Source: an uncultured Bacteroidota bacterium (GTDB lineage Bacteria; Bacteroidota; Bacteroidia; Chitinophagales; Chitinophagaceae). From it: a stretch of 64,000 nucleotides of DNA. The notes beneath the pieces are model-generated. The model worked only from the letters and a program-made list of their open reading frames with translations. It made no database searches and was not told the origin of the DNA. The position numbers and the translations under genes are program-made. Below are positions 1 through 64,000 of the stretch, one piece after another; the stretch's first letter is position 1; each line of letters begins with the position of its first letter. The stretch spans positions 1 through 64,000 of the forward strand of contig CAIVEH010000042.1 of the NCBI GenBank assembly GCA_903904855.1. The letters are read 5' to 3'.

Positions 1-183
1 TAATCGTAAATTAATTTATATTAGCCACCAGCAAGGGTTTCAGCATTAACCATTATCCCATCGCGTTTTTTTAAGGAGATGGGATAACCAAACAAATTCC
101 TTCTGGCGCAGGTCTGTAGCAAAGCCCGGTGCGTAGCCGACATGTGTCTTAGCAATCTAGGCAGTTTATAACTGCCGTTTCTT
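1..183. repeat. 183-bp structured repeat, copy 1
   Basis: Almost identical to 251-433, at a fixed offset of 250 bp, with only about five substitutions. Each copy holds two hairpins: a 10-bp perfect stem with a 15-nt loop (53-62 with 78-87, arms TTATCCCATC/GATGGGATAA) and a 7-bp stem with a 3-nt loop (160-166 with 170-176). The left edge of the window may cut a longer array. A stop-free frame runs through it on the minus strand, but the second copy has no usable start codon, so I treat it as non-coding or unknown. I do not recognise the family. Confidence 0.8.
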
Positions 184-250
184 ACAGAAGCGAGGGTCAC
201 AAATTCCCAAGCCCAAACTCCCAATCCCGCAAAAATGAGATAACATGAGA

Positions 251-433
251 TAATCGTAAATTAATTTATATTAGCCACCAGCAAGGCTTTCAGCGTTTAC
301 CATTATCCCATCGCGTTTTTTTAAGGAGATGGGATAACCAAACAAATTCCTTCTGGCGCAGGTCTGTAGCAAAGCCCGGTGCGTAGCCGACCTGTGTCTT
401 AGCAATCTAGGCAGTTTATAACTGCCGTTTCTT
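251..433. repeat. 183-bp structured repeat, copy 2
   Basis: Second copy of the repeat at 1-183, keeping both hairpins (303-312 with 328-337, and 410-416 with 420-426). The 67 bp between the copies are unique. This copy begins five bases past the stop codon of the membrane-protein gene that ends at 439, so it lies in that gene's 3' transcribed region and could act on its message. The differences from copy 1 fall outside the hairpin stems. Confidence 0.8.
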
Positions 434-438
434 TCAAA

Positions 439-1800
439 TCATTGCAGGCTTTTATCCTTTGCGGGGTATAAAAACTGCAAAAAACCAATAACCGCACAAA
501 AAGGTATCAGCCATATCATTTTGCAGCCAAAGCGGCCATTGAGTATAGAGAAGGCGGCACAGTCGAGGCAATTGAGTATAATACCTGCAAGGAGCAGGGA
601 TATAGCCATGCGGGCCTCCGGGGTTTTAATGGTTTTGGTGAATAAGTTAAGTGCTAATATGAGCAGGCTTAGTACCAGAATAATGGTAAAAACGCGGTTG
701 GGCCATTGCAGGTTATGATCGAATGACTGAATGTTTTGCCTGCCGGCATCGAAGCTGGCGGCCTCGCGGGCGAAGTATTCTTTAACCCGGTTATTGACAT
801 TGGAACCCGGCGGAAAGGAGCCATTGCCATCGCCTATGCCGAAGGTAACAGCCTGATCTATGGCCTGGCCGGCTGTGGCCGATAAATAGAGTTTCAGGTA
901 CCTGGGGGTGGTAAGGATATCGTGTATGATGTGGTTGTATTCTTCTTTGTTGCCCTGCCAGCTGCCTGTTTTGTATAGCGGGCTTGCTTCGTCCCAGATA
1001 AAGTCATCTGATTTGGCGGGCAATGCATCTTTGTAGGCGCATAGTTTGTAGTGGGCTACCGGGCACTGATCATCGAGGTAGGTCTTCAGTATGCCTTTCT
1101 CGAGTAGTGAGCCCATAAAGAAAACATGCTTTGACTTAGAGAACGCAGAACCCATAAATACGATGCTGAGCCCGGATAGCAGCAACAGCAATGCGGCCCT
1201 GAGCCTCAGTTTGCGGGTGTTTTCTTTTACGGTAATCCACCGGGCTGTTAGTATTATGAGGCAGGCCAAAATAATAAACAACATGGGGTGCGACATATGC
1301 ACTGCTACCGAAATAAAAAAGACAATGCAGAGCAATATAAGGCTGCCCCGGGTTTCTTTATTCAGCAGTATGAGCACAAGGCAAAGAAGCGCTATGGATG
1401 TATAAACATCGGGCTGCACCTGGCTTACCAGCCAAGATAAGGATGAGCCAATGGCTAAAAAACAAACGGTGAGCAGGCCAGGCAGCAATTGGTTGTTTAT
1501 AGGAAAAAGCCGCCTGATTATTTTAAAAATCAACCACGAAACAAGCCATGCCTGCATAAAAACAACCAGCCAAAGAGATAGGCCGTTGAGGCTGAATAGC
1601 CTTATCAGAAGCCCGTAGGTTATGGGCCTGTCGAACGGGGTTTCGGGTTTAAAACCTGATGCCAGATAGGTGGCCGTATCGGGGTTCATTAAGGGGTAAT
1701 GATTGTATATGGCAGGAATCAGCAAAGCCACTACACTGAGAGTGAGTGCTGCGTAATATAGCAGGGGGTTGTAACTAAGTTTGCGATTCGAGAACTCCAT
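439..1800 (-). CDS. multi-pass membrane protein, GT-C glycosyltransferase-like
   Basis: A 453-residue protein with about ten hydrophobic segments. The first (residues 12-30) is followed by a short loop with the acidic motif NPDTATYLASGF and then RPITYG. An acidic residue in the first outer loop is typical of GT-C lipid-linked sugar transferases, so that fold is an inference and no family is certain. A longer frame reaches back to 1896, but its extra 32 residues are encoded by a dispersed repeat (1827-1954), so I place the start at the ATG at 1800 (MEFSNRK). It is followed immediately by the structured repeat at 251-433. No operon partner is visible. Confidence 0.6.
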   Translation of the reverse strand: MEFSNRKLSYNPLLYYAALTLSVVALLIPAIYNHYPLMNPDTATYLASGFKPETPFDRPITYGLLIRLFSLNGLSLWLVVFMQAWLVSWLIFKIIRRLFPINNQLLPGLLTVCFLAIGSSLSWLVSQVQPDVYTSIALLCLVLILLNKETRGSLILLCIVFFISVAVHMSHPMLFIILACLIILTARWITVKENTRKLRLRAALLLLLSGLSIVFMGSAFSKSKHVFFMGSLLEKGILKTYLDDQCPVAHYKLCAYKDALPAKSDDFIWDEASPLYKTGSWQGNKEEYNHIIHDILTTPRYLKLYLSATAGQAIDQAVTFGIGDGNGSFPPGSNVNNRVKEYFAREAASFDAGRQNIQSFDHNLQWPNRVFTIILVLSLLILALNLFTKTIKTPEARMAISLLLAGIILNCLDCAAFSILNGRFGCKMIWLIPFCAVIGFLQFLYPAKDKSLQ

Positions 1801-1826
1801 AAACAGATTGCACCTCAATATAAAAC

Positions 1827-1954
1827 TAATACCGATTAGAATATAAAGAGCGGCATGAAAAAATCTCACGCTAAGGCGCGAAGGCGCAATATGCAAATGT
1901 CATTTTTAAGGCCGCAAAGAATACCAATGGCGCTGTATAATGTCTATTTGGTTT
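1827..1954. repeat. MITE-like dispersed repeat, copy 1
   Basis: About 128 bp shared with 3324-3452 and 54619-54738. The ends are imperfect inverted repeats built on AATACCGATT/TATAAAG and TATAAT/CTATTTGG. The centre carries a short tandem unit (AAGGCGCG) and the conserved block ATGCAAATGTCATTTTTAAG. It has no coding capacity of its own. It sits just upstream of the membrane-protein gene starting at 1800 and overlaps the artificially extended reading frame. Confidence 0.75.
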
Positions 1955-2007
1955 TTAATGGCCAAGGCATAAGCCTCAGCCATTAAAAATAGTAAATAAA
2001 GCAGATG

Positions 2008-3216
2008 CTATTCGACAACGATGCGTTTCACAACGGGGGCAATCAGGTCGTTATTGAACCTGATTTTTACAAAATAAACACCCTTGATAAAACGGGAAGT
2101 ATTGATTTCGAAGTTATCTCTGTTCAGGTTATCGGCTGAGAAAACAGTGCGGCCAGTCTGATCGTAGGCAGCAATACCATTGATAGTTGCCGATGAACTG
2201 ATGTTAACTTCGCTGGTGGCCGGGTTGGGGAAAATGGATAATTCGGCAACAGGATTTACATTATTAACGCCAGTGTACACAACTCCCGGACAGATGAAAT
2301 TGAACAGGAATACCCTGATCATAGAATCAACTGTGTTGAACTTAACAGGATCAGATGCCCATGGCACATGCAAATCTCCCGGAAAAATATGGCTCATATG
2401 GTTGATACCGCTTGAAACATAAACAGGTTCAAGCGCTCCCAGACCACAAAGATTTACAAGTACAGCTCCGCTGAGGGGATAACCGCAATTATAGGGAACA
2501 GTATTATCGTTGGTTCCCTGCGCATTTACCGATGGTTTGCTGCCGGTATGCACAAATGATGTTTCATTGAGCGCACCCGCCAGGTTGATTACCGCATTCA
2601 GTTTTGTGGTGTAGCCTGCATTACCGCTGTTGCCTTCAAAACCGCCGTTTGCAGTAATAGCCCCGGCTATAGCTGCAGGGCAGGCACCCAGGCTATCGAT
2701 ATAGCCTACATGCATATATAATACTGCACCGGCAGAATTGCCGCCGGCATAAATATTGTTTGTATCAATTTTATAGGTGTTGGTAGTAGCCCTGTCGTGC
2801 ATAAAATAACGGATTGCAGCTTTGCCGTCGCCTATGGCCCTGGCTACCTCATTAATTGCAGAATCAGCGCTCAGAACAAATGTGATGCCATCCATAGTGC
2901 GGTAATCGATAGATACGGTAACATAGCCACGCTTTGCAAACCGCTGGCAAAGGTTAATTATAGTTGAGTCATTGGACCGGTCGCCCTGACCCGTAATGAA
3001 ACTACCACCATGGGCAAGAATAATGAGCGGCCTTGCCGATGCCGTGTCTCCAGCAGGCTGGTATATATCCATCTGCTGGCTGTATACAGTAGAATAGGTA
3101 ACTGTGGTTTTGTTTACAGTCGGGAATATTTCGTTCCAATACCTGCCATTGGTGCACTGTGCGTCGGCAGTATTAAATAAAATTGAAGCTAGCAGGAGCA
3201 AGTATAATTTCCTCAT
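2008..3216 (-). CDS. secreted alpha/beta hydrolase (carboxylesterase-like) with T9SS sorting domain
   Basis: 402 residues. A signal peptide occupies residues 1-20, followed by an alpha/beta hydrolase domain to about 300. The oxyanion-hole motif HGGSF lies near 70 and the nucleophile elbow GGNSAG near 158-163, with Ser161 the likely nucleophile. Candidate Asp and His are in GTNDNTVPY and SGINHMSHIF. The last ~80 residues match the T9SS type A tail: an IFPNPA strand, a YDQTGR turn and an ending FIKGVYFVKI...VVKRIVVE. It is therefore predicted to cross the outer membrane and be anchored or released. The substrate cannot be told. It appears monocistronic, with a MITE-like element upstream at 3324. 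Confidence 0.85.
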   Translation of the reverse strand: MRKLYLLLLASILFNTADAQCTNGRYWNEIFPTVNKTTVTYSTVYSQQMDIYQPAGDTASARPLIILAHGGSFITGQGDRSNDSTIINLCQRFAKRGYVTVSIDYRTMDGITFVLSADSAINEVARAIGDGKAAIRYFMHDRATTNTYKIDTNNIYAGGNSAGAVLYMHVGYIDSLGACPAAIAGAITANGGFEGNSGNAGYTTKLNAVINLAGALNETSFVHTGSKPSVNAQGTNDNTVPYNCGYPLSGAVLVNLCGLGALEPVYVSSGINHMSHIFPGDLHVPWASDPVKFNTVDSMIRVFLFNFICPGVVYTGVNNVNPVAELSIFPNPATSEVNISSSATINGIAAYDQTGRTVFSADNLNRDNFEINTSRFIKGVYFVKIRFNNDLIAPVVKRIVVE

Positions 3217-3323
3217 AGTATTATTTTTTTTGTGAAAACTAATACAATTTAGTTACTTTTTCTTGCCTGCAATATTTTTTTGTTAATTTTTTTGCACGAT
3301 TAACCAATACTCAGCAATGAACT

Positions 3324-3452
3324 AATACCAAATAGACTATAAAGATCGGCATGAAAAAATTTCACGCGAAGGCGCGAAGGCGCAATATGCAAATGTCATT
3401 TTTAAGGCGGCAAAAAATACCAATACCGATTTTATAATTTCGATCTGGTATT
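3324..3452. repeat. MITE-like dispersed repeat, copy 2
   Basis: The best-preserved copy, with clear imperfect terminal inverted repeats of about 25 bp: the left end reads AATACCAAATAGACTATAAAG and the right end, on the other strand, AATACCAGATCGAAATTATAAA. It lies in the 270-bp gap between two minus-strand secreted-protein genes and fills half of it. The remaining gap shows nothing else I can name. Confidence 0.75.
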
Positions 3453-3486
3453 CTCAGCACTTACAACGCAAGTAGTATGAAGTAAG

Positions 3487-5073
3487 CTACCGTTTAATTA
3501 TTTTTTGAGTAGCAATCAGCTTACCTCCATTATCCAGAACAGATACAAAATAGATGCCGGGTACCAATGAGGAAAGTGATATTGTTTCCGATTTATTGAT
3601 CCAAGGCAAATTTATTTCAGTAATAGTTTGGCCGACCTGATTGGTAATTTTTATCAGTGTACTTGTTCCGGTTATTGCATCGGGACGCGCAATGGTCAGT
3701 TCGTTTGCAGTTGGGTTTGGGTAGAAAAGTATTGCTTCTTCCTTCATAGAAATAGGCTGCACTTCGGTAACGTTATAGTACTCATAATAATAATAGAAAA
3801 TCCGCTCGGCGGAAGATGCATAACTACCTGTGCCAGCCAGGGTATCGGTAAGTGAATAATTAAATGATTGGGATTGAGTGGGATTTTTTGCTGTATCGTA
3901 TACGAAATAGACTTTTTTGCCTGCCATCTGCGTAGATACAGGGCCGTAATCGCCGCCATAATAACGGTAATAAAGTGTATCGGGCAACCCTGTTAAGTTT
4001 ACATTCTTGGTATAAGTACATTTGTCCCAAACCGAACCTGATTCATATGTTTCTGTTTGTCCGTAAGTAAAATAACTGATACCACTGGTATATCCGAATG
4101 AGTCTTTGGCATAGGGTATCCATAATCCAAGATTATATTGACACATACTGTCGCTGTGTAAAGTGGAATCGCTGTTGTAATATAAATACCTCATTGTCTG
4201 AGGCTGCCAGTAACCAGAGCTGTCGGCATAATAGATAATATTATTTGGGGTGCTATAAGTACCATAAGTGCAAACAGATTTGCTTGATTCAGACCATATG
4301 CCACTGCCGCTTCTTATAGCTACACTGTCTACAGTCAACTGATTGAAACTGTTATAAACCAGGATTTCAGTTCTTGAAGTATCCCAGGCGTGAGTGATGG
4401 TATCATACTTGAAAGATACAGCCTCTGTGAAATTTCCCAGGCTGTCGTAATAATAATCAGTCCTGTCCATGAGGCCCGGTATAGCAGGATAATACTTGTT
4501 TGAGGAGTGTATTAACCTGGTATCGTTATAAAGATCACCGGCAACATCAGCAAATCCATATGGGGCCCCCAATGGGTTAAATGAATTCCATACATAAACA
4601 CTATCAGAAAATAACTGAAGCCTCATAGGGCTGTAATTGCCCGGCTCCATCAAAAGGTTCAAAGGGTAATTATCTCCAACAGGGGAAGTATAGGTTGCAA
4701 AACAAGGAGATTGATAATTCATCATCTGGTAGTTGAAGACCGAGCTCCTTGATCCGCTGTAAAAATAATACCCGGAATCTGACCTGCCATAGGGCAGATA
4801 GGAAGTATCGTGTAAATTATAACCACAAAAAGCCTTTAACCTTTCGCCAGAGATATTGGTTGTTTTTGCAGCATATTTCCGGTTTTCTTCTCTTCGGGCA
4901 TATTGATTTTGCAGTATTGATTGTATGCCTGGCATAAAATAACCAGTCTGAATGTTCACATTACCAGTATGGTTAAGAAACCCATTTCTGACAGATTGCG
5001 ACTGTGCATCAGCTGAAACAATAAATAAGATAACCAATAAGGATGAACAAAAAGCGGATAGCAATACTTTCAT
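3487..5073 (-). CDS. secreted T9SS-sorted protein of unknown function
   Basis: 528 residues with a signal peptide (1-23, cleaved after SADA). A Tyr/Ser/Asp-rich middle contains several repeats of the form YYDSLGNFTEA / YNSFNQLTVDS / YYNSDSTLHSDS, reminiscent of RHS/YD-like beta repeats found in Bacteroidota surface proteins. The C-terminal ~80 residues are a T9SS type A sorting domain (FYPNPTANELTI, GIYFVSVLDNGGKLIATQKI). I do not recognise a catalytic motif. It probably sits on the cell surface. Transcribed alone; the small lipoprotein at 5293 is on the other strand. Confidence 0.75.
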   Translation of the reverse strand: MKVLLSAFCSSLLVILFIVSADAQSQSVRNGFLNHTGNVNIQTGYFMPGIQSILQNQYARREENRKYAAKTTNISGERLKAFCGYNLHDTSYLPYGRSDSGYYFYSGSRSSVFNYQMMNYQSPCFATYTSPVGDNYPLNLLMEPGNYSPMRLQLFSDSVYVWNSFNPLGAPYGFADVAGDLYNDTRLIHSSNKYYPAIPGLMDRTDYYYDSLGNFTEAVSFKYDTITHAWDTSRTEILVYNSFNQLTVDSVAIRSGSGIWSESSKSVCTYGTYSTPNNIIYYADSSGYWQPQTMRYLYYNSDSTLHSDSMCQYNLGLWIPYAKDSFGYTSGISYFTYGQTETYESGSVWDKCTYTKNVNLTGLPDTLYYRYYGGDYGPVSTQMAGKKVYFVYDTAKNPTQSQSFNYSLTDTLAGTGSYASSAERIFYYYYEYYNVTEVQPISMKEEAILFYPNPTANELTIARPDAITGTSTLIKITNQVGQTITEINLPWINKSETISLSSLVPGIYFVSVLDNGGKLIATQKIIKR

Positions 5074-5292
5074 AAAACTGAATTTTAATGGACTCTGAAT
5101 AAAAATGGCATTCCTGATCAGAATAATAACTGAATCAAAGATGCAATATTAGTGAGTCCGTAACCTCAATTTCATGATACTTGTCAAATGATTATATGAC
5201 AATGAGCATATATTTGGGGTAATATTATCTGAGCTTATAAAATAATTCAGGTTATTGCTTACCTTTAAAACCGAAACTAAAATTTTCAGGAA

Positions 5293-5418
5293 ATGAAATA
5301 CAGGATAGTGACCATTTTGGCCCTTTTAATTGTGCTTATGGAGTTCAGCAGTTGCGCAAACCATCAATACCCGGCCAGTTACCACCATGGCAATAATGGC
5401 AAATCACGGTTTTATTGA
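5293..5418 (+). CDS. tiny predicted lipoprotein (41 aa)
   Basis: ATG at 5293 opens a 41-codon frame: a hydrophobic stretch ILALLIVLMEFSSCA with a lipobox-like Cys at residue 21, then a short polar tail rich in His, Tyr and Asn ending KSRFY. The last 15 bases overlap, on the opposite strand, the end of the receptor gene that stops at 5404. It resembles the 80-residue lipoprotein at 38972 in plan (short signal, Cys, basic/His tail). Small size keeps confidence modest. Confidence 0.5.
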   Translation: MKYRIVTILALLIVLMEFSSCANHQYPASYHHGNNGKSRFY

Positions 5419-7401
5419 TTTTGCTGAAATAATCTCTGCATTAATACCAAATAACCAGTTGATTCCGGGCATTGGCCTATAGGACACAACCTGGTAACTC
5501 TCATTCCAGATATTGTTACACTGCCCGGTAAAACGAAGTTGGTGTCTTTTGATCATTTTACTGAACATTATCTGCACATTCCCTGTCTGGTATGGAGGCA
5601 GATTTTCTGATTCGTCTGTAGTAAGAAACCTGTAGCTGGTGTAGGTATGATTATAATTAAATGAAAACAGCCTGTAACTGAAGCCTAAATTAGCTTGCCC
5701 GTTGTATCGTGGCGCATACGGGATTTGTTTACCAATGCTGCCATCATTAAAAATATAGCTCGACGTTGTAGTTGCCAGCACATAAGCGGTATTAATACCA
5801 ACATGGAATTTCCAGTCGCCAACGGTATAAGTAATAGAATTTTCAGTTTCCATTCCGCGGCTATGTACCTCGGCAATATTGTGCGGCGTCCATATTGCAC
5901 CACCCAACCATATTATCCAGTCATGAATATCTCTGCTGAATAATGATGCATCATGATAGAACGTAAAACCGCCTGTTTTCAGTTTAATTGTGTATCCGGC
6001 ATCCTCACTCCAGCCACGTTCAGGCTTAAGATTGATATTGCCACCCGGAAAGTAATACAACTCATTCAGCGAAGGCGTGCGATACGTATATTGTATGTTA
6101 GCTCTTATCTGCAACCAATGGAACAATGAACCGTAAACATTGGCTCCGGGTAAGAAAACAGTTTTCTGCACCTGGCTGTCGCTATGGTTAATGATTCTTT
6201 CGGCCCTTGCATTCAGTGCAATATCCAGTCTTTCATTAAAACGCTTTACATCCCATGCGCTGGCTATGGCCAGCTTATCCTGCTGCTTTGTATTTACATT
6301 GCCTTGCTGTGGAAGCCATGAAATCTGCAATGGGACAAAAAGTAGAATCCTGCCAAGACCTCCTAATTCCTTTTTCCAGCCCACTTCCTGAAAATACTGA
6401 TAAACGACATTCTCGGTATGCAGCAGAATAGAGCTGTCGGTATAACTGATCCTATCGCGGATGAATGAAGATTTGGCATACCACTTATTGCTGCCCGATT
6501 GATTTTTCCAGTCGGCAAGCAACCTTAATGAGCCATCAATTTGATTTTTCACCGAATAGGTTTCCAGTAATACAGGTGGTATCTCCCTTTTATACTGCTG
6601 ATACCAACCGGTAAGGCTGATAATATTCCGATCATCCAATTTATGGGCGCCTTTTAATAAAATAGCATCGCTGCCCAGCTTGCTATTGGGCATATTCGTT
6701 TTGATCCCTGATTCACTTGTAAAGGGGAAATTATTCTGAGCAGTCTGAGCAAAAATATTACCTGAAAAAAACCATCGTTGCCCGCTGATCATTCCATTAA
6801 GCCCACCCGAATATTGCCCGAAACTGCCAGTGGCTCCATTCATAGACAACTTCCTTTTACTGGTATCAAAGACCGGCGCATCATTTTCAAGCAACAAAGC
6901 CCCGCCAACATTGCCACTACCCCATAATGCTGCTGAACCGCCATAAACTATGTTCACTTTATTCATAAAGGCAACAGGCAATTCAGATACATCGGCTATT
7001 CCCAAAGCGGCATTCTGAACAGGGACTCCATTCCATAAAACGGCAGATTGTGCAGAGGATGACCCTCTGAAATTAAGCGTTGCCAGACTATTAAACCCGT
7101 ACGATTTCACAAATACGGGTACTTGCTGGGTAAGCAGGTTAGCCATATTCTGCATCTGGTATTGCTGTAAAGTAGCGCTGTCTATTGATTTTATTTTTTG
7201 CCCGGGTGAGAAGTCATTTAGACGGGTATCGTTTGATATTTTATGCCTGGAATGGATTTTTACTTCCTGAAGTAAAGAGTCCGTTTTTGATTGTGCCTGA
7301 ATTTTATTTAAAAAGAACAACAACATCAGTACTAATGCAAGTTTGTGCCTCCAAACACCGGGATGAAAACAATCCTGAATTATAATCTTTTTACTCATCA
7401 A
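5404..7401 (-). CDS. TonB-dependent receptor, BtuB-like (cobalamin uptake)
   Basis: 665 residues. A signal peptide at 1-37 is followed by a TonB-box-like region (LLQEVKIHS), a plug domain to about 165 (LNFRGSSSAQSAVLWNGVPV, GGSAALWGSGNVGGALLLEN) and a 22-strand barrel to the C terminus. The plug and size match the BtuB/Cir class rather than the large SusC class. It is the last gene of a four-gene operon led by a cobalamin riboswitch (10600-10790) and overlaps the BtuG-like gene by 11 bp, so the substrate is very probably vitamin B12 or a related corrinoid. Substrate assignment rests on context; the receptor family itself is clear. Confidence 0.88.
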   Translation of the reverse strand: MMSKKIIIQDCFHPGVWRHKLALVLMLLFFLNKIQAQSKTDSLLQEVKIHSRHKISNDTRLNDFSPGQKIKSIDSATLQQYQMQNMANLLTQQVPVFVKSYGFNSLATLNFRGSSSAQSAVLWNGVPVQNAALGIADVSELPVAFMNKVNIVYGGSAALWGSGNVGGALLLENDAPVFDTSKRKLSMNGATGSFGQYSGGLNGMISGQRWFFSGNIFAQTAQNNFPFTSESGIKTNMPNSKLGSDAILLKGAHKLDDRNIISLTGWYQQYKREIPPVLLETYSVKNQIDGSLRLLADWKNQSGSNKWYAKSSFIRDRISYTDSSILLHTENVVYQYFQEVGWKKELGGLGRILLFVPLQISWLPQQGNVNTKQQDKLAIASAWDVKRFNERLDIALNARAERIINHSDSQVQKTVFLPGANVYGSLFHWLQIRANIQYTYRTPSLNELYYFPGGNINLKPERGWSEDAGYTIKLKTGGFTFYHDASLFSRDIHDWIIWLGGAIWTPHNIAEVHSRGMETENSITYTVGDWKFHVGINTAYVLATTTSSYIFNDGSIGKQIPYAPRYNGQANLGFSYRLFSFNYNHTYTSYRFLTTDESENLPPYQTGNVQIMFSKMIKRHQLRFTGQCNNIWNESYQVVSYRPMPGINWLFGINAEIISAKSIKP

Positions 7402-8461
7402 AATAAAAATGCCCTGGCCCTTTACCTACATTGAAATTCTTTATCAATGTACCATCAGGGCGATAAATATATACAGTGCCCTGCTGAACAAAGCCCTTAG
7501 GGTCTCCTATAAAAATATTACCCGTAGATGGTTCAATACCCAATGCATAGAAATATTGGTTTTGCTCGGCAGGAATAAAGGGTATGTTTGGAATTGATTT
7601 TTCGTAGATTCCCATGCGGTATATCCCGTAATTTGAGGTTCCTCCAAATAAATTTGCCTCAATAAAATATAAAGTATCCCTCGTAGTATTAAACACAGGT
7701 TTCATTACATAAGGTTCCGAAGGGAAAGAATAAGATTGCAATATATTACCGGTGGATGGGTCCAGCCTGGTTAATGTAGCCGGTATCTGAGGTTCATCTC
7801 CAGCCAGCACCCAAAGCATCTGGTCCTTATCCAGTAATAATTCCTGGGGGGCATTGCCTGCAACTTTGATAGAATCCACAACCGTGTTGGTGAGTGTATT
7901 AATGCTGTAAATTTTATTGCCTGCCGAGACATCCCATGACCCGGCAAAAACCGTATTGTAATAAAGGCACATTCCCTCAACCGCCTTCCCAGGCATTATA
8001 ATAGAATCAGTAACCTGCATTGACTGCGGATTGATGATAAAGATTTTGTTGTGGTATTCAGAGGATACATAGGCTTTGGTGGTGCTGATGGGCAAAATAT
8101 AGCGTGGCTGAGGTATGTTCAATGTTGCTGAAAGCATCCAGTTACCCGCATTAAGCACAACTATTTTATTTGAATTGTTGACAACCACGAATAGTTTATC
8201 ACCAATGTGTTGCATACTCTGGAATATATCCCCCATCGGTTGCTTGTTTACTGCCTGATAGATATCTCCAAATACACTGTCTGTAGCAGGAGCATAGGCA
8301 TACAGTGTGGCATTATAATCGTTATACTTTCCCTCACACGCAATGTAAACATTGCCGGTAGCGCCAGGCACAGTATTAGTTATATTATGGGGCTTATCTT
8401 TGACACAAGCCGCCATACAGCATAGTAAAACAATCAGCGCTTTGTAATCTTTTCTAACCAT
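7391..8461 (-). CDS. BtuG-like surface beta-propeller lipoprotein (YncE/DUF5074 type)
   Basis: 356 residues. The lipobox LLCCMAAC puts the acylated Cys near 19, and the rest forms repeated YVSSEYHNKIFIINPQ / YSINTLTNTVVDSIKV blades typical of YncE-like seven-bladed propellers. In Bacteroides, BtuG proteins of this kind cap BtuB and bind B12 with extreme affinity. Here the gene sits directly before a BtuB-like receptor, overlapping it by 11 bp, under a cobalamin riboswitch, so the same role is a strong inference. It also overlaps the upstream T9SS gene by 28 bp, suggesting translational coupling. Confidence 0.8.
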   Translation of the reverse strand: MVRKDYKALIVLLCCMAACVKDKPHNITNTVPGATGNVYIACEGKYNDYNATLYAYAPATDSVFGDIYQAVNKQPMGDIFQSMQHIGDKLFVVVNNSNKIVVLNAGNWMLSATLNIPQPRYILPISTTKAYVSSEYHNKIFIINPQSMQVTDSIIMPGKAVEGMCLYYNTVFAGSWDVSAGNKIYSINTLTNTVVDSIKVAGNAPQELLLDKDQMLWVLAGDEPQIPATLTRLDPSTGNILQSYSFPSEPYVMKPVFNTTRDTLYFIEANLFGGTSNYGIYRMGIYEKSIPNIPFIPAEQNQYFYALGIEPSTGNIFIGDPKGFVQQGTVYIYRPDGTLIKNFNVGKGPGHFYFDE

Positions 8462-9435
8462 CTGTTTCCATTAAGATCACTTAAAGTAAGAAAATACATT
8501 CCGGAAGGATATTGACCCATCAAAATTTCGTTGTTCTTATCGGACAATATGATTTGTTGCAGCACAATACCTGTAATATTTGTAAGAGAGGCCTTCAGCC
8601 CTGAAGGAAATTGATTAGTAATACTTACAACTACCCCATCGCTGGCTGGATTAGGGTAGATATTTACCGAAATGTTGCCTGGCAATTGTTTCACGGACTC
8701 ATAAAGTTCGTGGATCACACCTATTGCATCCAGATCAAACCCACAAGATGGGTATGGTGTTGGATAAGGGTCATTTATTCTCCTTCCGGCACTGTCAAGT
8801 GAAGCATGACCATTTATTGGTCCTACTACATCCACTATTCGCACATTAGTAATATTATTTACATCAAGACCTGGGATACCAATCAAATCATCGAGGTCGA
8901 AAGGTGTTCCATACATGCCAACGTACTTGCCTGCCAGGTTATTCAAATTTGCAGCATCAATATAACTGTTGTTGCTGACCTGCACTTGAGTTTGTGTTAA
9001 TGAATTGGCCGGGAACCGGAAGTAATGAATACCATCTGAACTAACTTCAACAAAACCCAGTTCAAGAAAGGCTAATGAAGAGTCAGTGGCATTTCTGAAC
9101 CCGTTTTCGAATACCGCAAAATCAGGGCCCGGGCCATTATAAATTGGGTGGATAAATGTTAAATCTGCGATTCCGCTATCTCCCAGACTCACTGTATTAT
9201 CATCGGCAGGCCCTATAGCCTGGCTGCTGTCTCCTATACTGGCATAACCCAAAGTGGGATTGGCAATATCCATAAATCCCCTTTGAATAGTGCAGCCAGT
9301 TGCCCATGCTGCAAACCGGCCACTGGTGGCGCTGATAGCGGTACTGCCCGTGAGGCCTGCCTGTGGTGCATATTGCGCCAGCACATTGCAGAAAAAGGAT
9401 AGAAATGAAATGAGGGATATAACTGTGAATTTCAT
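8434..9435 (-). CDS. T9SS-sorted surface protein of the cobalamin operon, function unknown
   Basis: 333 residues with a signal peptide (1-20) and a T9SS tail from about 255 (IYPNPASDGVVVSI ... GMYFLTLSDLNGNRWLEKI). The main domain carries the ordered motifs GPGPDFAVFENGF, FVEVSSDGIHYFRFP, NLAGKYVGMYGTPFDLDDL and ITNVRIVDVVG, then DPYPTPYPSCGFDLDAIGVI. I have seen this arrangement called only cell surface protein. Its place between BtuH-like and BtuG-like genes, 9 bp and -28 bp apart, argues for a part in corrinoid capture. No enzyme motif is visible. The Asp-rich conserved loops could bind calcium. Confidence 0.75.
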   Translation of the reverse strand: MKFTVISLISFLSFFCNVLAQYAPQAGLTGSTAISATSGRFAAWATGCTIQRGFMDIANPTLGYASIGDSSQAIGPADDNTVSLGDSGIADLTFIHPIYNGPGPDFAVFENGFRNATDSSLAFLELGFVEVSSDGIHYFRFPANSLTQTQVQVSNNSYIDAANLNNLAGKYVGMYGTPFDLDDLIGIPGLDVNNITNVRIVDVVGPINGHASLDSAGRRINDPYPTPYPSCGFDLDAIGVIHELYESVKQLPGNISVNIYPNPASDGVVVSITNQFPSGLKASLTNITGIVLQQIILSDKNNEILMGQYPSGMYFLTLSDLNGNRWLEKITKR

Positions 9436-9444
9436 AAAAGGGGT

Positions 9445-10455
9445 TTATTGCTGTTTTAAAAAACGTACTGCTGCGCACTTCCCGCTTCCGGCTAACTGAA
9501 GTATATAACTTCCTGGTATCAACTCTGAGGTATTTATTTCCAGTAATTTACCGGTAACAGGAAATGTCGTAATAACCTTGCCTGACAAATCTGATATGCT
9601 TGCCTGCTGTACAGAATTTTGAAATATTTCGGCATACAAAATATTTCTGGCCGGATTAGGATAAATCTTTGCCACAGGTTGCGCTTGTTCCTGTGCTGTA
9701 TTCAGAGAACCAGAACCGGCAGTTTCATTTGTTGTGAAATTATCCAGGCAGAAATAGGCAGGTGTGTTCATTCCATAAGTGCCGTTATCTGTAGAACTCA
9801 AAGAAAACTGCAGACTATCTACATTCCCAAGCGATGCAAGGTTTACCCATTGCCATGTTTTTACGATATAATTCATTGTGGTATCCGGGAACAGAAAATC
9901 TGCGAGGTAAAACGTCACACTGTCCGAACTCAATGTGCCACCGCTATATCCCTTTATAGTCAGTTTGAACCAGTCGCCGTTATGAAATTTCCTCGAAAAC
10001 ATGTCGCCATATTTCATACTATTACAGGCATAAGTACTATTGGTAATGTAGCAACCCGAAACCGGATGATTCAAGGCTGCCCCGTTTAACTTCACTACCA
10101 TTGAATTATCATAAGTCACCGGATTGTAGCAATAGGCAACAATATAGTTGTTGGAGCCGCCATATCCTATTGCAGTCTTTGCCGAATATTGGTTTGTGTA
10201 GCCGCTCGTCACGCTGTCGGTCATATTGGAATAGGCAAAGCCATAACTCCAGAAACCACCAAAGGAGGTATCGTAAACACAGGGGAAATGGGCCAGACCA
10301 TCATTAAAACCAACATCACTACCCGATGCTGAATAATTGACATAGAATGTGTCGGGATGAGCAAGTATCAGGTCATCAAAAGTGGCCACAGTCTGAGCCC
10401 GCAGGTTATAACTAGCAGAAATAAAGATAACAAACAAAAATGTACTAATGCGCAT
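9445..10455 (-). CDS. DUF4465 protein with T9SS tail, BtuH-like
   Basis: 336 residues from the ATG at 10455, which opens a good signal peptide (MRISTFLFVIFISASYNLRAQ-type); a longer frame to 10503 adds 16 residues without signal character. The body matches DUF4465: ATFDDL, GFWSYGFAYSNMTD, NQYSA, GSNNYIVAY, and FYLADF ... WQWVNLASLGNVDSLQFSLSSTD ... TPAYFCLDNFT. The tail after about 260 is T9SS type A. DUF4465 proteins were described in gut Bacteroides as BtuH, surface corrinoid binders. Here it is the first gene behind the cobalamin riboswitch, which supports that function, though secretion is by T9SS and not as a lipoprotein. Confidence 0.8.
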   Translation of the reverse strand: MRISTFLFVIFISASYNLRAQTVATFDDLILAHPDTFYVNYSASGSDVGFNDGLAHFPCVYDTSFGGFWSYGFAYSNMTDSVTSGYTNQYSAKTAIGYGGSNNYIVAYCYNPVTYDNSMVVKLNGAALNHPVSGCYITNSTYACNSMKYGDMFSRKFHNGDWFKLTIKGYSGGTLSSDSVTFYLADFLFPDTTMNYIVKTWQWVNLASLGNVDSLQFSLSSTDNGTYGMNTPAYFCLDNFTTNETAGSGSLNTAQEQAQPVAKIYPNPARNILYAEIFQNSVQQASISDLSGKVITTFPVTGKLLEINTSELIPGSYILQLAGSGKCAAVRFLKQQ

Positions 10456-10599
10456 ATAGAAATTGTTATTAAACCAATTTTCAAAATGCCGCAACCAGGT
10501 CAAAATATTCCAGATACAGAAAAATGCAGGCTACCCCCACGTTAGTCTCATCTGTGCTTTTGATCCCGAAAGCAGCGATAAGTAAACCCAATTTTGATT

Positions 10600-10790
10600 G
10601 GGGGACAAAGGCAGGTCTTCTGGCTAACTCCACTTTTTCGAGGCCTTCCCATCCCGGGTCATCGGGGCAGTGGCAAAACAGGTAGCGAAAAAGCTTTAAA
10701 CGGAGCATACAGCATCGGGTAATGCCCGGGATTCTCACCCGGTTCCCTTTTCATCCTTACACCACCGGTGGTCAGGAACCATTGCTTGCA
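10600..10790 (-). promoter_or_regulatory. cobalamin riboswitch
   Basis: Read on the minus strand, the element starts with GGTTCCTGACC..., carries AAGGATGAAAAGGGAACC, the paired GGGTGAGAATCCCGGGCATTACCCGATGCTGT region, a GCCACTG box (B12 box) and ends GTTAGCCAGAAGACCTGCC. These are the conserved blocks, in order, of the AdoCbl riboswitch class. It lies 145 bp upstream of the DUF4465 gene. A CCCCC run at 10600-10604 and a GGGGG run near 10535 could pair and form part of the expression platform; that is a guess. Expected effect: repression of the B12 uptake operon when cobalamin is plentiful. Confidence 0.93.
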
Positions 10791-11321
10791 CAAAAATAGA
10801 AACTAAAATTCAAAGCTGAGAACTATTTTTCGCAAAACAGAGTCAATATTTTTTATGGTAAAATTTCAAATTTAGAATTTAATTATATTTTTTATACACT
10901 TAATGATGCCTATAATAAATTTACTCTTTTCTGGATGAGCTATAAATTGAACAGGATACCAGATCTTACATTTAGTGTAACTTCGAATACCAAATATTTT
11001 AAAATGACCCGCACTAGCGGCCATACATATACTATTAAATATTATTAATAAAGCTTATTAAAAATGTCTGTTTTTTCCGACTTTTGTATTTAAGTAAACA
11101 CAGTAAATTGCAGATGCAGCATAATTTTTTGAAATAAAAAAAACAATAATAATGCCATGGTCATTTATTAAAGCATAAATAACCACTATGAAGTATAAAT
11201 TACAAGTACCAGAAACACAAAAACCATATATCTCATAGCATTAAATTAACATGCATTACATTTATTCTCCTATGTATATTATTCAAATAAAAATTAAGAG
11301 AAATTCCTGAAAACCAGTTTA
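10791..11321. other. AT-rich intergenic region
   Basis: 530 bp between the riboswitch and the divergent Wzy-like gene. It must hold the promoters of both, but I cannot pinpoint them. Composition is strongly AT-rich with many TATA/AAATA runs. No gene, hairpin or repeat worth naming is seen. Confidence 0.5.
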
Positions 11322-12656
11322 ATGATCAACATTTTTTTCCTGATTTTATACATAGTTGCATCCCAATTTGTCACCGGTTCAGACATGTATGTCCTGTTGA
11401 CATTACATTGTGTGCTGCTAACAATTATTCACATAAAGAATAAACTAAACCCAATTAACCCTATATTTATTTATTATCTTGGCGTTATAATTGTAAATAT
11501 TGGAAATATAAGCCTGGTAGACATGGTAGAATCTGGCATACGCATTAAAACGTATAAATATATAATCCCTAAATACATCTTAGATGCTTCAACCATCTGG
11601 TGCATTTCAAGTACAATGTTTATAATTGGCTACAATAAATATATAAATAAACAGATTCCCAAAATCAGCTTTGAGGTATCTAATAAAAATATTTTAAAAT
11701 ACATGTTTGTATTTTTATTCCTTGAAAACATATTATTCATTATAGGTGAAGGATTTAATGTAAGAGGAAACCAGTTAGGCAAGTTTTTTATATTACTGAA
11801 TACTATAGGTATTCTATTTTATTCAAGACTTTGGGCAAAAGAGCGAAACAAAACATATGCAATATATGCAATTACTTTGTATTTATTAGAAACCTATTTT
11901 TCATTACTTACATCTTACTTGAGGTTTGAATTGATATTACCCACATTTTACCTATTCACAGGCTATTTCATAGGAAAAGGTGATATAAAATATGTTTTCA
12001 GTTACCGGATATTCCCGCTTGTGATTATCCTGATAATTTATGGAAGTGTTTTTACAGCGTTGCCTAAATACCGGGCTAACTTTATAAATGCTTTTCAAGG
12101 GGAAAAAGATTATACTGCTGTACCTTATCTTAGTGAACCGGATAAAAATGCATCTTCCGGGTTACTTTCGAGGAGCGCCAATGTGGCACAAATGACCAAT
12201 GTGGTAAAGCTTGTGGAACGTAATAATGGCCCCTACAATGGGAAGGCTTCTGCACCTATACTTATTGCATTTATTCCAAGGTTTTTGTGGCCCGATAAGC
12301 CTAAAATACAATTGGGAGCCTGGTTTGCTGTTGAGATAGGGGCAGGCCAGGTAAACGACTTTGGATCCATAAACAATTCAATAAATATGACCGTTGCAGG
12401 CGAACTTTATCTGGATTTCGGATGGATTGGCGTCTTATTTGGCAGTTTGTTTTTTGGTGGGTTCATTGCAATATTATGGAATTCAACTAATTTCTATTAT
12501 TCAGCATATAACTTAACTGGTACCATTTTCGGTGGATATCTGATAATGCTGTCGATAGGTAGTTATGCCGATCTCCAGATTGTAGTAACACTTATTTCAA
12601 CTTACCTGATATTTTATCTGATAAAAAGGATAGCCACCTACTATATAAAACAATAA
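11322..12656 (+). CDS. O-antigen/oligosaccharide polymerase-like membrane protein (Wzy-type)
   Basis: 444 residues, about eleven hydrophobic segments spread over the whole length and a larger hydrophilic loop between about 245 and 330. That loop carries RSANVAQM, then IAFIPRFLWPDKP, a signature common in Bacteroidota and cyanobacterial oligosaccharide repeat unit polymerases. It is followed by NNSINMTVAGELYLDFGWIG. It would join glycan repeat units at the periplasmic face of the inner membrane. The gene is visibly more AT-rich than its neighbours (many AAA, ATA and TTA codons), a usual sign of exchange among polysaccharide genes. No other glycan cluster genes adjoin it, except a deacetylase-like gene 1.7 kb downstream. 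Confidence 0.75.
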   Translation: MINIFFLILYIVASQFVTGSDMYVLLTLHCVLLTIIHIKNKLNPINPIFIYYLGVIIVNIGNISLVDMVESGIRIKTYKYIIPKYILDASTIWCISSTMFIIGYNKYINKQIPKISFEVSNKNILKYMFVFLFLENILFIIGEGFNVRGNQLGKFFILLNTIGILFYSRLWAKERNKTYAIYAITLYLLETYFSLLTSYLRFELILPTFYLFTGYFIGKGDIKYVFSYRIFPLVIILIIYGSVFTALPKYRANFINAFQGEKDYTAVPYLSEPDKNASSGLLSRSANVAQMTNVVKLVERNNGPYNGKASAPILIAFIPRFLWPDKPKIQLGAWFAVEIGAGQVNDFGSINNSINMTVAGELYLDFGWIGVLFGSLFFGGFIAILWNSTNFYYSAYNLTGTIFGGYLIMLSIGSYADLQIVVTLISTYLIFYLIKRIATYYIKQ

Positions 12657-12933
12657 CAACATGCATTCATACTAAGTTCTGATAAGCATGAGTATTTATA
12701 ATTATAAGGCTGGTTAAAATTAAGGTGGTTAAAATGCGAGTAGCTTCATTTTATTGAAACTAATTACCTTTCTTCTCATTCTCCTTTTCCGATTTTTTAT
12801 GTAGGTTTGTAATGAAGGCCCGGTTAAACTTTTTCAACCGGAGGTTATCTGATTAATACCGGGAATAATTATTTGTCGGCTACCTGCAGGTTTTCAGGTT
12901 TGTAATACCTGATTTTCTATTTAATTAGTTTTT

Positions 12934-14310
12934 ATGACCGAACAACAATCCGTTTTTCTAGCTAAAAGCAGAATAAAGGCCAGTGATCTGGAGCATAAAC
13001 GTAAAGTGGCGTTTAATATCCAGAAGTATAATGACAGTGTAGTTAAGGGCAAGCAGCAGTTTGCCCAGCTTGAATCTGCACGGCAAAAAGCTAAAAATAT
13101 AAAGTGGAAAGTAATTGAACGGCTGGATAAATACCTCGAAGAATTTGAGCAGCGGTTTACAGCAAATGGCGGCCGGGTGATATGGGCAGAAAATGCAGAA
13201 GAGGCACAACAGGCAATATTACAAATATGCAAGGAGAAGAACACCCGGCAGGTGGTAAAGGCCAAAAGCATGGTAACAGAGGAGATACACCTGAATGATT
13301 TCCTGGCAAAAAATGGCATAGAATCGGTAGAGACAGACCTTGGGGAGTATATACAGCAACTGGATGGAGAACCACCCTACCATATTGTTACGCCTGCCAT
13401 GCACAAAAGCAAAGAGGATGTAGCCAAGGTGTTTTATGATAAACTAGGCACTGAGCCTAATCTGACGCCTCCGGAAATAACAAAAATAGCCCGGGAGAAC
13501 CTTCGGCAAAAATATGTTAGTGCAGAGGTGGGAGTAACCGGGGGCAATTTTCTGCTGGCAGATATCGGAGCAGTATGCGTAACAGAAAATGAAGGCAACG
13601 CCAGGCTTTGCAGCACTTTTCCTCCCACATTGATATCTGTTGTAGGCATTGAAAAATTGCTTCCTTCTGTTGGTGATCTGCACCTTTTCTGGCCTCTGCT
13701 GGCTACATATGGCACTGGGCAGCAACTTACTGTATACAACTCCATCCTTTCAGGTCCAAGGAAAGCAAATGAAACTGATGGCCCAACTGAAATGTATGTG
13801 ATATTGCTGGACAACGGGCGTACCAACCTGCTGCGCCGGGAGGTAAGGGAGAGCATGTATTGCATACGGTGCGGCAGTTGCCTGAATGCATGCCCGGTTT
13901 ATAAAAACATTGGCGGCCATGCATATGGAGCTACATACAGCGGGCCGATAGGATCAGTCATTACTCCGCATATGAGCGGACTTGAAGAATATAAACACCT
14001 CAGTTATGCATCGAGCCTGTGTGGCAACTGCACCGAGGTATGCCCACTAAAGATAAATATACATGGGATGCTGCTGGAGAACAGAGCCATAATGGTGGAT
14101 ATGCGGTTGAATGACAACATGGAGAATTTTTCCTGGACATTGTGGAAACGTGCAATGCTAAGCCGCAGATTGCTTAATATGGCCGGAGCAGGCATTAAAG
14201 ATAAAGTGGTGAATAAGGTGTTTAAAGATAGCTGGTGCAAAGACAGGGGTGAGTTGCATTTTGCAGAACGATCATTTAATAAAATGTGGAAAGAACGGGT
14301 ACATAATTAA
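12934..14310 (+). CDS. lutB: LutB-like iron-sulfur protein (lactate utilization)
   Basis: 458 residues. An LUD domain covers about 60-290 (NPYHIVTPAMHKSK-like region, GVTGGNFLLADIGAVCVTENEGN). Two [4Fe-4S] motifs follow: CIRCGSCLNACPVY near 309-322 and CGNCTEVCPL near 362-371. This is the LutB/YkgF architecture of the LutABC L-lactate oxidation complex. The lutA and lutC partners are not adjacent here, so either they lie elsewhere or this subunit works with other proteins. The downstream gene begins 10 bp after the stop and is probably co-transcribed. The family call is firm; the pathway role is inferred. Confidence 0.9.
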   Translation: MTEQQSVFLAKSRIKASDLEHKRKVAFNIQKYNDSVVKGKQQFAQLESARQKAKNIKWKVIERLDKYLEEFEQRFTANGGRVIWAENAEEAQQAILQICKEKNTRQVVKAKSMVTEEIHLNDFLAKNGIESVETDLGEYIQQLDGEPPYHIVTPAMHKSKEDVAKVFYDKLGTEPNLTPPEITKIARENLRQKYVSAEVGVTGGNFLLADIGAVCVTENEGNARLCSTFPPTLISVVGIEKLLPSVGDLHLFWPLLATYGTGQQLTVYNSILSGPRKANETDGPTEMYVILLDNGRTNLLRREVRESMYCIRCGSCLNACPVYKNIGGHAYGATYSGPIGSVITPHMSGLEEYKHLSYASSLCGNCTEVCPLKINIHGMLLENRAIMVDMRLNDNMENFSWTLWKRAMLSRRLLNMAGAGIKDKVVNKVFKDSWCKDRGELHFAERSFNKMWKERVHN

Positions 14311-14320
14311 CTTCCGGAAT

Positions 14321-15631
14321 ATGGACACAATTGTTGTATACTGCGCGCAGGCCAGCAACCGTCTTAGCTTTGTCTTAGACTGGCTGCTGAAGGAACGCAT
14401 GCAACTTAATTACCGGATTACCCATGATGAAAGTGAAACTGCAGGGCTGCCATTTTTTATTGCGTACGGAAAACATTTAAGAGGAAGCTTATCTGTGCCT
14501 GATGCTGGATTGTTGTGGCAAAAGGGATTTCAGTCAATCATCGTTTCTAAAGGCAACTGGAAAGAACTACCAGTTATATTTCCTTCTGACAATGAAGAAT
14601 ATACTGTAGGTTTCGATCTGTTCTCTTCTTTGTTTTTCTTGTTGTCGCGATATGAAGAATATGACGAGTATACACCTGATAAACATGGCCGGTATCCAGC
14701 TTCAACCAGTATACTTCATAAAAACGGATGGCTGATGAGACCAGTGGCTGATGAGTGGGTGGCCCTGGTGAGAAAAGAAATGATTGCCATGAGCGGAATT
14801 GAGATACCGCACTCACAATTCCACTTCCAGCCCACGTATGATATTGATATGGCCTACTCACATCTACATAAGGGGATAGCAAGAATACTCGGCGCCTATG
14901 TAAGAGCTATTATAAAAATGGATGTGGGCCAGATCAGCGAGCGCACTCTGGTATTGAAGAAGCAGCAAAAGGATCCATACGATTCTTTCAGATGGTTACG
15001 GCAATTGCACAAAGAGTATAACTGCAAGCCAATCTATTTTATACTCGCTACTTTTAAAACTACAGCTTTCGATAAAAACATTCATCCGCAACACCCGGCT
15101 ATGATAAGGGTAATCAAAAATATCGCGAGGGATGGAGAAACAGGTATTCATCCATCCTACTATTCAAATGAAGCAGATAAAGTGCAGAATGAAAAGAACG
15201 TGGTAGAACAAATATCAGGTAAACCAATTCACATTTCCAGGCAGCATTATATACGGGTTAAGGTTCCGGCAACTTACCGGATGCTGCTGAATAATGGTAT
15301 AACTCATGATTACACTATGGGCTATGGTTCGCATCTTGGGTTCAGGGCAGGCACCGGAAATTCATTTCTGTGGTATGATATTGAAAATGAAGTCACAACT
15401 TCACTGCGCATACATCCCTTCTGCTTTATGGATACCACTGCTCATTTTGGGTATGGTTTATCAGCATCAAAAGCCATAGAACAACTGGAGGCGATGAGCA
15501 AAATTCTCGAGCAGACAGGGAGTACACTCACAACCATTTTTCATAATTTTTCACTGGGGACAGACAATGAATGGAAGGGTTGGAAAAACGCTTATGAGCA
15601 ATTTGTGCAGGAGAAGGCCGGGGTAATATAA
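14321..15631 (+). CDS. polysaccharide deacetylase-family protein with N-terminal DUF7033-like domain
   Basis: 436 residues from the ATG at 14321, 10 bp after lutB. The N-terminal ~150 residues include DLFSSLFFLLSRYEEYDEY, and the second half resembles the NodB-type deacetylase family: PTYDIDMAYSHL has the D-x-D of the metal site, ETGIHPSYYSN the His motif, and ISRQHYIRVKVPATYRML continues. It would remove acyl groups from a surface glycan. Confident catalytic assignment would need an alignment. It is cytoplasmic by sequence, with no signal peptide. It ends 4 bp from the convergent L,D-transpeptidase gene. Confidence 0.7.
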   Translation: MDTIVVYCAQASNRLSFVLDWLLKERMQLNYRITHDESETAGLPFFIAYGKHLRGSLSVPDAGLLWQKGFQSIIVSKGNWKELPVIFPSDNEEYTVGFDLFSSLFFLLSRYEEYDEYTPDKHGRYPASTSILHKNGWLMRPVADEWVALVRKEMIAMSGIEIPHSQFHFQPTYDIDMAYSHLHKGIARILGAYVRAIIKMDVGQISERTLVLKKQQKDPYDSFRWLRQLHKEYNCKPIYFILATFKTTAFDKNIHPQHPAMIRVIKNIARDGETGIHPSYYSNEADKVQNEKNVVEQISGKPIHISRQHYIRVKVPATYRMLLNNGITHDYTMGYGSHLGFRAGTGNSFLWYDIENEVTTSLRIHPFCFMDTTAHFGYGLSASKAIEQLEAMSKILEQTGSTLTTIFHNFSLGTDNEWKGWKNAYEQFVQEKAGVI

Positions 15632-15635
15632 ATTT

Positions 15636-16361
15636 CTACTTCTTAATGAACACTCTTGTTCCTACCTCAACAAAAGTACTGAGTTCATCTACATCCTTAT
15701 TTTTGATAGCAATGCAGCCATCCGTCCAGCAAACACCCTTCTCTATCAGATCATCTCCCCGTTTCCATATACCATGAATGCCTACATTACCGCCTATTCT
15801 TGCTGATTTTGGTACTATTCCGCTTGCTTTCATATCATTGAAGCGGGCTATGGCAGTATCGTTGGGATAGTTAAGCCCAAGGAATTTGTTGTATTTTGAA
15901 GAAAGGTTTTTGTTTTTGATAGTAAACCACCCCTCTGGCGTACACCGGTCACCTTCCATCTTTTTATCCTGCAAAGGTTTGGGACCAAAAACTGCTTTGT
16001 ACTCCCTTATTTTTCGTCTGCGGTAATATACTTCTACGATATAATGGGATTTATTAACGACGACCAGAACCGAATCTTTATTGAGTGTATCTGCATTAAC
16101 CGGCAGATGAAGATTGGGGGATATTTTAATAAGCTGGGTTTCTGTATACCGGGTTTTGCCCTTATTGAATTGTACTGTGCGGATGATGTTACCATCCTTG
16201 TCTTTATGTTCTTCAATTACTTTGTAATCAGTGCGGGGCAGGTCAGCAACAATTGGGATTGTTTTAGTTTGAGAAAAAAGCCTGTAGGCAAATTGAGGTA
16301 AGAATATTAAGAGCAACAACACTGTTATACTATAAATAAGACCAGGTGAGCGCTTTTTCAT
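15636..16361 (-). CDS. L,D-transpeptidase (YkuD domain)
   Basis: 241 residues. An N-terminal membrane anchor or signal spans 8-27, and the YkuD domain runs from about 95 to the C terminus. The catalytic region reads GIHGIW, then 13 residues later GVCWTDGCIAIKN, which is the His...[ST]xGC motif of the family, with the nucleophilic Cys in DGC. Such enzymes crosslink peptidoglycan stem peptides 3-3 or attach proteins to them in the periplasm. It is convergent with the deacetylase gene and transcribed alone. Confidence 0.9.
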   Translation of the reverse strand: MKKRSPGLIYSITVLLLLIFLPQFAYRLFSQTKTIPIVADLPRTDYKVIEEHKDKDGNIIRTVQFNKGKTRYTETQLIKISPNLHLPVNADTLNKDSVLVVVNKSHYIVEVYYRRRKIREYKAVFGPKPLQDKKMEGDRCTPEGWFTIKNKNLSSKYNKFLGLNYPNDTAIARFNDMKASGIVPKSARIGGNVGIHGIWKRGDDLIEKGVCWTDGCIAIKNKDVDELSTFVEVGTRVFIKK

Positions 16362-16634
16362 TTATTTAATCAGAATTACTGAGAATTTACGAAGCTATTA
16401 AATATTGGCCATTTATTCATCGAATGAAAACCATTTTTTCATTTCAGAATTCTATTGGTGCAGCAAATGCATCAGGCATCAGCATTTCTGTATTCAATGT
16501 TACCGGAATATTAAGGAATCATTTCCTTAAAATTAAGGTACGGTTACCTCTGAATTATGGTTATGTTACCAAATCTTTCCTCCTGTTTAAATCTGAATCA
16601 TGCCCGATACTTTTGAGCAAATTTTTAAAAAAGC

Positions 16635-19451
16635 ATGAGGATTTTTACACAAGTCATAGTTTACTTTTTACTGTTTTTATCTTTTAAAAGTTATTCTGCC
16701 ACAATCAAGGGAGAGGTAAGCGATAAAGCCACAGGTGAGCCCCTTATAGGCGCTGTAATCATACTTACAGGCACTCAGTTTGGCACTGTAACCGGCCTTG
16801 ATGGCAGCTTTACAATTACAAGTATCCCGGCAGGGTCTTATGACCTTGAAATCAAATATTCTTCGTTTGAAACTTACAAAGAGCATATTACACTGACACA
16901 GGACCAGATACTAATTATGAAGCAGATGCTTACCCCTGCTTCGAAAGTCCTTAGCGAAGTTGAAATAACCGGTAAGGTAAAAAATGGCAGTGATGAGCAG
17001 GTTCGTAACATGGAGAAGAATTCAATGCAGACAATGAATATCCTTTCTGCGAGAGCAATTGAATTACTGCCCGATATTACTGTTGCGAATGTGCTACAGC
17101 GAGTATCTGGTATACAGGTAGAGCGAAATGCCAACGGGGATGCACGTTATGCAGCTATCAGGGGCATGGACAAGCGATATAATTATACAGAAGTAAATGG
17201 CGTAAAAATACCCAGCCCTGATGATAAGGGGCGTTTTGTGCCACTGGACTTGTTTCCTGCTGAAATACTGGACAGGGTAGAAGTTATTAAATCGCTGAGC
17301 CCGGAAATGGAAGGAGATGCAGTGGGTGGAGTAACCAATCTGGTAATGAAAAAGGCGCCTGACCATCTGTTAATCTATGCATCAGCGGCAACCGGGTACA
17401 ACCAGAATCTGTTGGATGAGCATTACAAAAGTTTTGATAAAAGCGCCATTGTAGCCAACGACCCGACCACGCTGCATGGGTTAACTTATAAAGCAACGTC
17501 CAAAGACTTTCCTTTGGGAAGTTCAGTGATAAAGCCGATCCAGGGCCCTGTTAATGATCTCTTCAGCCTGAGTCTTGGCAACCGTTTTCTGAAGAATAAA
17601 AAGCTGGGTGTAATGTTTTCAGGCAGCTATCAGAACACTTACAAACAAAGCAATGATATATTCTTTGCCCCGGCTTCACAGCCTAATCCCGGCAATATTG
17701 ATATGTTCGATGACCTGAATATCCGCACCTATTCCACCCAAGAGAAACGCACTGCTTTGCATACCAATATAGATTACCGTTTTAACGAGAAAAATGTTAT
17801 TACACTATATGCACTGTATGTACAAATGAATAAGTGGCAGGACAGGAATACTATTGATACTGTAATCACTGCTGTGAACCGTCCTGGTCCCGGCCTCGGA
17901 GTGGTGGATTTCAAAGACAGGACCACTTTCACAAAGCAGAGTATCGCCAATTTTACTTTGAAAGGAGAACATGCGCTGGCTAGAGGTCTTAAACTGGACT
18001 GGACTGGTGCTTATTCAAAGGCTACGGGAGATGTGCCTGATTATACAGAATTCGGGACAGAACAAAGCTTTTCAAGAAACCCGGTAACCGGAGGTATTGA
18101 TAGCTCCACCCGGATTTTAAAGAGCACTACTACAACCAAAAGCTGGGAGCGAACCAGAGACCAGGACATTCAGGGATTCCTTAACCTCAGTTATAATACA
18201 GTGCTTTTGGGGCAGGAAGTAAATTTCAAGGCAGGAGGTATGTTCCGCGCCAAGACCCGCGATAATTACTATAATGAATACAGCCTGCAGCCCAGCAGGA
18301 GTAAAATTCCTTATACCAGTGTGCAAAACATTGCCGACAGTGATCTGAGCCTTTCAACAAGCGCAACAGGTGTATCTTATATCAATGGCAACACCTACCA
18401 TGAAACTGAGAACATTTCGGGTTATTATGCACAGGCCAAAGTGCACCTGATGGACAATAAAATGGAAGTGCTGGGAGGAGCAAGAATTGAACATACCCAT
18501 GTTGAAGATAGTGTAGACCTCGACCCTGCCAAGCAATCACAGGTGGCAGGCATTTATGACTATTATGATGTGCTGCCCAGTGCAAGCATCAAATACAAAC
18601 TCAGTAAAAAAGAAAATCTGCGGCTCAGCTATTTTGAATCTATATCAAGGCCTGGCTTTTTCGAATTACTGGCCAATCATAAGCCGGGAGAGGTGTTCCC
18701 TGAATGGGGCAATCCGCTTTTGCAACATGCTGTAGCACAAAACCTGGATGCCCGCTATGAATTATTTCCAAAAGGTGTAGACCAGGTTTTGGGAGGAGTA
18801 TTCTACAAAAATATCAGCAACCCGATAGAGTATTACCTGATACATACAGGTCCATCGGCACAGGCAATTCAGCCTCAGAATGTACCTTCCAATGCAGTGA
18901 ATTTTGGCCTGGAGCTGCAAGCAACAAAATTCTTCCATTATTTCGGAATACAGGGCAATTATACTTATACACATTCGGCTATAACATTACCAGTAATATA
19001 CCTTGAGGATTCCTCTGGCAAAACCAAAAGAGATCCGGTATCAACCACAAGGCCGCTGCAGGGGCAGGCTGCCCATATCGGCAATCTTGCTGTTATTTAT
19101 AAGAATCCGAAAATAGGCTTTGATGCCAACCTTTCTCTGCAATATACCGGAAGGCATATTACACTCGCATCGGGCTTCCAGGGCCTTGACTACTGGCAGA
19201 AGGGGACTACATTCCTTGACTTTTCGTGTGAGAAAAGGATAGTAAAACATCTGTTTGTTTATGCTAAGGTGCAAAACATCCTCAATTCAAAGACAATTGT
19301 TGAAATGGAAGAATCCAACAAAATTTTCAAGGACCCAGCGGTAGCCAGTAACTATTTCAATTACCAGAATCTGAAAGATGGAAAAACACTGGTAGAGCAA
19401 ACACAGATTGGCAGGAATTACCTGGTAGGTATCCGTTACAAATTTGACTAA
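16635..19451 (+). CDS. TonB-dependent receptor with N-terminal carboxypeptidase-regulatory-like domain
   Basis: 938 residues. The signal peptide is 1-22. A CarboxypepD_reg-like beta-sandwich covers about 23-100 (IKGEVSDKATGEPLIGAVI), the plug about 130-240 (LLPDITVANVLQRVSGIQVE, DRVEVIKSLSPEMEGDAVGG), and the beta-barrel the rest, ending QIGRNYLVGIRYKFD. It resembles the family of large receptors for peptides or glycans that are not SusC proper. The next gene, 36 bp downstream, is a beta-helix lipoprotein that probably forms its surface partner. The ligand is unknown. Starting at 16635 gives a clean signal peptide. Confidence 0.9.
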   Translation: MRIFTQVIVYFLLFLSFKSYSATIKGEVSDKATGEPLIGAVIILTGTQFGTVTGLDGSFTITSIPAGSYDLEIKYSSFETYKEHITLTQDQILIMKQMLTPASKVLSEVEITGKVKNGSDEQVRNMEKNSMQTMNILSARAIELLPDITVANVLQRVSGIQVERNANGDARYAAIRGMDKRYNYTEVNGVKIPSPDDKGRFVPLDLFPAEILDRVEVIKSLSPEMEGDAVGGVTNLVMKKAPDHLLIYASAATGYNQNLLDEHYKSFDKSAIVANDPTTLHGLTYKATSKDFPLGSSVIKPIQGPVNDLFSLSLGNRFLKNKKLGVMFSGSYQNTYKQSNDIFFAPASQPNPGNIDMFDDLNIRTYSTQEKRTALHTNIDYRFNEKNVITLYALYVQMNKWQDRNTIDTVITAVNRPGPGLGVVDFKDRTTFTKQSIANFTLKGEHALARGLKLDWTGAYSKATGDVPDYTEFGTEQSFSRNPVTGGIDSSTRILKSTTTTKSWERTRDQDIQGFLNLSYNTVLLGQEVNFKAGGMFRAKTRDNYYNEYSLQPSRSKIPYTSVQNIADSDLSLSTSATGVSYINGNTYHETENISGYYAQAKVHLMDNKMEVLGGARIEHTHVEDSVDLDPAKQSQVAGIYDYYDVLPSASIKYKLSKKENLRLSYFESISRPGFFELLANHKPGEVFPEWGNPLLQHAVAQNLDARYELFPKGVDQVLGGVFYKNISNPIEYYLIHTGPSAQAIQPQNVPSNAVNFGLELQATKFFHYFGIQGNYTYTHSAITLPVIYLEDSSGKTKRDPVSTTRPLQGQAAHIGNLAVIYKNPKIGFDANLSLQYTGRHITLASGFQGLDYWQKGTTFLDFSCEKRIVKHLFVYAKVQNILNSKTIVEMEESNKIFKDPAVASNYFNYQNLKDGKTLVEQTQIGRNYLVGIRYKFD

Positions 19452-19487
19452 TCATTTTTTAATAAACAACCAATAAAACAGAAATAT

Positions 19488-20885
19488 ATGAAACAACTGA
19501 GTATTACCATTCTGGCTATAATAGCAAGCATTGCGCTATTTACAGCATGTAAAAAGAAGAACGATGCAACTTATGTGTCGGTAAAACAAACGCAGATAGG
19601 TGCGTTTATATCAAGCGATACACTGTGCGGTACAATTAAGGGCACAATGATTTCGGGCAAAACCTACAAGCTTACCTGTCCGGTAACCATTAACTACGGG
19701 GATACAGTACTGATGCAGCGCGGCGTAACTATTGATGTGCAAAATCCGGCAGCATACATTTTGGTGCAGGGTGCCTTTATTTCTTTGGGTACTAAAGATT
19801 CAGCTAACTGGATTACTGTAAAAAGTATAACCAAGGCAGACAACCTGCCAAGTGCGCAGAATACATCAAGCGATCCTGCTTATATCAGCGCTAACCTGTG
19901 GTGCGGTATCCAGTGTGATACAAGCTGCACCATGTGTATCCTGAAATGGACCCACCTCGAATTCTTTGGTGGCACATTCAGCACAACACCTCCAATGAGT
20001 GCTGATAAGGCAGGCAACCAGGCATACGGAGTATATTTCACCAATCCGAACGGAATATTTGTATTCGAAGATTCCTGGTTATATGGCGGTGTAGATGATG
20101 GTATGCGCCCTAATGGTAAGTTCTGTATTATGCGCAGCACATTTGAAAAGGAAGGCAAAGTGGGTGGCGATTGTATTAACCCTAAACAAGGAGGTGTGGG
20201 AATAGCCGCATATAATCTGTTTATAGGCACTGCAACCAACGGAACCAAAGCTTCCGACAAGGGCTCGAGCCTTACAGCGCCGGTAACCCGTTTTGATATG
20301 TACAACAATACCTACGTAAATGGCGGTTACCGCCAGGTTCAGACAGGCCGTGGAGGAGATATCAATCTGGAACAGGGCGCATCAGGAATGGTATACAATA
20401 ACCTGATTGTTAACTGTAAATTCGGATACCGTATTGTAGGTAATCCTGCAGCAGATACTATCAATACTCATTATGGCAATATCTATCAGTACGGTGATGC
20501 AGATTCTATTGTAGACCAGTTTTATCCTGTAGGCTATATTACCAAACCACAGACAACCGACATTCCTTCACCATCGGCTCTGATTCCTAATTTCAGCACT
20601 TATGTAGTTGGCGCTACTTATGATGGCAGTTCACAGACCAAAAAGAACAATCCGAATTTTGTAAATTATCCTCTTCCTTGTCCATCAGGGGCAGTCATTA
20701 ATTATGTCAGCGGATTTGATTTCCATCTTGCGAGCGGATCACCTGCAATTGGAAAAGGGACTACCAGCTTCACCCCATTATCTAATCCAGTGCCAATTGA
20801 TCCGGTATTTGGGGTAACCTCCATAACTCCTCCGGGAGTAGATATTGGTTGCTACCAGTCGAACGGTACCGGTAACCAACATTAA
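19488..20885 (+). CDS. surface lipoprotein with parallel beta-helix character
   Basis: 465 residues. The lipobox LFTACKKK puts Cys near 21. The body has short hydrophobic strands alternating with turns: YILVQGAFISLGT, WITVKSITKAD, CILKWTHLEFFGG, YGVYFTNPNGIFVFEDSWLYGG, FCIMRSTFEK, AAYNLFIG, MVYNNLIVNCKFGYRI. This is the pattern of a right-handed beta-helix. Start 36 bp after the TonB receptor suggests co-expression and a receptor/lipoprotein pair. A strong terminator follows at 20911. No catalytic residues are obvious, so binding of a polymer rather than cleavage is my guess. Confidence 0.75.
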   Translation: MKQLSITILAIIASIALFTACKKKNDATYVSVKQTQIGAFISSDTLCGTIKGTMISGKTYKLTCPVTINYGDTVLMQRGVTIDVQNPAAYILVQGAFISLGTKDSANWITVKSITKADNLPSAQNTSSDPAYISANLWCGIQCDTSCTMCILKWTHLEFFGGTFSTTPPMSADKAGNQAYGVYFTNPNGIFVFEDSWLYGGVDDGMRPNGKFCIMRSTFEKEGKVGGDCINPKQGGVGIAAYNLFIGTATNGTKASDKGSSLTAPVTRFDMYNNTYVNGGYRQVQTGRGGDINLEQGASGMVYNNLIVNCKFGYRIVGNPAADTINTHYGNIYQYGDADSIVDQFYPVGYITKPQTTDIPSPSALIPNFSTYVVGATYDGSSQTKKNNPNFVNYPLPCPSGAVINYVSGFDFHLASGSPAIGKGTTSFTPLSNPVPIDPVFGVTSITPPGVDIGCYQSNGTGNQH

Positions 20886-20910
20886 AATAAAGTTTTATTT
20901 TTTAACAGAA

Positions 20911-20946
20911 TGTCCGCTATCACTCATAACGATAGCGGACATTTTT
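20911..20946 (+). terminator. rho-independent terminator
   Basis: Perfect 11-bp stem TGTCCGCTATC / GATAGCGGACA (20911-20921 with 20931-20941), 9-nt loop, then TTTTTC. It closes the receptor/lipoprotein transcript. Confidence 0.9.
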
Positions 20947-21101
20947 CATAATCAATTCAATGAAAAATAAGCGGGAAGGTTTGCTTGCCATTATCCTGAT
21001 TATAACGATTGGCATAACCTTAATAAACAGCAAAGTAAATGAAAGTAATCAACAGGCAGCAAGCCAATTATTGCCCATATCCACCAGCTTTTAAATATTT
21101 T

Positions 21102-22502
21102 ATGATGATGAAAATTCCACTGATATTGTTTTGTTTTGTTTCGATGGCTTTCTTAGGTGGCAGCCAGGTTTATGCGCAGCCTGATACTTTGAGGGTAATG
21201 GCTTATAATGTTCTTGGTTACGGACAATTCAATCCTTGCCAGGGACCAGACAGTAAGTACAATGCTTATCTTGACACCATAGTACAATTTGCAAACCCAG
21301 ATATAATTGGTCTGGAAAAAATGGGCTCTATACAGACTTCTCCAACTGACTTTGCATATGATGCACCAATAGGTTTTCAGGATTCAATTTTGCAATATGC
21401 GCTTAACCTGGCTTTTCCAGGAAGATTCAATTATTGTATGAATACCAATTTTTCCGGATCAAATACAGAATGCCTTGTTTTTTATAACCAGCATAAACTT
21501 GGTTATCTTGGTATTGTTTGCGCCTATAACAGCGGCGCGGGCAATGAAGATTTTGATACGTACAAATTTTACTACCTCGACCCGAACCTGCCTACTACAC
21601 ACGACACTACATTCCTTTACGTAACCGACAACCATGACATTTCGGGAAGCAGTAACCAGGCGCTTAGAGGTGCTCAGATTGCCGGAGAGATGACAGACAT
21701 AAAAAATCACTTCACCCACCTTGCCAACATGATTAATATGGGTGATTTTAATGTGCGGAACACATCTGAGCCTGTTTACCAAACGCTCACAAATCCTGCG
21801 GATACCAATTTCAGGTATTATGACCCTCCTTTTAATCCCGATCACAACCTTTCTTATCCTGCAGACTGGGATGGCAATCCTGGGGCATTCACCTCCTATC
21901 TGACAACATCAACACGAGTATCAGCAACATTACCAAATGCCTGTGGAACAAGTGGCGGTGGAAAGAATTGGTATGACCACATTTTCCTCTCTCCCTGGAT
22001 TATTAATAATGCCAATTACATCTCATACAGCTCCCATTCCTACCGCACAATAGGTAACGATGGACACCGTCTTAGCAGATCTGTAAATGACCTGCCAGCT
22101 AACACTTCTGCACCAACCTCTGTAATCAATTCTCTATTCCAGATGTCGAACAAATACCCCGTTATGGTTGATCTGTTATTGTGGCCTAATACAACCGGCA
22201 CCAGCCTTCCTGACCCTGAAATCGTACCGTCGGCAGTTGCAGGCAACATTGGAGTTGAAGAACATATAGTTGTAGTAAATCCTGTTGGCTCTGAGCTTAT
22301 AATCAATTGCAGTAGCGGGCTGAACAGTAAAACCCTTAGCCTTATATGTACAGATATGCTGGGAAGACTGATGATAAGAGAGCAGGTGCAACCGGACAAT
22401 GGATTGATACATATTCCATGCAAGCTTGTTCAGGGAATTTATTTCCTGAATGTCTCCGAGGCAGGCAAAGTTGTCAGCCAGACAGTATTGCGGAAGGAGT
22501 AG
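21102..22502 (+). CDS. secreted endonuclease/exonuclease/phosphatase-fold hydrolase with T9SS tail
   Basis: About 466 residues from the ATG at 21102, the first of three consecutive Met codons (21102, 21105, 21108); a longer frame starts at 21039 but adds a hydrophilic leader. The signal peptide ends at QVYAQ. The metal-dependent hydrolase fold shows RVMAYNVLGYG, PDIIGLEKMG, YVTDNHDISGSS, NMGDFNV and a terminal DGHR. These correspond to the Asn, Glu, Asp/Asn and His sites of DNase I-like enzymes. After about 395 comes a T9SS domain (LSLICTDMLGRLMIRE, GIYFLNVSEAGKVVSQTV). It could be a surface nuclease or phosphodiesterase; specificity is not visible. Confidence 0.85.
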   Translation: MMMKIPLILFCFVSMAFLGGSQVYAQPDTLRVMAYNVLGYGQFNPCQGPDSKYNAYLDTIVQFANPDIIGLEKMGSIQTSPTDFAYDAPIGFQDSILQYALNLAFPGRFNYCMNTNFSGSNTECLVFYNQHKLGYLGIVCAYNSGAGNEDFDTYKFYYLDPNLPTTHDTTFLYVTDNHDISGSSNQALRGAQIAGEMTDIKNHFTHLANMINMGDFNVRNTSEPVYQTLTNPADTNFRYYDPPFNPDHNLSYPADWDGNPGAFTSYLTTSTRVSATLPNACGTSGGGKNWYDHIFLSPWIINNANYISYSSHSYRTIGNDGHRLSRSVNDLPANTSAPTSVINSLFQMSNKYPVMVDLLLWPNTTGTSLPDPEIVPSAVAGNIGVEEHIVVVNPVGSELIINCSSGLNSKTLSLICTDMLGRLMIREQVQPDNGLIHIPCKLVQGIYFLNVSEAGKVVSQTVLRKE

Positions 22503-22514
22503 TGTTGCTGAGAT

Positions 22515-23159
22515 TTACCTTGTCATCTGCAGATATTCGGAATGGGATATTATTTTATAGTCTGCCGGCACTCTGAAAACCGCATTATCTACAGGCACGG
22601 GCTCAATTTTTATCGCTTCAAACCGCACAGACAATCCGGATTCATCTTTATAAAAGAATTCAAGCGGCAGAAAATCGGCAGCAGGGAACCGTTCATAAGT
22701 AACAGGTTGCAGTGGTTTCCAGTCTTTTGAATAAGTGATAAGAGTTCGGGAACCATCGTGATAAACAATATTGCCGCTATATGCAGATAAACCAGCAATT
22801 TTTTTATTCTCATTTTTCACATTGGTTATTGTATAAACCTTGAATTTTTCCTGGTCTTTTAGCAGGTCCTCCATCGTTAGTTCGATGGCATACTTTTTAC
22901 CGTTCCGGTTCTGCAGCGATAATACTTTGTTAGTAGTGCAATTTATGATAATGGTATAATCCAGAGAAGACAGTTTCATTTCCTTTCTGATCTGATCTCC
23001 TTTAATGGTAATGGTATAGATTCCGGGTTTCATTTCGGGATCGTCAGGGCCCATTTTTACCTGGTAAACTATTGTTCCTTCACTAAACGGTTTTTGGGCT
23101 GCCACATGAATTGAGAGACAGGAAAGGAGCATCAGAAAGGCAACAGTTATCTGTTTCAT
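22515..23159 (-). CDS. exported protein of unknown function
   Basis: 214 residues with a signal peptide (1-21). The mature part is a mostly beta protein: EGTIVYQVKMG, YTITIKGDQIRKEM, NRNGKKYAIEL, YSGNIVYHDGSRTLITYSKDW, and a C-terminal VDNAVFRVPADYKII. The pattern of clustered beta strands with KM/K-rich edges resembles DUF4412/GLPGLI-like Bacteroidota periplasmic proteins, but I cannot assign it firmly. It converges with the secreted hydrolase gene (12 bp between stops). Confidence 0.65.
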   Translation of the reverse strand: MKQITVAFLMLLSCLSIHVAAQKPFSEGTIVYQVKMGPDDPEMKPGIYTITIKGDQIRKEMKLSSLDYTIIINCTTNKVLSLQNRNGKKYAIELTMEDLLKDQEKFKVYTITNVKNENKKIAGLSAYSGNIVYHDGSRTLITYSKDWKPLQPVTYERFPAADFLPLEFFYKDESGLSVRFEAIKIEPVPVDNAVFRVPADYKIISHSEYLQMTR

Positions 23160-23336
23160 AATCGAACACCTTGTGGAGATTAAGACCAGGCTAATAATGA
23201 TAGACGTTAATAATTACGATACAAATTACCATATTTATAACAATTACAACGGTTTTATAGCCAAATTATTATTAAGCAAACATTTCAAAGGCTTAAAGTT
23301 CGTACATTGCTTTGTTTTAAAAATCAGGATAGTGCT

Positions 23337-25022
23337 ATGGCGTTTTTGAAAAATTTTAATAAAACCAAGGGGTTTATTGCAGGAGTGCTTCTTTCCGGCA
23401 CTGCGTTTCTTTTTATACATGGCAAAACTACTGACCCCTATTTCGAAATATCTAAAAACCTGGATATTTATGCCAACCTTTTCAGGGAACTGAATACCTA
23501 TTATGTTGATCCGATAGAACCTGGCAAACTTGTTAAATCTGGTGTGGATGCAATGCTTGAAGACCTGGATCCCTATACCAACTATATTACCGAGTCGGAT
23601 ATTGAAGAGTATGAATTCATGACCACAGGAAAGTATGGTGGCATTGGCGCCAGTATGCGCAAAAAAGGCGAGGATATCTATATTGGCGATGTGTATGAAA
23701 ACAGCCCTGCCCAGAATGCTGGTCTTCATCCCGGAGATATGCTTGAATCGATAGATAACCAGTTTGTGAGGGGTAAAACAATTGAGGAACTCAGCATTCT
23801 GCTAAAAGGCTCTCCTGGCACCCAGATTAAAATGAAGGTCAAAGATGCATTTTCACATCTCGAATCTGAAAAGCTGATAACCAGAGGGGAAATTGAAATT
23901 TCTAGTGTGCCTTATTACAGTCTAATTGGCGAACAGAATAATATTGCCTATGTGCGCCTCACCCAGTTTACCCAGGGATGCGCAAGGCAGGTAAAGGATG
24001 CTTTTGACAGCCTCCAACGCGCACAACCTGCACTGAAAGGGTTAGTACTTGACCTCAGGAATAACCCCGGTGGATTGCTGGATGAAGCTGTAGCATTGTG
24101 CAATATTTTTGTAGATAAAAACCAGCTTGTTGTCAGCACCAAGGGAAAGATACCCGATATGGATAAGGAGTACCGGACTCCATCAATGGTATGGAATAAG
24201 GATATACCGCTGACAGTTTTGGTTAACCATTCTTCTGCATCGGCATCCGAAATTGTTGCTGGCACTATGCAGGACCTCGACAGGGGTGTAATAATAGGCG
24301 AACGATCTTATGGCAAGGGGCTGGTGCAGATAACAAGGCCACTGGGTTTTAATGCACGCCTCAAGCTGACCATTGCCCGGTATTATACCCCCAGCGGCCG
24401 CTGCATACAGGCTATTGATTATGCACACCGCAACCCTGATGGCAGTGTGGGTAATGTGCCCGACTCGCTGAAAAAATCTTACAAAACAAAAATGGGCCGT
24501 ACAGTGCGCAGCGGTGGTGGTATTGAGCCCGATATTCATATAAAAGATGAACCTACAAGTATGATATCCGTTACGCTTTATACCAAAAACTACTTCTTCG
24601 ATTACGCCACAGAATATGCCAGCAAGCACACATCAATACCCCCGGCCAGCAAGTTTTCGCTGAGCGATGATGAGTTTAACCAGTTTTCAAAATGGCTGGG
24701 GAACAGGGATTATTCTTACCAGACTGAAACGGAGCATGGCCTGGATTCGCTCCAGAAAATGGCTATAAAAGAAAAATACTACGACGATGCAAAAGACCAG
24801 TTCGAAGCGCTGAGATCAAAACTATCGCACGACAAAAAGCAGGACCTGCTGAAGCATAAAGACCAGGTAAAGCATATGCTGGAGAATGAGATTGCCTCAA
24901 GGTATTATTATGTGCGCGGCCGCATAGCTCAGGGGTTGCAGTATGATAAGGAGCTGGATAAAGCCCTTGCATTAATCACCCATCCTGAAGAGTATCAGGC
25001 GGTATTGAAACCGGGGAAATAG
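23337..25022 (+). CDS. C-terminal processing peptidase (S41, Ctp-like)
   Basis: 561 residues from the ATG at 23337; a longer frame from 23307 adds ten residues. An N-terminal membrane anchor (IAGVLLSGTAFLFIHG) is followed by the N-terminal helical part, a PDZ domain at about 85-165 (GDVYENSPAQNAGLHPGDML) and the S41 core. The catalytic Ser is in VNHSSASASEIVAG and the Lys in GERSYGKGLVQ. The remaining ~170 residues are helical. These proteases trim periplasmic or membrane proteins. Lone gene divergent from the exported protein gene. Confidence 0.92.
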   Translation: MAFLKNFNKTKGFIAGVLLSGTAFLFIHGKTTDPYFEISKNLDIYANLFRELNTYYVDPIEPGKLVKSGVDAMLEDLDPYTNYITESDIEEYEFMTTGKYGGIGASMRKKGEDIYIGDVYENSPAQNAGLHPGDMLESIDNQFVRGKTIEELSILLKGSPGTQIKMKVKDAFSHLESEKLITRGEIEISSVPYYSLIGEQNNIAYVRLTQFTQGCARQVKDAFDSLQRAQPALKGLVLDLRNNPGGLLDEAVALCNIFVDKNQLVVSTKGKIPDMDKEYRTPSMVWNKDIPLTVLVNHSSASASEIVAGTMQDLDRGVIIGERSYGKGLVQITRPLGFNARLKLTIARYYTPSGRCIQAIDYAHRNPDGSVGNVPDSLKKSYKTKMGRTVRSGGGIEPDIHIKDEPTSMISVTLYTKNYFFDYATEYASKHTSIPPASKFSLSDDEFNQFSKWLGNRDYSYQTETEHGLDSLQKMAIKEKYYDDAKDQFEALRSKLSHDKKQDLLKHKDQVKHMLENEIASRYYYVRGRIAQGLQYDKELDKALALITHPEEYQAVLKPGK

Positions 25023-25126
25023 CTTAGTGCATCAGCCTTCTGGTTCTTTATGTAATAGTATCTAATAAGTGTATTGCATTCCAGATAATTTATGCTTCAT
25101 AACAAAGTTAGGTGAACTTATTGGGT

Positions 25127-25693
25127 TTACAAGCCAATCCCTGCCCAGTTCTTCAACAACTGCAGGCCAAATTCAGTACCCACAGATTCAGGATGGAACT
25201 GCACTCCGGTGCAAGGATATTGTTTATGTGCCAGTGCCATAATTGTTCCGTCGGCAGTATGTGCAATGGCCTGCAGCCCTGTATGCTCAAAATCATCAAC
25301 AGCCAGTGAATGATAGCGCATGGCGGTAAACGGATCAGGGATGCCCTGAAACAATGGATGATTGGCATGATGCACTTCACTGGTTTTGCCATGCATCGGG
25401 TAAGATGTATGCACCAGCTTTGCACCGAAATACATGCCTAAAGCCTGGTGACCCAGGCATACTCCCAGGATGGGTGTATGCTTATGAAAATGATCAATAA
25501 CCGGCAGGGTAATGCCTGCCTGTAAAGGTGTTTCGGGGCCAGGTGAAATGATTATTCTTGAAGGGTTGATATCAATTAACTGGCTCAGGGAAATTTCATC
25601 ATTGCGGTATACTTTGAATTCATTACCTGTCTGCAACAGGTAATGGAGCAATATGTAAGTGAACGAATCGTAATTATCAATGAGCACCCACAT
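25127..25693 (-). CDS. anthranilate/aminodeoxychorismate synthase glutamine amidotransferase component
   Basis: 188 residues from the ATG at 25693, where MWVLIDNYDSFTY opens the typical start of the family; a longer frame to 25759 is unlikely. Class I glutaminase motifs are present: the SPGPETP oxyanion site, GVCLGHQALG with the nucleophilic Cys, and QFHPESV with the catalytic His and Glu. It supplies ammonia to TrpE or PabB; with no trp genes around I cannot choose between TrpG and PabA. It overlaps the CvpA gene by 17 bp, so the two are probably cotranslated. Confidence 0.9.
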   Translation of the reverse strand: MWVLIDNYDSFTYILLHYLLQTGNEFKVYRNDEISLSQLIDINPSRIIISPGPETPLQAGITLPVIDHFHKHTPILGVCLGHQALGMYFGAKLVHTSYPMHGKTSEVHHANHPLFQGIPDPFTAMRYHSLAVDDFEHTGLQAIAHTADGTIMALAHKQYPCTGVQFHPESVGTEFGLQLLKNWAGIGL

Positions 25694-26231
25694 GATCTGG
25701 TAATTTCTGATTGATGGTATCGAAGAAATGCTCCAGGTTGCTGAATGTATCTTTGGCAAATGGCAACAATTTACCTACCTGCTCAAAAAACCACGGAGCC
25801 AGCAGCGACAGCCTTCCGTAAGTGTGTGATGCGGCAATAGTTTCGGGAGTAATGATGTGCATACGGCTGCCGATCCACAATAATGAACTCCACAAAACAG
25901 CTCCCAGAAATGCATAAAGCAAGCCGCCAATAAGCCTGTTGACAATGCCCAGCATTAGGGCCTCAAAGGCATTTTCAATAATTTTACCAATAAGCCGTAC
26001 TATAATAACAACCACAATAAACAGCAAAACATAACTTACTACCTGCACCCAGCCCGAGGAAACATACCCCTTGGCCAGCATCCATGCTGCAAAAGACTGC
26101 GAAAGTTTTAAGGCACAGATGATTCCCAGCAATATAGCCAGCACAGAGAATGCCGCAAGGATGAACCCCTTCATATATCCCCTGATAAAAAACAGGACAA
26201 TAAGGATAATGCCGATTACGTCGAGGATCAT
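25677..26231 (-). CDS. CvpA family membrane protein
   Basis: 184 residues with four transmembrane segments (about 4-22, 27-48, 64-84, 100-122) and the family pattern of a MILDVIGIILIVLFFIRGYMKG opening and an SGWVQVVSYVLLFIVV middle. E. coli CvpA is needed for colicin V production, but most members, like this one, stand apart from colicin genes and their role is open. It lies first in a two-gene unit with the amidotransferase gene. Confidence 0.88.
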   Translation of the reverse strand: MILDVIGIILIVLFFIRGYMKGFILAAFSVLAILLGIICALKLSQSFAAWMLAKGYVSSGWVQVVSYVLLFIVVVIIVRLIGKIIENAFEALMLGIVNRLIGGLLYAFLGAVLWSSLLWIGSRMHIITPETIAASHTYGRLSLLAPWFFEQVGKLLPFAKDTFSNLEHFFDTINQKLPDHVGAH

Positions 26232-26326
26232 TGGGGAGGCTTAAGTCTAAAGTAGTTAGTCGTTAGTAGGAGAATTGAAAAAAGAGATACGAGATTTAAT
26301 CACGTAATGATTTGTTGTGTACTATA

Positions 26327-26359
26327 AGATTTGACAACTTTTTAAAAGTTGTCAAATCT
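26327..26359. terminator. long perfect inverted repeat, possible bidirectional terminator
   Basis: Arms AGATTTGACAACTTTT (26327-26342) and AAAAGTTGTCAAATCT (26344-26359) are exact complements with one base between. It lies between CvpA upstream and YqeY and follows the YqeY stop at 26382 on the minus strand. There is no U tract outside the stem except the T/A run at the tip, so termination is plausible but not proved. Confidence 0.5.
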
Positions 26360-26381
26360 GAATCATCAAGGTTGAGTCTTC

Positions 26382-26831
26382 TTATGCCAACAGCTGCTTC
26401 ACCATATCCGATATAGCCTTGCCATCTATTTTGCCGGCAAGCTGCTTGCTGGCTACGCCCATTACCTTGCCCATATCGGCCGGCGATTTTGCGCCTACCT
26501 GGCTGATGATAGCCTGTAGTTCGGCCTTTAATTCATCGGGGCTCATTTGTTTGGGCAGGAATTTTTCTATAATCGCCAGTTCTTCTCTTTCTTTTGAAGC
26601 AAGGTCTTCGCGGTTTTGTTTTTCAAAAATTTCCAGCGAATCGCGGCGTTGCTTGGCCAGCTTCTGCAGCATCTTAACTTCTGTAGCTTCACTGATAGCG
26701 CCACTCGCGCCTTCTGAAGTTTTTTCAATAATTATTGCGGCCTTAATGGCGCGGAGCGAACGTAGTGCGGCTTCATCTTTGGCGCGCATGGCGTTCTTCA
26801 GTTCTTCCATTACTTTTTCTTCGAGAGCCAT
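26382..26831 (-). CDS. GatB/YqeY domain protein
   Basis: 149 residues, the usual size for YqeY. It shows the helical pattern of the family: MEELKNAMRAKDEAALRSLRAIKAAIIIEK, then LQKLAKQRRDSLEIFEKQNR, EEAIIEKFLPKQMSPDELKAEL and SPADMGKVMGVASKQLAGKIDGKAI. YqeY resembles the C-terminal domain of the amidotransferase subunit GatB and is thought to act in tRNA-related metabolism. Cytoplasmic. The upstream 50 bp contain TTTGGAATT-type microrepeats. Confidence 0.9.
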   Translation of the reverse strand: MALEEKVMEELKNAMRAKDEAALRSLRAIKAAIIIEKTSEGASGAISEATEVKMLQKLAKQRRDSLEIFEKQNREDLASKEREELAIIEKFLPKQMSPDELKAELQAIISQVGAKSPADMGKVMGVASKQLAGKIDGKAISDMVKQLLA

Positions 26832-26837
26832 ATTTGT

Positions 26838-26882
26838 GTGGAATTTGTTGTTTGGAATTGGAATTTATTGATTGGAATTTGG
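26838..26882. repeat. GGAATTT-type microrepeat
   Basis: Several TTGGAATT words (26852, 26858, 26870) lie upstream of the YqeY gene. A related, longer run occurs at 51868-51966 and a weaker one at 200-232. Such short repeats are scattered in intergenic spaces here; no function is known. Confidence 0.5.
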
Positions 26883-26887
26883 CTTTT

Positions 26888-27232
26888 TTACTGATTCGCG
26901 CCTGTTTCTAGAGCAGCATTCGCTTTAGTATGGAAACTTTTTGCAAAGGCTTTCAATTCATTGCAGAGCTCATCATTTTTTGTGGCACGATGGTAAGTAT
27001 CGGCCATGCCCATAAATGTCTGGAAATAAAAATCATTCATCTCATTTACCAGCATTTTGGTGGTCCATAAATCTATTCTTGCAGCTTCTTTAGCTTCTCC
27101 GTTCCAGAAGCCCATAAGCATGGCTTTTGAGTTCTGCCAGTCTTTAACGCCTCCATCCGGCGCTATCCAGGCAATATTTTCAGGCATATTGTCTTCTGCC
27201 AGTTCTACCTGTACGGTTATGTTGGATTTCAT
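26888..27232 (-). CDS. gldC: gliding motility protein GldC
   Basis: 114 residues starting at the ATG at 27232 (MKSNITVQVELAEDNMPENI); the five-codon leader to 27247 is unlikely. The GldC signature is present: WIAPDGGVKD, SKAMLMGFWN, EAARIDLWTTKMLVNEMNDFY and TFMGMADTYHRAT. GldC is a small cytoplasmic protein needed for gliding and T9SS function in Flavobacterium. It is consistent with the T9SS cargo seen across the window. GldC alone does not prove gliding; it is conserved in non-gliders too. Confidence 0.88.
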   Translation of the reverse strand: MKSNITVQVELAEDNMPENIAWIAPDGGVKDWQNSKAMLMGFWNGEAKEAARIDLWTTKMLVNEMNDFYFQTFMGMADTYHRATKNDELCNELKAFAKSFHTKANAALETGANQ

Positions 27233-27508
27233 CGGGCAAAAATACAATGTTGTTCTGCATTTTTCAATAAATTAATGGAGGTGGTATTCTCCTCTAAACA
27301 GAAATAATAACTGGAGCTCCTATTTGTTGTATTTATTTTATTTCTCAAATAGTGCATACTACCCTATTTCGTGCAAAATTCACTGATTCGTAAAAATTAA
27401 CCAATACCAAAAACTGACAAGCTTCTACTTAATAGCCCCAACTTTAATCTCAGGCGGAGCAAAAGACCCTACCTATTGAAACAAAACAGGTTAAATTGCG
27501 TTATTATT

Positions 27509-27871
27509 ATGATGAGGATATTGATCATTGCATTGATAGCATTTTCGGCACTGTGCATTGTTGCGTGTAAAAAGGGGGATGCAATACCTACAGTATCAGG
27601 TACAATAAATGGTGTACCTGCTGTTACCTTATACGGAACAACCAACAAACCAGTAGATTATATTTTGATCGCCACCAGCGGCGTATCGAAAATTATCTCG
27701 TATGGCGGTGTGGTATATAACTATTATACTTCACCGGCTAATGGCATCTATGTTGTTATATCTCCGACTTATGGAGTAGTCGGCACGATGGATACAGTAA
27801 ACAATAAAACGGTTATCCAGTTTACAGCGCCATTTAACCCATTTGCCAGTTCAAAATATACATCGAGGTAA
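27509..27871 (+). CDS. predicted lipoprotein, unknown
   Basis: About 120 residues starting at the Met pair MMR (27509 or 27512); an upstream ATG at 27476 gives an unsuitable leader. LIALIAFSALCIVACKKG is a classical lipobox with Cys near 20. The mature part is beta-rich (VSGTINGVPAVTLYG, YYTSPANGIYVVISPTYG, NKTVIQFTAPFNPF) and has no recognised family. The stop is six bases from the end of the convergent receptor gene. Confidence 0.65.
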   Translation: MMRILIIALIAFSALCIVACKKGDAIPTVSGTINGVPAVTLYGTTNKPVDYILIATSGVSKIISYGGVVYNYYTSPANGIYVVISPTYGVVGTMDTVNNKTVIQFTAPFNPFASSKYTSR

Positions 27872-27876
27872 CCCGA

Positions 27877-30060
27877 TTAGAAACGGGCGCCAAACCCAAC
27901 ATAAATTGTTCTCCCTATAGAAGGAATGATACCAGGACCGGGATATTCAGATGTGCGGAAAGTAAAATACCGAGCATCAGTAAGGTTATTTACCCCGAAT
28001 TTGATGTTATAGTTTTTGATTTTAGCCGTTGCCGACCAGTCCATAACCGTATATGCTGGTATCACACCCACTTCTGCATCGGGGCTATACACTGTATTAT
28101 TGGCATCTGAAAATGATTTGGTAGTATGGCTATACAAAAAGGTTGTTGATAACCGCTTATAGGCATAGGTTATCCCGAACCGGTCGATGATGGCGGGTGC
28201 ATACTCTGACTTGTTGCCTTTATACAACCCATTTATATACCGGGCATCATCGTAGGCAAACGAGTTAAAGAAAGTTACTGTACCAAACCGGGAATGTTTT
28301 GTAAATAATTTCACAACATTCAGCTCGGCATAAGCTTCTACCCCGATATGCCTGGCATTGCCCACATTTGTTTCAAAGTATGTGGTAGCGGGGCCGGAAT
28401 TATTGGTTTCGAATGCTATGTTGTTGTTGCGGGCCATATAGAAACCACTTACATCGAAGGTGAAGTAACTTTTAAAATGCCCCCTGTAGCCCAGGTCGGC
28501 ATTGTAGCCGGTTATATCTTTCAGGTTGGGGTCAATTTTAGCATCAATATTAAGGCCCATCGGGTAGAGAAAAGAATAGGAAATAGGTGTGTATGCCTGT
28601 GTGATATTGGCATAAATATTAGTACTACGCGATGTTTTATACTGAAATGCAATACCCGCCAGCGCTATATTTCTTGGCTTACTTTCATTTACATTGATGT
28701 AGTATGAACCTGTACTATCCAGTACATGCCCGGTGGCTGTCGATTTGATATATTCGAACCGGAATCCGGGCGTTATGGATAGATTCTCCCCGATATGAAA
28801 TGTGTTTTCAATAAATGGCGCTACATTAACTGTAGTAAAATTCAGGTCCTTTTCATACTGGCCGCCGGCATCATAATTGGTGAAATCAGGACCAATGTCT
28901 GTGGAGCCTAAGCCGCCTTCCCTGCGCTTCAGGTTGCCGGCAAAAAAGCGGATTCCGGCAGCGAGTGTATGTTCTTTATTGCCCAAGTCATAGTTGGTGA
29001 GCTTGCGCAGCTCGGTAGTTGAGTTTTTGAAATATTCGTGCTCTACTTCGCGGGGAATATAATTATTGGTTGCAGTTACGATTGTATCCAGTGTTTCGGG
29101 GCCGCCGTCTTCGTTGCGCCATACTATGCTGCGTGAGCTTATGTTTAACGCCGACTTGAGAGTGAACATTGTTTTTTCGGAAATCTTGTATTCAGATGTC
29201 AATGCCAAGACATTCCAGGGAGTAACCAGCCAGTTGCGCGAACGGAACGACTGATCGGGGTTCTTATTGAACTGGGCATCGTCCAGACCACCGGGCATAT
29301 GAAGCAGGTTGCGCAGCAGTGAATATTCAAGCCCGATTTTGAAGTTATCATTGGCCTTGTACTCAACCCTTGCAAAAGCAGCCACCTGCTCCATCTGAGA
29401 ATTCTGCCGCCAGCCATTTGCATATTCCGCTTTGACGAAAGCAAAGTAATTCCATTTTTTCCAGGTCCCCCCTACCGAATTAAAGGTATTCATGAGGCCA
29501 TAGCTGCCACCTGTTTCTTCTGTATTGAATTCAAATGGTTTGTCCTGAGGCGCCTTCTTGACAATGTAATTGACTACACCACCAAACTGCGGGCCAAATT
29601 GCAGTGCAGATGCGCCACGTATCACCTCTATCCGTTCGGTAGCTTCAAGCGGAGTAAGGTAGTAGGATTCGGGGTAGCCGTAAATATCACCGGCTATATT
29701 GTACCCATTCTGGCGCGTATTGGTTTCAATGCTCTGGGTAGGGTTAAGGCCACGGAAACCAATACCATTGGCAGGGAAACCGCTACCCTGTGTTTCTGAG
29801 TAATTGGAGCCCGGCACGCGCCCCATCACCTGGCGGGGATTGTCCTGGGCGGTATTGGCATCCATACTATCGGTGATCAGCACCTCATTTTTCTGGCCCG
29901 AATAGATAATGCCATCATGCACCTCATTCATATGCCCCATGCCGGTAATGGTACGGTAGCCTTTTACGCTTACTTCTTTCAGCGATACAGAATCTTTTTT
30001 CTGGGCTATGGCTGATTGTAAAATGAATATCAGGAATGAAAAAAGTAAAATGTGCTTCAT
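27877..30060 (-). CDS. TonB-dependent receptor, FecA/siderophore class
   Basis: 727 residues: signal peptide 1-19, TonB-box-like KEVSVKGY, a plug to about 170 (ASALQFGPQFGGVVNYIVKKAP) and a barrel ending TIYVGFGARF. The plug contains SIETNTRQNGYNIAGDIYGYPES, a segment shared with Fe(III) dicitrate-type receptors (FecA), so iron-complex uptake is the likely role. There is no sigma-factor or anti-sigma gene beside it and no N-terminal signalling domain, so it is not of the surface-signalling type. The upstream 200 bp hold a run of imperfect ~21-bp repeats (30161-30280) that could be regulatory. Confidence 0.85.
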   Translation of the reverse strand: MKHILLFSFLIFILQSAIAQKKDSVSLKEVSVKGYRTITGMGHMNEVHDGIIYSGQKNEVLITDSMDANTAQDNPRQVMGRVPGSNYSETQGSGFPANGIGFRGLNPTQSIETNTRQNGYNIAGDIYGYPESYYLTPLEATERIEVIRGASALQFGPQFGGVVNYIVKKAPQDKPFEFNTEETGGSYGLMNTFNSVGGTWKKWNYFAFVKAEYANGWRQNSQMEQVAAFARVEYKANDNFKIGLEYSLLRNLLHMPGGLDDAQFNKNPDQSFRSRNWLVTPWNVLALTSEYKISEKTMFTLKSALNISSRSIVWRNEDGGPETLDTIVTATNNYIPREVEHEYFKNSTTELRKLTNYDLGNKEHTLAAGIRFFAGNLKRREGGLGSTDIGPDFTNYDAGGQYEKDLNFTTVNVAPFIENTFHIGENLSITPGFRFEYIKSTATGHVLDSTGSYYINVNESKPRNIALAGIAFQYKTSRSTNIYANITQAYTPISYSFLYPMGLNIDAKIDPNLKDITGYNADLGYRGHFKSYFTFDVSGFYMARNNNIAFETNNSGPATTYFETNVGNARHIGVEAYAELNVVKLFTKHSRFGTVTFFNSFAYDDARYINGLYKGNKSEYAPAIIDRFGITYAYKRLSTTFLYSHTTKSFSDANNTVYSPDAEVGVIPAYTVMDWSATAKIKNYNIKFGVNNLTDARYFTFRTSEYPGPGIIPSIGRTIYVGFGARF

Positions 30061-30160
30061 AATCCGGTTTTGAACTGCAAAGAAACCAACCTGCGGGGCG
30101 AATCACTTTCAGAAACGGGAAGAAGTATTTATATAAAGGGGAAAAAGAGTTTTTTTCAGC

Positions 30161-30280
30161 ATAAAAATTGCGTGTTTTATTCAAAAAGTTGCGTCTTTTC
30201 GTCAAAAAAATTGCGTGATTGTTGCGTGTTTCGTTCAAAAAATTGCGTCTTTTCATCGAAAATTGCGTCTTTTTGCAGAT
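30161..30280. repeat. imperfect ~21-bp tandem repeats upstream of the FecA-like gene
   Basis: About six units centred on AAAATTGCGTGTTTTATTC / AAAAGTTGCGTCTTTTCGTC, ending CGAAAATTGCGTCTTTTTGC. Each has the core TTGCGT after a run of A. They lie 100-220 bp before the receptor start at 30060. Spacing varies from 15 to 22 bp. Could be slipped repeats or an array of binding sites; no regulator is identified. Confidence 0.6.
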
Positions 30281-30845
30281 TTATTTTGCGCAACTTATTG
30301 AAATTCAGTGTTTTAATTTTTTTACTGCAAATTTCACCACGTTTTAATCATTACTATACTGCTCGAGATTTAAAATTGTGCACTGATATTTTCACGCGGA
30401 GGCGCAAAGCCGCAAACTAATCAATACCCGATTTGCAACAGATAACATGGAATTTGGATGGGTTAATAGTTAATTATTTAATTATATTTGATTAAATTCT
30501 GGACAAATGTACGATAAACAATTGATTTTTCCTAATTTTTTAGCATATTTATTTTTTTTGTTGCTGAGGAGTGGATAATATATGTGTTACATACGCACTG
30601 ATGGGGCATTCCTGTGTAAACGGGAACAAGAGGACAACCCGATTTATATTCGGTAGGTTCGCGGTTCGAATCCCTCTCTCCGCTGATAAAATGAAACCTG
30701 CGTTTGGCGTGAGTTTTGTCGTCCGAATAGTCCCTTTAGGTTCATTTTTTGCGCACAATATAAAAATATTATCCAGATAAAAAACCGTATTTTCCACGTT
30801 TTTTATTGATTGTCACTGATATATTTTTGTAAAAAATAAATTTAT
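30281..30845. other. intergenic stretch at the edge of the accessory region
   Basis: Contains a fragment at 30391-30417 (TTCACGCGGAGGCGCAAAGC) related to the core of the MITE-like repeat, the tRNA-like remnant at 30655-30683, and the diverged copy (30679-30733) of the terminator block found at 32493-32545. No gene is visible, and the region is AT-rich. Confidence 0.6.
30655..30683 (+). pseudogene. tRNA-Ser-like 3' end remnant (candidate att site)
   Basis: GGTTCGCGGTTCGAATCCCT followed by CTCTCCGCT looks like the T arm and acceptor 3' half of a class II tRNA such as tRNA-Ser, with the TTCGAAT loop intact. The 5' half is absent: upstream DNA does not fold into acceptor, D and anticodon arms. 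A remnant of a tRNA 3' end is what integrases leave as an attachment site. Related degenerate ends occur at 32474-32495 and 34645-34670. Confidence 0.5.
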
Positions 30846-31556
30846 ATGACTCAAAAATGTATGCTTTTTACTGTTCTTATTTTTATGTTTGCTTTAACTG
30901 GAAATGCTCAACCTACGTTAAAGGTCACTGGTGGGTCGGGTATCACAAAAGGTAATATCGATGGAGATGTATTAGCTGAAGTAATTCAACAAAAGCAAGA
31001 GGAAGTATTTTCCCGCCTATTTCAAAACATTGTAGTTGACTATTTTAATGATGGCGACCCTGAGAATGGGCTTTATAATTTCCCAGTATATTATGGTATT
31101 CATAATATTGTCAGTGATCTCACTATAGGGAAAAGTAAAACAACTGTGTCCAAAGCTGTTATTAATTCTATGACTGAGGTTGCTTTTATTTATGGTTTTG
31201 TGAAGTACTATCAGCAGCAGGTATCTGTAGCTGCAGCTGAAGACAAAAAAATTGAGAATGCACAGTATGTAATAAATGTTACGGATAAAGGCCGTGTAAA
31301 AACAGACCAGAACAATTTGTTATTGCTAAACTATTATCTAGAGGCGGCATTTGATGTCTTAGCAAAAGATGATCAAGTTCAGGAAAAATTCACATTCACT
31401 CATCCAATTTCATCAACAGAAATAAGTACATGGTATCAATATATGGGAATGTTAAATACCGATCGAAAAAATTCGAAGTTCACGGATGTCGATGGTAAAG
31501 ACAATACTTTAACAGGTCTGCGTGAAATATGGCAAAAAAGCTTCCCGACTTTATAA
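30846..31556 (+). CDS. exported protein, N-terminal half of a two-frame gene
   Basis: 236 residues with a signal peptide (1-21, cut after GNAQ) and no domain I recognise. The rest is helical and polar (VIQQKQEEVFSRLFQNIVVD, EVAFIYGFVKYYQQQVSVAAAEDKK). The end, IWQKSFPTL, runs out 28 bases after the next gene begins. At 31530-31540 the sequence ATGGCAAAAAAGC holds six A: a -1 slip there would join this frame to the following one, giving a 513-residue exported protein. The downstream frame has no signal peptide but an outer-membrane-like C-terminal part, which favours the two being one protein, split by mutation, by sequencing error or by frameshifting. Confidence 0.6.
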   Translation: MTQKCMLFTVLIFMFALTGNAQPTLKVTGGSGITKGNIDGDVLAEVIQQKQEEVFSRLFQNIVVDYFNDGDPENGLYNFPVYYGIHNIVSDLTIGKSKTTVSKAVINSMTEVAFIYGFVKYYQQQVSVAAAEDKKIENAQYVINVTDKGRVKTDQNNLLLLNYYLEAAFDVLAKDDQVQEKFTFTHPISSTEISTWYQYMGMLNTDRKNSKFTDVDGKDNTLTGLREIWQKSFPTL

Positions 31557-32386
31557 AATTTATTAATAACAAGAACTTTACCGACAACCTACACAAATTG
31601 TGCTCTATATCTAAAACTCCTCTTGGACTTGAGAAAATTAGCGAGGAGCAAATTACAGTTGTAAAGCTATTTCTAAATGAGTTCGCTTACAAGGTAGATT
31701 ATTTGTTTGACCGTAATGTACCGAAGCAATTATTAAACTTATTGGTTGAAAATACCCATTTCGGAACTGATGAGGCAGGAAAAACGACCGAGGTTTACGT
31801 AGATGTAGAGTCATTGATACTATCTTTGGATAAGGAATTTGTAAGCAAACAAAAAAGTAACCCTATTGCTACGAAGCTATTTTTTCTAAATCCGCGCCCG
31901 TTCATAACAATTGGCACCTCTGTAGCTAGTTTCCTTAACGATAAAAATAAATTAGATGCCTCGAAAGATGGCGCTCCGCAGTCGATTAAGAACGTAACCT
32001 TTGCAACTGAAAAAATAGGTTTCAGGGTAACCCTATATGACAAAGGCTATACTTCTTCATTTGCGCCAGGGGAAACATATAAGTGGCACGGGCGGAATTA
32101 CACTTGGAATGCGCCGCAGAAAAAGCCAGTTGTGAACAGCATGTATTACAATGTTTATGCCTGCGGACTATTGTATAATGTGCTTGATGTAAAGACAAAC
32201 AAGAATTTTAATTATGGGTTTGTAGGCAGCAATATCGGATTAAGATTTTTTAATGGTCTAGAGATGTCGGCGGGTGTTGCGTGTATTTGGGATGGGGGGC
32301 TTGATGAAAAGAATATTTTCGCAAAATTTGACTTTGATGTGCCGATCGTTGATTATCTAATGGCGCTTCGAAAGAAAAAGAAATAA
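31529..32386 (+). CDS. C-terminal half of the two-frame protein (beta-barrel-like)
   Basis: 285 residues, starting at an ATG that lies inside the preceding gene, directly before the A6 run. No signal peptide. Residues 105-275 show alternating aromatic beta strands: LFFLNPRPFITIGTSVASFL, IGFRVTLYDKGYTSSFAPG, MYYNVYACGLLYNVL, FNYGFVGSNIGLRFFNGLEMSAGVACIWDGG. This is the look of a small outer-membrane barrel. An outer membrane protein without an export signal makes little sense alone, hence the proposed fusion to the upstream frame. A terminator follows at 32507. Family unknown. Confidence 0.6.
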   Translation: MAKKLPDFIKFINNKNFTDNLHKLCSISKTPLGLEKISEEQITVVKLFLNEFAYKVDYLFDRNVPKQLLNLLVENTHFGTDEAGKTTEVYVDVESLILSLDKEFVSKQKSNPIATKLFFLNPRPFITIGTSVASFLNDKNKLDASKDGAPQSIKNVTFATEKIGFRVTLYDKGYTSSFAPGETYKWHGRNYTWNAPQKKPVVNSMYYNVYACGLLYNVLDVKTNKNFNYGFVGSNIGLRFFNGLEMSAGVACIWDGGLDEKNIFAKFDFDVPIVDYLMALRKKKK

Positions 32387-32473
32387 ATATCATAGAGGGC
32401 AAATAGAAGAAGTAGTAGTTGTGGTAGGTCATAAAATTTCTCAATCGCATTCAAATACTCAACAAGAAAGTGA

Positions 32474-32545
32474 GAAAGTTGTCCCTTACAGCCCGCTGAA
32501 AATTGAAACCCGCGCTTGGCGCGGGTTTTGTTGTTCGAAAAGTCC
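32474..32545. repeat. second tRNA-end/terminator repeat block
   Basis: GAAAGTTGTCCCTTACAGCC runs into CCGCTGAAAATTGAAACCCG and the terminator. From 32493 to 32545 it aligns with 30679-30733 (CCGCTGA, TGAAACC, CGC/TTGGCG, GTTTTGT, CGAA-AGTCCC) with roughly 20% mismatch. The start GAAAGTTGTCCCT also recurs at 34650. The pair brackets the two-frame gene. Confidence 0.55.
32507..32536 (+). terminator. rho-independent terminator within the tRNA-like repeat block
   Basis: Perfect 9-bp stem AACCCGCGC / GCGCGGGTT (32507-32515, 32519-32527) then TTGTTGTTC. It closes the two-frame gene unit. The surrounding block 32493-32545 is a diverged copy of 30679-30733, where the stem is broken. Confidence 0.75.
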
Positions 32546-32643
32546 CGTTGATAAAGCCATTTATTGAGACAGACCAGTGGAATCTTGAAGGAAAGTTGGT
32601 TCATCATCAATCCCACAGGTAATTATCTGTATATTGCTTTCCT

Positions 32644-33555
32644 ATGGCTAAAAATCAGCATTATGTACCTCGCTTCTATTTAAGACACTTTTTAAATGAT
32701 AAAGAGAAGTTATGGGCATTTCAGAAAGACAGTAAAAAAATATTTCTTACTAACGAGTTTAGTATTGCGAATGAGAATTTTTTCTATGATTTACCAGAAT
32801 TTGATGCAGTATTGGAAATGGCTCAACCGGTTTAGAAGTATCTTAGTGAAACAGAAGGAGTCCTTGCCCCAGCGTTAGAGTATATTCTTAAAGCAATTGA
32901 CATGGGAGAAATAGTTAAGATTGACGTGGTTATGCGTGATTTGCTATGTGATTTCCTCATGCTTCAAATTATTAGAACCAAGGAAAATAGAGAGGACATG
33001 CGGCAAAGTGCGACCCAGTTTAAAAATTTTCTAATGCAAAGTGGATTGTTTACCGATCAAATGGCAGAAGTACTTAGCCTAGATACCGAGAACAGCATTA
33101 AGAAAAGCCATTTGGAGTTAATCTTATTTGATACTGAATTTAAGATTCGCCTAATTGATATACTTAATAGACATATTTGGATGATTTTTAAGAATACGAC
33201 CACCATGCCTTTTTACACGTCCGATCATCCGGTAGTGAAGTATCCCCACCGTATACGCGAGGAACGCTCAGATACAGGGTATAAATCAGAAGGCATAGAA
33301 ATCGCAATCCCGTTATCAACTACCCACCTTTTGGTTCTTGTAGAAAGAACTCTGTTTAAGCACTACGAACAATACGAAAATGAAGTGCTAGAACTGAATG
33401 ATATGAGGCATGTCACCTTCTATAATTCCTTACAAGTGTTGCAGTCCTACCGCACTTTACTTTGTTGCGAAAATCGGTTTGATTTAGCTACAGAAATGGT
33501 AGATACAAATCCTCATTTGAGGAAATTAGATCGTGAGCGCTTAGGCCCAGCATAA
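32644..33555 (+). pseudogene. DUF4238 protein gene interrupted by an in-frame TAG
   Basis: The first 63 codons (MAKNQHYVPRFYLRHF...) match the start of DUF4238 proteins, whose signature is KNQHYVPxFYLRxF. A TAG at 32833-32835 stops the frame after AQPV, but the same frame then stays open without another stop to 33555 and encodes KYLSETEGVLAPALEYIL and a further 220 residues. The later part has TMPFYTSDHPVVKYPH and EIAIPLSTTHLLVLVE, also family-like. So it is one 303-residue gene with a single nonsense codon: disabled, or read through. A fresh start at 32902 could make a 217-residue C-terminal piece. DUF4238 proteins often sit in defence or mobile regions; function unknown. Confidence 0.8.
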
Positions 33556-33651
33556 GTCAATTTCATTAATTCTTCTGAAACCTTTTCAATTTAAAGAGGC
33601 TGGTAAAAAGCACCTTAGCGCATTTTCGCTTATGTTAATCCAATTAAAAAA

Positions 33652-33966
33652 CTAAAGCGTGAAGTTATTTAAGATACTTACAATATCTTTTGCTTTAAAG
33701 CTGCTCTCGTATACAATTTCATTTGTTCTTGAAATAATTGCTCTATTAACTTTGGGAATTAATGACAGATTTTCTTTCTCTATTGGGTAAGGATCTGTAT
33801 ATGTATTATAAATGGGATAAGCGACAAGAAGATAATACCCATCTTCTGGATTGTTCAATTTTAGTTTGTCAAAAACATAAAATCCGCGGCTAGCTAACGC
33901 TTCAAAATCTCGAAAATAAACATCAAGGTTTTGGTTTGTAAGGCCTTTGATTTGAGATATTTTCAT
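33652..33966 (-). CDS. possible immunity protein, C-terminal part
   Basis: 104 residues starting MKISQIKGLTNQNL, with FYVFDKLKLNNPEDGYYLLVAYPIYN and an end SSFKAKDIVSILNNFTL. It is small and shares 44 bp with the next gene upstream in another frame. The two together read like one protein of about 165 residues split by a frame change near 33950. Position right after a deaminase-like toxin candidate makes an immunity role plausible but unproved. Confidence 0.5.
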   Translation of the reverse strand: MKISQIKGLTNQNLDVYFRDFEALASRGFYVFDKLKLNNPEDGYYLLVAYPIYNTYTDPYPIEKENLSLIPKVNRAIISRTNEIVYESSFKAKDIVSILNNFTL

Positions 33967-34156
33967 TACGTACCACTTTATATCTTACAGGAAGATCAAA
34001 GGCAATTTGATGAAATAATTCATTGTTTTTGTCATTTTCAGCAATTGTCGTGGGTAAAATCCCCCCGCCAGACGCAAAAACAATTAACCTATTGTAGAAA
34101 TCGACGAAGTACCAATTAATGTCAAGTGAATATTGATCTAAAATATCATACGCCAT
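33923..34156 (-). CDS. possible immunity protein, N-terminal part
   Basis: 77 residues from the ATG at 34156. That ATG shares its A with the TAA stop of the upstream gene (TAATG), a classic translational coupling. It reads MAYDILDQYSLDINWYFVDF, then ASGGGILPTTIAEND and FDLPVRYKVVRNENIS. It ends out of frame inside the following gene. No family recognised. Tight coupling to a toxin-like gene fits an immunity protein. Confidence 0.5.
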   Translation of the reverse strand: MAYDILDQYSLDINWYFVDFYNRLIVFASGGGILPTTIAENDKNNELFHQIAFDLPVRYKVVRNENISNQRPYKPKP

Positions 34157-34527
34157 TATCCAAAAACAGTTTGACAATTTAGACAACGACTAATTACTTG
34201 ATTCGTTCTGGGCCTTATTGCGTCAGTAAATTGAATATTTTTAAGAGGAGCAATACGACGTTGTAAAATTTGATTAGACGCTCTTACTTCACAACAACAG
34301 CCAACATAGTTATCTTTTCCCTTGGTACCAATGGGAGCAATTTTCAACAATGCATCTTCAAGGCTATTTGAAAGTGGTGTTGGAGCACGTCCACTACAAT
34401 CTACTTTTTTCATGCCTGCATATTCTGCGCCAATAATAGTAGCTGGCAACTTATTTGTGCGTCCATGTGCAGCAATTAAATCGCGAGTATACACAACAAC
34501 CTTTCTTCTTAAGTGTTCACTAGCCAT
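34156..34527 (-). CDS. YwqJ-like deaminase-fold protein, candidate toxin
   Basis: 123 residues without signal peptide. The C-terminal half holds the zinc-site layout of YwqJ-type deaminases: GCCCEVRASNQIL (a C-x-E motif with Glu80), then IQFTDAIRPRTNQ and RCLNCQTVF (Cys115-x-x-Cys118). YwqJ domains are found at the C termini of polymorphic and contact-dependent toxins. Here the domain is nearly stand-alone, and the next genes are translationally coupled. Nucleic-acid deamination is the expected activity of the fold but not shown. The usual PC before the CxxC is RC here. Resembles an orphan toxin/immunity cassette. Confidence 0.55.
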   Translation of the reverse strand: MASEHLRRKVVVYTRDLIAAHGRTNKLPATIIGAEYAGMKKVDCSGRAPTPLSNSLEDALLKIAPIGTKGKDNYVGCCCEVRASNQILQRRIAPLKNIQFTDAIRPRTNQVISRCLNCQTVFG

Positions 34528-34676
34528 GGGATTCGTTTTTCTTTCAACAAATTTAATGAAATCGTTACATATACCTTTAATAATTTTGAGTATTTCATAA
34601 TTAAGGATTGAACATCATTATAGCCATCAAATCCTCCATAAAAAAGTTCGAAAGTTGTCCCTCTCTCTCCATAGAG

Positions 34677-34712
34677 AAAGCCCTTAGATGAAAATCTGGA
34701 GGCTTTCGTTTT
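34677..34712 (+). terminator. hairpin resembling a terminator
   Basis: AAAGCCC / TTAGAT / GAAA / ATCTGG / AGGCTTT folds into an imperfect stem followed by CGTTTT. It sits directly after the third tRNA-like remnant, as a terminator would follow a tRNA. Confidence 0.5.
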
Positions 34713-34792
34713 AGCTGGTTCCCCGACTTTTCAACCTGATCTATAAATTTACCTGTAAGACTGATTTTTAATCAGCAATAAACTTGTCTTCT

Positions 34793-34826
34793 TATCAAAA
34801 AAAAAGTGCGAACCTGCCGCACTTTT
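34793..34826 (-). terminator. rho-independent terminator
   Basis: On the minus strand: AAAAGTGCG, loop GCAGGTT, CGCACTTTT and a long T tract. It closes the DUF5723 gene that stops at 34849. Confidence 0.9.
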
Positions 34827-34848
34827 AAAAATTATGTTTATTCCTGTA

Positions 34849-36564
34849 CTAATTCCTCCTCTCTTCAATCATTTCACCACCTTCCCTCTTCTCACCTACC
34901 AGATTATCCTTTTCAGCTACAGTACCGGCTTTAATGTTTGATCCTGAATGACCTGCCTTAGAGCGGTGCAATTGAGGCATATCAGGGCAATTATCAGATG
35001 TATCTGCACTGCCGCCATGTTCCATGTCAGGCTCGGGGCAACCTTTGTTTTCCCAACTGCCATATTCATTCGGGCATTCGTCTTCGTCATCAGAAATGCC
35101 ATCGCCGTCGCGGTCGTGCTTCCTGTGTTTGAAGAAGGGTACATATCCGCCTACATAAATATTCAGCCCGCTCTGGTTTTTAGCTACCACTGCCAGCACA
35201 TCATCGCTGCCAATGAAGAAACCGCTGTAACGTACCCCTACGCCTGCTTTAAACGAACTTGTAAGCCAGCTATATGTAAGTGGCAAACCAATGCTCAGCA
35301 TACGCCTGTCGAAACGGGGAGTTACAGTTAACTGGTTGTAGTAGGAGTTGCCGAAATTCATACGGTTGGCCAGGTTGTCGATATACATGGCATTCAGGTA
35401 GAAATTGCGGAACATGTGGTAATCCACGCTCAACCTGAGTGTAGTAGGCATATACACCCTGGTAGCCTGGTGGGAAGTATCGGCTGAAAAACCATGCCGT
35501 GTGGCATAATTGCGGAAGTCGTCGTAATTCTTCACACTGTCGGATAGCCCCTTGCCTGTGATATAGCCATTACCTTTAACGGTAGCATTTGAGTTGTAGG
35601 CAGATGGATAATTGATAGAACCAATATCCATAACAGCAGCTGAAAAACGGAGCAGATACCTGTTCCTTGAATCATCAACCAGGTCGGAATGACCATCCAT
35701 ACAATAATGCTCCCTTGTGTATTGTGGCATATAGTCGTAGGTAACTCCAATATCTCCACCCAAACCTTTACCATTGGCATTGGTAAATATCTCACTCAGC
35801 AGGTTGCTGCTGTTGGTTCCATTTAGAATTGCACTACGGGTTGTGAGAATGTTGCTGGCAAACTCCAGGTCGGAGTTGGAAACATGCACTGAATCAGTTC
35901 CTGATCTGTATACTACATCCAGGTTGTTTCCTTTAAGGCCGATATAACCTATGCCACGAAGATAACGAAGGGTTACTCCAATCTTAATTTCATGCTCGGC
36001 TTTGTCGAGCAGCACACCAGCCCAGGTAAGACCGGTCTGTGTCCAGAGGTTAGCAGTGTAATTGAAGTTTTTCGAAGTCAGGATAGTAGAGCCATTGCCA
36101 TTGATTACATAATTCGGGTCACCAACTGTACGGAACAATGACTGATCGAAATTATTAAACTGGTTCATTGCGTTCACACTGTTGGTAAGCGCTATGCTGT
36201 TGTTCCGGTCTATACTCCACATAAAGCCAGGCAGGTTTACTTTGAGGTAAGGAGCAATCAGGCTGAAGGTAGTATTGTGGTTATACGTGAAGAGGTTATT
36301 TACATTGCCGTTTTTGATGGCATTATTAATACCGGTGAGTGAGCTCAACGTACCCAGATTATTGTCTACCCCGGCATTAATACCGAGTATATCTATTGTA
36401 AACTTCTCACGGCTGTCGGCTATCAGGGCAGGGTTGATGTTCATAGCATTGGTACCGCTCCAGTTGCTGGTGGCAATACCTAAATTGAACTGTGCATATG
36501 AACTAACAGGAAATAAAAATGCTGCCCCGGCAAGAACCAGGAAAGTGTATAAAAAAAGCCTCAT
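34849..36564 (-). CDS. DUF5723 outer membrane-type protein with TSP3-like C terminus
   Basis: 571 residues from the ATG at 36564, which opens the signal MRLFLYTFLVLAGAAFLF. The DUF5723 signature is clear: NINPALIADSREKFTIDILG, AGVDNNLGTLSSL, FSLIAPYLKVNLPGFMWS. It continues as a barrel-like protein of the PorT/PorV family style. Near 500 lies RDGDGISDDEDECPNEYGS, a thrombospondin type 3 calcium repeat. The end is polar and seems unstructured (GAEEKREGGEMIEERRN-like). The gene next upstream (36642-38054) is a close paralogue without the TSP3 part: a tandem duplication. Role unknown. Confidence 0.8.
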   Translation of the reverse strand: MRLFLYTFLVLAGAAFLFPVSSYAQFNLGIATSNWSGTNAMNINPALIADSREKFTIDILGINAGVDNNLGTLSSLTGINNAIKNGNVNNLFTYNHNTTFSLIAPYLKVNLPGFMWSIDRNNSIALTNSVNAMNQFNNFDQSLFRTVGDPNYVINGNGSTILTSKNFNYTANLWTQTGLTWAGVLLDKAEHEIKIGVTLRYLRGIGYIGLKGNNLDVVYRSGTDSVHVSNSDLEFASNILTTRSAILNGTNSSNLLSEIFTNANGKGLGGDIGVTYDYMPQYTREHYCMDGHSDLVDDSRNRYLLRFSAAVMDIGSINYPSAYNSNATVKGNGYITGKGLSDSVKNYDDFRNYATRHGFSADTSHQATRVYMPTTLRLSVDYHMFRNFYLNAMYIDNLANRMNFGNSYYNQLTVTPRFDRRMLSIGLPLTYSWLTSSFKAGVGVRYSGFFIGSDDVLAVVAKNQSGLNIYVGGYVPFFKHRKHDRDGDGISDDEDECPNEYGSWENKGCPEPDMEHGGSADTSDNCPDMPQLHRSKAGHSGSNIKAGTVAEKDNLVGEKREGGEMIEERRN

Positions 36565-36641
36565 CCGGAGTATGTTTAGTTGGTACATTTAATCTTAAGG
36601 CACTAAATTAATAATATAATTCAAAGATGCAAACATATGTA

Positions 36642-38054
36642 TTATTCTATTGGGCCAAACTGATCCTTATGTGCTTTTTTAAAGATGGGTACACAGCCTC
36701 CCATATAAAAATTGAACCCGTGCTGATTATTGCTCATCAAAGCCAGCATATCATCGCTACCCATAAAAAAGCCGGAGAACCTGAACCCAAAACCCACCTT
36801 CATATCGCTGGCCAATGCGCTGTAAGTAATTGGCAGCCCGATAGTAAATAATTTGCGATCATACCGGGGTGTAATAGTTAACTGGTTGTAGTAAGAGTTA
36901 CCATAGTTCTGCCTGTTGGCAAGGTTGGCTATATATATGGCATTGACATAAAAGTGTCTGTAAACCTGGTAATCGCCTGAAACGACCAGCGCTGTGGGCA
37001 TATGCAGCTTGGTAGGTTTAGATCCGGTATCGGCTGTAAAGTGGTTGCTTACCATATAATTCCGAAACTTCTCCCATGATTGAAAGTTATCAGAAAGCCC
37101 GGATCCGGTAATGTTGCCGTTTCCGGTAACATTTACAACATAATTATTTTCCTTGTAGTTGATAGCGCCAATATCGGTCACTGCCACCGATGCCTTTACC
37201 CTATGAACTCCATTACTATTATCCTGGTCTCCTGGTTTATCTGATCCGTTAATGTCATAAATATAGGTAGCGCCGATATCCATTCCAAAACCGCTACCTT
37301 GCTTGGATCCGAATAGTGATCCGGTAATATCTGAAAGCTTAATGCCGTCGGTTACTGCATTACGCGTACTTAAAGCATTGCTGGCATATTCGAGATCAGA
37401 GTTACGGGCATAAAAGGTATCACTTCCTGCTTTGTAAGATACATCCAGGTTATTACCTTTTATACTCAGATAATCAATACCTCCCAGGTATTTCAGTGTA
37501 ATGCCCACTTTTAATTTATGTGGCCCCATATCCATTGCCTGCAGCGCATAGCTGATGCCGGTTTCACTCCAGGCATGGGCAGTGAGATTGAATTTTGTTG
37601 AATTGAATTCATAATTATCATTGGCTGAATGGTCGCCGCTCGATGCTGTATTAAAAAGGTTTGGGTCGAAGTGATTCAACTGGATTATTGCCCTGGCCCT
37701 GATGGAAAATGCAAAACTCTGTTTCAAAGGATCGTTAAGGCTTACCATAACTGCCGGCAACCTGATATCGGCCACAGGAGCCAGCATACTGAAAGCCTTG
37801 GTGCCGGTAACATTAAATGCATTGCCATTACCAACATTACTTAATTGCGTAAAGGTGCCGAGGTTATTATCTACCCCAACATTAAATGCAAATAAGTTAA
37901 TCTCTACTTTCTCCCGGCTGCCCGATATGCTGGAGGGGTTGAGAAACATACTGTTGATGGCGCTGTACTCGCCGGTGGCTACCCCAAGGTAGCGCTGGGC
38001 GTAAATTGTTTCAGTTGCAAAGAGAACGAATGCTAAAAATAAAAGTTTTTTCAT
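36642..38054 (-). CDS. DUF5723 protein, tandem paralogue
   Basis: 470 residues with signal peptide 1-19. It shares the order of motifs with the neighbour at 34849: NPSSISGSREKVEINLFAFN, VGVDNNLGTFTQL, NDPLKQSFAFSIRARAII, LKVGITLKYLGGIDYLSIKGN, FYLNAIYIANLANRQNYGNSYYNQLT. It ends shortly after the barrel with no calcium repeat. Together with its paralogue it suggests a surface or outer-membrane pair; the 77-bp gap between them may allow cotranscription. Confidence 0.8.
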   Translation of the reverse strand: MKKLLFLAFVLFATETIYAQRYLGVATGEYSAINSMFLNPSSISGSREKVEINLFAFNVGVDNNLGTFTQLSNVGNGNAFNVTGTKAFSMLAPVADIRLPAVMVSLNDPLKQSFAFSIRARAIIQLNHFDPNLFNTASSGDHSANDNYEFNSTKFNLTAHAWSETGISYALQAMDMGPHKLKVGITLKYLGGIDYLSIKGNNLDVSYKAGSDTFYARNSDLEYASNALSTRNAVTDGIKLSDITGSLFGSKQGSGFGMDIGATYIYDINGSDKPGDQDNSNGVHRVKASVAVTDIGAINYKENNYVVNVTGNGNITGSGLSDNFQSWEKFRNYMVSNHFTADTGSKPTKLHMPTALVVSGDYQVYRHFYVNAIYIANLANRQNYGNSYYNQLTITPRYDRKLFTIGLPITYSALASDMKVGFGFRFSGFFMGSDDMLALMSNNQHGFNFYMGGCVPIFKKAHKDQFGPIE

Positions 38055-38098
38055 GATATTCAGATGAGTGATTTAAACATAAAACTACTAACTAAAAC

Positions 38099-38815
38099 TT
38101 ATAATTTTCTTTTGTACATCTGGATTACATTTTCCAGTCCGTAATAAATGGCATCAGAGATCAGGGCATGACCAATAGATACTTCCAGCAGGGCAGGTAT
38201 TGATTGTTTGAAAAAAGCCAGGTTATCCATATCCAGGTCGTGGCCGGCATTAATGCCCAAACCATGAAGCGAGGCTGAGGCAGCGGCTTTTACATAAGCA
38301 GCTACGGCCTCCTCTTTGTTCTTTAGATAGATTCGGGCATAGTCTTCGGTATATAGTTCAACACGGTCGGTACCGGTATCGCCGGCAGCAGCAACTATAC
38401 TCTCAACCGGATCGACAAAGATGGAAACGCGGATGCCTTCCTTCTTAAAAACCTCAATAATATTTCTTAAATAATTCTGCGCCTTAACGGTATCCCATCC
38501 GTGGTTGGAGGTGAGCTGGCCCGGATCATCGGGTACCAGGGTTACCTGAGAAGGTTTTATTTCCAGTACCAGGCTCACAAATTTATCTTCCTTAGGGTTG
38601 CCCTCAATATTAAACTCAGTGGTGATGATCTTATTGATCTCTCTAACATCGCTGTAGCGGATATGCCGCTCATCGGGCCGCGGATGCACTGTAATACCAT
38701 CGGCCCCGAACCTCTGGCAATTGATGGCAGCCTGCACCACATCGGGGTTATTGCCGCCCCGGCTGTTGCGGAGAGTGGCTATTTTATTGATGTTAACCGA
38801 GAGTTTGGTTGCCAT
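38099..38815 (-). CDS. pdxJ: pyridoxine 5'-phosphate synthase
   Basis: 238 residues, the normal PdxJ length. TIM-barrel motifs are present: LSVNINKIATLRNSRGGNNP, ADGITVHPRPDERHIR (active site His and Arg), EFNIEGNPKED, QVTLVPDDPGQLTSNHGWD, and LHGLGINAGHDLD with LLEVSIGHALISDAIY. It joins 3-amino-1-hydroxyacetone phosphate with deoxyxylulose 5-phosphate in the DXP-dependent vitamin B6 route. No pdxA nearby. The start is at 38815 and the gene stands alone. Confidence 0.95.
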   Translation of the reverse strand: MATKLSVNINKIATLRNSRGGNNPDVVQAAINCQRFGADGITVHPRPDERHIRYSDVREINKIITTEFNIEGNPKEDKFVSLVLEIKPSQVTLVPDDPGQLTSNHGWDTVKAQNYLRNIIEVFKKEGIRVSIFVDPVESIVAAAGDTGTDRVELYTEDYARIYLKNKEEAVAAYVKAAASASLHGLGINAGHDLDMDNLAFFKQSIPALLEVSIGHALISDAIYYGLENVIQMYKRKL

Positions 38816-38971
38816 AATTACTGCAAAATTACTGCTTATTGTTTATAAGGTTATTATTTCTCAGCTATTCTATTAACGTAAGTGGAATTTCAGAACTAAT
38901 TGCCGGTTTTGCTATAATTATTTCAATAATGCCATTGTGTGAATAATTATTTTTTTTATCTTGGAGCCGAA

Positions 38972-39214
38972 ATGAGAACCAAGATTTTCTTTACCTTAGT
39001 TTTACTGGTGATGCTTTATGCATTTTCCGGTTGCCAGATGCACAATCCTCATGGGACCCCATTCAGGTCTTACCATGCTTCCAAAAGGACACACCGGCAC
39101 TGGGGCATTCACAAGCGCACCTCGGGAAGGGAAAGATACTGGGGCAAGCACCGCCGGTATGGCCCACGCAGCTACAGAAGCCGCGGACATTTCCGTCAAT
39201 ACCAGAACCAGTAG
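38972..39214 (+). CDS. small basic lipoprotein (80 aa)
   Basis: ATG at 38972 gives MRTKIFFTLVLLVMLYAFSGCQ, a textbook lipobox with Cys near 21, then a strongly basic tail rich in Arg, His and Gly (RSYRSRGHFRQYQNQ). The tail suggests nucleic acid or surface polymer contact, without proof. A frame from 38939 adds 11 residues. It recalls the tiny lipoprotein at 5293 in plan. The preceding Shine-Dalgarno-like GGAG is at 38963. Confidence 0.6.
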   Translation: MRTKIFFTLVLLVMLYAFSGCQMHNPHGTPFRSYHASKRTHRHWGIHKRTSGRERYWGKHRRYGPRSYRSRGHFRQYQNQ

Positions 39215-39344
39215 TTTTAGCCTACTATTTCACGATTATTTAATTATTTATTGTTGCTGGGTCAACTGTTTGCCTCCTTTATCGGGTGGGCAGGACTCTT
39301 GTTGCTTATTCAATAAGTTTCATAATGGATCGGCAACAATTTTA

Positions 39345-39872
39345 TCATTTAGTACCCGATGTTTTGGGCAAATTGTTCTTCTTTTCATTCTCTACTTTGG
39401 CTATATAACTCAGCTCACTCTCACGTAATCCTGAAGAACAAAATCTATTGACCATATCGGCAAATTCGCCATCGCCAAATAATTCGCCATGACCATATTG
39501 CGGCGAACCACATTCTGCTGACAACAGGTAAGTAAGGTGAGCGCCACTGCTCCGGGGAGCGCCCTGATATAATATTGTTATCAGCTCTCTGAATTGATTT
39601 CTTGCTATGCCTAAAAGATTTTCTTTTGCCTCAATCAAAGTATTCCCCTGGCCACAAAGTTTGTATTGAATATGGACAATTTCGCTGTGGTTTTCCCATG
39701 ATATTTTTAGTACCAGTTCCTTTTCATCAGCCATTCCAAATGAAAAGGGAGAATGATTCTTCAAGTGCCTTTGCTGGCTGGGTGAGTCAGGTTTATTCTT
39801 TTGTGAGTAAGCATTTTCCTGCGATATTAATAATAATAAAAATGCCATTATTATTAAATGCGATTTATTCAT
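39345..39872 (-). CDS. exported protein of unknown function
   Basis: 175 residues with a signal peptide (1-23). The mature protein is mixed: ELVLKISWENHSEIVHIQYKLCG, EAKENLLGIARNQFRELITIL, SAECGSPQYGHGELFGDGEFADMVNRFCSSG. Four Cys could make disulfides. No family recognised. Convergent with the small lipoprotein at 38972. Confidence 0.55.
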   Translation of the reverse strand: MNKSHLIIMAFLLLLISQENAYSQKNKPDSPSQQRHLKNHSPFSFGMADEKELVLKISWENHSEIVHIQYKLCGQGNTLIEAKENLLGIARNQFRELITILYQGAPRSSGAHLTYLLSAECGSPQYGHGELFGDGEFADMVNRFCSSGLRESELSYIAKVENEKKNNLPKTSGTK

Positions 39873-40146
39873 ATTAAATTATTGAATTTTTGCAAAATTA
39901 AGGCAATTTATTGGAAGGGTTGGAGTTTAGTAAAAAAGCTGCGATTTGTAATTGATGGCAGGAAAATTAAAGTTTGTATTACTTTGTCTAAGGTACTCCC
40001 AGAGATACTTTGAAAGGCCGTAATATGGGGGATATTGCAGGGAAAAGGATGGTTATTATATTTCAGAGTTTGTAATCAAAATGTTTCATATCAATAAGAC
40101 GACACTAATGTTTATTATTTTAAATAAGAAGAGTGATTAAGTACTC

Positions 40147-41208
40147 TTATCTTCTAATATTATTTTGAAGATAATCATTCAGTTTTCTGGAATATACATC
40201 CAATTCTGTAGTAGATTCTAAAAGATGAGAGATATACGAAAAGTAATCACCTTCCTTTGTAGGTATCCCTTCTTTCAAAAGATGTATTATTCCTTGACAA
40301 CTTGAAATTGGTTTTCTAATTTCATGAGATACCATAAAAAGCATATCTTCAATTGTCATTAAATATTTTTCCCGATCCTCTTCCAATTTCTTTTTATCAT
40401 CTATTTGAATTCTTAATGACAAATATCCATCTATATTATCATTGTTATTTTTCAGAGGGATAATGACTGTATCAACCCAATAATATGAACCATCCTTTGC
40501 TTTATTCTTTATCTCTCCATTCCACATCTTTCCATCGGAAATATTCTGCCACATTTCTTCAAAATATTCTCTTGGATGATATTTAGAATTAATAATGCGG
40601 TGGTTTTTCCCAATCAATTCTTCTTTTGAGTATTTAGAAATATTGCAAAAATTATTATTAACATAGGTAATAATGCCCCTTTTATCAGTGATTGAGCAAA
40701 TAATGTTTGAATCTATTGCTTTTTGATATGATTGCAACAAGTTCCCTACTTTTATATTATCACTTTTTATTGAATTTAGTTCTGCAAGAGTAAATTCTAA
40801 TTCCGCATTTTTAGTTGACAGGAACTTATTGGCTTCATGGATATATGTTACATCAGTGGTAATACCTGTAATTGTATCAGGTAATCTACCACTGCCTGTC
40901 TTGTAAATTGCATCACCCTGAATATACTTAATTGTTTTATTCTTATGGATTATTCTAAATTCATTATAAGATCTACCTAGTTTAATAGCATCAGAAATAC
41001 CTTGTTTCCATTTTTCAATATCCTCAGGATGAAGAGAATTGAAGAATATAGACTGGTCATTCATCATTTGTGATGGATTATAACCCCATAGGCTAAAGCA
41101 TGCTTCATTTGTGTAAAGTAATTCAAAAGTGGTGGCATCAATACACCATACTACATCGTTAATTTCGGATAATACATTAAATAAATGTTGTTTGAGAGGT
41201 GCAAGCAT
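40147..41208 (-). CDS. PAS-PAS-HisKA protein lacking the kinase ATPase domain
   Basis: 353 residues. PAS 1 covers about 8-125 (VVWCIDATTFELLYTNEACF), a coiled-coil linker 130-162, PAS 2 about 165-275 (ICSITDKRGIITYVNNNFCNIS), then a HisKA dimerisation helix with the H-box MVSHEIRKPISSCQGIIHLL. Normally an HATPase_c domain of ~110 residues follows, but the protein stops about 45 residues after the H box. It may be a phosphotransfer or sensing partner used by another kinase in trans, or an eroded kinase. The gene is very AT-rich compared with neighbours. It is preceded and followed by about 250 bp without genes. Confidence 0.8.
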   Translation of the reverse strand: MLAPLKQHLFNVLSEINDVVWCIDATTFELLYTNEACFSLWGYNPSQMMNDQSIFFNSLHPEDIEKWKQGISDAIKLGRSYNEFRIIHKNKTIKYIQGDAIYKTGSGRLPDTITGITTDVTYIHEANKFLSTKNAELEFTLAELNSIKSDNIKVGNLLQSYQKAIDSNIICSITDKRGIITYVNNNFCNISKYSKEELIGKNHRIINSKYHPREYFEEMWQNISDGKMWNGEIKNKAKDGSYYWVDTVIIPLKNNNDNIDGYLSLRIQIDDKKKLEEDREKYLMTIEDMLFMVSHEIRKPISSCQGIIHLLKEGIPTKEGDYFSYISHLLESTTELDVYSRKLNDYLQNNIRR

Positions 41209-41343
41209 TTTTGTTTTTTTGCAAAATAATAAAAACTATCTTAACGATTAACCATTAAATATTTAATTATTTAAATAAAAATCTAATCTCTAAAAAATGA
41301 TATTGACAGGCTAAGTGTCGGAATGGAGTCGGAAAGGTAAAAT

Positions 41344-41374
41344 AAAAAAGGGTTCCAATTGCTTGAAACCCTTT
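41344..41374 (-). terminator. rho-independent terminator after tRNA-Arg
   Basis: On the minus strand AAAGGGTTTC, loop AAGCAATT, GGAACCCTTTTTT. It ends the tRNA transcript, and lies beyond two degenerate copies of the tRNA 3' end. Confidence 0.85.
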
Positions 41375-41382
41375 CTGGTGGC

Positions 41383-41440
41383 TGTGACCGCCTGGATTCG
41401 AAACCGAACCCTTTTTGTGGCTGCCTGGGTTCAAACCTGA
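41383..41440 (-). repeat. two degenerate tRNA-Arg 3'-end copies
   Basis: Read on the minus strand, the tRNA ends CAGGTTTGAATCCTGACGCG and GTCAC. It is followed by GGGTTCAGGTTTGAACCCAG then GCAGCCAC, and by GGGTTCGGTTTCGAATCCAG then GCGGTCACAGCCACC. Both keep the TTC(A/G)GGTTTGAA-type T arm and CCxGxC(A/G)G end, but no 5' half. They lie between the mature tRNA and its terminator. Confidence 0.7.
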
Positions 41441-41450
41441 ACCCTTTGTG

Positions 41451-41524
41451 TGACCGCGTCAGGATTCAAACCTGAAACCTTCTGATCCGTAGTCAGATGC
41501 TCTATTCAGTTGAGCTACGCAGCC
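41451..41524 (-). tRNA. tRNA-Arg(ACG)
   Basis: A 74-nt minus-strand gene. The acceptor stem pairs GGCTGCG with CGCGGTC (two G-T pairs), the anticodon arm reads TCTGA-CTACGGA-TCAGA giving anticodon ACG (A34 would become inosine) and the T arm TTCAGG-TTTGAAT-CCTGA. The D arm TAGCTCAACTGAATAGAGCA is standard. The 3' CCA is not encoded. Confidence 0.93.
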
Positions 41525-41632
41525 ATTATTATTAGAAAAGTAAAGGTTTGCAAAAGTAATTCGGCAACCATTTTTTCTAAGGGAGTGCAAAGATACATAA
41601 GTTGTATCTATTTGCCAAGTCAATTTTTTCAA

Positions 41633-41908
41633 TCATAAAAGCCGCGCCACCAGCCGGTCTGAAAGGCCTTCTTCCAGTATTTCCCTGAATTCATCATCAT
41701 CAAACTGCCATTTATCGAACAGGAAATCGAGCGTAATGGGCTGGAAACGGAAATTGGTTTTTTTAAACTTTTTTTTAGTTTCATAACCAGCCGGCAGTGT
41801 GATATCTATTTCGTAATGTACCGTGTCGTCCTTCAAAATCTCCGTACAGTTACATATCCAGATGCCGTTGGATAATTTGATTTTTACACTAAATTTATCC
41901 GTCTGCAT
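41633..41908 (-). CDS. small conserved-looking protein, unknown
   Basis: 91 residues, no signal peptide. It reads KFSVKIKLSNGIWICNCTEI, YEIDITLPAGYETKKKFKKT, FDKWQFDDDEFREILEEG: a beta-rich start and an acidic helical end. No family recognised. A 50-bp gap separates it from the multicopper oxidase gene downstream on the same strand. Confidence 0.5.
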   Translation of the reverse strand: MQTDKFSVKIKLSNGIWICNCTEILKDDTVHYEIDITLPAGYETKKKFKKTNFRFQPITLDFLFDKWQFDDDEFREILEEGLSDRLVARLL

Positions 41909-41963
41909 TACATAAAGCTAAGAAAAATCCGGCGCCCGGCCCCAAATCTTAATAATGCAGATG

Positions 41964-43661
41964 CTACCGGACCATAAAAGTTTTACGGATGGAGTGCCCA
42001 GATGAAATAGCTGTAACGAAATACAGCCCCTTAACCCATTGAGCAGTATTGATTGTTATAGTGTTTTCCAAAGTGCCTGCATACACCTTCCTGCCCATCA
42101 CGTCATATACTGCAATGCCTGATACGCCGGAGCTGGCTGCACCCTCGATGCTAATAGTAATAGATTCGCTGGCTGGATTGGGAAACACCATCATACCTTT
42201 CTCTGTCGAATTGATGTTGTTCACTGAAGCCCTTTCACCACCCACAACAAACTGCCCCATCATTCCGTCGTCTTCATGCATCAGTATATGGCAATGGTAC
42301 ATGTAAGGCAAAGTTGTGTCGGCGAAATCATCAAATTTTGCAATGAACCTGACTGTTTCATTGGGTTGAATCAACAACACATCCTTTCGGCCTCTTTCAA
42401 CCGCATCGGGTGGGTTTCCGTTTCTGTCGAGAATATAAAAATGCACATCGTGAATATGAAACGGATGTGCCACCATGGTACTGTCCATCAATGTCCATAT
42501 TTCTATGTTATTGAGTGGTATATGGTAGTCAATCCGGTTCGCATCATACAGGTTATGGTTAAAGTAAAACGGCCCGTCCATAACCATCATACTATCTGCT
42601 GTCATGTGTATTGTGCGGGTAGTATTGGCCATACTTTCGGTATAAGGTGTATCGGGTACGAGGGTAGCAGGTATTGTTGTGATTGGCGCTGCGGTTTGCG
42701 CACCAATATTAATTTGAAGGATATTAAAGTTTATTCCGTTCAGCGGGCTGTTCATCAGCGGGCTACCCGGAGGCATGGGCATGGTAGGACCACCCTGCAC
42801 ACCCATCGGCAATTCAGAGGCATAACTCATCAGATGAATGGTTTGCCCCGCCATACCATCAAGGTCAACCAGTATTTCTGCCCGCTCACCCGGCGATAAC
42901 CTGACCCGGGTAGCAGTTACCGGCGCTGGCAATAAACCACCATCATTGCCAATAACCTTAAAAGATTTGCTGGCTGTAAAACCAAAGTTAAAGGTGCGCT
43001 CGCCTGAGGCATTAAGCAGCCTGAGGCGGACCACCTGTGCCGGTAAATTTACAAGAGGGCTATCAGTGCCATTTACGAGGACAATACTATCTACCATGCC
43101 CCTGGGCATAAACTGGTTCAGGCTATCCAGCTCCACCGACTGCACAATAACCGGGAAATCATCAATACCATACCTGCGGGGAAGCATCAAGGCTTGTTCG
43201 GCACTATCCTGAATGATTATTAATCCTGCATCGCCTTTTATAGCCTGCGCAGCTGTTTTCATCATCATGTGCGGATGATACCAGTAGGTTGCCGCATTAT
43301 TTCTGACAATGAATTTCGGACTCCAGCTCATGCCATCCATGATCATACTAAATGGACCTCCATCATTTGCCGGGGCTACATGCAGGCCATGCCAGTGCAT
43401 GGAAGTAGTATCGCCCATCTGGTTGTTTACTGTTATGCTCACGCTATCTCCCTTACGTAAGAAAAGAGTAGGGCCCAGATATTTATGGCTGTTGATACCG
43501 AACGTTTGTGTAAACGTGCCCGGAAAAAATGAAACACTGTCGCGGTGAACAGTAAGATTGAATGCAGTGCCGGAAAGTGTATCGGGTACATACAACAAAT
43601 GCTGTGCCCTTGCCTGATAAATGAAGCAGGCTAACACAGCAAAGAGTGTAATTCTTTTCAT
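41964..43661 (-). CDS. secreted multicopper oxidase with T9SS tail
   Basis: 565 residues from the ATG at 43661, which opens a clear signal peptide (MKRITLFAVLACFIYQARAQ); the frame back to 43757 is spurious. All four copper-ligand motifs are seen in order: MHWHGLHV, YWYHPHMM, HPFHIHDVHF and MYHCHILMHEDDGM, the last with the type 1 Cys and the two His. The C-terminal ~80 residues are a T9SS domain (IAVYDVMGRKVYAGTLE, GLYFVTAISSGHSI). It is CotA/bilirubin oxidase-like in plan and would oxidise metals or phenolics outside the cell. Divergent from a TetR gene 220 bp away. Confidence 0.92.
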   Translation of the reverse strand: MKRITLFAVLACFIYQARAQHLLYVPDTLSGTAFNLTVHRDSVSFFPGTFTQTFGINSHKYLGPTLFLRKGDSVSITVNNQMGDTTSMHWHGLHVAPANDGGPFSMIMDGMSWSPKFIVRNNAATYWYHPHMMMKTAAQAIKGDAGLIIIQDSAEQALMLPRRYGIDDFPVIVQSVELDSLNQFMPRGMVDSIVLVNGTDSPLVNLPAQVVRLRLLNASGERTFNFGFTASKSFKVIGNDGGLLPAPVTATRVRLSPGERAEILVDLDGMAGQTIHLMSYASELPMGVQGGPTMPMPPGSPLMNSPLNGINFNILQINIGAQTAAPITTIPATLVPDTPYTESMANTTRTIHMTADSMMVMDGPFYFNHNLYDANRIDYHIPLNNIEIWTLMDSTMVAHPFHIHDVHFYILDRNGNPPDAVERGRKDVLLIQPNETVRFIAKFDDFADTTLPYMYHCHILMHEDDGMMGQFVVGGERASVNNINSTEKGMMVFPNPASESITISIEGAASSGVSGIAVYDVMGRKVYAGTLENTITINTAQWVKGLYFVTAISSGHSIRKTFMVR

Positions 43662-43853
43662 CGTCCAATTATTTATAAGATGAGCGAAGGTACCTCCTAT
43701 TTTTATAAATAAATCTGATAACCGGTAGATTAAATTGATCCTGTTTATTGTCCGCACTACCGAATCAAAACAATCATTAATTAAAAAATGAATAAGAGAA
43801 TAACAGTGGAAAGAAAGAAAAATTTTGACAGCAAAATAATTTCGGTTAATTTT

Positions 43854-43874
43854 ACCGACTGTTTAGTCAGTCTG
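43854..43874. promoter_or_regulatory. candidate TetR operator, upstream of the TetR gene
   Basis: ACCGACTGTTTAGTCAGTCTG lies just before the GTG start at 43880 and contains GACT/AGTC in inverted order. A related word, TGATTAGTCAATCTA, lies between the TetR and SDR genes (44464-44478). Both fit the length and place of autoregulatory sites. Confidence 0.45.
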
Positions 43875-43879
43875 TAATC

Positions 43880-44440
43880 GTGGACAAAAGAAAACAAATA
43901 CTGGATTCAGCCTTAAAACTCTTTGTAGAGTATGGCTTCCATGGCACACCAACCAGCCTTATAGCTAAGGAGGCTGGTGTGGCCAATGGTACTTTGTTTC
44001 ATTATTTCGCCACCAAGGATGCACTGGTCATAGCCCTGTATGTAGATATTAAATCCCGGATGGCATTGTATCTTTCAGAGCAGACAGGAACCCAGAAGAC
44101 TTACAAGGATACTATCAGGGAACAATATATTGCCTCTGTATACTGGGCGCTGGAAAATAAGCTGGAGTTCCGATTCACAGAGCAGTTTAAGACCTCTCCA
44201 TTCTTTGCACAAATAGCGCCAAAAGAGATTGAGGAATCGCTGAAGCCCTTTTACGATATGCTTTATGCAGGCATCAGTGAAAAAATAATAAAACCTCAAC
44301 CTGTTGATCTTTTGTTTACACTTATCAGCAGCCAGACTTTCGGGCTTAATCAATACCTGCTTAGCCATCAGTTTTCAAAAACAAAACAACATCAGGTCAT
44401 CAGCGATACATTTGAGATGCTGTGGGCAATGATAACGTGA
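43880..44440 (+). CDS. TetR/AcrR family transcriptional regulator
   Basis: 186 residues, starting at GTG (43880). The N-terminal helix-turn-helix is typical: ILDSALKLFVEYGFHGTPTSLIAKEAGVANGTLFHYFATKDALV. The C-terminal ligand domain is variable, as expected, and the inducer is unknown. It lies 58 bp before an SDR oxidoreductase gene and divergent from the multicopper oxidase gene, so either or both could be its targets. A candidate operator overlaps its promoter region. Confidence 0.88.
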   Translation: MDKRKQILDSALKLFVEYGFHGTPTSLIAKEAGVANGTLFHYFATKDALVIALYVDIKSRMALYLSEQTGTQKTYKDTIREQYIASVYWALENKLEFRFTEQFKTSPFFAQIAPKEIEESLKPFYDMLYAGISEKIIKPQPVDLLFTLISSQTFGLNQYLLSHQFSKTKQHQVISDTFEMLWAMIT

Positions 44441-44463
44441 TTTTTTTTAACCAAATAATAGAG

Positions 44464-44478
44464 TGATTAGTCAATCTA
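44464..44478. promoter_or_regulatory. candidate TetR operator, upstream of the SDR gene
   Basis: TGATTAGTCAATCTA shares TTAGTCA and the flanking GAx with the site at 43854-43874. It lies 20 bp before the SDR start codon, where bound repressor would block expression. Confidence 0.35.
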
Positions 44479-44497
44479 ATTTAAATAAACAGATAAA

Positions 44498-45310
44498 ATG
44501 AACAAAGTAGCATTAGTAACAGGGGCCTCATCAGGCATAGGCATGGAAACAGCCATATTGCTGAAAGAACAAGGATACATTGTATATGGCGCAGCCCGCC
44601 GCACAGAGAAGATGGAGCAGCTGAAACAAGCCGGTATAAAACTCCTGGCAATGGATGTGACCGAAGAAGCTTCAATGGTAAACGGAGTAAAGGAAATATT
44701 GCAGGCAGAGGGCCGGATAGATGTGCTGGTGAATAATGCCGGTTATGGTTCTTACGGCGCACTGGAAGATGTGCCGCTGTCGGAGGCGCGCTACCAGTTT
44801 GAAGTCAACATTTTCGGTATGGCCAGATTGACCCAGCTTATATTGCCTCATATGCGCCAGCAACGTTCCGGGCGTATCATCAATATTTCATCCATTGGTG
44901 GTAAAATTGGAGAGCCGCACGGCGCATGGTATCATGCCACAAAGTATGCTGTAGAAGGCCTCAGCGATAGCCTGCGCATGGAGCTGAAGGAGTTTGGTAT
45001 AGATGTGGTCATCATAGAACCGGGAGCTATTATCACCGAATGGGCAGGTATAGCAAGAGAGCATATGCTCAAAACTTCGGGCAATACTGCCTATAAAGAC
45101 CTGACTATAAAACATGCCTCTATGTTTCAAAAGGCCGATAAAGCAGGATCAAAGCCAATAGTTGTTGCCAGAACAATAGTGCGGGCCATAACCACCAGCC
45201 ACCCTAAAATAAGATATGCCACTGGCGGTGGTGCAAAAATGATACTTTTTGTAAGGCGCATATTGAGCGACAGGATGTTCGACAGGCTGATGCTGAGTTT
45301 AATGAAATAA
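44498..45310 (+). CDS. short-chain dehydrogenase/reductase (SDR)
   Basis: 270 residues with the classical SDR motifs: VTGASSGIG at residues 6-14 (dinucleotide binding), a VDVLVNNAGYGSYG-type NNAG site, and YHATKYAVEGLSD with the catalytic Tyr-x3-Lys. Likely a NADP(H)-dependent ketone or alcohol enzyme; the substrate is not shown. Next to and in line with a TetR regulator, it is a probable regulated target and may respond to a toxic aldehyde or ketone. No further partners. Confidence 0.93.
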   Translation: MNKVALVTGASSGIGMETAILLKEQGYIVYGAARRTEKMEQLKQAGIKLLAMDVTEEASMVNGVKEILQAEGRIDVLVNNAGYGSYGALEDVPLSEARYQFEVNIFGMARLTQLILPHMRQQRSGRIINISSIGGKIGEPHGAWYHATKYAVEGLSDSLRMELKEFGIDVVIIEPGAIITEWAGIAREHMLKTSGNTAYKDLTIKHASMFQKADKAGSKPIVVARTIVRAITTSHPKIRYATGGGAKMILFVRRILSDRMFDRLMLSLMK

Positions 45311-45421
45311 GCGTTAGTTATCACCAAACCTGCAGTACTCTTAACTGTGCAGAAGCATTGATACTGCCACACCGGGCATAACACCCATACCGGTAACGGT
45401 TTTAGACAGTATATACAGATA

Positions 45422-45667
45422 CTAGGATCCAGGAGGACATATTGTACTGGTATGTTTACCTGCTGTACTTGTAACCGGGTTCAGATTATCCAATTCTGCG
45501 GGTATACTATAACCGCCTGCCCTAGTCCATGATATAAAACCATTATTGGGTATCTGAGCCTGCAAAGTACCATTGATTATTATCCCGAAAATTACAATAA
45601 CCAGTATTTTGATCTTAGTATTGTAGCCGGTTTTTATACGTTGCCATTCTTTTAAAAGAAGCAGCAT
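45422..45667 (-). pseudogene. truncated start of a T9SS-type secreted protein
   Basis: 81 residues: a signal-like hydrophobic segment (KILVIVIFGIIINGTLQAQ) followed by IPNNGFISWTRAGGYSIPAE and LDNLNPVTS, the beginning of Bacteroidota secreted proteins (usually 300 or more residues with a PNNGFExWT opening and a sorting tail). The frame stops after CPPGS and no continuation is visible downstream in any frame. Either a remnant or a wrongly read short peptide. Confidence 0.5.
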
Positions 45668-45705
45668 AGCGCCTGAAATATTTCAAACCCGGCTTTTGCC
45701 TTGGG

Positions 45706-45966
45706 TTAGTTAGAAGACTGCAAAAATTCAACAACTTTATCTTTTTCAGTCTCGGTAAGATTGGCCCTTATCTTCATGTGAGTTCCCACCACTTCCCAGT
45801 TTTCCTTACCGAAAGTCGTTGGCGATGGTACATTATGGCATCGCTGGCAATTTTCGCCCCACAATTGAGCGCCACTCTTATCTGCAATTAATTTTGGTGT
45901 TGCACAACCAAAAATTACAGAACCCAGAACAAACAATAGTATAATTAGTGTTTTTATCTTTTTCAT
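45706..45966 (-). CDS. small c-type cytochrome lipoprotein
   Basis: 86 residues. Lipobox VIFGCATP with Cys near 21, then one heme motif GENCQRCHNV and a helix to the end. The axial Met could be in GTHMKIR. A single-heme membrane-anchored cytochrome c carries electrons at the periplasmic or outer-membrane side. It lies 22 bp downstream of a porin-like gene and is probably in one transcript with it. Confidence 0.85.
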   Translation of the reverse strand: MKKIKTLIILLFVLGSVIFGCATPKLIADKSGAQLWGENCQRCHNVPSPTTFGKENWEVVGTHMKIRANLTETEKDKVVEFLQSSN

Positions 45967-45988
45967 TTTATTGATTTTTAAAACTTCA

Positions 45989-47140
45989 TTAAAATCCTAA
46001 TCCCCATTGTATCTGTATACCATTACGGTTATCAGCGCCCTTCTGGGTATTCATCTGGTAATCCAGTTTCAAAACAGAGTGCCATGAAAGCCAATAGTTC
46101 AGCCCTACAGTCGACTGTTTGAAATCTCCGCCCCACATTGCTTTCTCCGGCAATGTCATAGAAGAATACCTGAAAGCCAGTTCCAGATTTTTAAAGAAGT
46201 TATTGTTCACAAACGCGGGCCTTAATCCCAATTGGATGTAATAAGATTGGCTCTTATTATCCCACGTAGTATCCATACCAGACATCACCGGATAGGATTC
46301 AGCCTTATCCACATTCATCATGTTATACTGGGCCTTCACATCCAGGTTGCTTTTTATAAAATTCAGTTTATGGCAGTACGAAAGGTCCAGTGCATACATC
46401 TGAGCTCCGATGTTCTGATACAATACATTTCCTTTATCACCTACTTTGGCTACCTGGCCCGAAACCCCTATTTCCACTGATGAGTTGGATAAAGGCAGGA
46501 AACCTATTCTGCCTCCTATTGCCTTATTATCGTTATTGTCATTGATATTCTCAAACATAAGCATTCCGGTCATCATAGTATTGGACGGATCTGTCACCAG
46601 ATTAGGCCCGTTGGATATATAAGCTACATAATTGATTTTCGATTTTCCTAATTGCCCGCCACCTCTAAACTCTACACCTATTTCGGCCATTGGGCCAACC
46701 ATAGTACCAATATCATGATTAAAGCCAAGCGGAGGATCTGTGAACTTATTGATCCAAGATGGGTGGATTCGCTCATTAAAAATTCCAAATGGACTCAGGA
46801 ATTTACCAGCCCCGATCTCCAGATACTTGCATAATTTATAGTGCAGCGTAGCATATTCCAGATCGAATTTTGTGGTACCATCGGTTATTTCAATCATCAG
46901 TTCAGATTCGAAGAAAAGCTTGTCCGATTTTTTCCACAAAAAAATGGGATTGAAACCTGTAGGTCCGAAGTTGGAGTTTTCTTTATCCATTTTAGAGTAA
47001 CCTGCAAAACCAAATCCGGACACAAGAAGTTTCGTATCACTGCTTTTTTGAGTCTCCTGGGTTGCGGTCTGACCAGTATTTTGCCCCATCCCATTAAAGG
47101 CAAACAACAGTGTAAGAATGGTAAACGATAATTTTTTCAT
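45989..47140 (-). CDS. porin-like outer membrane protein
   Basis: 383 residues with signal peptide 1-19. Alternating strands typical of a barrel follow: LLVSGFGFAGYSKMD, FFESELMIEITDGTTKFDLEYATLHYKL, LEIGAGKFLSPFGIFNERIHPSW, RIGFLPLSNSSVEIGVSGQVAKVG, and a last strand WGLGF with a terminal aromatic residue. The LEYATLHYKL...GAGKFLSPFGIFNER stretch recalls carbohydrate or phosphate-selective porins of Bacteroidota. Substrate unknown. It shares a transcript with the cytochrome gene, which hints at a role in electron or metal traffic. Confidence 0.75.
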   Translation of the reverse strand: MKKLSFTILTLLFAFNGMGQNTGQTATQETQKSSDTKLLVSGFGFAGYSKMDKENSNFGPTGFNPIFLWKKSDKLFFESELMIEITDGTTKFDLEYATLHYKLCKYLEIGAGKFLSPFGIFNERIHPSWINKFTDPPLGFNHDIGTMVGPMAEIGVEFRGGGQLGKSKINYVAYISNGPNLVTDPSNTMMTGMLMFENINDNNDNKAIGGRIGFLPLSNSSVEIGVSGQVAKVGDKGNVLYQNIGAQMYALDLSYCHKLNFIKSNLDVKAQYNMMNVDKAESYPVMSGMDTTWDNKSQSYYIQLGLRPAFVNNNFFKNLELAFRYSSMTLPEKAMWGGDFKQSTVGLNYWLSWHSVLKLDYQMNTQKGADNRNGIQIQWGLGF

Positions 47141-47639
47141 TGCGTATAATTTTTGTTTAAAATTCCATTTCCCATGTTACTTCCTGCAGGAGAACGAAAT
47201 TTTATGACTGAAAAAAAATTCCCGGCTGATTAGCCAGTTTGAAATATTTATGCATGGCATAAAGTGCAAATAAAATACAAGTAATACAGGTTATGGACTC
47301 ATATTAATTCAAATCAGTACAATTGTAATGCGATGCCAACCCCCAATTTATGATAATAGTCATTATAGCACCTGATTGCCGTCAGCGCAATAATTATTGT
47401 TTATTGTACAAGTTCTGGTTCTGATGATCAGTCACACTTCTTATTGCAGGTTATAAGTACCACAAACTGAAATCCCTGAAGTGGCAGTTTCAAACAATAC
47501 CTTTTGAATGATATCTTTTCTTTATCCGGATGTAGTAATGTAAGATACTATTCAGCCTTTAGGCAATGAGTATTCCATTACAGGCATATAAAATCATGTA
47601 GATTTGCTGTAGTATTTTCAATAAAGCCGTTTCTCTGCC
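47141..47639. other. 500-bp intergenic region
   Basis: Separates the divergent porin-like and potassium channel genes. It should hold both promoters but I see no repeat, RNA or hairpin of note. Confidence 0.4.
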
Positions 47640-48602
47640 ATGCCGATTAACAAAAAAATCAACCCCTTTTTAAAAACCAATAATGATACCGGTTTCGGGT
47701 CAAATCCAAACAGTGTCGGCGGAAGGTTTATAAATAAAGACGGCACTTTTAACCTCAGACGGGAAGGCGTTCCCTTTTTCAGGCGCATAGGCATATACCA
47801 GAAAATGCTGAGCCTGCCCATGTGGAAATTTATCCTGGTTATCCTTATTTTTTATGCCGCCATAAACCTGGTATTTACGGGCATCTATTTACTGACAGGT
47901 GCCGATCAGCTGGGAGGGCTGGTGACCGCAACCCAGTGGGGAAAAATAAAGGAAGTATTCTACTTTTCTACTCAAACCTTTACTACCCTTGGCTATGGCA
48001 GATTAAACCCTGAAGGCGATACCGCTAATCTTGTTTCTTCATTGGAAGCGCTGACTGGTTTTCTATCTTTTGCTATAGCCACCGGCCTTATTTATGGAAG
48101 ATTTGCAAAGCCCAAGGCTTATCTTCAATTCAGCCATTTGGCCGTGATATGCCCTTTTAAGGGCAAGACTGCACTGATGTTCCGGTTTGCTACTTATAAA
48201 GACAACCATACACTTACCAATGTAGAGATAAAGGTCAATATTGCTTTAAAAGTTGCAGAGGATGGAAAACAGGAATACCGGTTCTACGACCTGGCTCTTG
48301 AACGCACAAAAGTTGACAGCCTGCCGATGAACTGGACAGTTGTTCATGCTATTGATGATAACAGCCCGCTCAATGGCCTCAACAAGGATGATATTGCCGC
48401 TGCCGATGTGGAACTATATGTGCTCATCACTGGTTTCGATGATGTTTACTCAAGCCCGGTATTGCAGCGCACTTCTTATACTTATAAAGAGATGGTTTTT
48501 GATGTTAAGTTTGTGCCTATGTACCGCGAAAGCGCTGACGGCCAAACCACCATACTGGAAATGCATAGAATCAATGAAACAAGGGAGGTGAAAACAAATT
48601 GA
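47640..48602 (+). CDS. inward-rectifier potassium channel, KirBac type
   Basis: 320 residues. An interfacial segment is followed by transmembrane helix 1 (about 62-86), the pore loop with the selectivity filter TTLGYGRL near 118, helix 2 (about 134-156) and a cytoplasmic immunoglobulin-like domain of ~160 residues (TALMFRFATYKDNHTLTNVE, SYTYKEMVFDVKFVPMY). The whole architecture matches bacterial Kir channels. The N-terminal ~45 residues are polar and variable. Lies alone, 67 bp before a hydrolase gene. Confidence 0.95.
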   Translation: MPINKKINPFLKTNNDTGFGSNPNSVGGRFINKDGTFNLRREGVPFFRRIGIYQKMLSLPMWKFILVILIFYAAINLVFTGIYLLTGADQLGGLVTATQWGKIKEVFYFSTQTFTTLGYGRLNPEGDTANLVSSLEALTGFLSFAIATGLIYGRFAKPKAYLQFSHLAVICPFKGKTALMFRFATYKDNHTLTNVEIKVNIALKVAEDGKQEYRFYDLALERTKVDSLPMNWTVVHAIDDNSPLNGLNKDDIAAADVELYVLITGFDDVYSSPVLQRTSYTYKEMVFDVKFVPMYRESADGQTTILEMHRINETREVKTN

Positions 48603-48669
48603 AAACAAAGAATTAAGAGGCCTTTGCAATTCCCAAAAAGTAAAAAATCATTAGTGTCAGTTACAGCAA

Positions 48670-49479
48670 ATGAATGAGTCAACCGGATATATAGCTACAA
48701 ATAAAGAGCGCCTGCATTACCATAAATGGGGCACCGGTAAAAAGCTGTTGCTGGCATTTCACGGATACGGCGATACGGCTGAAATATTCTCACCTATGGT
48801 TCAGTACCTAGGAGCTGTATATACTATTCTGTCTGTTGATTTACCTCACCATGGCGGCAGCAAATGGGAAACAGAATCAAGGCTGAACAGTAAGGATATA
48901 GCAGAAATAACCACCTCCTTAATGACAGAATATAAAGCTGATAAAATATCGCTGATTGGTTATAGTCTGGGCGGAAGGGTATGCCTTGCAATTGCCGAAC
49001 ATATTCCAGAACTGATAGACCGGATAGTGCTCATAGCCCCTGATGGGCTGAAGAAAGACCCCTATTATTATTTCTTTACCCGGACATGGTTTGGAAAAAA
49101 GGTATTCAATAATCTGCTGGAGCGACCGGGACCATACTTTGCAGTAATGCGGCTGCTTAAAAATGCCCGGCTGGTGCATCATAAACGATATAAATTTGCA
49201 ATGAACTTTCTGGGTACAAGCGAAAGCAGAGATATGTTGTTGCGGGTATGGCCTTCTATGAACGAAGTAATGCCCGAGCCGGAGCAATTGAAAAAGATTA
49301 TTGCAACTCACCATTTGCCGGTTATTATCTTTATGGGGGAGCATGATAAAATAATACCTCCAGCCAATGCTATGAAATTCAAATCGGGTCTTGATTCCGT
49401 GCAGGTGCATATAATAGAGAAAGGACACAGAATGATTGATAACGAAACTGCCCGGCAGATATCCGGAAGCCTGTTATAG
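48670..49479 (+). CDS. alpha/beta hydrolase
   Basis: 269 residues, no signal peptide. HYHKWGTGKKLLLAFHGYGD is the HG oxyanion region, SLIGYSLGGRVCLA the nucleophile elbow (Ser in GYSLGG), GEHDKIIPP the acid and EKGHRMI the His. The lid (YYYFFTRTWFGKK-like region) is variable. Could be an esterase, thioesterase or dienelactone-type enzyme. The next gene starts two bases past its stop, so they are likely coupled. Confidence 0.88.
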   Translation: MNESTGYIATNKERLHYHKWGTGKKLLLAFHGYGDTAEIFSPMVQYLGAVYTILSVDLPHHGGSKWETESRLNSKDIAEITTSLMTEYKADKISLIGYSLGGRVCLAIAEHIPELIDRIVLIAPDGLKKDPYYYFFTRTWFGKKVFNNLLERPGPYFAVMRLLKNARLVHHKRYKFAMNFLGTSESRDMLLRVWPSMNEVMPEPEQLKKIIATHHLPVIIFMGEHDKIIPPANAMKFKSGLDSVQVHIIEKGHRMIDNETARQISGSLL

Positions 49480-49480
49480 T

Positions 49481-50620
49481 ATGATGGCCTTGTATTTCAG
49501 TTGCCTGCTGCTTACCATCTGTTATGTGGCGCTTATGGGTGTTTATCAGTGGGGATGGCAAAGGCAGCAGGAGTTTAAATTGCCCTCGGGTTTTCAGCCC
49601 AGAACTTTTATTTCCATCATTATTCCAGCCAGGAATGAAGAGGCGAACATAGGCAGGTGTATAACAGCAATCCTCTCTCAAAAATACCCAAGGCACTTAC
49701 TGGAAATCATAGTAGTTGATGACCATTCGGAAGATAAAACTGCTAAAGTTGTCAAAGCTATTTTTGATCCGGTTGTAAAATATATCAGCCTAAAGGACTA
49801 CCTTAAAGATAAGCAAATAACGGCGTATAAAAAGGCCGCCATTACTGCCGGCATTTCACAAAGCAGGGGCGAACTTATTGTAACCACCGATGCCGACTGC
49901 ATAGCGCCTGAAAACTGGCTGCAATATATTGCAGCTATCTATGAAAAGGAGCATCCGGTAATGGTTGTGGCCCCTGTAATATTTTCAAGTGACAATAGCA
50001 TACTGCAACGGTTTCAGTTAATAGATTTCATGAGTATGCAGGGGATTACAGCAGCTGCGCACAACCTGAAGCTGGGCAATATGTGCAATGGCGCCAATCT
50101 TGCCTTCAGCAAAGTAGCTTTCACACAGGTTGGCGGATATGAAGGCGCCGACCACATGGCATCAGGCGATGATTATCTGCTGATGATGAAACTGAATAAA
50201 TCAATGCCAGGCAAAATATCTTATCTCTGGTCTTACCATGCAATTGTTTCCACCCCACCCCAGCCCGACTGGACAAGTTTTATACAGCAACGCATAAGAT
50301 GGTCATCCAAATCTGGTAAATATAATGACCCCCGGCTTACAAGTATTCTCATCCTTGTTTATCTGTTCGATAGCTCCTTTTTAGTATTAGCTATTTTGGG
50401 CATTTTTAATACTGTTTACTTTTTGTGGGCTGCCGTGATGCTGGCTATTAAAGTTGTGGTTGAATATTTATTCCTCATTCCTGTAGCCCGTTTTTTTTGC
50501 AAAAAGAATCCTTTGCTATATTTCATTTTATTGCAGCCCCTGCATATTACCTACATTATTATTGCAGGTTTTTTAGGGTTTATAGGCGGGTACAAATGGA
50601 AGGGAAGAAGCGTGAGATAA
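49481..50620 (+). CDS. membrane glycosyltransferase, family 2
   Basis: 379 residues from the ATG at 49481, immediately after the hydrolase stop; a longer frame from 49436 would overlap it. An N-terminal membrane helix, then a GT-A domain: ISIIIPARNEEANI, VVDDHSEDKT, TTDADCIAPENW, a GGYEGADHMASGDDYLLM acceptor motif and QQRIRWSSK (the QxxRW motif of processive enzymes). Four C-terminal helices follow. It would add sugars to a surface polymer or lipid. Confidence 0.9.
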   Translation: MMALYFSCLLLTICYVALMGVYQWGWQRQQEFKLPSGFQPRTFISIIIPARNEEANIGRCITAILSQKYPRHLLEIIVVDDHSEDKTAKVVKAIFDPVVKYISLKDYLKDKQITAYKKAAITAGISQSRGELIVTTDADCIAPENWLQYIAAIYEKEHPVMVVAPVIFSSDNSILQRFQLIDFMSMQGITAAAHNLKLGNMCNGANLAFSKVAFTQVGGYEGADHMASGDDYLLMMKLNKSMPGKISYLWSYHAIVSTPPQPDWTSFIQQRIRWSSKSGKYNDPRLTSILILVYLFDSSFLVLAILGIFNTVYFLWAAVMLAIKVVVEYLFLIPVARFFCKKNPLLYFILLQPLHITYIIIAGFLGFIGGYKWKGRSVR

Positions 50621-50654
50621 AATACAAGTTAGGGATAAAATAAAAATTTGCTTT

Positions 50655-51128
50655 ATGAGTACACTGCTATATCACGAAACACAACGATTTCCGGGAATAA
50701 TGGAGATAATATTACTTACAGGTATACTGTTCTTTATGGTATACCGGCTATTCAGGGCAAAAAAGAAGGTTTCAAAGATTTTGCTGTGGATATTTATTCC
50801 GTTTTATAGCCTGATTGCAGGCAGCGCTGTATTTATGAGGCTTGATACACTCTATTATTCTGATAGGGTGGAGTATCAGTTCATCTGTCTTTTCAGTGGT
50901 AAGTATGATGTAACTGCTGTGGCAGAGATAGATAGTGTTAAGATTATAACTTATAATTTCAGCCATCTTGACCTTGGAACAAATGGTGTGGCATATGGTA
51001 AGATGTATGATTCACCTCCTAATAAAGCCCTGCTGTTCTCATTGAAAAATGGCCAATACCTTATGCTGGCTACAAATCATGCTGATACCCTTCTGGCCAG
51101 GCTCAGTAACTATTATCCCTTCCATTAA
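50655..51128 (+). CDS. membrane protein of unknown function
   Basis: 157 residues with two hydrophobic segments (18-36 and 47-63), then a polar domain (YQFICLFSGKYDVTAVAEIDS, FSHLDLGTNGVAYGKMYDSPPNK). The domain resembles no family I can name. It follows the glycosyltransferase by 34 bp and overlaps the convergent RsmI gene by four bases. Confidence 0.6.
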   Translation: MSTLLYHETQRFPGIMEIILLTGILFFMVYRLFRAKKKVSKILLWIFIPFYSLIAGSAVFMRLDTLYYSDRVEYQFICLFSGKYDVTAVAEIDSVKIITYNFSHLDLGTNGVAYGKMYDSPPNKALLFSLKNGQYLMLATNHADTLLARLSNYYPFH

Positions 51129-51844
51129 AATACGCCAAGCATCAGAAATACTGCCGGCACCTTACCAATAACGGGTATCTTTTTATTCCAGTCAGCTACC
51201 GATTTAGTTTTAATCATTTCATCTGCAGCGCTAATATTCTGGGCAATACACAGTCGCGTTTTAGGGTTGCAGTTTTTGAGCAAATCAGCGAGCAAATGGT
51301 CATTTCGGTAGGGCGTTTCTATAAACAATTGTGTCTGGTTTTCTTTTACCGATATTTCCTCCAGATCCTTTATCCTTTTGCTGCGCATAGGCTCCTTTAC
51401 AGGCAGGTAGCCCGTAAAACAAAAGCTCTGCCCGTTCAGCCCCGAAGCCATAAGCGCAAGTATCAATGAATTCGGACCTACAAGCGGCACAACTTTAACA
51501 CCTATGTTTTGCGAAGCAGCAACAAGCTCAGCCCCGGGGTCGGCAATACCCGGGCAGCCTGCCTCACTCATAATACCAATATCATGTCCGTCCTTCAGCC
51601 ACTGAATCAGCAGGGCAGTATTGGGTCCTGTATGTTTATCAATTTCACAGAAATGAAGATCATCAATAACCAGTTCTTTATGCAACGACCGCAGAAAACG
51701 CCGCGCTGTACGGATATTCTCTACAAAATAATAACCCAGCCTCGCTGTTACCGTTGTAATCTCAGGAGAGAGTGTATTCAAAGCGCCATCCGCAACCGGA
51801 ATGGGTATCAAATAAACAGTACCGGTTTTCGTTTTATCTGGCAT
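51125..51844 (-). CDS. RsmI-type SAM-dependent methyltransferase
   Basis: 239 residues of the tetrapyrrole methylase fold. It opens TGTVYLIPIPVADG (the family's P-loop-like start), has EAGCPGIADPGAELVA and KVVPLVGPNSLILALMASGLNGQSF, and ends with FLMLGVF. These match RsmI, which 2'-O-methylates C1402 of 16S rRNA. Bacteroidota members are somewhat short and the C-terminal extension is lacking, as here. Cytoplasmic; lone gene. Confidence 0.85.
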   Translation of the reverse strand: MPDKTKTGTVYLIPIPVADGALNTLSPEITTVTARLGYYFVENIRTARRFLRSLHKELVIDDLHFCEIDKHTGPNTALLIQWLKDGHDIGIMSEAGCPGIADPGAELVAASQNIGVKVVPLVGPNSLILALMASGLNGQSFCFTGYLPVKEPMRSKRIKDLEEISVKENQTQLFIETPYRNDHLLADLLKNCNPKTRLCIAQNISAADEMIKTKSVADWNKKIPVIGKVPAVFLMLGVF

Positions 51845-51867
51845 AAACTCAAATTATCGGTAAATAT

Positions 51868-51966
51868 CCCAATTCCCAACTACAAATCCCAAACACCAAA
51901 ATCCAAATTCAAAACCTGCCTGCTGGTTGGCATGGTTTCCAACTCCAAATTCCAAATTCCTAACTT
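51868..51966. repeat. CCAAATTCC-type microrepeat
   Basis: A run of short words (CCAAATTCCAAATTCC, CCCAACTACAAATCCC and the like) in front of the DNA glycosylase gene; the reverse complement is TTGGAATTTGG. Related to 26838-26882 and the tail of 200-232. Probably harmless junk repeats. Confidence 0.5.
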
Positions 51967-51973
51967 TGGCCCC

Positions 51974-52576
51974 ATGATTTTGCCCGAATCCTTTTATACA
52001 AGACCGGACGTTGTTCAGATAGCCCGTGAACTCCTGGGCAAAAAGCTGGTTACAGAATTCGGAGGGATAATAACTTCCGGTATCATTACAGAAACCGAAG
52101 CATATGCCGGTCCCATTGATCGGGCATCTCATGCTTATGGCGGCAGGCGAACAGCGCGAACTGAGGTTATGTACAGTCATGGGGGTGTTGCTTATGTGTA
52201 TCTGTGTTATGGGATCCATCATTTATTCAATGTAGTTACCAATGTAAAAGACACCCCTCATGCCATACTTATCAGGGCAATAGAACCGCTGGAGGGAATT
52301 GATGTGATACTGGAAAGGCGAAAGAAAACCAAATTGACTCCATCTCTAACTGCAGGCCCCGGAGCGCTTAGCGAAGCCCTTGGTATTACCACCCGGCACA
52401 CCGGAATTACTTTGCAGGGGCCGGAAATAAGTATAAAGGAAGGTAATAAGATACCCCATAAAGATATTATTGCGGCAACACGTGTAGGTGTGGCGTATGC
52501 CATGGATGATGCATTGCTTCCCTACCGTTTTTATCTTAGTGGCAATAAGTATGTGAGCAAGGGGAAAGGATTGTAG
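51974..52576 (+). CDS. 3-methyladenine DNA glycosylase (AAG/MPG type)
   Basis: 200 residues from the ATG at 51974 (MILPESFYTRPDVVQIAREL); the longer frame to 51509 is antisense to RsmI and lacks family sequence. Motifs of the Mpg family: LLGKKLVTE, ETEAYAGPIDRASHAYGG (catalytic Glu region), YLCYGIHHLFNVVT and LTAGPGALSEALGI. It removes alkylated purines such as 3-methyladenine in base-excision repair. No operon partner. Confidence 0.95.
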   Translation: MILPESFYTRPDVVQIARELLGKKLVTEFGGIITSGIITETEAYAGPIDRASHAYGGRRTARTEVMYSHGGVAYVYLCYGIHHLFNVVTNVKDTPHAILIRAIEPLEGIDVILERRKKTKLTPSLTAGPGALSEALGITTRHTGITLQGPEISIKEGNKIPHKDIIAATRVGVAYAMDDALLPYRFYLSGNKYVSKGKGL

Positions 52577-52781
52577 AAACAGTCTCATGCTTTAATACAA
52601 TGTTTGTTACTACGATTAATTTAATAAATTACCTCCGTATTTCAACTTTTGCATTTAGATTACTATCAGTTCGCTTTTGTTTTCTATTCAAAAAATCAGA
52701 AGATATTGGGTATATAAAACTATTTTTGTTGCTGTATGACCCTGATAGAAGTCAACATTTATTGCAGTTAATAAAAACTCT

Positions 52782-54620
52782 ATGCCTCGCTCACTGTTAA
52801 ATAAATTTATAGTGGTGGTTGCTCTTGCAATACTACTGTTTTTACAAATCAAAGGAGATGACATGAAACGGGGTTTGGGAGGCGATTCCCTTGGCTATTA
52901 TATGTTCCTGCCATCTACATTCATCTATCATAATAATAAATCACTTGAAAAATTACCCACAGATAAAAGTATACCACAAAAAACCATACGGGATGCTGCG
53001 GGAATGAAACAATCTAAAACCCCACTGGGCTATTCACAAGATCCATATACATTAGGCGTGGCAATAATGGAAATGCCATTTTTCTTTATAGCACATGCCT
53101 GGGAAAAAATTAAAGGGACGGATGCAAACGGATACTCAGATGTCTATGTTTATTTACTGTTTCTGTGCGACTTTTTTTATGCGCTTATTGGCTTAATTTT
53201 CACTTACCTCATTCTAATTCGATATTTTTCAGAGACCCTCTCTTTATTGTCAGTCATAATCCTATTATTTGGCACTAATCTACTGTGGTTTATCATTGCT
53301 CAGGCGGGCATGTCTCATGTTCCCCTGTTTTGTCTTTATGCAATTCTGATTTATTCTACAATAAGAATGCATGAAAAACCTGCAACTCTGATGTTTATTG
53401 TTGCCGGATTTATAGCAGGAATGATAACATTAATCAGGCCATCAGATATAATTTGCCTTCTTATACCATTGCTTTATTCAGTAACAAACCGGTTGACTCT
53501 ACTGCAAAAGTTGACATTCATAAAGCTGCATCCGGGAAAAACCATTTTAGCAGCTGTTATGTTTTTTTTGCCAATTATTCCCCAACTCATTTATTGGAAA
53601 ATAATGACAGGTCAATTTATCTATTACAGTTATGGCAGTCAGAAATTTAACTGGACGGATCCCAAAGTATTTGAGGGGTTATTTTCAGCACATAATGGAT
53701 GGCTTGTTTATTCGCCTGTAATGATTTTTTCGGTTTTCGGGCTGTTCCAATACAAAGAAATAAGGCCATGGCTGGCGTGTATCCTGGTCATCTTCCCGAT
53801 ATATGTTTATGTTGTTTATTCATGGTATTGTTATACTTATATCAATGGTTTCGGATCGCGGCCTATGATTCACTTATACCCATTGCTGGCTTTGCCGCTT
53901 GCCGCATCTTTACGTTTCATTTCAAGCCAAAAAATTCTGATAAAGATATTCCCTGTCCTGTTTTTCATTTTTCTGGCTAGCGCTGGTTTCAGCTATACTT
54001 TACAACAAGGTTACAAATTACTGATAAGTGAAGCATCCAACTATCCTTACAACATGCAAATACTATTTCACAACAAGTTGACCTATAATGACCTTGTTGC
54101 ATTTGATCTGGGAGAAATCCAACCTGAAAAAGATAAGATAAGTAAAGTAGCAACAGTGGCCTGCGAGTATGTTGAAGATTCCTTAGCAATTAGTTATGAG
54201 TTGGATACTGCAAGCCAACGCAGGTTTGCTTGTCACATTAAAGATGAAGAATACAGCCCTAAAATGTTATCTGTGAAGTATGACTCAAAGGTTTTCGGCG
54301 CATCGAAATACATAAGATGCAGTGGATGGTTTATGTACCCTAAACTTGGGGAATATACCAGCCATTATCTGGTGCTGACAATTGAAAATATTAAATGGTG
54401 TGCCTGCAAAATTGAGAACAAGGTATTTGCCTCACAAAGCAACTGCCCACAGGAAGACATCTACCTGACCAATGTTCACAATGGGAAATGGGGGTATGTA
54501 TGGTTCTATATCAGGATACCCGATAATATCCCTGAGGGAAACATTATTTCACTTTATGTATGGAATCCCGGGCAATTTGACTTATATTTCGATGACATTT
54601 GCATGGAACTATATAAGTAA
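52782..54620 (+). CDS. multi-pass membrane protein, GT-C glycosyltransferase-like
   Basis: 612 residues, around ten membrane segments between 5 and 400. After the first segment come GGDSLGYYMFLPS and FIYHNN, a loop with an acidic residue as in GT-C enzymes. The C-terminal ~180 residues are a soluble domain (SKYIRCSGWFMYP, ENIKWCACKIENK, GYVWFYIRIPDNIPEG). Family not certain. The stop codon overlaps the first bases of a MITE-like repeat (54619), so the element lies directly in the 3' untranslated region. The gene is somewhat AT-rich. Confidence 0.6.
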   Translation: MPRSLLNKFIVVVALAILLFLQIKGDDMKRGLGGDSLGYYMFLPSTFIYHNNKSLEKLPTDKSIPQKTIRDAAGMKQSKTPLGYSQDPYTLGVAIMEMPFFFIAHAWEKIKGTDANGYSDVYVYLLFLCDFFYALIGLIFTYLILIRYFSETLSLLSVIILLFGTNLLWFIIAQAGMSHVPLFCLYAILIYSTIRMHEKPATLMFIVAGFIAGMITLIRPSDIICLLIPLLYSVTNRLTLLQKLTFIKLHPGKTILAAVMFFLPIIPQLIYWKIMTGQFIYYSYGSQKFNWTDPKVFEGLFSAHNGWLVYSPVMIFSVFGLFQYKEIRPWLACILVIFPIYVYVVYSWYCYTYINGFGSRPMIHLYPLLALPLAASLRFISSQKILIKIFPVLFFIFLASAGFSYTLQQGYKLLISEASNYPYNMQILFHNKLTYNDLVAFDLGEIQPEKDKISKVATVACEYVEDSLAISYELDTASQRRFACHIKDEEYSPKMLSVKYDSKVFGASKYIRCSGWFMYPKLGEYTSHYLVLTIENIKWCACKIENKVFASQSNCPQEDIYLTNVHNGKWGYVWFYIRIPDNIPEGNIISLYVWNPGQFDLYFDDICMELYK

Positions 54621-54738
54621 TACCGATTAAACTATAAAGAACGGCATGAAAAAATCTCACGCGAAGGCGCGATATGCAAACGTCATTTTTAAGGCCGCAA
54701 AGAATACCAATGCCGGTTTATAATGACTATTTGGCATA
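54619..54738. repeat. MITE-like dispersed repeat, copy 3
   Basis: About 120 bp, lacking one AAGGCGCG unit found in copies 1 and 2. Ends AATACCGATTAAACTATAAAG and, on the right, TATAATGACTATTTGGCAT, again imperfect inverted repeats. It starts at the stop codon of the preceding gene and runs to within 16 bp of the next one, between two convergent genes. Confidence 0.75.
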
Positions 54739-54753
54739 AATTCACTTGTTACC

Positions 54754-56793
54754 TTACTGCGCCAGCCAGTACTTCCTCAGCAACCACTCCCCTGTTGCCA
54801 GCGCCAGGATAATGAAGAAATACCATTTTCGGTCTACCAGGGGCACAGTTTCGGTATTGGTCTGGATAAGTGGTTTAACATGCTCATTATGGGTAATGCT
54901 GTCGTAAAGTGATGCCACATTTTTCGAAGTCGTAAAGCCGCCATTGTATTTCTTCGCCAGGCTATACAGCATCGGGTAGTCAGCCCCGCTCTGCATCAGT
55001 TCCAGCGGCATACTCTCAACCACAAATGTACCGGTAGCAGCATACTCCTTGCCATTATAAGTGGTATGTGCCGAGTAGGTATAGGTGCCACCTGCCCATA
55101 TCCCTATATTCAGGTTGTAGGCGCTGCCGCTGCGTTCAAACGAGAAATCCTGTTTGCGGCCCGCACTGTCAACAATGCTTATCAATGCATCCGGAGTATT
55201 CACCTGTTCATTATTGGCATTAAGCAGGTAAGCGCTCAGCGATATTGCCTCCTGGTCGCTCCACACATACCTGGGCAGAGCCACCATGAAAGGCCGCTCC
55301 TTATTATTGGCAGACAGAAAGGCCACCGTCTGCCTGATGCACTCATCTACAACTGCATGTCCGTTAAAGTTTTTAAACTCATACAACCGCCATCGCCATA
55401 TGCCTTCACCTGCAAGTACTGCCGATGGCACACTACCCTGCTGCATCAGCCACAACGGTTGTTTTTCATCGTCCCATGCCTTCTGACTGAAGAGTACATT
55501 GGCGCCGGGTGCTGCAATCATTTTACCATTATTCAGCACCAGCGGCGGCATTTTATCAGTTACCGATTGTATGTTCTGCGGCAGAAGAAAAGCATTGAAC
55601 GATGGGTTGTAAATGCCCTGCTCATCATGTGGCCCCTGTGGCGAAAATGTAGTATGTGTTATAGCTTCCAGATTGTTCAGCCCGGCTATATCTGTCTGCG
55701 GTGTGAGAATAAACCATATGGGCTTATGCGCCTCCTGTAGTTGAGTACCTATACGGTTGCGTACGGAGGGTAGCCCATGAGCTATTATCACATTATAAGG
55801 CGCCAGAGAGGCGGGCATAGCATCCACCGGCAATACGGTTAATTTATAGCTCTCCAACCCGCTCAGCGCTTCCTTAATGGCATTAATATCCGGGTGCGGC
55901 GCGGCCGATACAATCAGTATATTCTTCTTTTCCTCCACTACTTCCACAAAAAGATCCTTCCGGTTATTTGCTGCATTTTTTTCGCCTTCCGCTTCGGGCA
56001 CAGTAATTATATAATGGTGCAGCCCGGCTTTTGTAGCCTTAACACTGAAGGATACCGATTTGTCGTATTTATCCGTATTAATAGCCAGCGGCACCGATGA
56101 GAGCGTTTCCTCACCTTCCTTTATAAACACACTGTTGTTGTAGCCCTTACATAGTTCCGCAACCACATCGGCCCTCACCTCAAAACTGCTGTTGATGGTT
56201 ACTGTTTTATTGGCATACACATTGGCCAGCCGCAAGTCTTTCTGTTGAGTACTGTCGCCTATAGCCACTGCATATAGGGGACTATGCAGCGCCAGTTGCT
56301 GGTAAAGCGGGTTCAGCCCCTGGTTGAACCTTCCATCGGTAGCCAGTATCACAGCCCCAAGGTTGCGGATACCATAAAACTCCTGCGCCCTAGCCAGCGC
56401 TGCCGATATATCGGTAGCCTGCTGATGGTAAATAAACGTACTGTCGGTTTGCACCGTATTGCCAAACCCCCATTGCACCACCTGGTAATGGGCCGCGAGC
56501 CTGTTGGTCAGCTCATTCATACTTTTCCGGTAGACCGCCGAGTCGACACCAAGTACATTACCCACCGAACGCGAATTGTCCTGCAATAGCAAAATAACCG
56601 GTTTCTCCACAACGTTTTTGGTAATGGTGATCACCGGAACAAGCAACAATAAAAGTGTAAAAAACACCACCAGTGTCCGCAATAATGACGTAGCCCAGGG
56701 ATACGGAACCGCACGCCGTTTATCGGCACGATAGACCCAATAACCTGCGCCTGACGATATTATAATAGCTATAAGCCAGTAAATCCATTGCAT
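54754..56793 (-). CDS. VWA-like membrane protein
   Basis: 679 residues. Two N-terminal helices (about 4-21 and 36-61), then a domain opening VILLLQDNSRSVGNVLGVDS. The D-N-S-R-S piece mimics the metal-site DxSxS of VWA domains, and ATDGRFNQG the later part. Beta-sandwich regions follow, then FKNFNGHAVVDECIRQTVAF and a C-terminal helix WYFFIILALATGEWLLR. The pattern is that of Bacteroidota aerotolerance-type (Bat) or VWA membrane proteins, faced to the periplasm. Exact function unknown. Gene alone. Confidence 0.7.
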   Translation of the reverse strand: MQWIYWLIAIIISSGAGYWVYRADKRRAVPYPWATSLLRTLVVFFTLLLLLVPVITITKNVVEKPVILLLQDNSRSVGNVLGVDSAVYRKSMNELTNRLAAHYQVVQWGFGNTVQTDSTFIYHQQATDISAALARAQEFYGIRNLGAVILATDGRFNQGLNPLYQQLALHSPLYAVAIGDSTQQKDLRLANVYANKTVTINSSFEVRADVVAELCKGYNNSVFIKEGEETLSSVPLAINTDKYDKSVSFSVKATKAGLHHYIITVPEAEGEKNAANNRKDLFVEVVEEKKNILIVSAAPHPDINAIKEALSGLESYKLTVLPVDAMPASLAPYNVIIAHGLPSVRNRIGTQLQEAHKPIWFILTPQTDIAGLNNLEAITHTTFSPQGPHDEQGIYNPSFNAFLLPQNIQSVTDKMPPLVLNNGKMIAAPGANVLFSQKAWDDEKQPLWLMQQGSVPSAVLAGEGIWRWRLYEFKNFNGHAVVDECIRQTVAFLSANNKERPFMVALPRYVWSDQEAISLSAYLLNANNEQVNTPDALISIVDSAGRKQDFSFERSGSAYNLNIGIWAGGTYTYSAHTTYNGKEYAATGTFVVESMPLELMQSGADYPMLYSLAKKYNGGFTTSKNVASLYDSITHNEHVKPLIQTNTETVPLVDRKWYFFIILALATGEWLLRKYWLAQ

Positions 56794-56928
56794 TGGGCGG
56801 CAAGCTAAGGAATCTTACGGAGCTAATTTTCGTTGCAGTCCTAAAAAAATCAAAAAAAAGAGCAGAACATGTTACTTAATCAAGAACTTTGAGTCTACAT
56901 ATATATTTGACCATTTAATTTTGATAAT

Positions 56929-57993
56929 ATGCCAACCATAAAGATATTTCCCCTGATTGCTGCTCTGTTGCTTTCCATTGCTGTTTATGGCAAAGGCCAT
57001 GGTGGACATGGCGGCCACCACGGCGGACATCATAGCAGTCATCATAGTAGTCATCCCAGCAGCCATCATAGCAGTCATAACTTCAGCCACCATACCAGTC
57101 ATCCCGCCAGCCATCATAGTAGTCATAACTTCGGCCATCACACAAGCCATCACAGTACCCATCATTCCAACCACCACGCTACCAGATCGCATTCATCACG
57201 ATCGGGCAGTGCTTCCAGAACAATTAAAAGCCCAAACCTATTTCCAGTCCGCATAGGTGCGAGACCAATTAGAAACACAAGTAGAAACCAGCGGCCTCAC
57301 TACTTACATTCGGGCAATGTGGGGAATAAAGTTTATGAACCATCTCATACCGGAAGCCCATATTATTACGATGGTTATTACGGATATCCCTATTTCGATT
57401 ACACTTATCACAATTTATTTTGGCTCATGATGCGTATAGGCTTTACACCTAACTATGGTTATGGCCCAACAGCTGGTTACCATTATAACAGAACTAACCC
57501 GCATAATAATACAGGTGGTACTGTTGAAGATAACCTGGAAGGCTATGTGGTTTATGCTCAGGATACGCTCAGAGGTCATATTACTTTTAATAAAAAAGCC
57601 ATTTACCTGCAAAAAACCGACTCAGGCACCAATTACGACTATAAGTTCAAACCCGGTCAGAGCATGCTGACTGCAGTTTGGGTAGTTAATGAAGACAATA
57701 AACAACTGGACTTGGTTCGGCTGAAAGAGAAACCAAAAAAACTTTGGCGCCTCATTCACGAAGGCAAACTGAATCTCTACGACCGCCGCCGCGATTTTAT
57801 TTACCAAACAGAAGACATAGATATCAATAACCTTTTGGCAGTAAGCAATGGCAATGAAATTGATTTGAGCTCAACCACCGATGAAGCCAAAGAAAGCCTC
57901 ACTGCTCTCATTAACACCACTTACGGCACGAACCTTGATGCTACCAGAATAACCTGGAAAGAACTGCTGATTTACATTGACAAACTGGATTAA
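56929..57993 (+). CDS. exported His/Ser-repeat protein, possible metal binder
   Basis: 354 residues, signal peptide 1-21. From 23 to about 87 there is a low-complexity block, GKGHGGHGGHHGGHHSSHHSS, then SSHPSSHHSSHNFSHHTSHP and further HxSH repeats: about 35 His in 65 residues. The next 60 residues are Arg/Ser/Pro and Tyr-rich, and from about 200 comes a folded domain (EGYVVYAQDTLRGHITFNKK, LTAVWVVNEDNKQLDLVRLKEK). His repeats of this density bind Zn, Ni or Cu. The DNA shows matching short repeats (CATCATAGCAGTCATCA) which may expand or contract. Confidence 0.75.
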   Translation: MPTIKIFPLIAALLLSIAVYGKGHGGHGGHHGGHHSSHHSSHPSSHHSSHNFSHHTSHPASHHSSHNFGHHTSHHSTHHSNHHATRSHSSRSGSASRTIKSPNLFPVRIGARPIRNTSRNQRPHYLHSGNVGNKVYEPSHTGSPYYYDGYYGYPYFDYTYHNLFWLMMRIGFTPNYGYGPTAGYHYNRTNPHNNTGGTVEDNLEGYVVYAQDTLRGHITFNKKAIYLQKTDSGTNYDYKFKPGQSMLTAVWVVNEDNKQLDLVRLKEKPKKLWRLIHEGKLNLYDRRRDFIYQTEDIDINNLLAVSNGNEIDLSSTTDEAKESLTALINTTYGTNLDATRITWKELLIYIDKLD

Positions 57994-58262
57994 GCATTAC
58001 CCGATACCAGAATAAAACGATAAAATTTTTGTTATCCCAGCCTCAGAATCATTATTACAATTCTGTGGTGATAGCACCTTGCAAGTGGGGATATCTATCG
58101 AGCAAAAAATCGGAATTATGTTGCAGACATTGAATGTGTCTAACTTGGACCCATCCGGAAACTCCAATTTGCTTCGTTTGGTGCACCAGCTCAGGAAATT
58201 GCAAGCCAAAATCAACCATTTTCAAACCGGCACTTATAACTAGAGTCTTAAGCCCGTATTGT
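57994..58262. other. intergenic stretch with a weak short frame
   Basis: A 41-codon frame (58118-58243, LLRLVHQLRKLQAKINHF) is possible on the plus strand but has no supporting signal, so it is not called as a gene. Nothing else noted. Confidence 0.4.
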
Positions 58263-58781
58263 TTAATTATAATTAATTGTTACTGATAACGGAGATGTTG
58301 CGGGGTAAATTCCGGGGGTCTGGCCAGCAGCTATATTAAGCGTAGCTCCAACCGTTAATGTCTGAGTCCCGCCTGGCCCTAGGACACCTGTATATGCCGG
58401 GGAGCTGGTGAAATTGGTAACATTCATATTGTTGGATCCGCTGGATAAATTAACAGCAGAAACAGGCAGAGTAATGGAATAACTGTAGGATGCTGCCCCT
58501 GCTACTGTAAAACTTGCAGCCGATACCGATCCGGCTGTAACTGGCAAAGTAACACCGCCTGCTCCGCCTGTGGTTCGGTTGCTTGCCGGGTCAAGTACAA
58601 CCATCCCACCCATTGCAGGCGATACAGCAATATTCCCGAAATTCATATCTACTGTCTTGGTAATGGCTATAGGTGTAATAATCGTAGATGAGGTCGATGC
58701 GATGGCCATGGCCTGTGCAAATGAGTTTATACTGAACCCTGTTACAGAAACAGCCAAGACCACTTTGCAGATATTTTTCAT
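58263..58781 (-). CDS. DUF4402 exported protein
   Basis: 172 residues with signal peptide 1-23. The mature part is the DUF4402 beta fold: ITKTVDMNFGNIAVSPAMGG, VVLDPASNRTTGGAGGVTL, ASFTVAGAASYSYSITLP, and a tail PGIYPATSPLSVTINYN. Proteins of this family resemble pilin or adhesin subunits and are usually surface-exposed. No pilus assembly genes are nearby. Lone gene. Confidence 0.88.
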   Translation of the reverse strand: MKNICKVVLAVSVTGFSINSFAQAMAIASTSSTIITPIAITKTVDMNFGNIAVSPAMGGMVVLDPASNRTTGGAGGVTLPVTAGSVSAASFTVAGAASYSYSITLPVSAVNLSSGSNNMNVTNFTSSPAYTGVLGPGGTQTLTVGATLNIAAGQTPGIYPATSPLSVTINYN

Positions 58782-59028
58782 GCGACCGATATTGTTAGCT
58801 TTGACTGTTTGCGATGGTTTTGATAACTATAATCCTGATTTCATTAGCATTACTGCAATTTCCTCTTGAATCAGGCACAAAATAATCATTTTTTTACTCG
58901 ATTAGGTTTTCTCTTCGCAGACTGAAGCCTCCTGTGCATAGCAACCCTGCAATTGGTCTGATTATCGGGAAAAATTATTTTGGTATACTTCAAGCTTACT
59001 GCATGTTTATCCCCTTTGCAGCTTGAAA

Positions 59029-59496
59029 TTAGTAGTAAAAACTATCGTGTATAGCACCAGCAATAAATACTGGAATACCTAGTAAAAGCGCTATTGAACC
59101 AAGTCCGACCATATAGGCCCCAAATTTACTTCCACCATCCCCTGATGCGTCATTTTTGCCAATAGTAAAAAGCAGGAAATAGCCCAGTATGATTAATCCT
59201 GCACCGCCGGCCGAGGAAATAAAACCATACTTATGGGCATTACACCAGCCATGTTTTTTTGAATTGTAGGGAATAGCAGGAACCGGAGTACTTCTGAATA
59301 AAGCATTGGAAAATGCTACCGGCCGTTCGGTTTCCGTTTCATAATTGTATTTATCGGCAAGCGAAATTCGGGTATCTATTGGATTATATAGAACGTAAGG
59401 ACAAGCCTGTTTATGTAAGGAAGTAAAAGCAGCTGATGACCGTTCTGTAACGAGAATAGTAATTAAAGCCAGCAACAAAATAATCTTGTTTTCCAT
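59029..59496 (-). CDS. membrane-associated exported protein, unknown
   Basis: 155 residues from the ATG at 59496 (MENKIILLLALITILVTERS); a longer frame to 59571 adds 25 unlikely residues. A signal segment is followed by a polar middle with AHKYGFISSAGGAGLIILGYFLLF (membrane helix) and a second helix GLGSIALLLGIPVFIAGAIH. So two helices near the C terminus anchor it. Family not recognised. Confidence 0.55.
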   Translation of the reverse strand: MENKIILLLALITILVTERSSAAFTSLHKQACPYVLYNPIDTRISLADKYNYETETERPVAFSNALFRSTPVPAIPYNSKKHGWCNAHKYGFISSAGGAGLIILGYFLLFTIGKNDASGDGGSKFGAYMVGLGSIALLLGIPVFIAGAIHDSFYY

Positions 59497-60242
59497 AAAA
59501 TTTTTCAGGAGTTGAATAATGCCATAAACATAATTATAAATTTTTGAAACCCTATGATTTTTACCGGGCACATTCTGGTTCTGAATGCAGCCTGGCAGCC
59601 ACCTAATCTAGCCAGTTATAATGGCACTTGTATAAATCCTGCTACCGGGTCACGCCTGATCTAATAATTCGTAAGTATCTCACTCCCTATGCGATTTGGA
59701 ACTAAATATTAATTACAATATGATTTTAAATTAAATTATTATAATTAACGCCAAATTAATTATAAGATTCATGTAGTCTGAATCTGTAAAATTGAGACGC
59801 AGGTGGGAAATTTCTTTTATCCAGAAGCCAGTTGTAAAAACTTTTTGCGTTAAACATATTATAATGTGCTTCGCTGGCATCAAATATAAATTATAAACAT
59901 GTATTGCTAATACTAAAAATCATTCCAAAAGCGAATTTGTGAGACATATTCTACTCTTACAACAAAATAAAATAAAATAAATACCTCCAAAATCAGGTAA
60001 AACATTATTTCTGGCACGGAATTTTCATATACATTATTAGGGGTATTCCCCATGACCGATAACCTTAAAACAATATTCCGATGTGTGGTATGATCCTGAT
60101 ATTCGCCGCTTCCATGTCTCTGGTTATCAGCAAGGCTGAAGAGATAATCAGCACATTCAATGAAGATCTACCCGATGCTGATAAAGAGGCTGCAGAAACT
60201 TTTACATCCAGGCTGGGCGAATGATTCAGACCTGAATACAGA
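59497..60242. other. 745-bp intergenic region
   Basis: AT-rich. Includes a small frame, 60081-60224 on the plus strand (47 residues, MCGMILIFAASMSLVISKAE...), whose MCG start recalls HMCES/YedK proteins but which stops far too early, so it is not called. No other structure noticed. Confidence 0.45.
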
Positions 60243-60246
60243 CTAA

Positions 60247-60270
60247 AAGCAGCCTGGAGTGCAGGCTGCT
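60247..60270 (-). terminator. rho-independent terminator after secG
   Basis: Minus strand AGCAGCCTG, loop CACTC, CAGGCTGCT then TTTAGT. It ends the miaB-to-secG unit. Confidence 0.85.
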
Positions 60271-60297
60271 CAAATAAAACACAATTGTTGAATTAGC

Positions 60298-60591
60298 TTA
60301 TTTCTTCTTGGCTGGTGCTGTTTTGCCCTGGCTGGCCTTGCTGCCATTAGTATCAGGCCCCTGTGGCTTCTGGAAGAACATAATGGAAATGATACACAAA
60401 CCACCGATGATGCTGATCATTGTCCATGTGCCTTTCTCCATTACATCGCCGGTTTGCTTCACGCCCATTACCTGCGAACTCATACTTCCGAAAGAGCCGG
60501 TAAGACCGCCACCTTTGGGGTTCTGGATAAGAATGAAGAATCCAAGTATCACACAGGCTAGTAAAATCAGTATCGTTATTATTGGTATCAT
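60298..60591 (-). CDS. secG: preprotein translocase subunit SecG
   Basis: 97 residues with two membrane helices (3-22 and 57-77) and the conserved loop FILIQNPKGGGLTGSFG between them. The charged tail SQGKTAPAKKK is typical. SecG supports SecYEG protein export in the inner membrane. It overlaps the TPR gene by four bases (ATGA), so the pair is coupled. Last gene before the terminator. Confidence 0.95.
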   Translation of the reverse strand: MIPIITILILLACVILGFFILIQNPKGGGLTGSFGSMSSQVMGVKQTGDVMEKGTWTMISIIGGLCIISIMFFQKPQGPDTNGSKASQGKTAPAKKK

Positions 60592-61598
60592 GATTGTTTA
60601 TTCTTTAAAGCTTCCTCTATTTTTCGGGCAAAGTACGTATTTTTTTGAGGATTCAGCAAACTTAATTTCTTGTACATATCGATCGCATGATCATATTTGC
60701 CTTGCCTTATATATATATCTGCCAAAGTTTCACTGGCCATTCCCTCCTCCGGGGTGATGGAATCCACCGCCATTTTAAATACATTCTCTGGTATTTCTTC
60801 ATTCTCTTCTTCCATCGCGGCAGCCAGTTTTTCTTTCTGCCACATAGACTTCAATGCCTTCTGGTCCCTGGTTTCTTCCTGTTGCCGCTCTCCCGAATTT
60901 TTAAAATGCAGCAACCAGTCTGAGAAGCTCATCATCACCATCAGCGCTTTTTCAGCTTCTGTCTCCGTTTCAGTTTTTAGGCTATTAATCTCAGCTGGCA
61001 GTTCATCAGGCACTTTTTCACCTTTTAGCAGAAAATAATCGACCGAAACCATTGGGGTAATCAGTGCTTCTTCCTCTTTTGCCAGTTGGCTATCAGTGGT
61101 TTCTGCTGCACCTTTTTGCGCTTCCTCAAATAGTAATATTTCAGGCTCGGCCACTACAATTACTTCATCAATAATATTCAAAACCGGGCTTTCATCTACC
61201 ACGGTAATTTCATCAATAACCAGCTCAATGATAGTATTATCATCCTTATCTGTTGCAACAACAGGCGCAATTATCTCCTCAACAATTTCGACCACAACCA
61301 GTTCACTCTTTTTCACCTGTAAATCAGGTTCAGCAGCTGCTGGCACTTCAACGATTCCTGGCCCCTGCACATAGTCACAAAACAAAAGCCAGTTGCCCAT
61401 ATAAGGCTGCGCAGCAGCTAACATTGCAGGCGAATACCCGGCCTTTTTATAACCTGCTGAAGCGCTGTGATACCTGGCAGGCACAAAGTAAGGATAAGCT
61501 GTCTTAATACCCTCCATTACAGCATCGTAATTCTCCCCGGCAGGTATTGCCTGGTCCAGAACCGATGAAACACATTTTATGGAAAGTTGGTTCGTCAT
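60588..61598 (-). CDS. TPR-containing protein of the secG operon
   Basis: 336 residues. A short N-terminal helical part (YFVPARYHSASAGYKKAGYSP) precedes a long acidic low-complexity stretch (about 100-200, runs of E, V, I) and, at the C terminus, one or two TPR-like helices: ETLADIYIRQGKYDHAIDMY and KKLSLLNPQKN. It sits in the conserved Bacteroidota order lptE - TPR - secG. Its role in that operon is unknown; a link to outer-membrane assembly is an inference. The middle region is probably disordered. Confidence 0.75.
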   Translation of the reverse strand: MTNQLSIKCVSSVLDQAIPAGENYDAVMEGIKTAYPYFVPARYHSASAGYKKAGYSPAMLAAAQPYMGNWLLFCDYVQGPGIVEVPAAAEPDLQVKKSELVVVEIVEEIIAPVVATDKDDNTIIELVIDEITVVDESPVLNIIDEVIVVAEPEILLFEEAQKGAAETTDSQLAKEEEALITPMVSVDYFLLKGEKVPDELPAEINSLKTETETEAEKALMVMMSFSDWLLHFKNSGERQQEETRDQKALKSMWQKEKLAAAMEEENEEIPENVFKMAVDSITPEEGMASETLADIYIRQGKYDHAIDMYKKLSLLNPQKNTYFARKIEEALKNKQS

Positions 61599-61610
61599 TT
61601 GTTGTTGCGG

Positions 61611-62114
61611 CTACCAATTTACGAAAGCTTTATTAAAAATATCATCTGCCAGCTGATTTCCTATATCTTCTATCAGGCCAGCTTCTACATTTTGTAATAT
61701 CTGGTTAGCCGGAAAGTCGGCAAAACGGGTAAATGTTGATGTAAAATTAGCCTTTTCATTAAGCTTGTTCTTAAACGTTATCTGCACACTCATAGTCAGC
61801 CTGTTCATGCTTGCTACCTGAACACCAGTAGCTGCTGTTACCGATACCGCATAGGCTGTAATTGCCCCTGTCATGTCATAGTCTGCATCGTCTTTCTTCA
61901 CTGGTGTAAGGCCTGTTTGAGACAATATACGGCTGCTAAGTTTATTGGTAATGGTAGTTGCCAGGCTGGGTACAACATTCAGCGCCTTATTCTCCAGCGG
62001 ATGAATATTGATATTCTTCCCCTCAATATGTGCCCCTGAAAAGCTGTATATGCCACAGCCCGATACCAGCAACAGGTATAAAGGAAAAAATATCAAAAAG
62101 CCTTTAAAGTACAT
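61611..62114 (-). CDS. lptE: LPS assembly lipoprotein LptE
   Basis: 167 residues. Lipobox LLLVSGCGIY, then IEGKNINIHPLENKALNVVP and LATTITNKLSSRILSQTGLT, matching the LptE/RlpB family of small outer-membrane lipoproteins that plug LptD. C-terminal AGLIEDIGNQLADDIFNKAF is a family helix. It acts at the outer membrane in lipopolysaccharide export. It follows the sigma-54 activator gene by 48 bp and precedes the TPR gene by 12 bp. Confidence 0.88.
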   Translation of the reverse strand: MYFKGFLIFFPLYLLLVSGCGIYSFSGAHIEGKNINIHPLENKALNVVPSLATTITNKLSSRILSQTGLTPVKKDDADYDMTGAITAYAVSVTAATGVQVASMNRLTMSVQITFKNKLNEKANFTSTFTRFADFPANQILQNVEAGLIEDIGNQLADDIFNKAFVNW

Positions 62115-62162
62115 AAGTGGTGTAAAAATAGTCTGTGCAGAAGATTAAAGCTGTTAAAATTG

Positions 62163-63398
62163 TCATTCCTGGATATCATACTCTTTAATCTTCCTGTACA
62201 ATGTCCGCTCTGAGATGCCCAGCTCGGTGGCGGCATCCCTTCTGCGGCTTTTATGTTTTTTAAGCGCCTTGGTAATGAATTCCTTTTCGCGGTCGGCAAG
62301 CAGCAATGTTTCTTCCACATCCTCGTGATGATCATTTGAATCAAGAAGAATAGGTGTACCGCTGTTGTAATTATTACTGATTTGTTGCTCACCATCATTA
62401 TATACAGGTATCAGATTACCAGAAGATGGTTCTACAGGTGTATAGCCCTGGTGGTGGGCCACATCATAGATCATTTGCTTCAGGTCGTTCATATCTCTTT
62501 TCAGATCAAAGAAGAGCTTGTAAAGTATGTCTCTTTCAGTGTTGAAATCGGCAGCCTGCCCTGAAGGCATTGGTCCATTAGCGCCATTACCTATTACTGC
62601 AAGGCTCCGGGATACATTGCGCTGCGGAAGAAAGCGCTGCAACACATCAGCAGTTATCATTTTATCGGTCGATAATACAGATATCTGCTCAGCAATATTT
62701 TTCAGTTCGCGCACATTACCCTGCCAGTAATAATTAACCAGCAACTGTTGCGCAGCAATATCAAGCTGTACCGATTGGGTCTTATAACGTTCAGCAAAAT
62801 CAGCAGCAAATTTCCGAAACAATAAAGGCACATCTTCCTTCCTGTCTCTCAATGCCGGAACCCTGATAGGCACAGTACTTAAGCGATAATAAAGATCCTG
62901 CCTGAATGAACCCTGCTGAGTAAATTCCAGCAGGTCGCGGTTGGTAGCAGCAATAACCCTTACATCTGTTTTCTGCACCTTAGAGGATCCAACCCTGATA
63001 AACTCACCGGTCTCCAGTACACGCAATAAACGGGCCTGGGTACCCAATGGCATTTCCCCTATTTCATCAAGGAAAATAGTACCGCCGTTTACCGTTTCAA
63101 AATACCCCTTCCTGCTATCTACTGCACCTGTAAAAGACCCTTTCTCATGCCCGAACAACTCACTGTCAATAGTACCTTCCGGTATTGCGCCGCAGTTAAC
63201 CGCTATAAACGGGTTATGCTTCCTTGGAGATAAGGCATGAATGATCATGGAGAAAACCTCCTTACCTACCCCACTCTCCCCTACTATGAGCACAGACAGG
63301 TCGGTATTGGCTACCTGCACAGCTGTATTTAATGCGTGGTTGAGTGCAGGTGAATTACCTATAATCCCAAATCTGTTTTTTATACTTTGAATGTCCAT
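62163..63398 (-). CDS. sigma-54 dependent transcriptional activator
   Basis: 411 residues. The AAA+ domain covers about 10-245: Walker A GESGVGKE, then GAFTGAVD (the GAFTGA loop that contacts sigma-54), Walker B GGTIFLDEIGEM. A helical linker and a Fis-type HTH end the protein (AATELGISERTLYRKIKEY). There is no receiver domain at the N terminus, so it lacks the usual phosphorylation switch. It belongs to the conserved Bacteroidota operon with lptE and secG, and might tune envelope genes. Confidence 0.93.
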   Translation of the reverse strand: MDIQSIKNRFGIIGNSPALNHALNTAVQVANTDLSVLIVGESGVGKEVFSMIIHALSPRKHNPFIAVNCGAIPEGTIDSELFGHEKGSFTGAVDSRKGYFETVNGGTIFLDEIGEMPLGTQARLLRVLETGEFIRVGSSKVQKTDVRVIAATNRDLLEFTQQGSFRQDLYYRLSTVPIRVPALRDRKEDVPLLFRKFAADFAERYKTQSVQLDIAAQQLLVNYYWQGNVRELKNIAEQISVLSTDKMITADVLQRFLPQRNVSRSLAVIGNGANGPMPSGQAADFNTERDILYKLFFDLKRDMNDLKQMIYDVAHHQGYTPVEPSSGNLIPVYNDGEQQISNNYNSGTPILLDSNDHHEDVEETLLLADREKEFITKALKKHKSRRRDAATELGISERTLYRKIKEYDIQE

Positions 63399-63404
63399 TT
63401 TTTA

Positions 63405-63452
63405 TAGTCGTAAGCCGTAAGTCATAAGTCTATAGTCGCAAGACATAATGAC
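63405..63452. repeat. GTCGTAA-type short repeats
   Basis: TAGTCGTAAGCCGTAAGTCATAAGT and then AGTCGCAAGACATAATG form about five near-copies of a seven-base unit (GTCGTAA) in the 81-bp gap before the sigma-54 gene. Similar words occur near 26248-26265. Probably simple slippage. Confidence 0.5.
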
Positions 63453-63479
63453 TAAAGAATTTGTAATTATTTTCGCGTT

Positions 63480-63794
63480 TCAAGATTCATAGATCATAAG
63501 TTTGTTCTTGTTAATACTTTCAATGAAATACTTATTTTTCATTTTCTCTTCTGTCACAAGATCTACTTTCCTGTTAAGAAGGTCTTGCAAATAAAAAAGC
63601 AGGTCAAAATAATTATCTGCATAGTCATTCAAGTCAATATCTTCTTTTCTGAACCGGTAAAGGAAATCCACATCACTTTCGTCAGTAAAGCGGTTTTCCT
63701 GGGTAGCGCTGCCCACCAGGTATAATGTCTTTACATGGTGCTTTTCACATGCCTCACGTATTGCATTAAGGTTATTTTCTACCAGTGCTACCAT
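63480..63794 (-). CDS. nucleotidyltransferase-domain protein (MNT-like)
   Basis: 104 residues. KTLYLVGSATQENRFTDESDVDFLYRF shows the GSx10-13DxD signature of polymerase beta-like nucleotidyltransferases. Such proteins pair with HEPN proteins in MNT/HEPN toxin-antitoxin systems, where the MNT is the antitoxin; no HEPN gene is adjacent here. It lies two bases upstream of the miaB stop, so it is co-transcribed with miaB and inserted in front of the sigma-54 gene. The C-terminal part (DLLFYLQDLLNRKVDLVTEEKM) is helical. Confidence 0.8.
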   Translation of the reverse strand: MVALVENNLNAIREACEKHHVKTLYLVGSATQENRFTDESDVDFLYRFRKEDIDLNDYADNYFDLLFYLQDLLNRKVDLVTEEKMKNKYFIESINKNKLMIYES

Positions 63795-63796
63795 TA

Positions 63797-64000
63797 TTAA
63801 TTAATTTGTCCCAACAATGTTGCCGAAGTAGCCGATGTTATCTTGACCTGCACATAATCTCCCTTTTTGAGATCCAGACCGTTTTTGGGGAATACCACTA
63901 CTTTATTCTGTGAGTTCCTGCCTACCCAGTCAGTTTCTTTCTTCTTACTGTTTCCTTCAATCAATACCTCAAAAGATTTATCAATATCGTTTTTATAACT
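63797..64000 (-). CDS. miaB: tRNA-2-methylthio-N6-dimethylallyladenosine synthase, C-terminal part
   Basis: The last 67 residues, cut by the window edge. They read FEVLIEGNSKKKETDWVGRN, then VVVFPKNGLDLKKGDYVQVK and end TSATLLGQIN. This is the TRAM domain end of MiaB, with the EG-S-K-K and G-R-N-N/V-V-F pattern. MiaB adds the methylthio group at A37 of tRNAs reading UNN codons. The gene begins outside the window and starts the operon that ends at secG. Confidence 0.85.
   Translation of the reverse strand, partial: SYKNDIDKSFEVLIEGNSKKKETDWVGRNSQNKVVVFPKNGLDLKKGDYVQVKITSATSATLLGQIN

Follow-up and report, generated by a model that had tools for sequence, protein, structure and literature searches.

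A probable cobamide-scavenging operon in a Chitinophagaceae bacterium with BtuJ- and BtuH-related proteins carrying type IX secretion tails

In gut Bacteroides, the capture of cobamides at the cell surface has been worked out and the binders are lipoproteins. Published studies on relatives of the proteins considered here found that DUF4465, BtuH, and BtuG proteins bind B12. The locus described here lies in a 64,000-nucleotide stretch of DNA (the window) from an uncultured member of the Chitinophagaceae (contig CAIVEH010000042.1). It raises the question of whether such capture may be entrusted to proteins exported by the type IX secretion system (T9SS) that then supply an otherwise familiar transporter.

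A cobalamin riboswitch and four closely packed genes

The locus contains four genes on the minus strand in the order DUF4465 protein, T9SS protein, propeller lipoprotein, and TonB receptor. Genes 1 (9445-10455) and 2 (8434-9435) are 9 bp apart, gene 2 overlaps gene 3 (7391-8461) by 28 nt, and gene 3 overlaps gene 4 (5404-7398) by 8 nt, in agreement with the initial annotation, which described genes overlapping or a few bases apart. The open reading frame of gene 1 (10503-9445) opens at a TTG at 10503; its likely start is the in-frame ATG at 10455, and the consensus of its homologues starts at the methionine of this codon. The open reading frame of gene 4 spans 7401-5404 with an ATG at 7398.

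Ahead of gene 1 and on the same strand is a cobalamin riboswitch aptamer (10593-10798). The initial annotation had predicted this element, and a search with RF00174 recovered it strongly (93 bits, gathering score 31.5, E = 8.2e-22). It is the sole RF00174 match found genome-wide, with 150 of 164 first-look candidates scored. The leader from the aptamer to gene 1 (10456-10592, minus strand) is the candidate place of the expression platform; six terminator-like sites were counted in the leader region, about equal to the 4.9 in shuffled sequences, and its fold z was -1.22.

The locus as a whole suggests a group of genes under B12 control that capture the vitamin at the cell surface and import it. 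The genome encodes B12-dependent MetH and NrdJ, and no CobJ above cut-off was found in it. It is very improbable that the operon imports another corrinoid or related compound rather than vitamin B12. The binders are divergent and a lower-ligand preference was not indicated by this analysis, but the cobalamin riboswitch, together with MetH and NrdJ, argues against such a substrate.

Relatives of BtuJ, BtuG, and BtuB

The product of gene 1 contains a complete DUF4465 domain (PF14717, 186 bits, cut-off 25, E = 1.1e-54). In a sequence search of the PDB, it matched the B12-binding DUF4465 chains 9hmu (6.5e-25) and 9fct (3.6e-22). The initial annotation called this protein BtuH-like. This name does not hold, as B. 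thetaiotaomicron proteins of the DUF4465 family (IPR027828) carry the name BtuJ (Juodeikis et al., PMC12751083) and the BtuH relative of the locus is gene 2. The motif NTPAYF (9751-9768, minus strand) corresponds to the HI loop with the B12-binding tyrosine of DUF4465 proteins (PMC13398666). The pattern [NG]TP.Y fits 32 of 54 aligned DUF4465 members and does not fit the other 22. Six further DUF4465 members, one of them from Fluviicola taffensis, have been tested and all retained B12 (PMC13398666). We conclude that gene 1 belongs to the BtuJ family, and B12 binding by its product is predicted from these relatives. Recombinant pull-downs are a method already applied to BtuJ.

Two further parts of the initial annotation, a YncE-like propeller resembling BtuG and a BtuB-like receptor, were borne out by sequence comparison. 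Gene 3 encodes a DUF5074 propeller (PF16819, E = 5.3e-20) that matched BtuG chains in the PDB with E-values down to 1.8e-39. Neither outcome that the initial annotation named as a refutation (no Rfam cobalamin hit, or matches of the propeller and DUF4465 to unrelated enzymes) was seen: the Rfam hit is strong and, at the sequence level, both proteins match B12-binding proteins in the PDB. It reads as a lipoprotein with the lipobox MAAC, which was identified by reading the sequence. A crude lipobox pattern missed this protein and found 53 of 76 BtuG relatives; therefore, counts made with this pattern underestimate lipoboxes. The product of gene 4 has the domains PF00593 and PF07715 and matched Bacteroides BtuB chains in the PDB (8p97_A, 1.8e-49). 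It scored 69.7 bits with TIGR01779, which is under the cut-off of 599.7. BtuB and BtuG together form a lidded transporter (PMC10404256), and here too a BtuG-type lipoprotein adjoins a BtuB-type receptor. The difference found is one of sequence divergence only, and a complex of the two is predicted here.

A BtuH relative from a nameless family

Gene 2 (P3) encodes a beta-sandwich domain that the initial annotation left uncharacterized. This description can now be replaced, since profiles and Foldseek identify a BtuH relative that is a conserved part of such loci. A profile of 24 gene-2 sequences searched against the PDB (177,635 sequences) matched residues 393-497 of 8blw_B, which lie in the half of BtuGH that corresponds to BtuH (E = 2.8e-7). 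When a profile of the gene-2 domain was compared with 1,930 other proteins, five BtuH proteins came first (E = 1.4e-8 to 0.0041) and the next match had an E-value of 0.26. In the other direction, a BtuH profile searched against 1,918 open reading frames placed gene-2 relatives in the first 20 positions. This homology rests on profiles of relatives and not on the protein from the window alone, and the relation is distant. The window's own gene 2 reached an E-value of only 1.1 against the BtuH profile and 0.055 in BLASTP with one BtuH, and a phmmer search of the PDB with this protein by itself returned no BtuH, whereas the profile of relatives recovered one. Probabilities from hhalign were 45-87%. 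The AF2 model (pLDDT 96.2, pTM 0.93) gave 8blw_B as the second-ranked Foldseek match, with the highest query TM (0.49) among the 50 matches listed; no match had an E-value below 0.001 and the output is silent on the part of 8blw_B that was aligned.

The motif DFAVFENGF (9097-9123, minus strand) contains N111 and F113, which align with Asn399 and Phe401 of BtuH2. Asn399 contacts the phosphate of B12, and the aligned asparagine is invariant among gene-2 relatives. These two are the only B12-touching residues of BtuH2 with conserved counterparts in gene 2. Gln333 aligns with a cysteine, and no counterparts were identified for His476, Tyr510, Trp511, and Trp577, which lie outside the best alignment. 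Because the profiles single out BtuH in both directions, BtuGH ranks second in Foldseek, and Asn399 aligns with the invariant asparagine, gene 2 is judged from its sequence and predicted fold to be a distant BtuH relative that may bind cobamides. Like BtuH (BT_1488, BT_1956, and the C-terminal half of BT_1490), it has a homologous core with an N-x-F motif and is an operon partner of BtuB and BtuG. By contrast, it is very divergent, lacks recognizable counterparts of most corrin contacts, and has a T9SS tail in place of a lipid anchor. We call it BtuH-related rather than BtuH because the tail replaces the surface-lipoprotein anchor. Earlier work had described the BtuH domain as lacking known structural homologues.

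Other assignments for gene 2 were discarded. A relation to DUF4465 reflected a profile match to the common tail only, and the match to the NF033170 LIC_13355 lipoprotein scored 27.5 bits against a curated cut-off of 120. Lipobox patterns occurred in 24 of 81 gene-2 relatives, but 23 of these are a WATGC-like stretch within the domain and one (L059) is in a signal peptide; we did not count these proteins as lipoproteins.

The association with Btu genes is widespread. For 74 of the 80 closest gene-2 relatives retrieved, the gene shares a same-strand run with BtuJ, BtuG, or BtuB genes, and the remaining six have no Btu gene in the run. The 28-nt overlap between genes 2 and 3 recurs in 26 of 50 neighboring pairs, and searches for the riboswitch recovered it at 19 of 20 loci and at 8 of 9 others. 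Close loci include Taibaiella, Flavipsychrobacter, and Chitinophagaceae records, as well as some records named after bog, fen, pond, and horse faeces. The cultured relative Taibaiella soli (locus L075) has all four genes, and loci L059 and L067 carry the first three. A link of DUF4430 proteins to transcobalamin was also considered, and a PDB search with one of them (L098) returned a single chain, over the T9SS-tail region.

We also considered whether gene 2 encodes a structural or docking partner rather than a cobamide binder, for example one that links BtuJ or BtuG at the surface, recognizes surface glycans as do the discoidin/CBM32 domains that its fold resembles, or has a BtuL-like role in vesicle release. 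The Foldseek matches listed are mostly F5/8-type C, neuropilin, laminin, and CBM32 domains, and in three loci the gene-2 domain and a DUF4465 domain form one fusion protein. In addition, BtuL (BT_1955) of B. thetaiotaomicron occupies a similar slot and cobalamin binding by it was not seen (PMC12751083). However, the sequence profiles point to BtuH and not to CBMs, and the family invariably keeps the asparagine with which BtuH2 touches the phosphate of B12. We regard a docking role as unlikely, though worth keeping in mind.

Type IX tails and the proposed route of capture

The initial annotation placed T9SS tails on two capture proteins, and this was confirmed. Gene 1 ends in a sorting domain (9451-9666, minus strand; residues 280-351) that matched TIGR04183 (36.2 bits, cut-off 23) and PF18962, Por_Secre_tail (35.7 bits, cut-off 27, E = 1e-8). 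That of gene 2 (8446-8661, minus strand; residues 259-330) scored 35.8 bits with PF18962 and 38.0 bits with TIGR04183 against the same cut-offs. SprA is present in the genome (2408 bits), and the tail is kept in 80 of 81 gene-2 members and 53 of 54 DUF4465 members. Both proteins are thus probably secreted by the T9SS. The terms "T9SS" and "type IX" are absent from the main text of the DUF4465 paper (PMC13398666).

Cobamide operon 2 of B. thetaiotaomicron, BtuJ2-BtuH2-BtuL-BtuG2-BtuB2-BtuF-BtuC-BtuD-BtuX (PMC12751083), has the same order of a cobalamin riboswitch, BtuJ, a BtuH-related gene, BtuG, and BtuB. BtuJ and BtuH are lipoproteins there, whereas both counterparts are T9SS-tailed here. No BtuL counterpart was recognized among the four genes, and there are no PKD domains. 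There is no BtuFCD beside the operon, and a search for FecCD (BtuC-type) permeases gave zero matches in this 97% complete genome, with 13 of 14 controls positive. The permease was found in 3 of 18 genomes of the same genus. It is a usual companion of a BtuB-BtuG locus and not a defining part of one. Because it was not found in the genome, the inner-membrane step is unaccounted for.

From the gene order, riboswitch, family relations, tails, conserved linkage, and three fusions, all seen directly in the analysis, we consider it probable that this operon scavenges cobamides and that BtuJ and BtuH-related proteins displayed by the T9SS, rather than lipoproteins, supply a BtuG-BtuB transporter. Under cobalamin scarcity, the riboswitch would permit expression of the four genes. 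BtuB and the lipoprotein BtuG would form an outer-membrane receptor with its lid. The products of genes 1 and 2 would cross the inner membrane by their signal peptides and the outer membrane by type IX export directed by their C-terminal tails. They would then remain on the surface, or be released, as cobamide traps that may hand the ligand to BtuG-BtuB.

Release to the medium as freely diffusing carriers, not anchored to the cell, appears distinctly less likely than surface display. Some T9SS cargo is released. The tails, however, match TIGR04183, the model for type A, and type A cargo is often anchored to the cell; a free carrier would presumably be lost frequently. BtuJ of B. thetaiotaomicron functions on vesicles at a distance from the cell (PMC12751083), which favors release.

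The absent BtuC-type permease poses a separate and concrete question about how cobamides enter through the inner membrane, and a nameless protein family is now tied to BtuH. A broader and still tentative possibility, which we hold somewhat short of even, is that T9SS-bearing Bacteroidota capture cobamides with modular T9SS-displayed binders (DUF4465, the BtuH-related gene-2 domain, DUF4430 repeats, and propellers) that replace one another in the slots behind the riboswitch and deliver to BtuG-BtuB. The lipoproteins used by gut Bacteroides would then be a derived or alternative solution, and the source genus would use an inner-membrane route other than BtuCD. In many Bacteroidota beyond gut Bacteroides, the job of capturing cobamides has apparently been given to T9SS cargo.

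Operon layout and identities of genes 1, 3 and 4

The minus strand carries a cobalamin riboswitch (10798-10593; RF00174 93 bits, gathering score 31.5) followed in order by four genes, all in the same orientation. These encode a DUF4465 protein (gene 1, ORF 10503-9445, likely ATG at 10455), a T9SS-tailed protein (gene 2, or P3, 9435-8434), a propeller lipoprotein (gene 3, 8461-7391), and a TonB receptor (gene 4, 7401-5404, ATG at 7398). There is a gap of 9 bp between genes 1 and 2, and overlaps of 28 and 8 nucleotides at the 2/3 and 3/4 junctions. The source genome is 5.6 Mb and 97% complete; gene 1 is its only DUF4465 gene and the riboswitch is the sole RF00174 match found in it, with 150 of 164 first-look candidates scored.

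Gene 1 matched PF14717 (E 1.1e-54), the C-terminal sorting domain Por_Secre_tail (E 1e-8) and, in the PDB, the DUF4465 chains 9hmu (6.5e-25) and 9fct (3.6e-22). Two reports name the DUF4465 proteins of B. thetaiotaomicron BtuJ and describe B12 binding by BtuJ1, BtuJ2, and six distant members of the family (PMC12751083, PMC13398666). Gene 1 has the HI-loop motif NTPAYF, and the pattern [NG]TP.Y fits 32 of 54 aligned DUF4465 members. Gene 3 contains DUF5074 (E 5.3e-20), matches BtuG chains in the PDB with E values down to 1.8e-39, and has a signal ending in MAAC. Gene 4 matches Bacteroides BtuB chains of the PDB (E down to 1.8e-49) and scored below the cut-off of the BtuB model TIGR01779 (69.7 versus 599.7 bits). 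According to another report, a cobalamin riboswitch lies upstream of a TonB-dependent transporter in Flavobacterium psychrophilum (PMC9723704).

Convergent with the end of btuB is a small lipoprotein-like ORF of 41 residues (5293-5418, plus strand), for which no Pfam model scored over its cut-off. A hydrolase-like protein is encoded at 2008-3216 on the minus strand, its end resembling a T9SS tail by eye. Because a similar protein also lies downstream of btuB in L042 (12819-14018), one of the loci from other genomes that we designate by L numbers, the neighbourhood of btuB seems partly syntenic.

Relationship of gene 2 to BtuH

Pfam gave no domain for gene 2, which is a member of a conserved family and a distant relative of BtuH. 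When a profile of 24 sequences (A1) was compared with 177,635 PDB sequences, it matched residues 393-497 of 8blw_B (E 2.8e-7); the remaining matches were to the tail end of the profile. This chain is BtuG1, whose C-terminal approximately 250 residues are described as a BtuH domain (PMC10404256), and its residues 388-661 match a BtuH. A profile of the gene-2 domain (A6) searched against 1,930 other proteins ranked the BtuH proteins of L153-L157 as its top five (E 1.4e-8 to 0.0041; next protein 0.26), a partly non-blind test in that those of L153-L155 were first spotted as weak gene-2 profile matches, those of L156 and L157 having been identified via PDB matches. The BtuH set itself matched BtuH2 (7biz) at E 3.5e-65. 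As a profile against 1,918 ORFs, it placed gene-2 relatives at all of positions 1-20, weakly (best 2.2e-4), with gene 2 of the window at E 1.1; 65 of 81 gene-2 members and 10 other ORFs fell at E <10. Five hhalign pairings gave 87, 68, 45, 53, and 78%. A weak match of gene 2 (8434-9435) to the LIC_13355 lipoprotein model was also seen (27.5 bits, cut-off 120); the family may reach beyond Bacteroidota.

An AF2 model of gene 2 built with 79 sequences (pLDDT 96.2, pTM 0.93) was compared with known structures by Foldseek, where 8blw_B ranked second with probability 1.00 and a query TM of 0.49, the highest of the 50 matches listed, the aligned range being absent from the output. Other matches were F5/8-type C, neuropilin, and CBM32 domains, and no match of the model reached E <0.001. 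With an earlier, poorer model (pLDDT 81.7), 8blw_B ranked third. Putnam et al. describe the BtuH domain as having no known structural homologues.

In BtuH2, contacts are reported of Asn399 with the B12 phosphate, Phe401 with the lower ligand, Gln333 with the ribose, and His476, Tyr510, Trp511, and Trp577 with the corrin (PMC8941943). We numbered 7biz with an offset of 100, at which all listed contact residue types fit; by counting along it, Asn399 and Phe401 fall in G-N-A-F, which hhalign pairs with F-E-N-G-F in gene 2. Every row of A6 (79/79) and of a second alignment, A3 (81/81), has the Asn, and 76/79 and 76/81 rows, respectively, have the Phe. Gln333 aligns with a Cys, and no gene-2 counterpart of the corrin contacts was identified, those residues lying outside the best alignment. 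Thus, corrin binding by gene 2 is putative.

Spread and neighbourhood of the gene-2 family

Matches to gene 2 at E <=1e-5 occur in 36 of 395 Bacteroidota genomes, including the source genome. Twenty-nine loci were retrieved from genomes other than the source genome, with flanks of at most about 1.5 kb, and 14 of them contained a BtuB or BtuG ORF (blastp E 1e-3). A scan of genome contigs confirmed at least 510 relatives, and we examined the neighbourhoods of the best 80 of these, the closest among the matches listed. Same-strand runs contained BtuG in 70/80, BtuB in 54/80, and DUF4465 in 51/80, counts lowered by contig ends and obtained with profiles grown iteratively from the window proteins, of which the BtuB profile may also pick up other TonB receptors. 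At least one of the three was present in 74/80 and all three in 35/80. No Btu genes were found in the run in the other six (L072, L085, L089, L101, L105, L113); L085 and L101 are on short contigs. Where gene 2 and BtuG lie next to each other, 26 of 50 pairs share the 28-nt overlap, as counted from first possible start codons. Among the 20 best loci, Rfam detected a cobalamin riboswitch in 19, the exception being L040, whose contig starts 47 bases upstream of gene 2. It was also detected in eight of nine loci picked from 30 that were negative by a crude pattern, the ninth being L117. In three loci (L071, L076, L116), DUF4465 and the gene-2 domain are fused together with a C-terminal stretch in a single protein of 554-593 residues.

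Cobamide use and surface anchors

The source genome encodes a MetH B12 domain and NrdJ, and CobJ, the one biosynthesis marker considered, was matched only far below its cut-off (23 versus 246 bits), which is consistent with cobamide scavenging. Although this 97% complete genome carries a cobamide uptake operon and encodes B12-dependent enzymes, no FecCD/BtuC-type permease was found in it; the search was positive in 13 of 14 control genomes. The permease was found in 3 of 18 genomes of the same genus, several of them incomplete, and not in the other 15.

The genome also encodes SprA (2408 bits). Por_Secre_tail (E 0.01 or better) was present in 80/81 gene-2 members and 53/54 DUF4465 members, the window included and each of the three fusion proteins counted once per set. 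The BtuG of the window is missed by a crude lipobox pattern that fits 53/76 BtuG relatives and 2/52 DUF4465 members. A literature search by titles and abstract starts, outside most subscription papers and bioRxiv preprints, returned no report linking T9SS tails to cobamide capture proteins. Both "T9SS" and "type IX" are absent from the accessible text of PMC13398666, PMC8941943, and PMC12751083, as is "T9SS" from that of PMC10404256.

In L153-L155, the gene after a run of BtuB, BtuG, and BtuH encodes a protein of about 755 residues; that of L154 (6592-8871) has DUF5074 (1.6e-120) and a T9SS tail and is predicted to be a secreted propeller. Elsewhere, the slot ahead of gene 2 is occupied by different T9SS-tailed proteins. 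Directly after the riboswitch in L098 (6760-7953) and L100 (6736-7950), this protein contains two stretches and one stretch, respectively, of DUF4430, which we take to be the C-terminal domain of transcobalamin. In L087 and L096 the slot holds propellers matching the BtuG profile, and in L110, L112, and L117 still other T9SS-tailed proteins. The repeats of the L098 and L110 proteins match a lipoprotein of the BtuH-bearing locus L157, and therefore certain domain types seem to be carried on a T9SS anchor in some proteins and on a lipid anchor in others.
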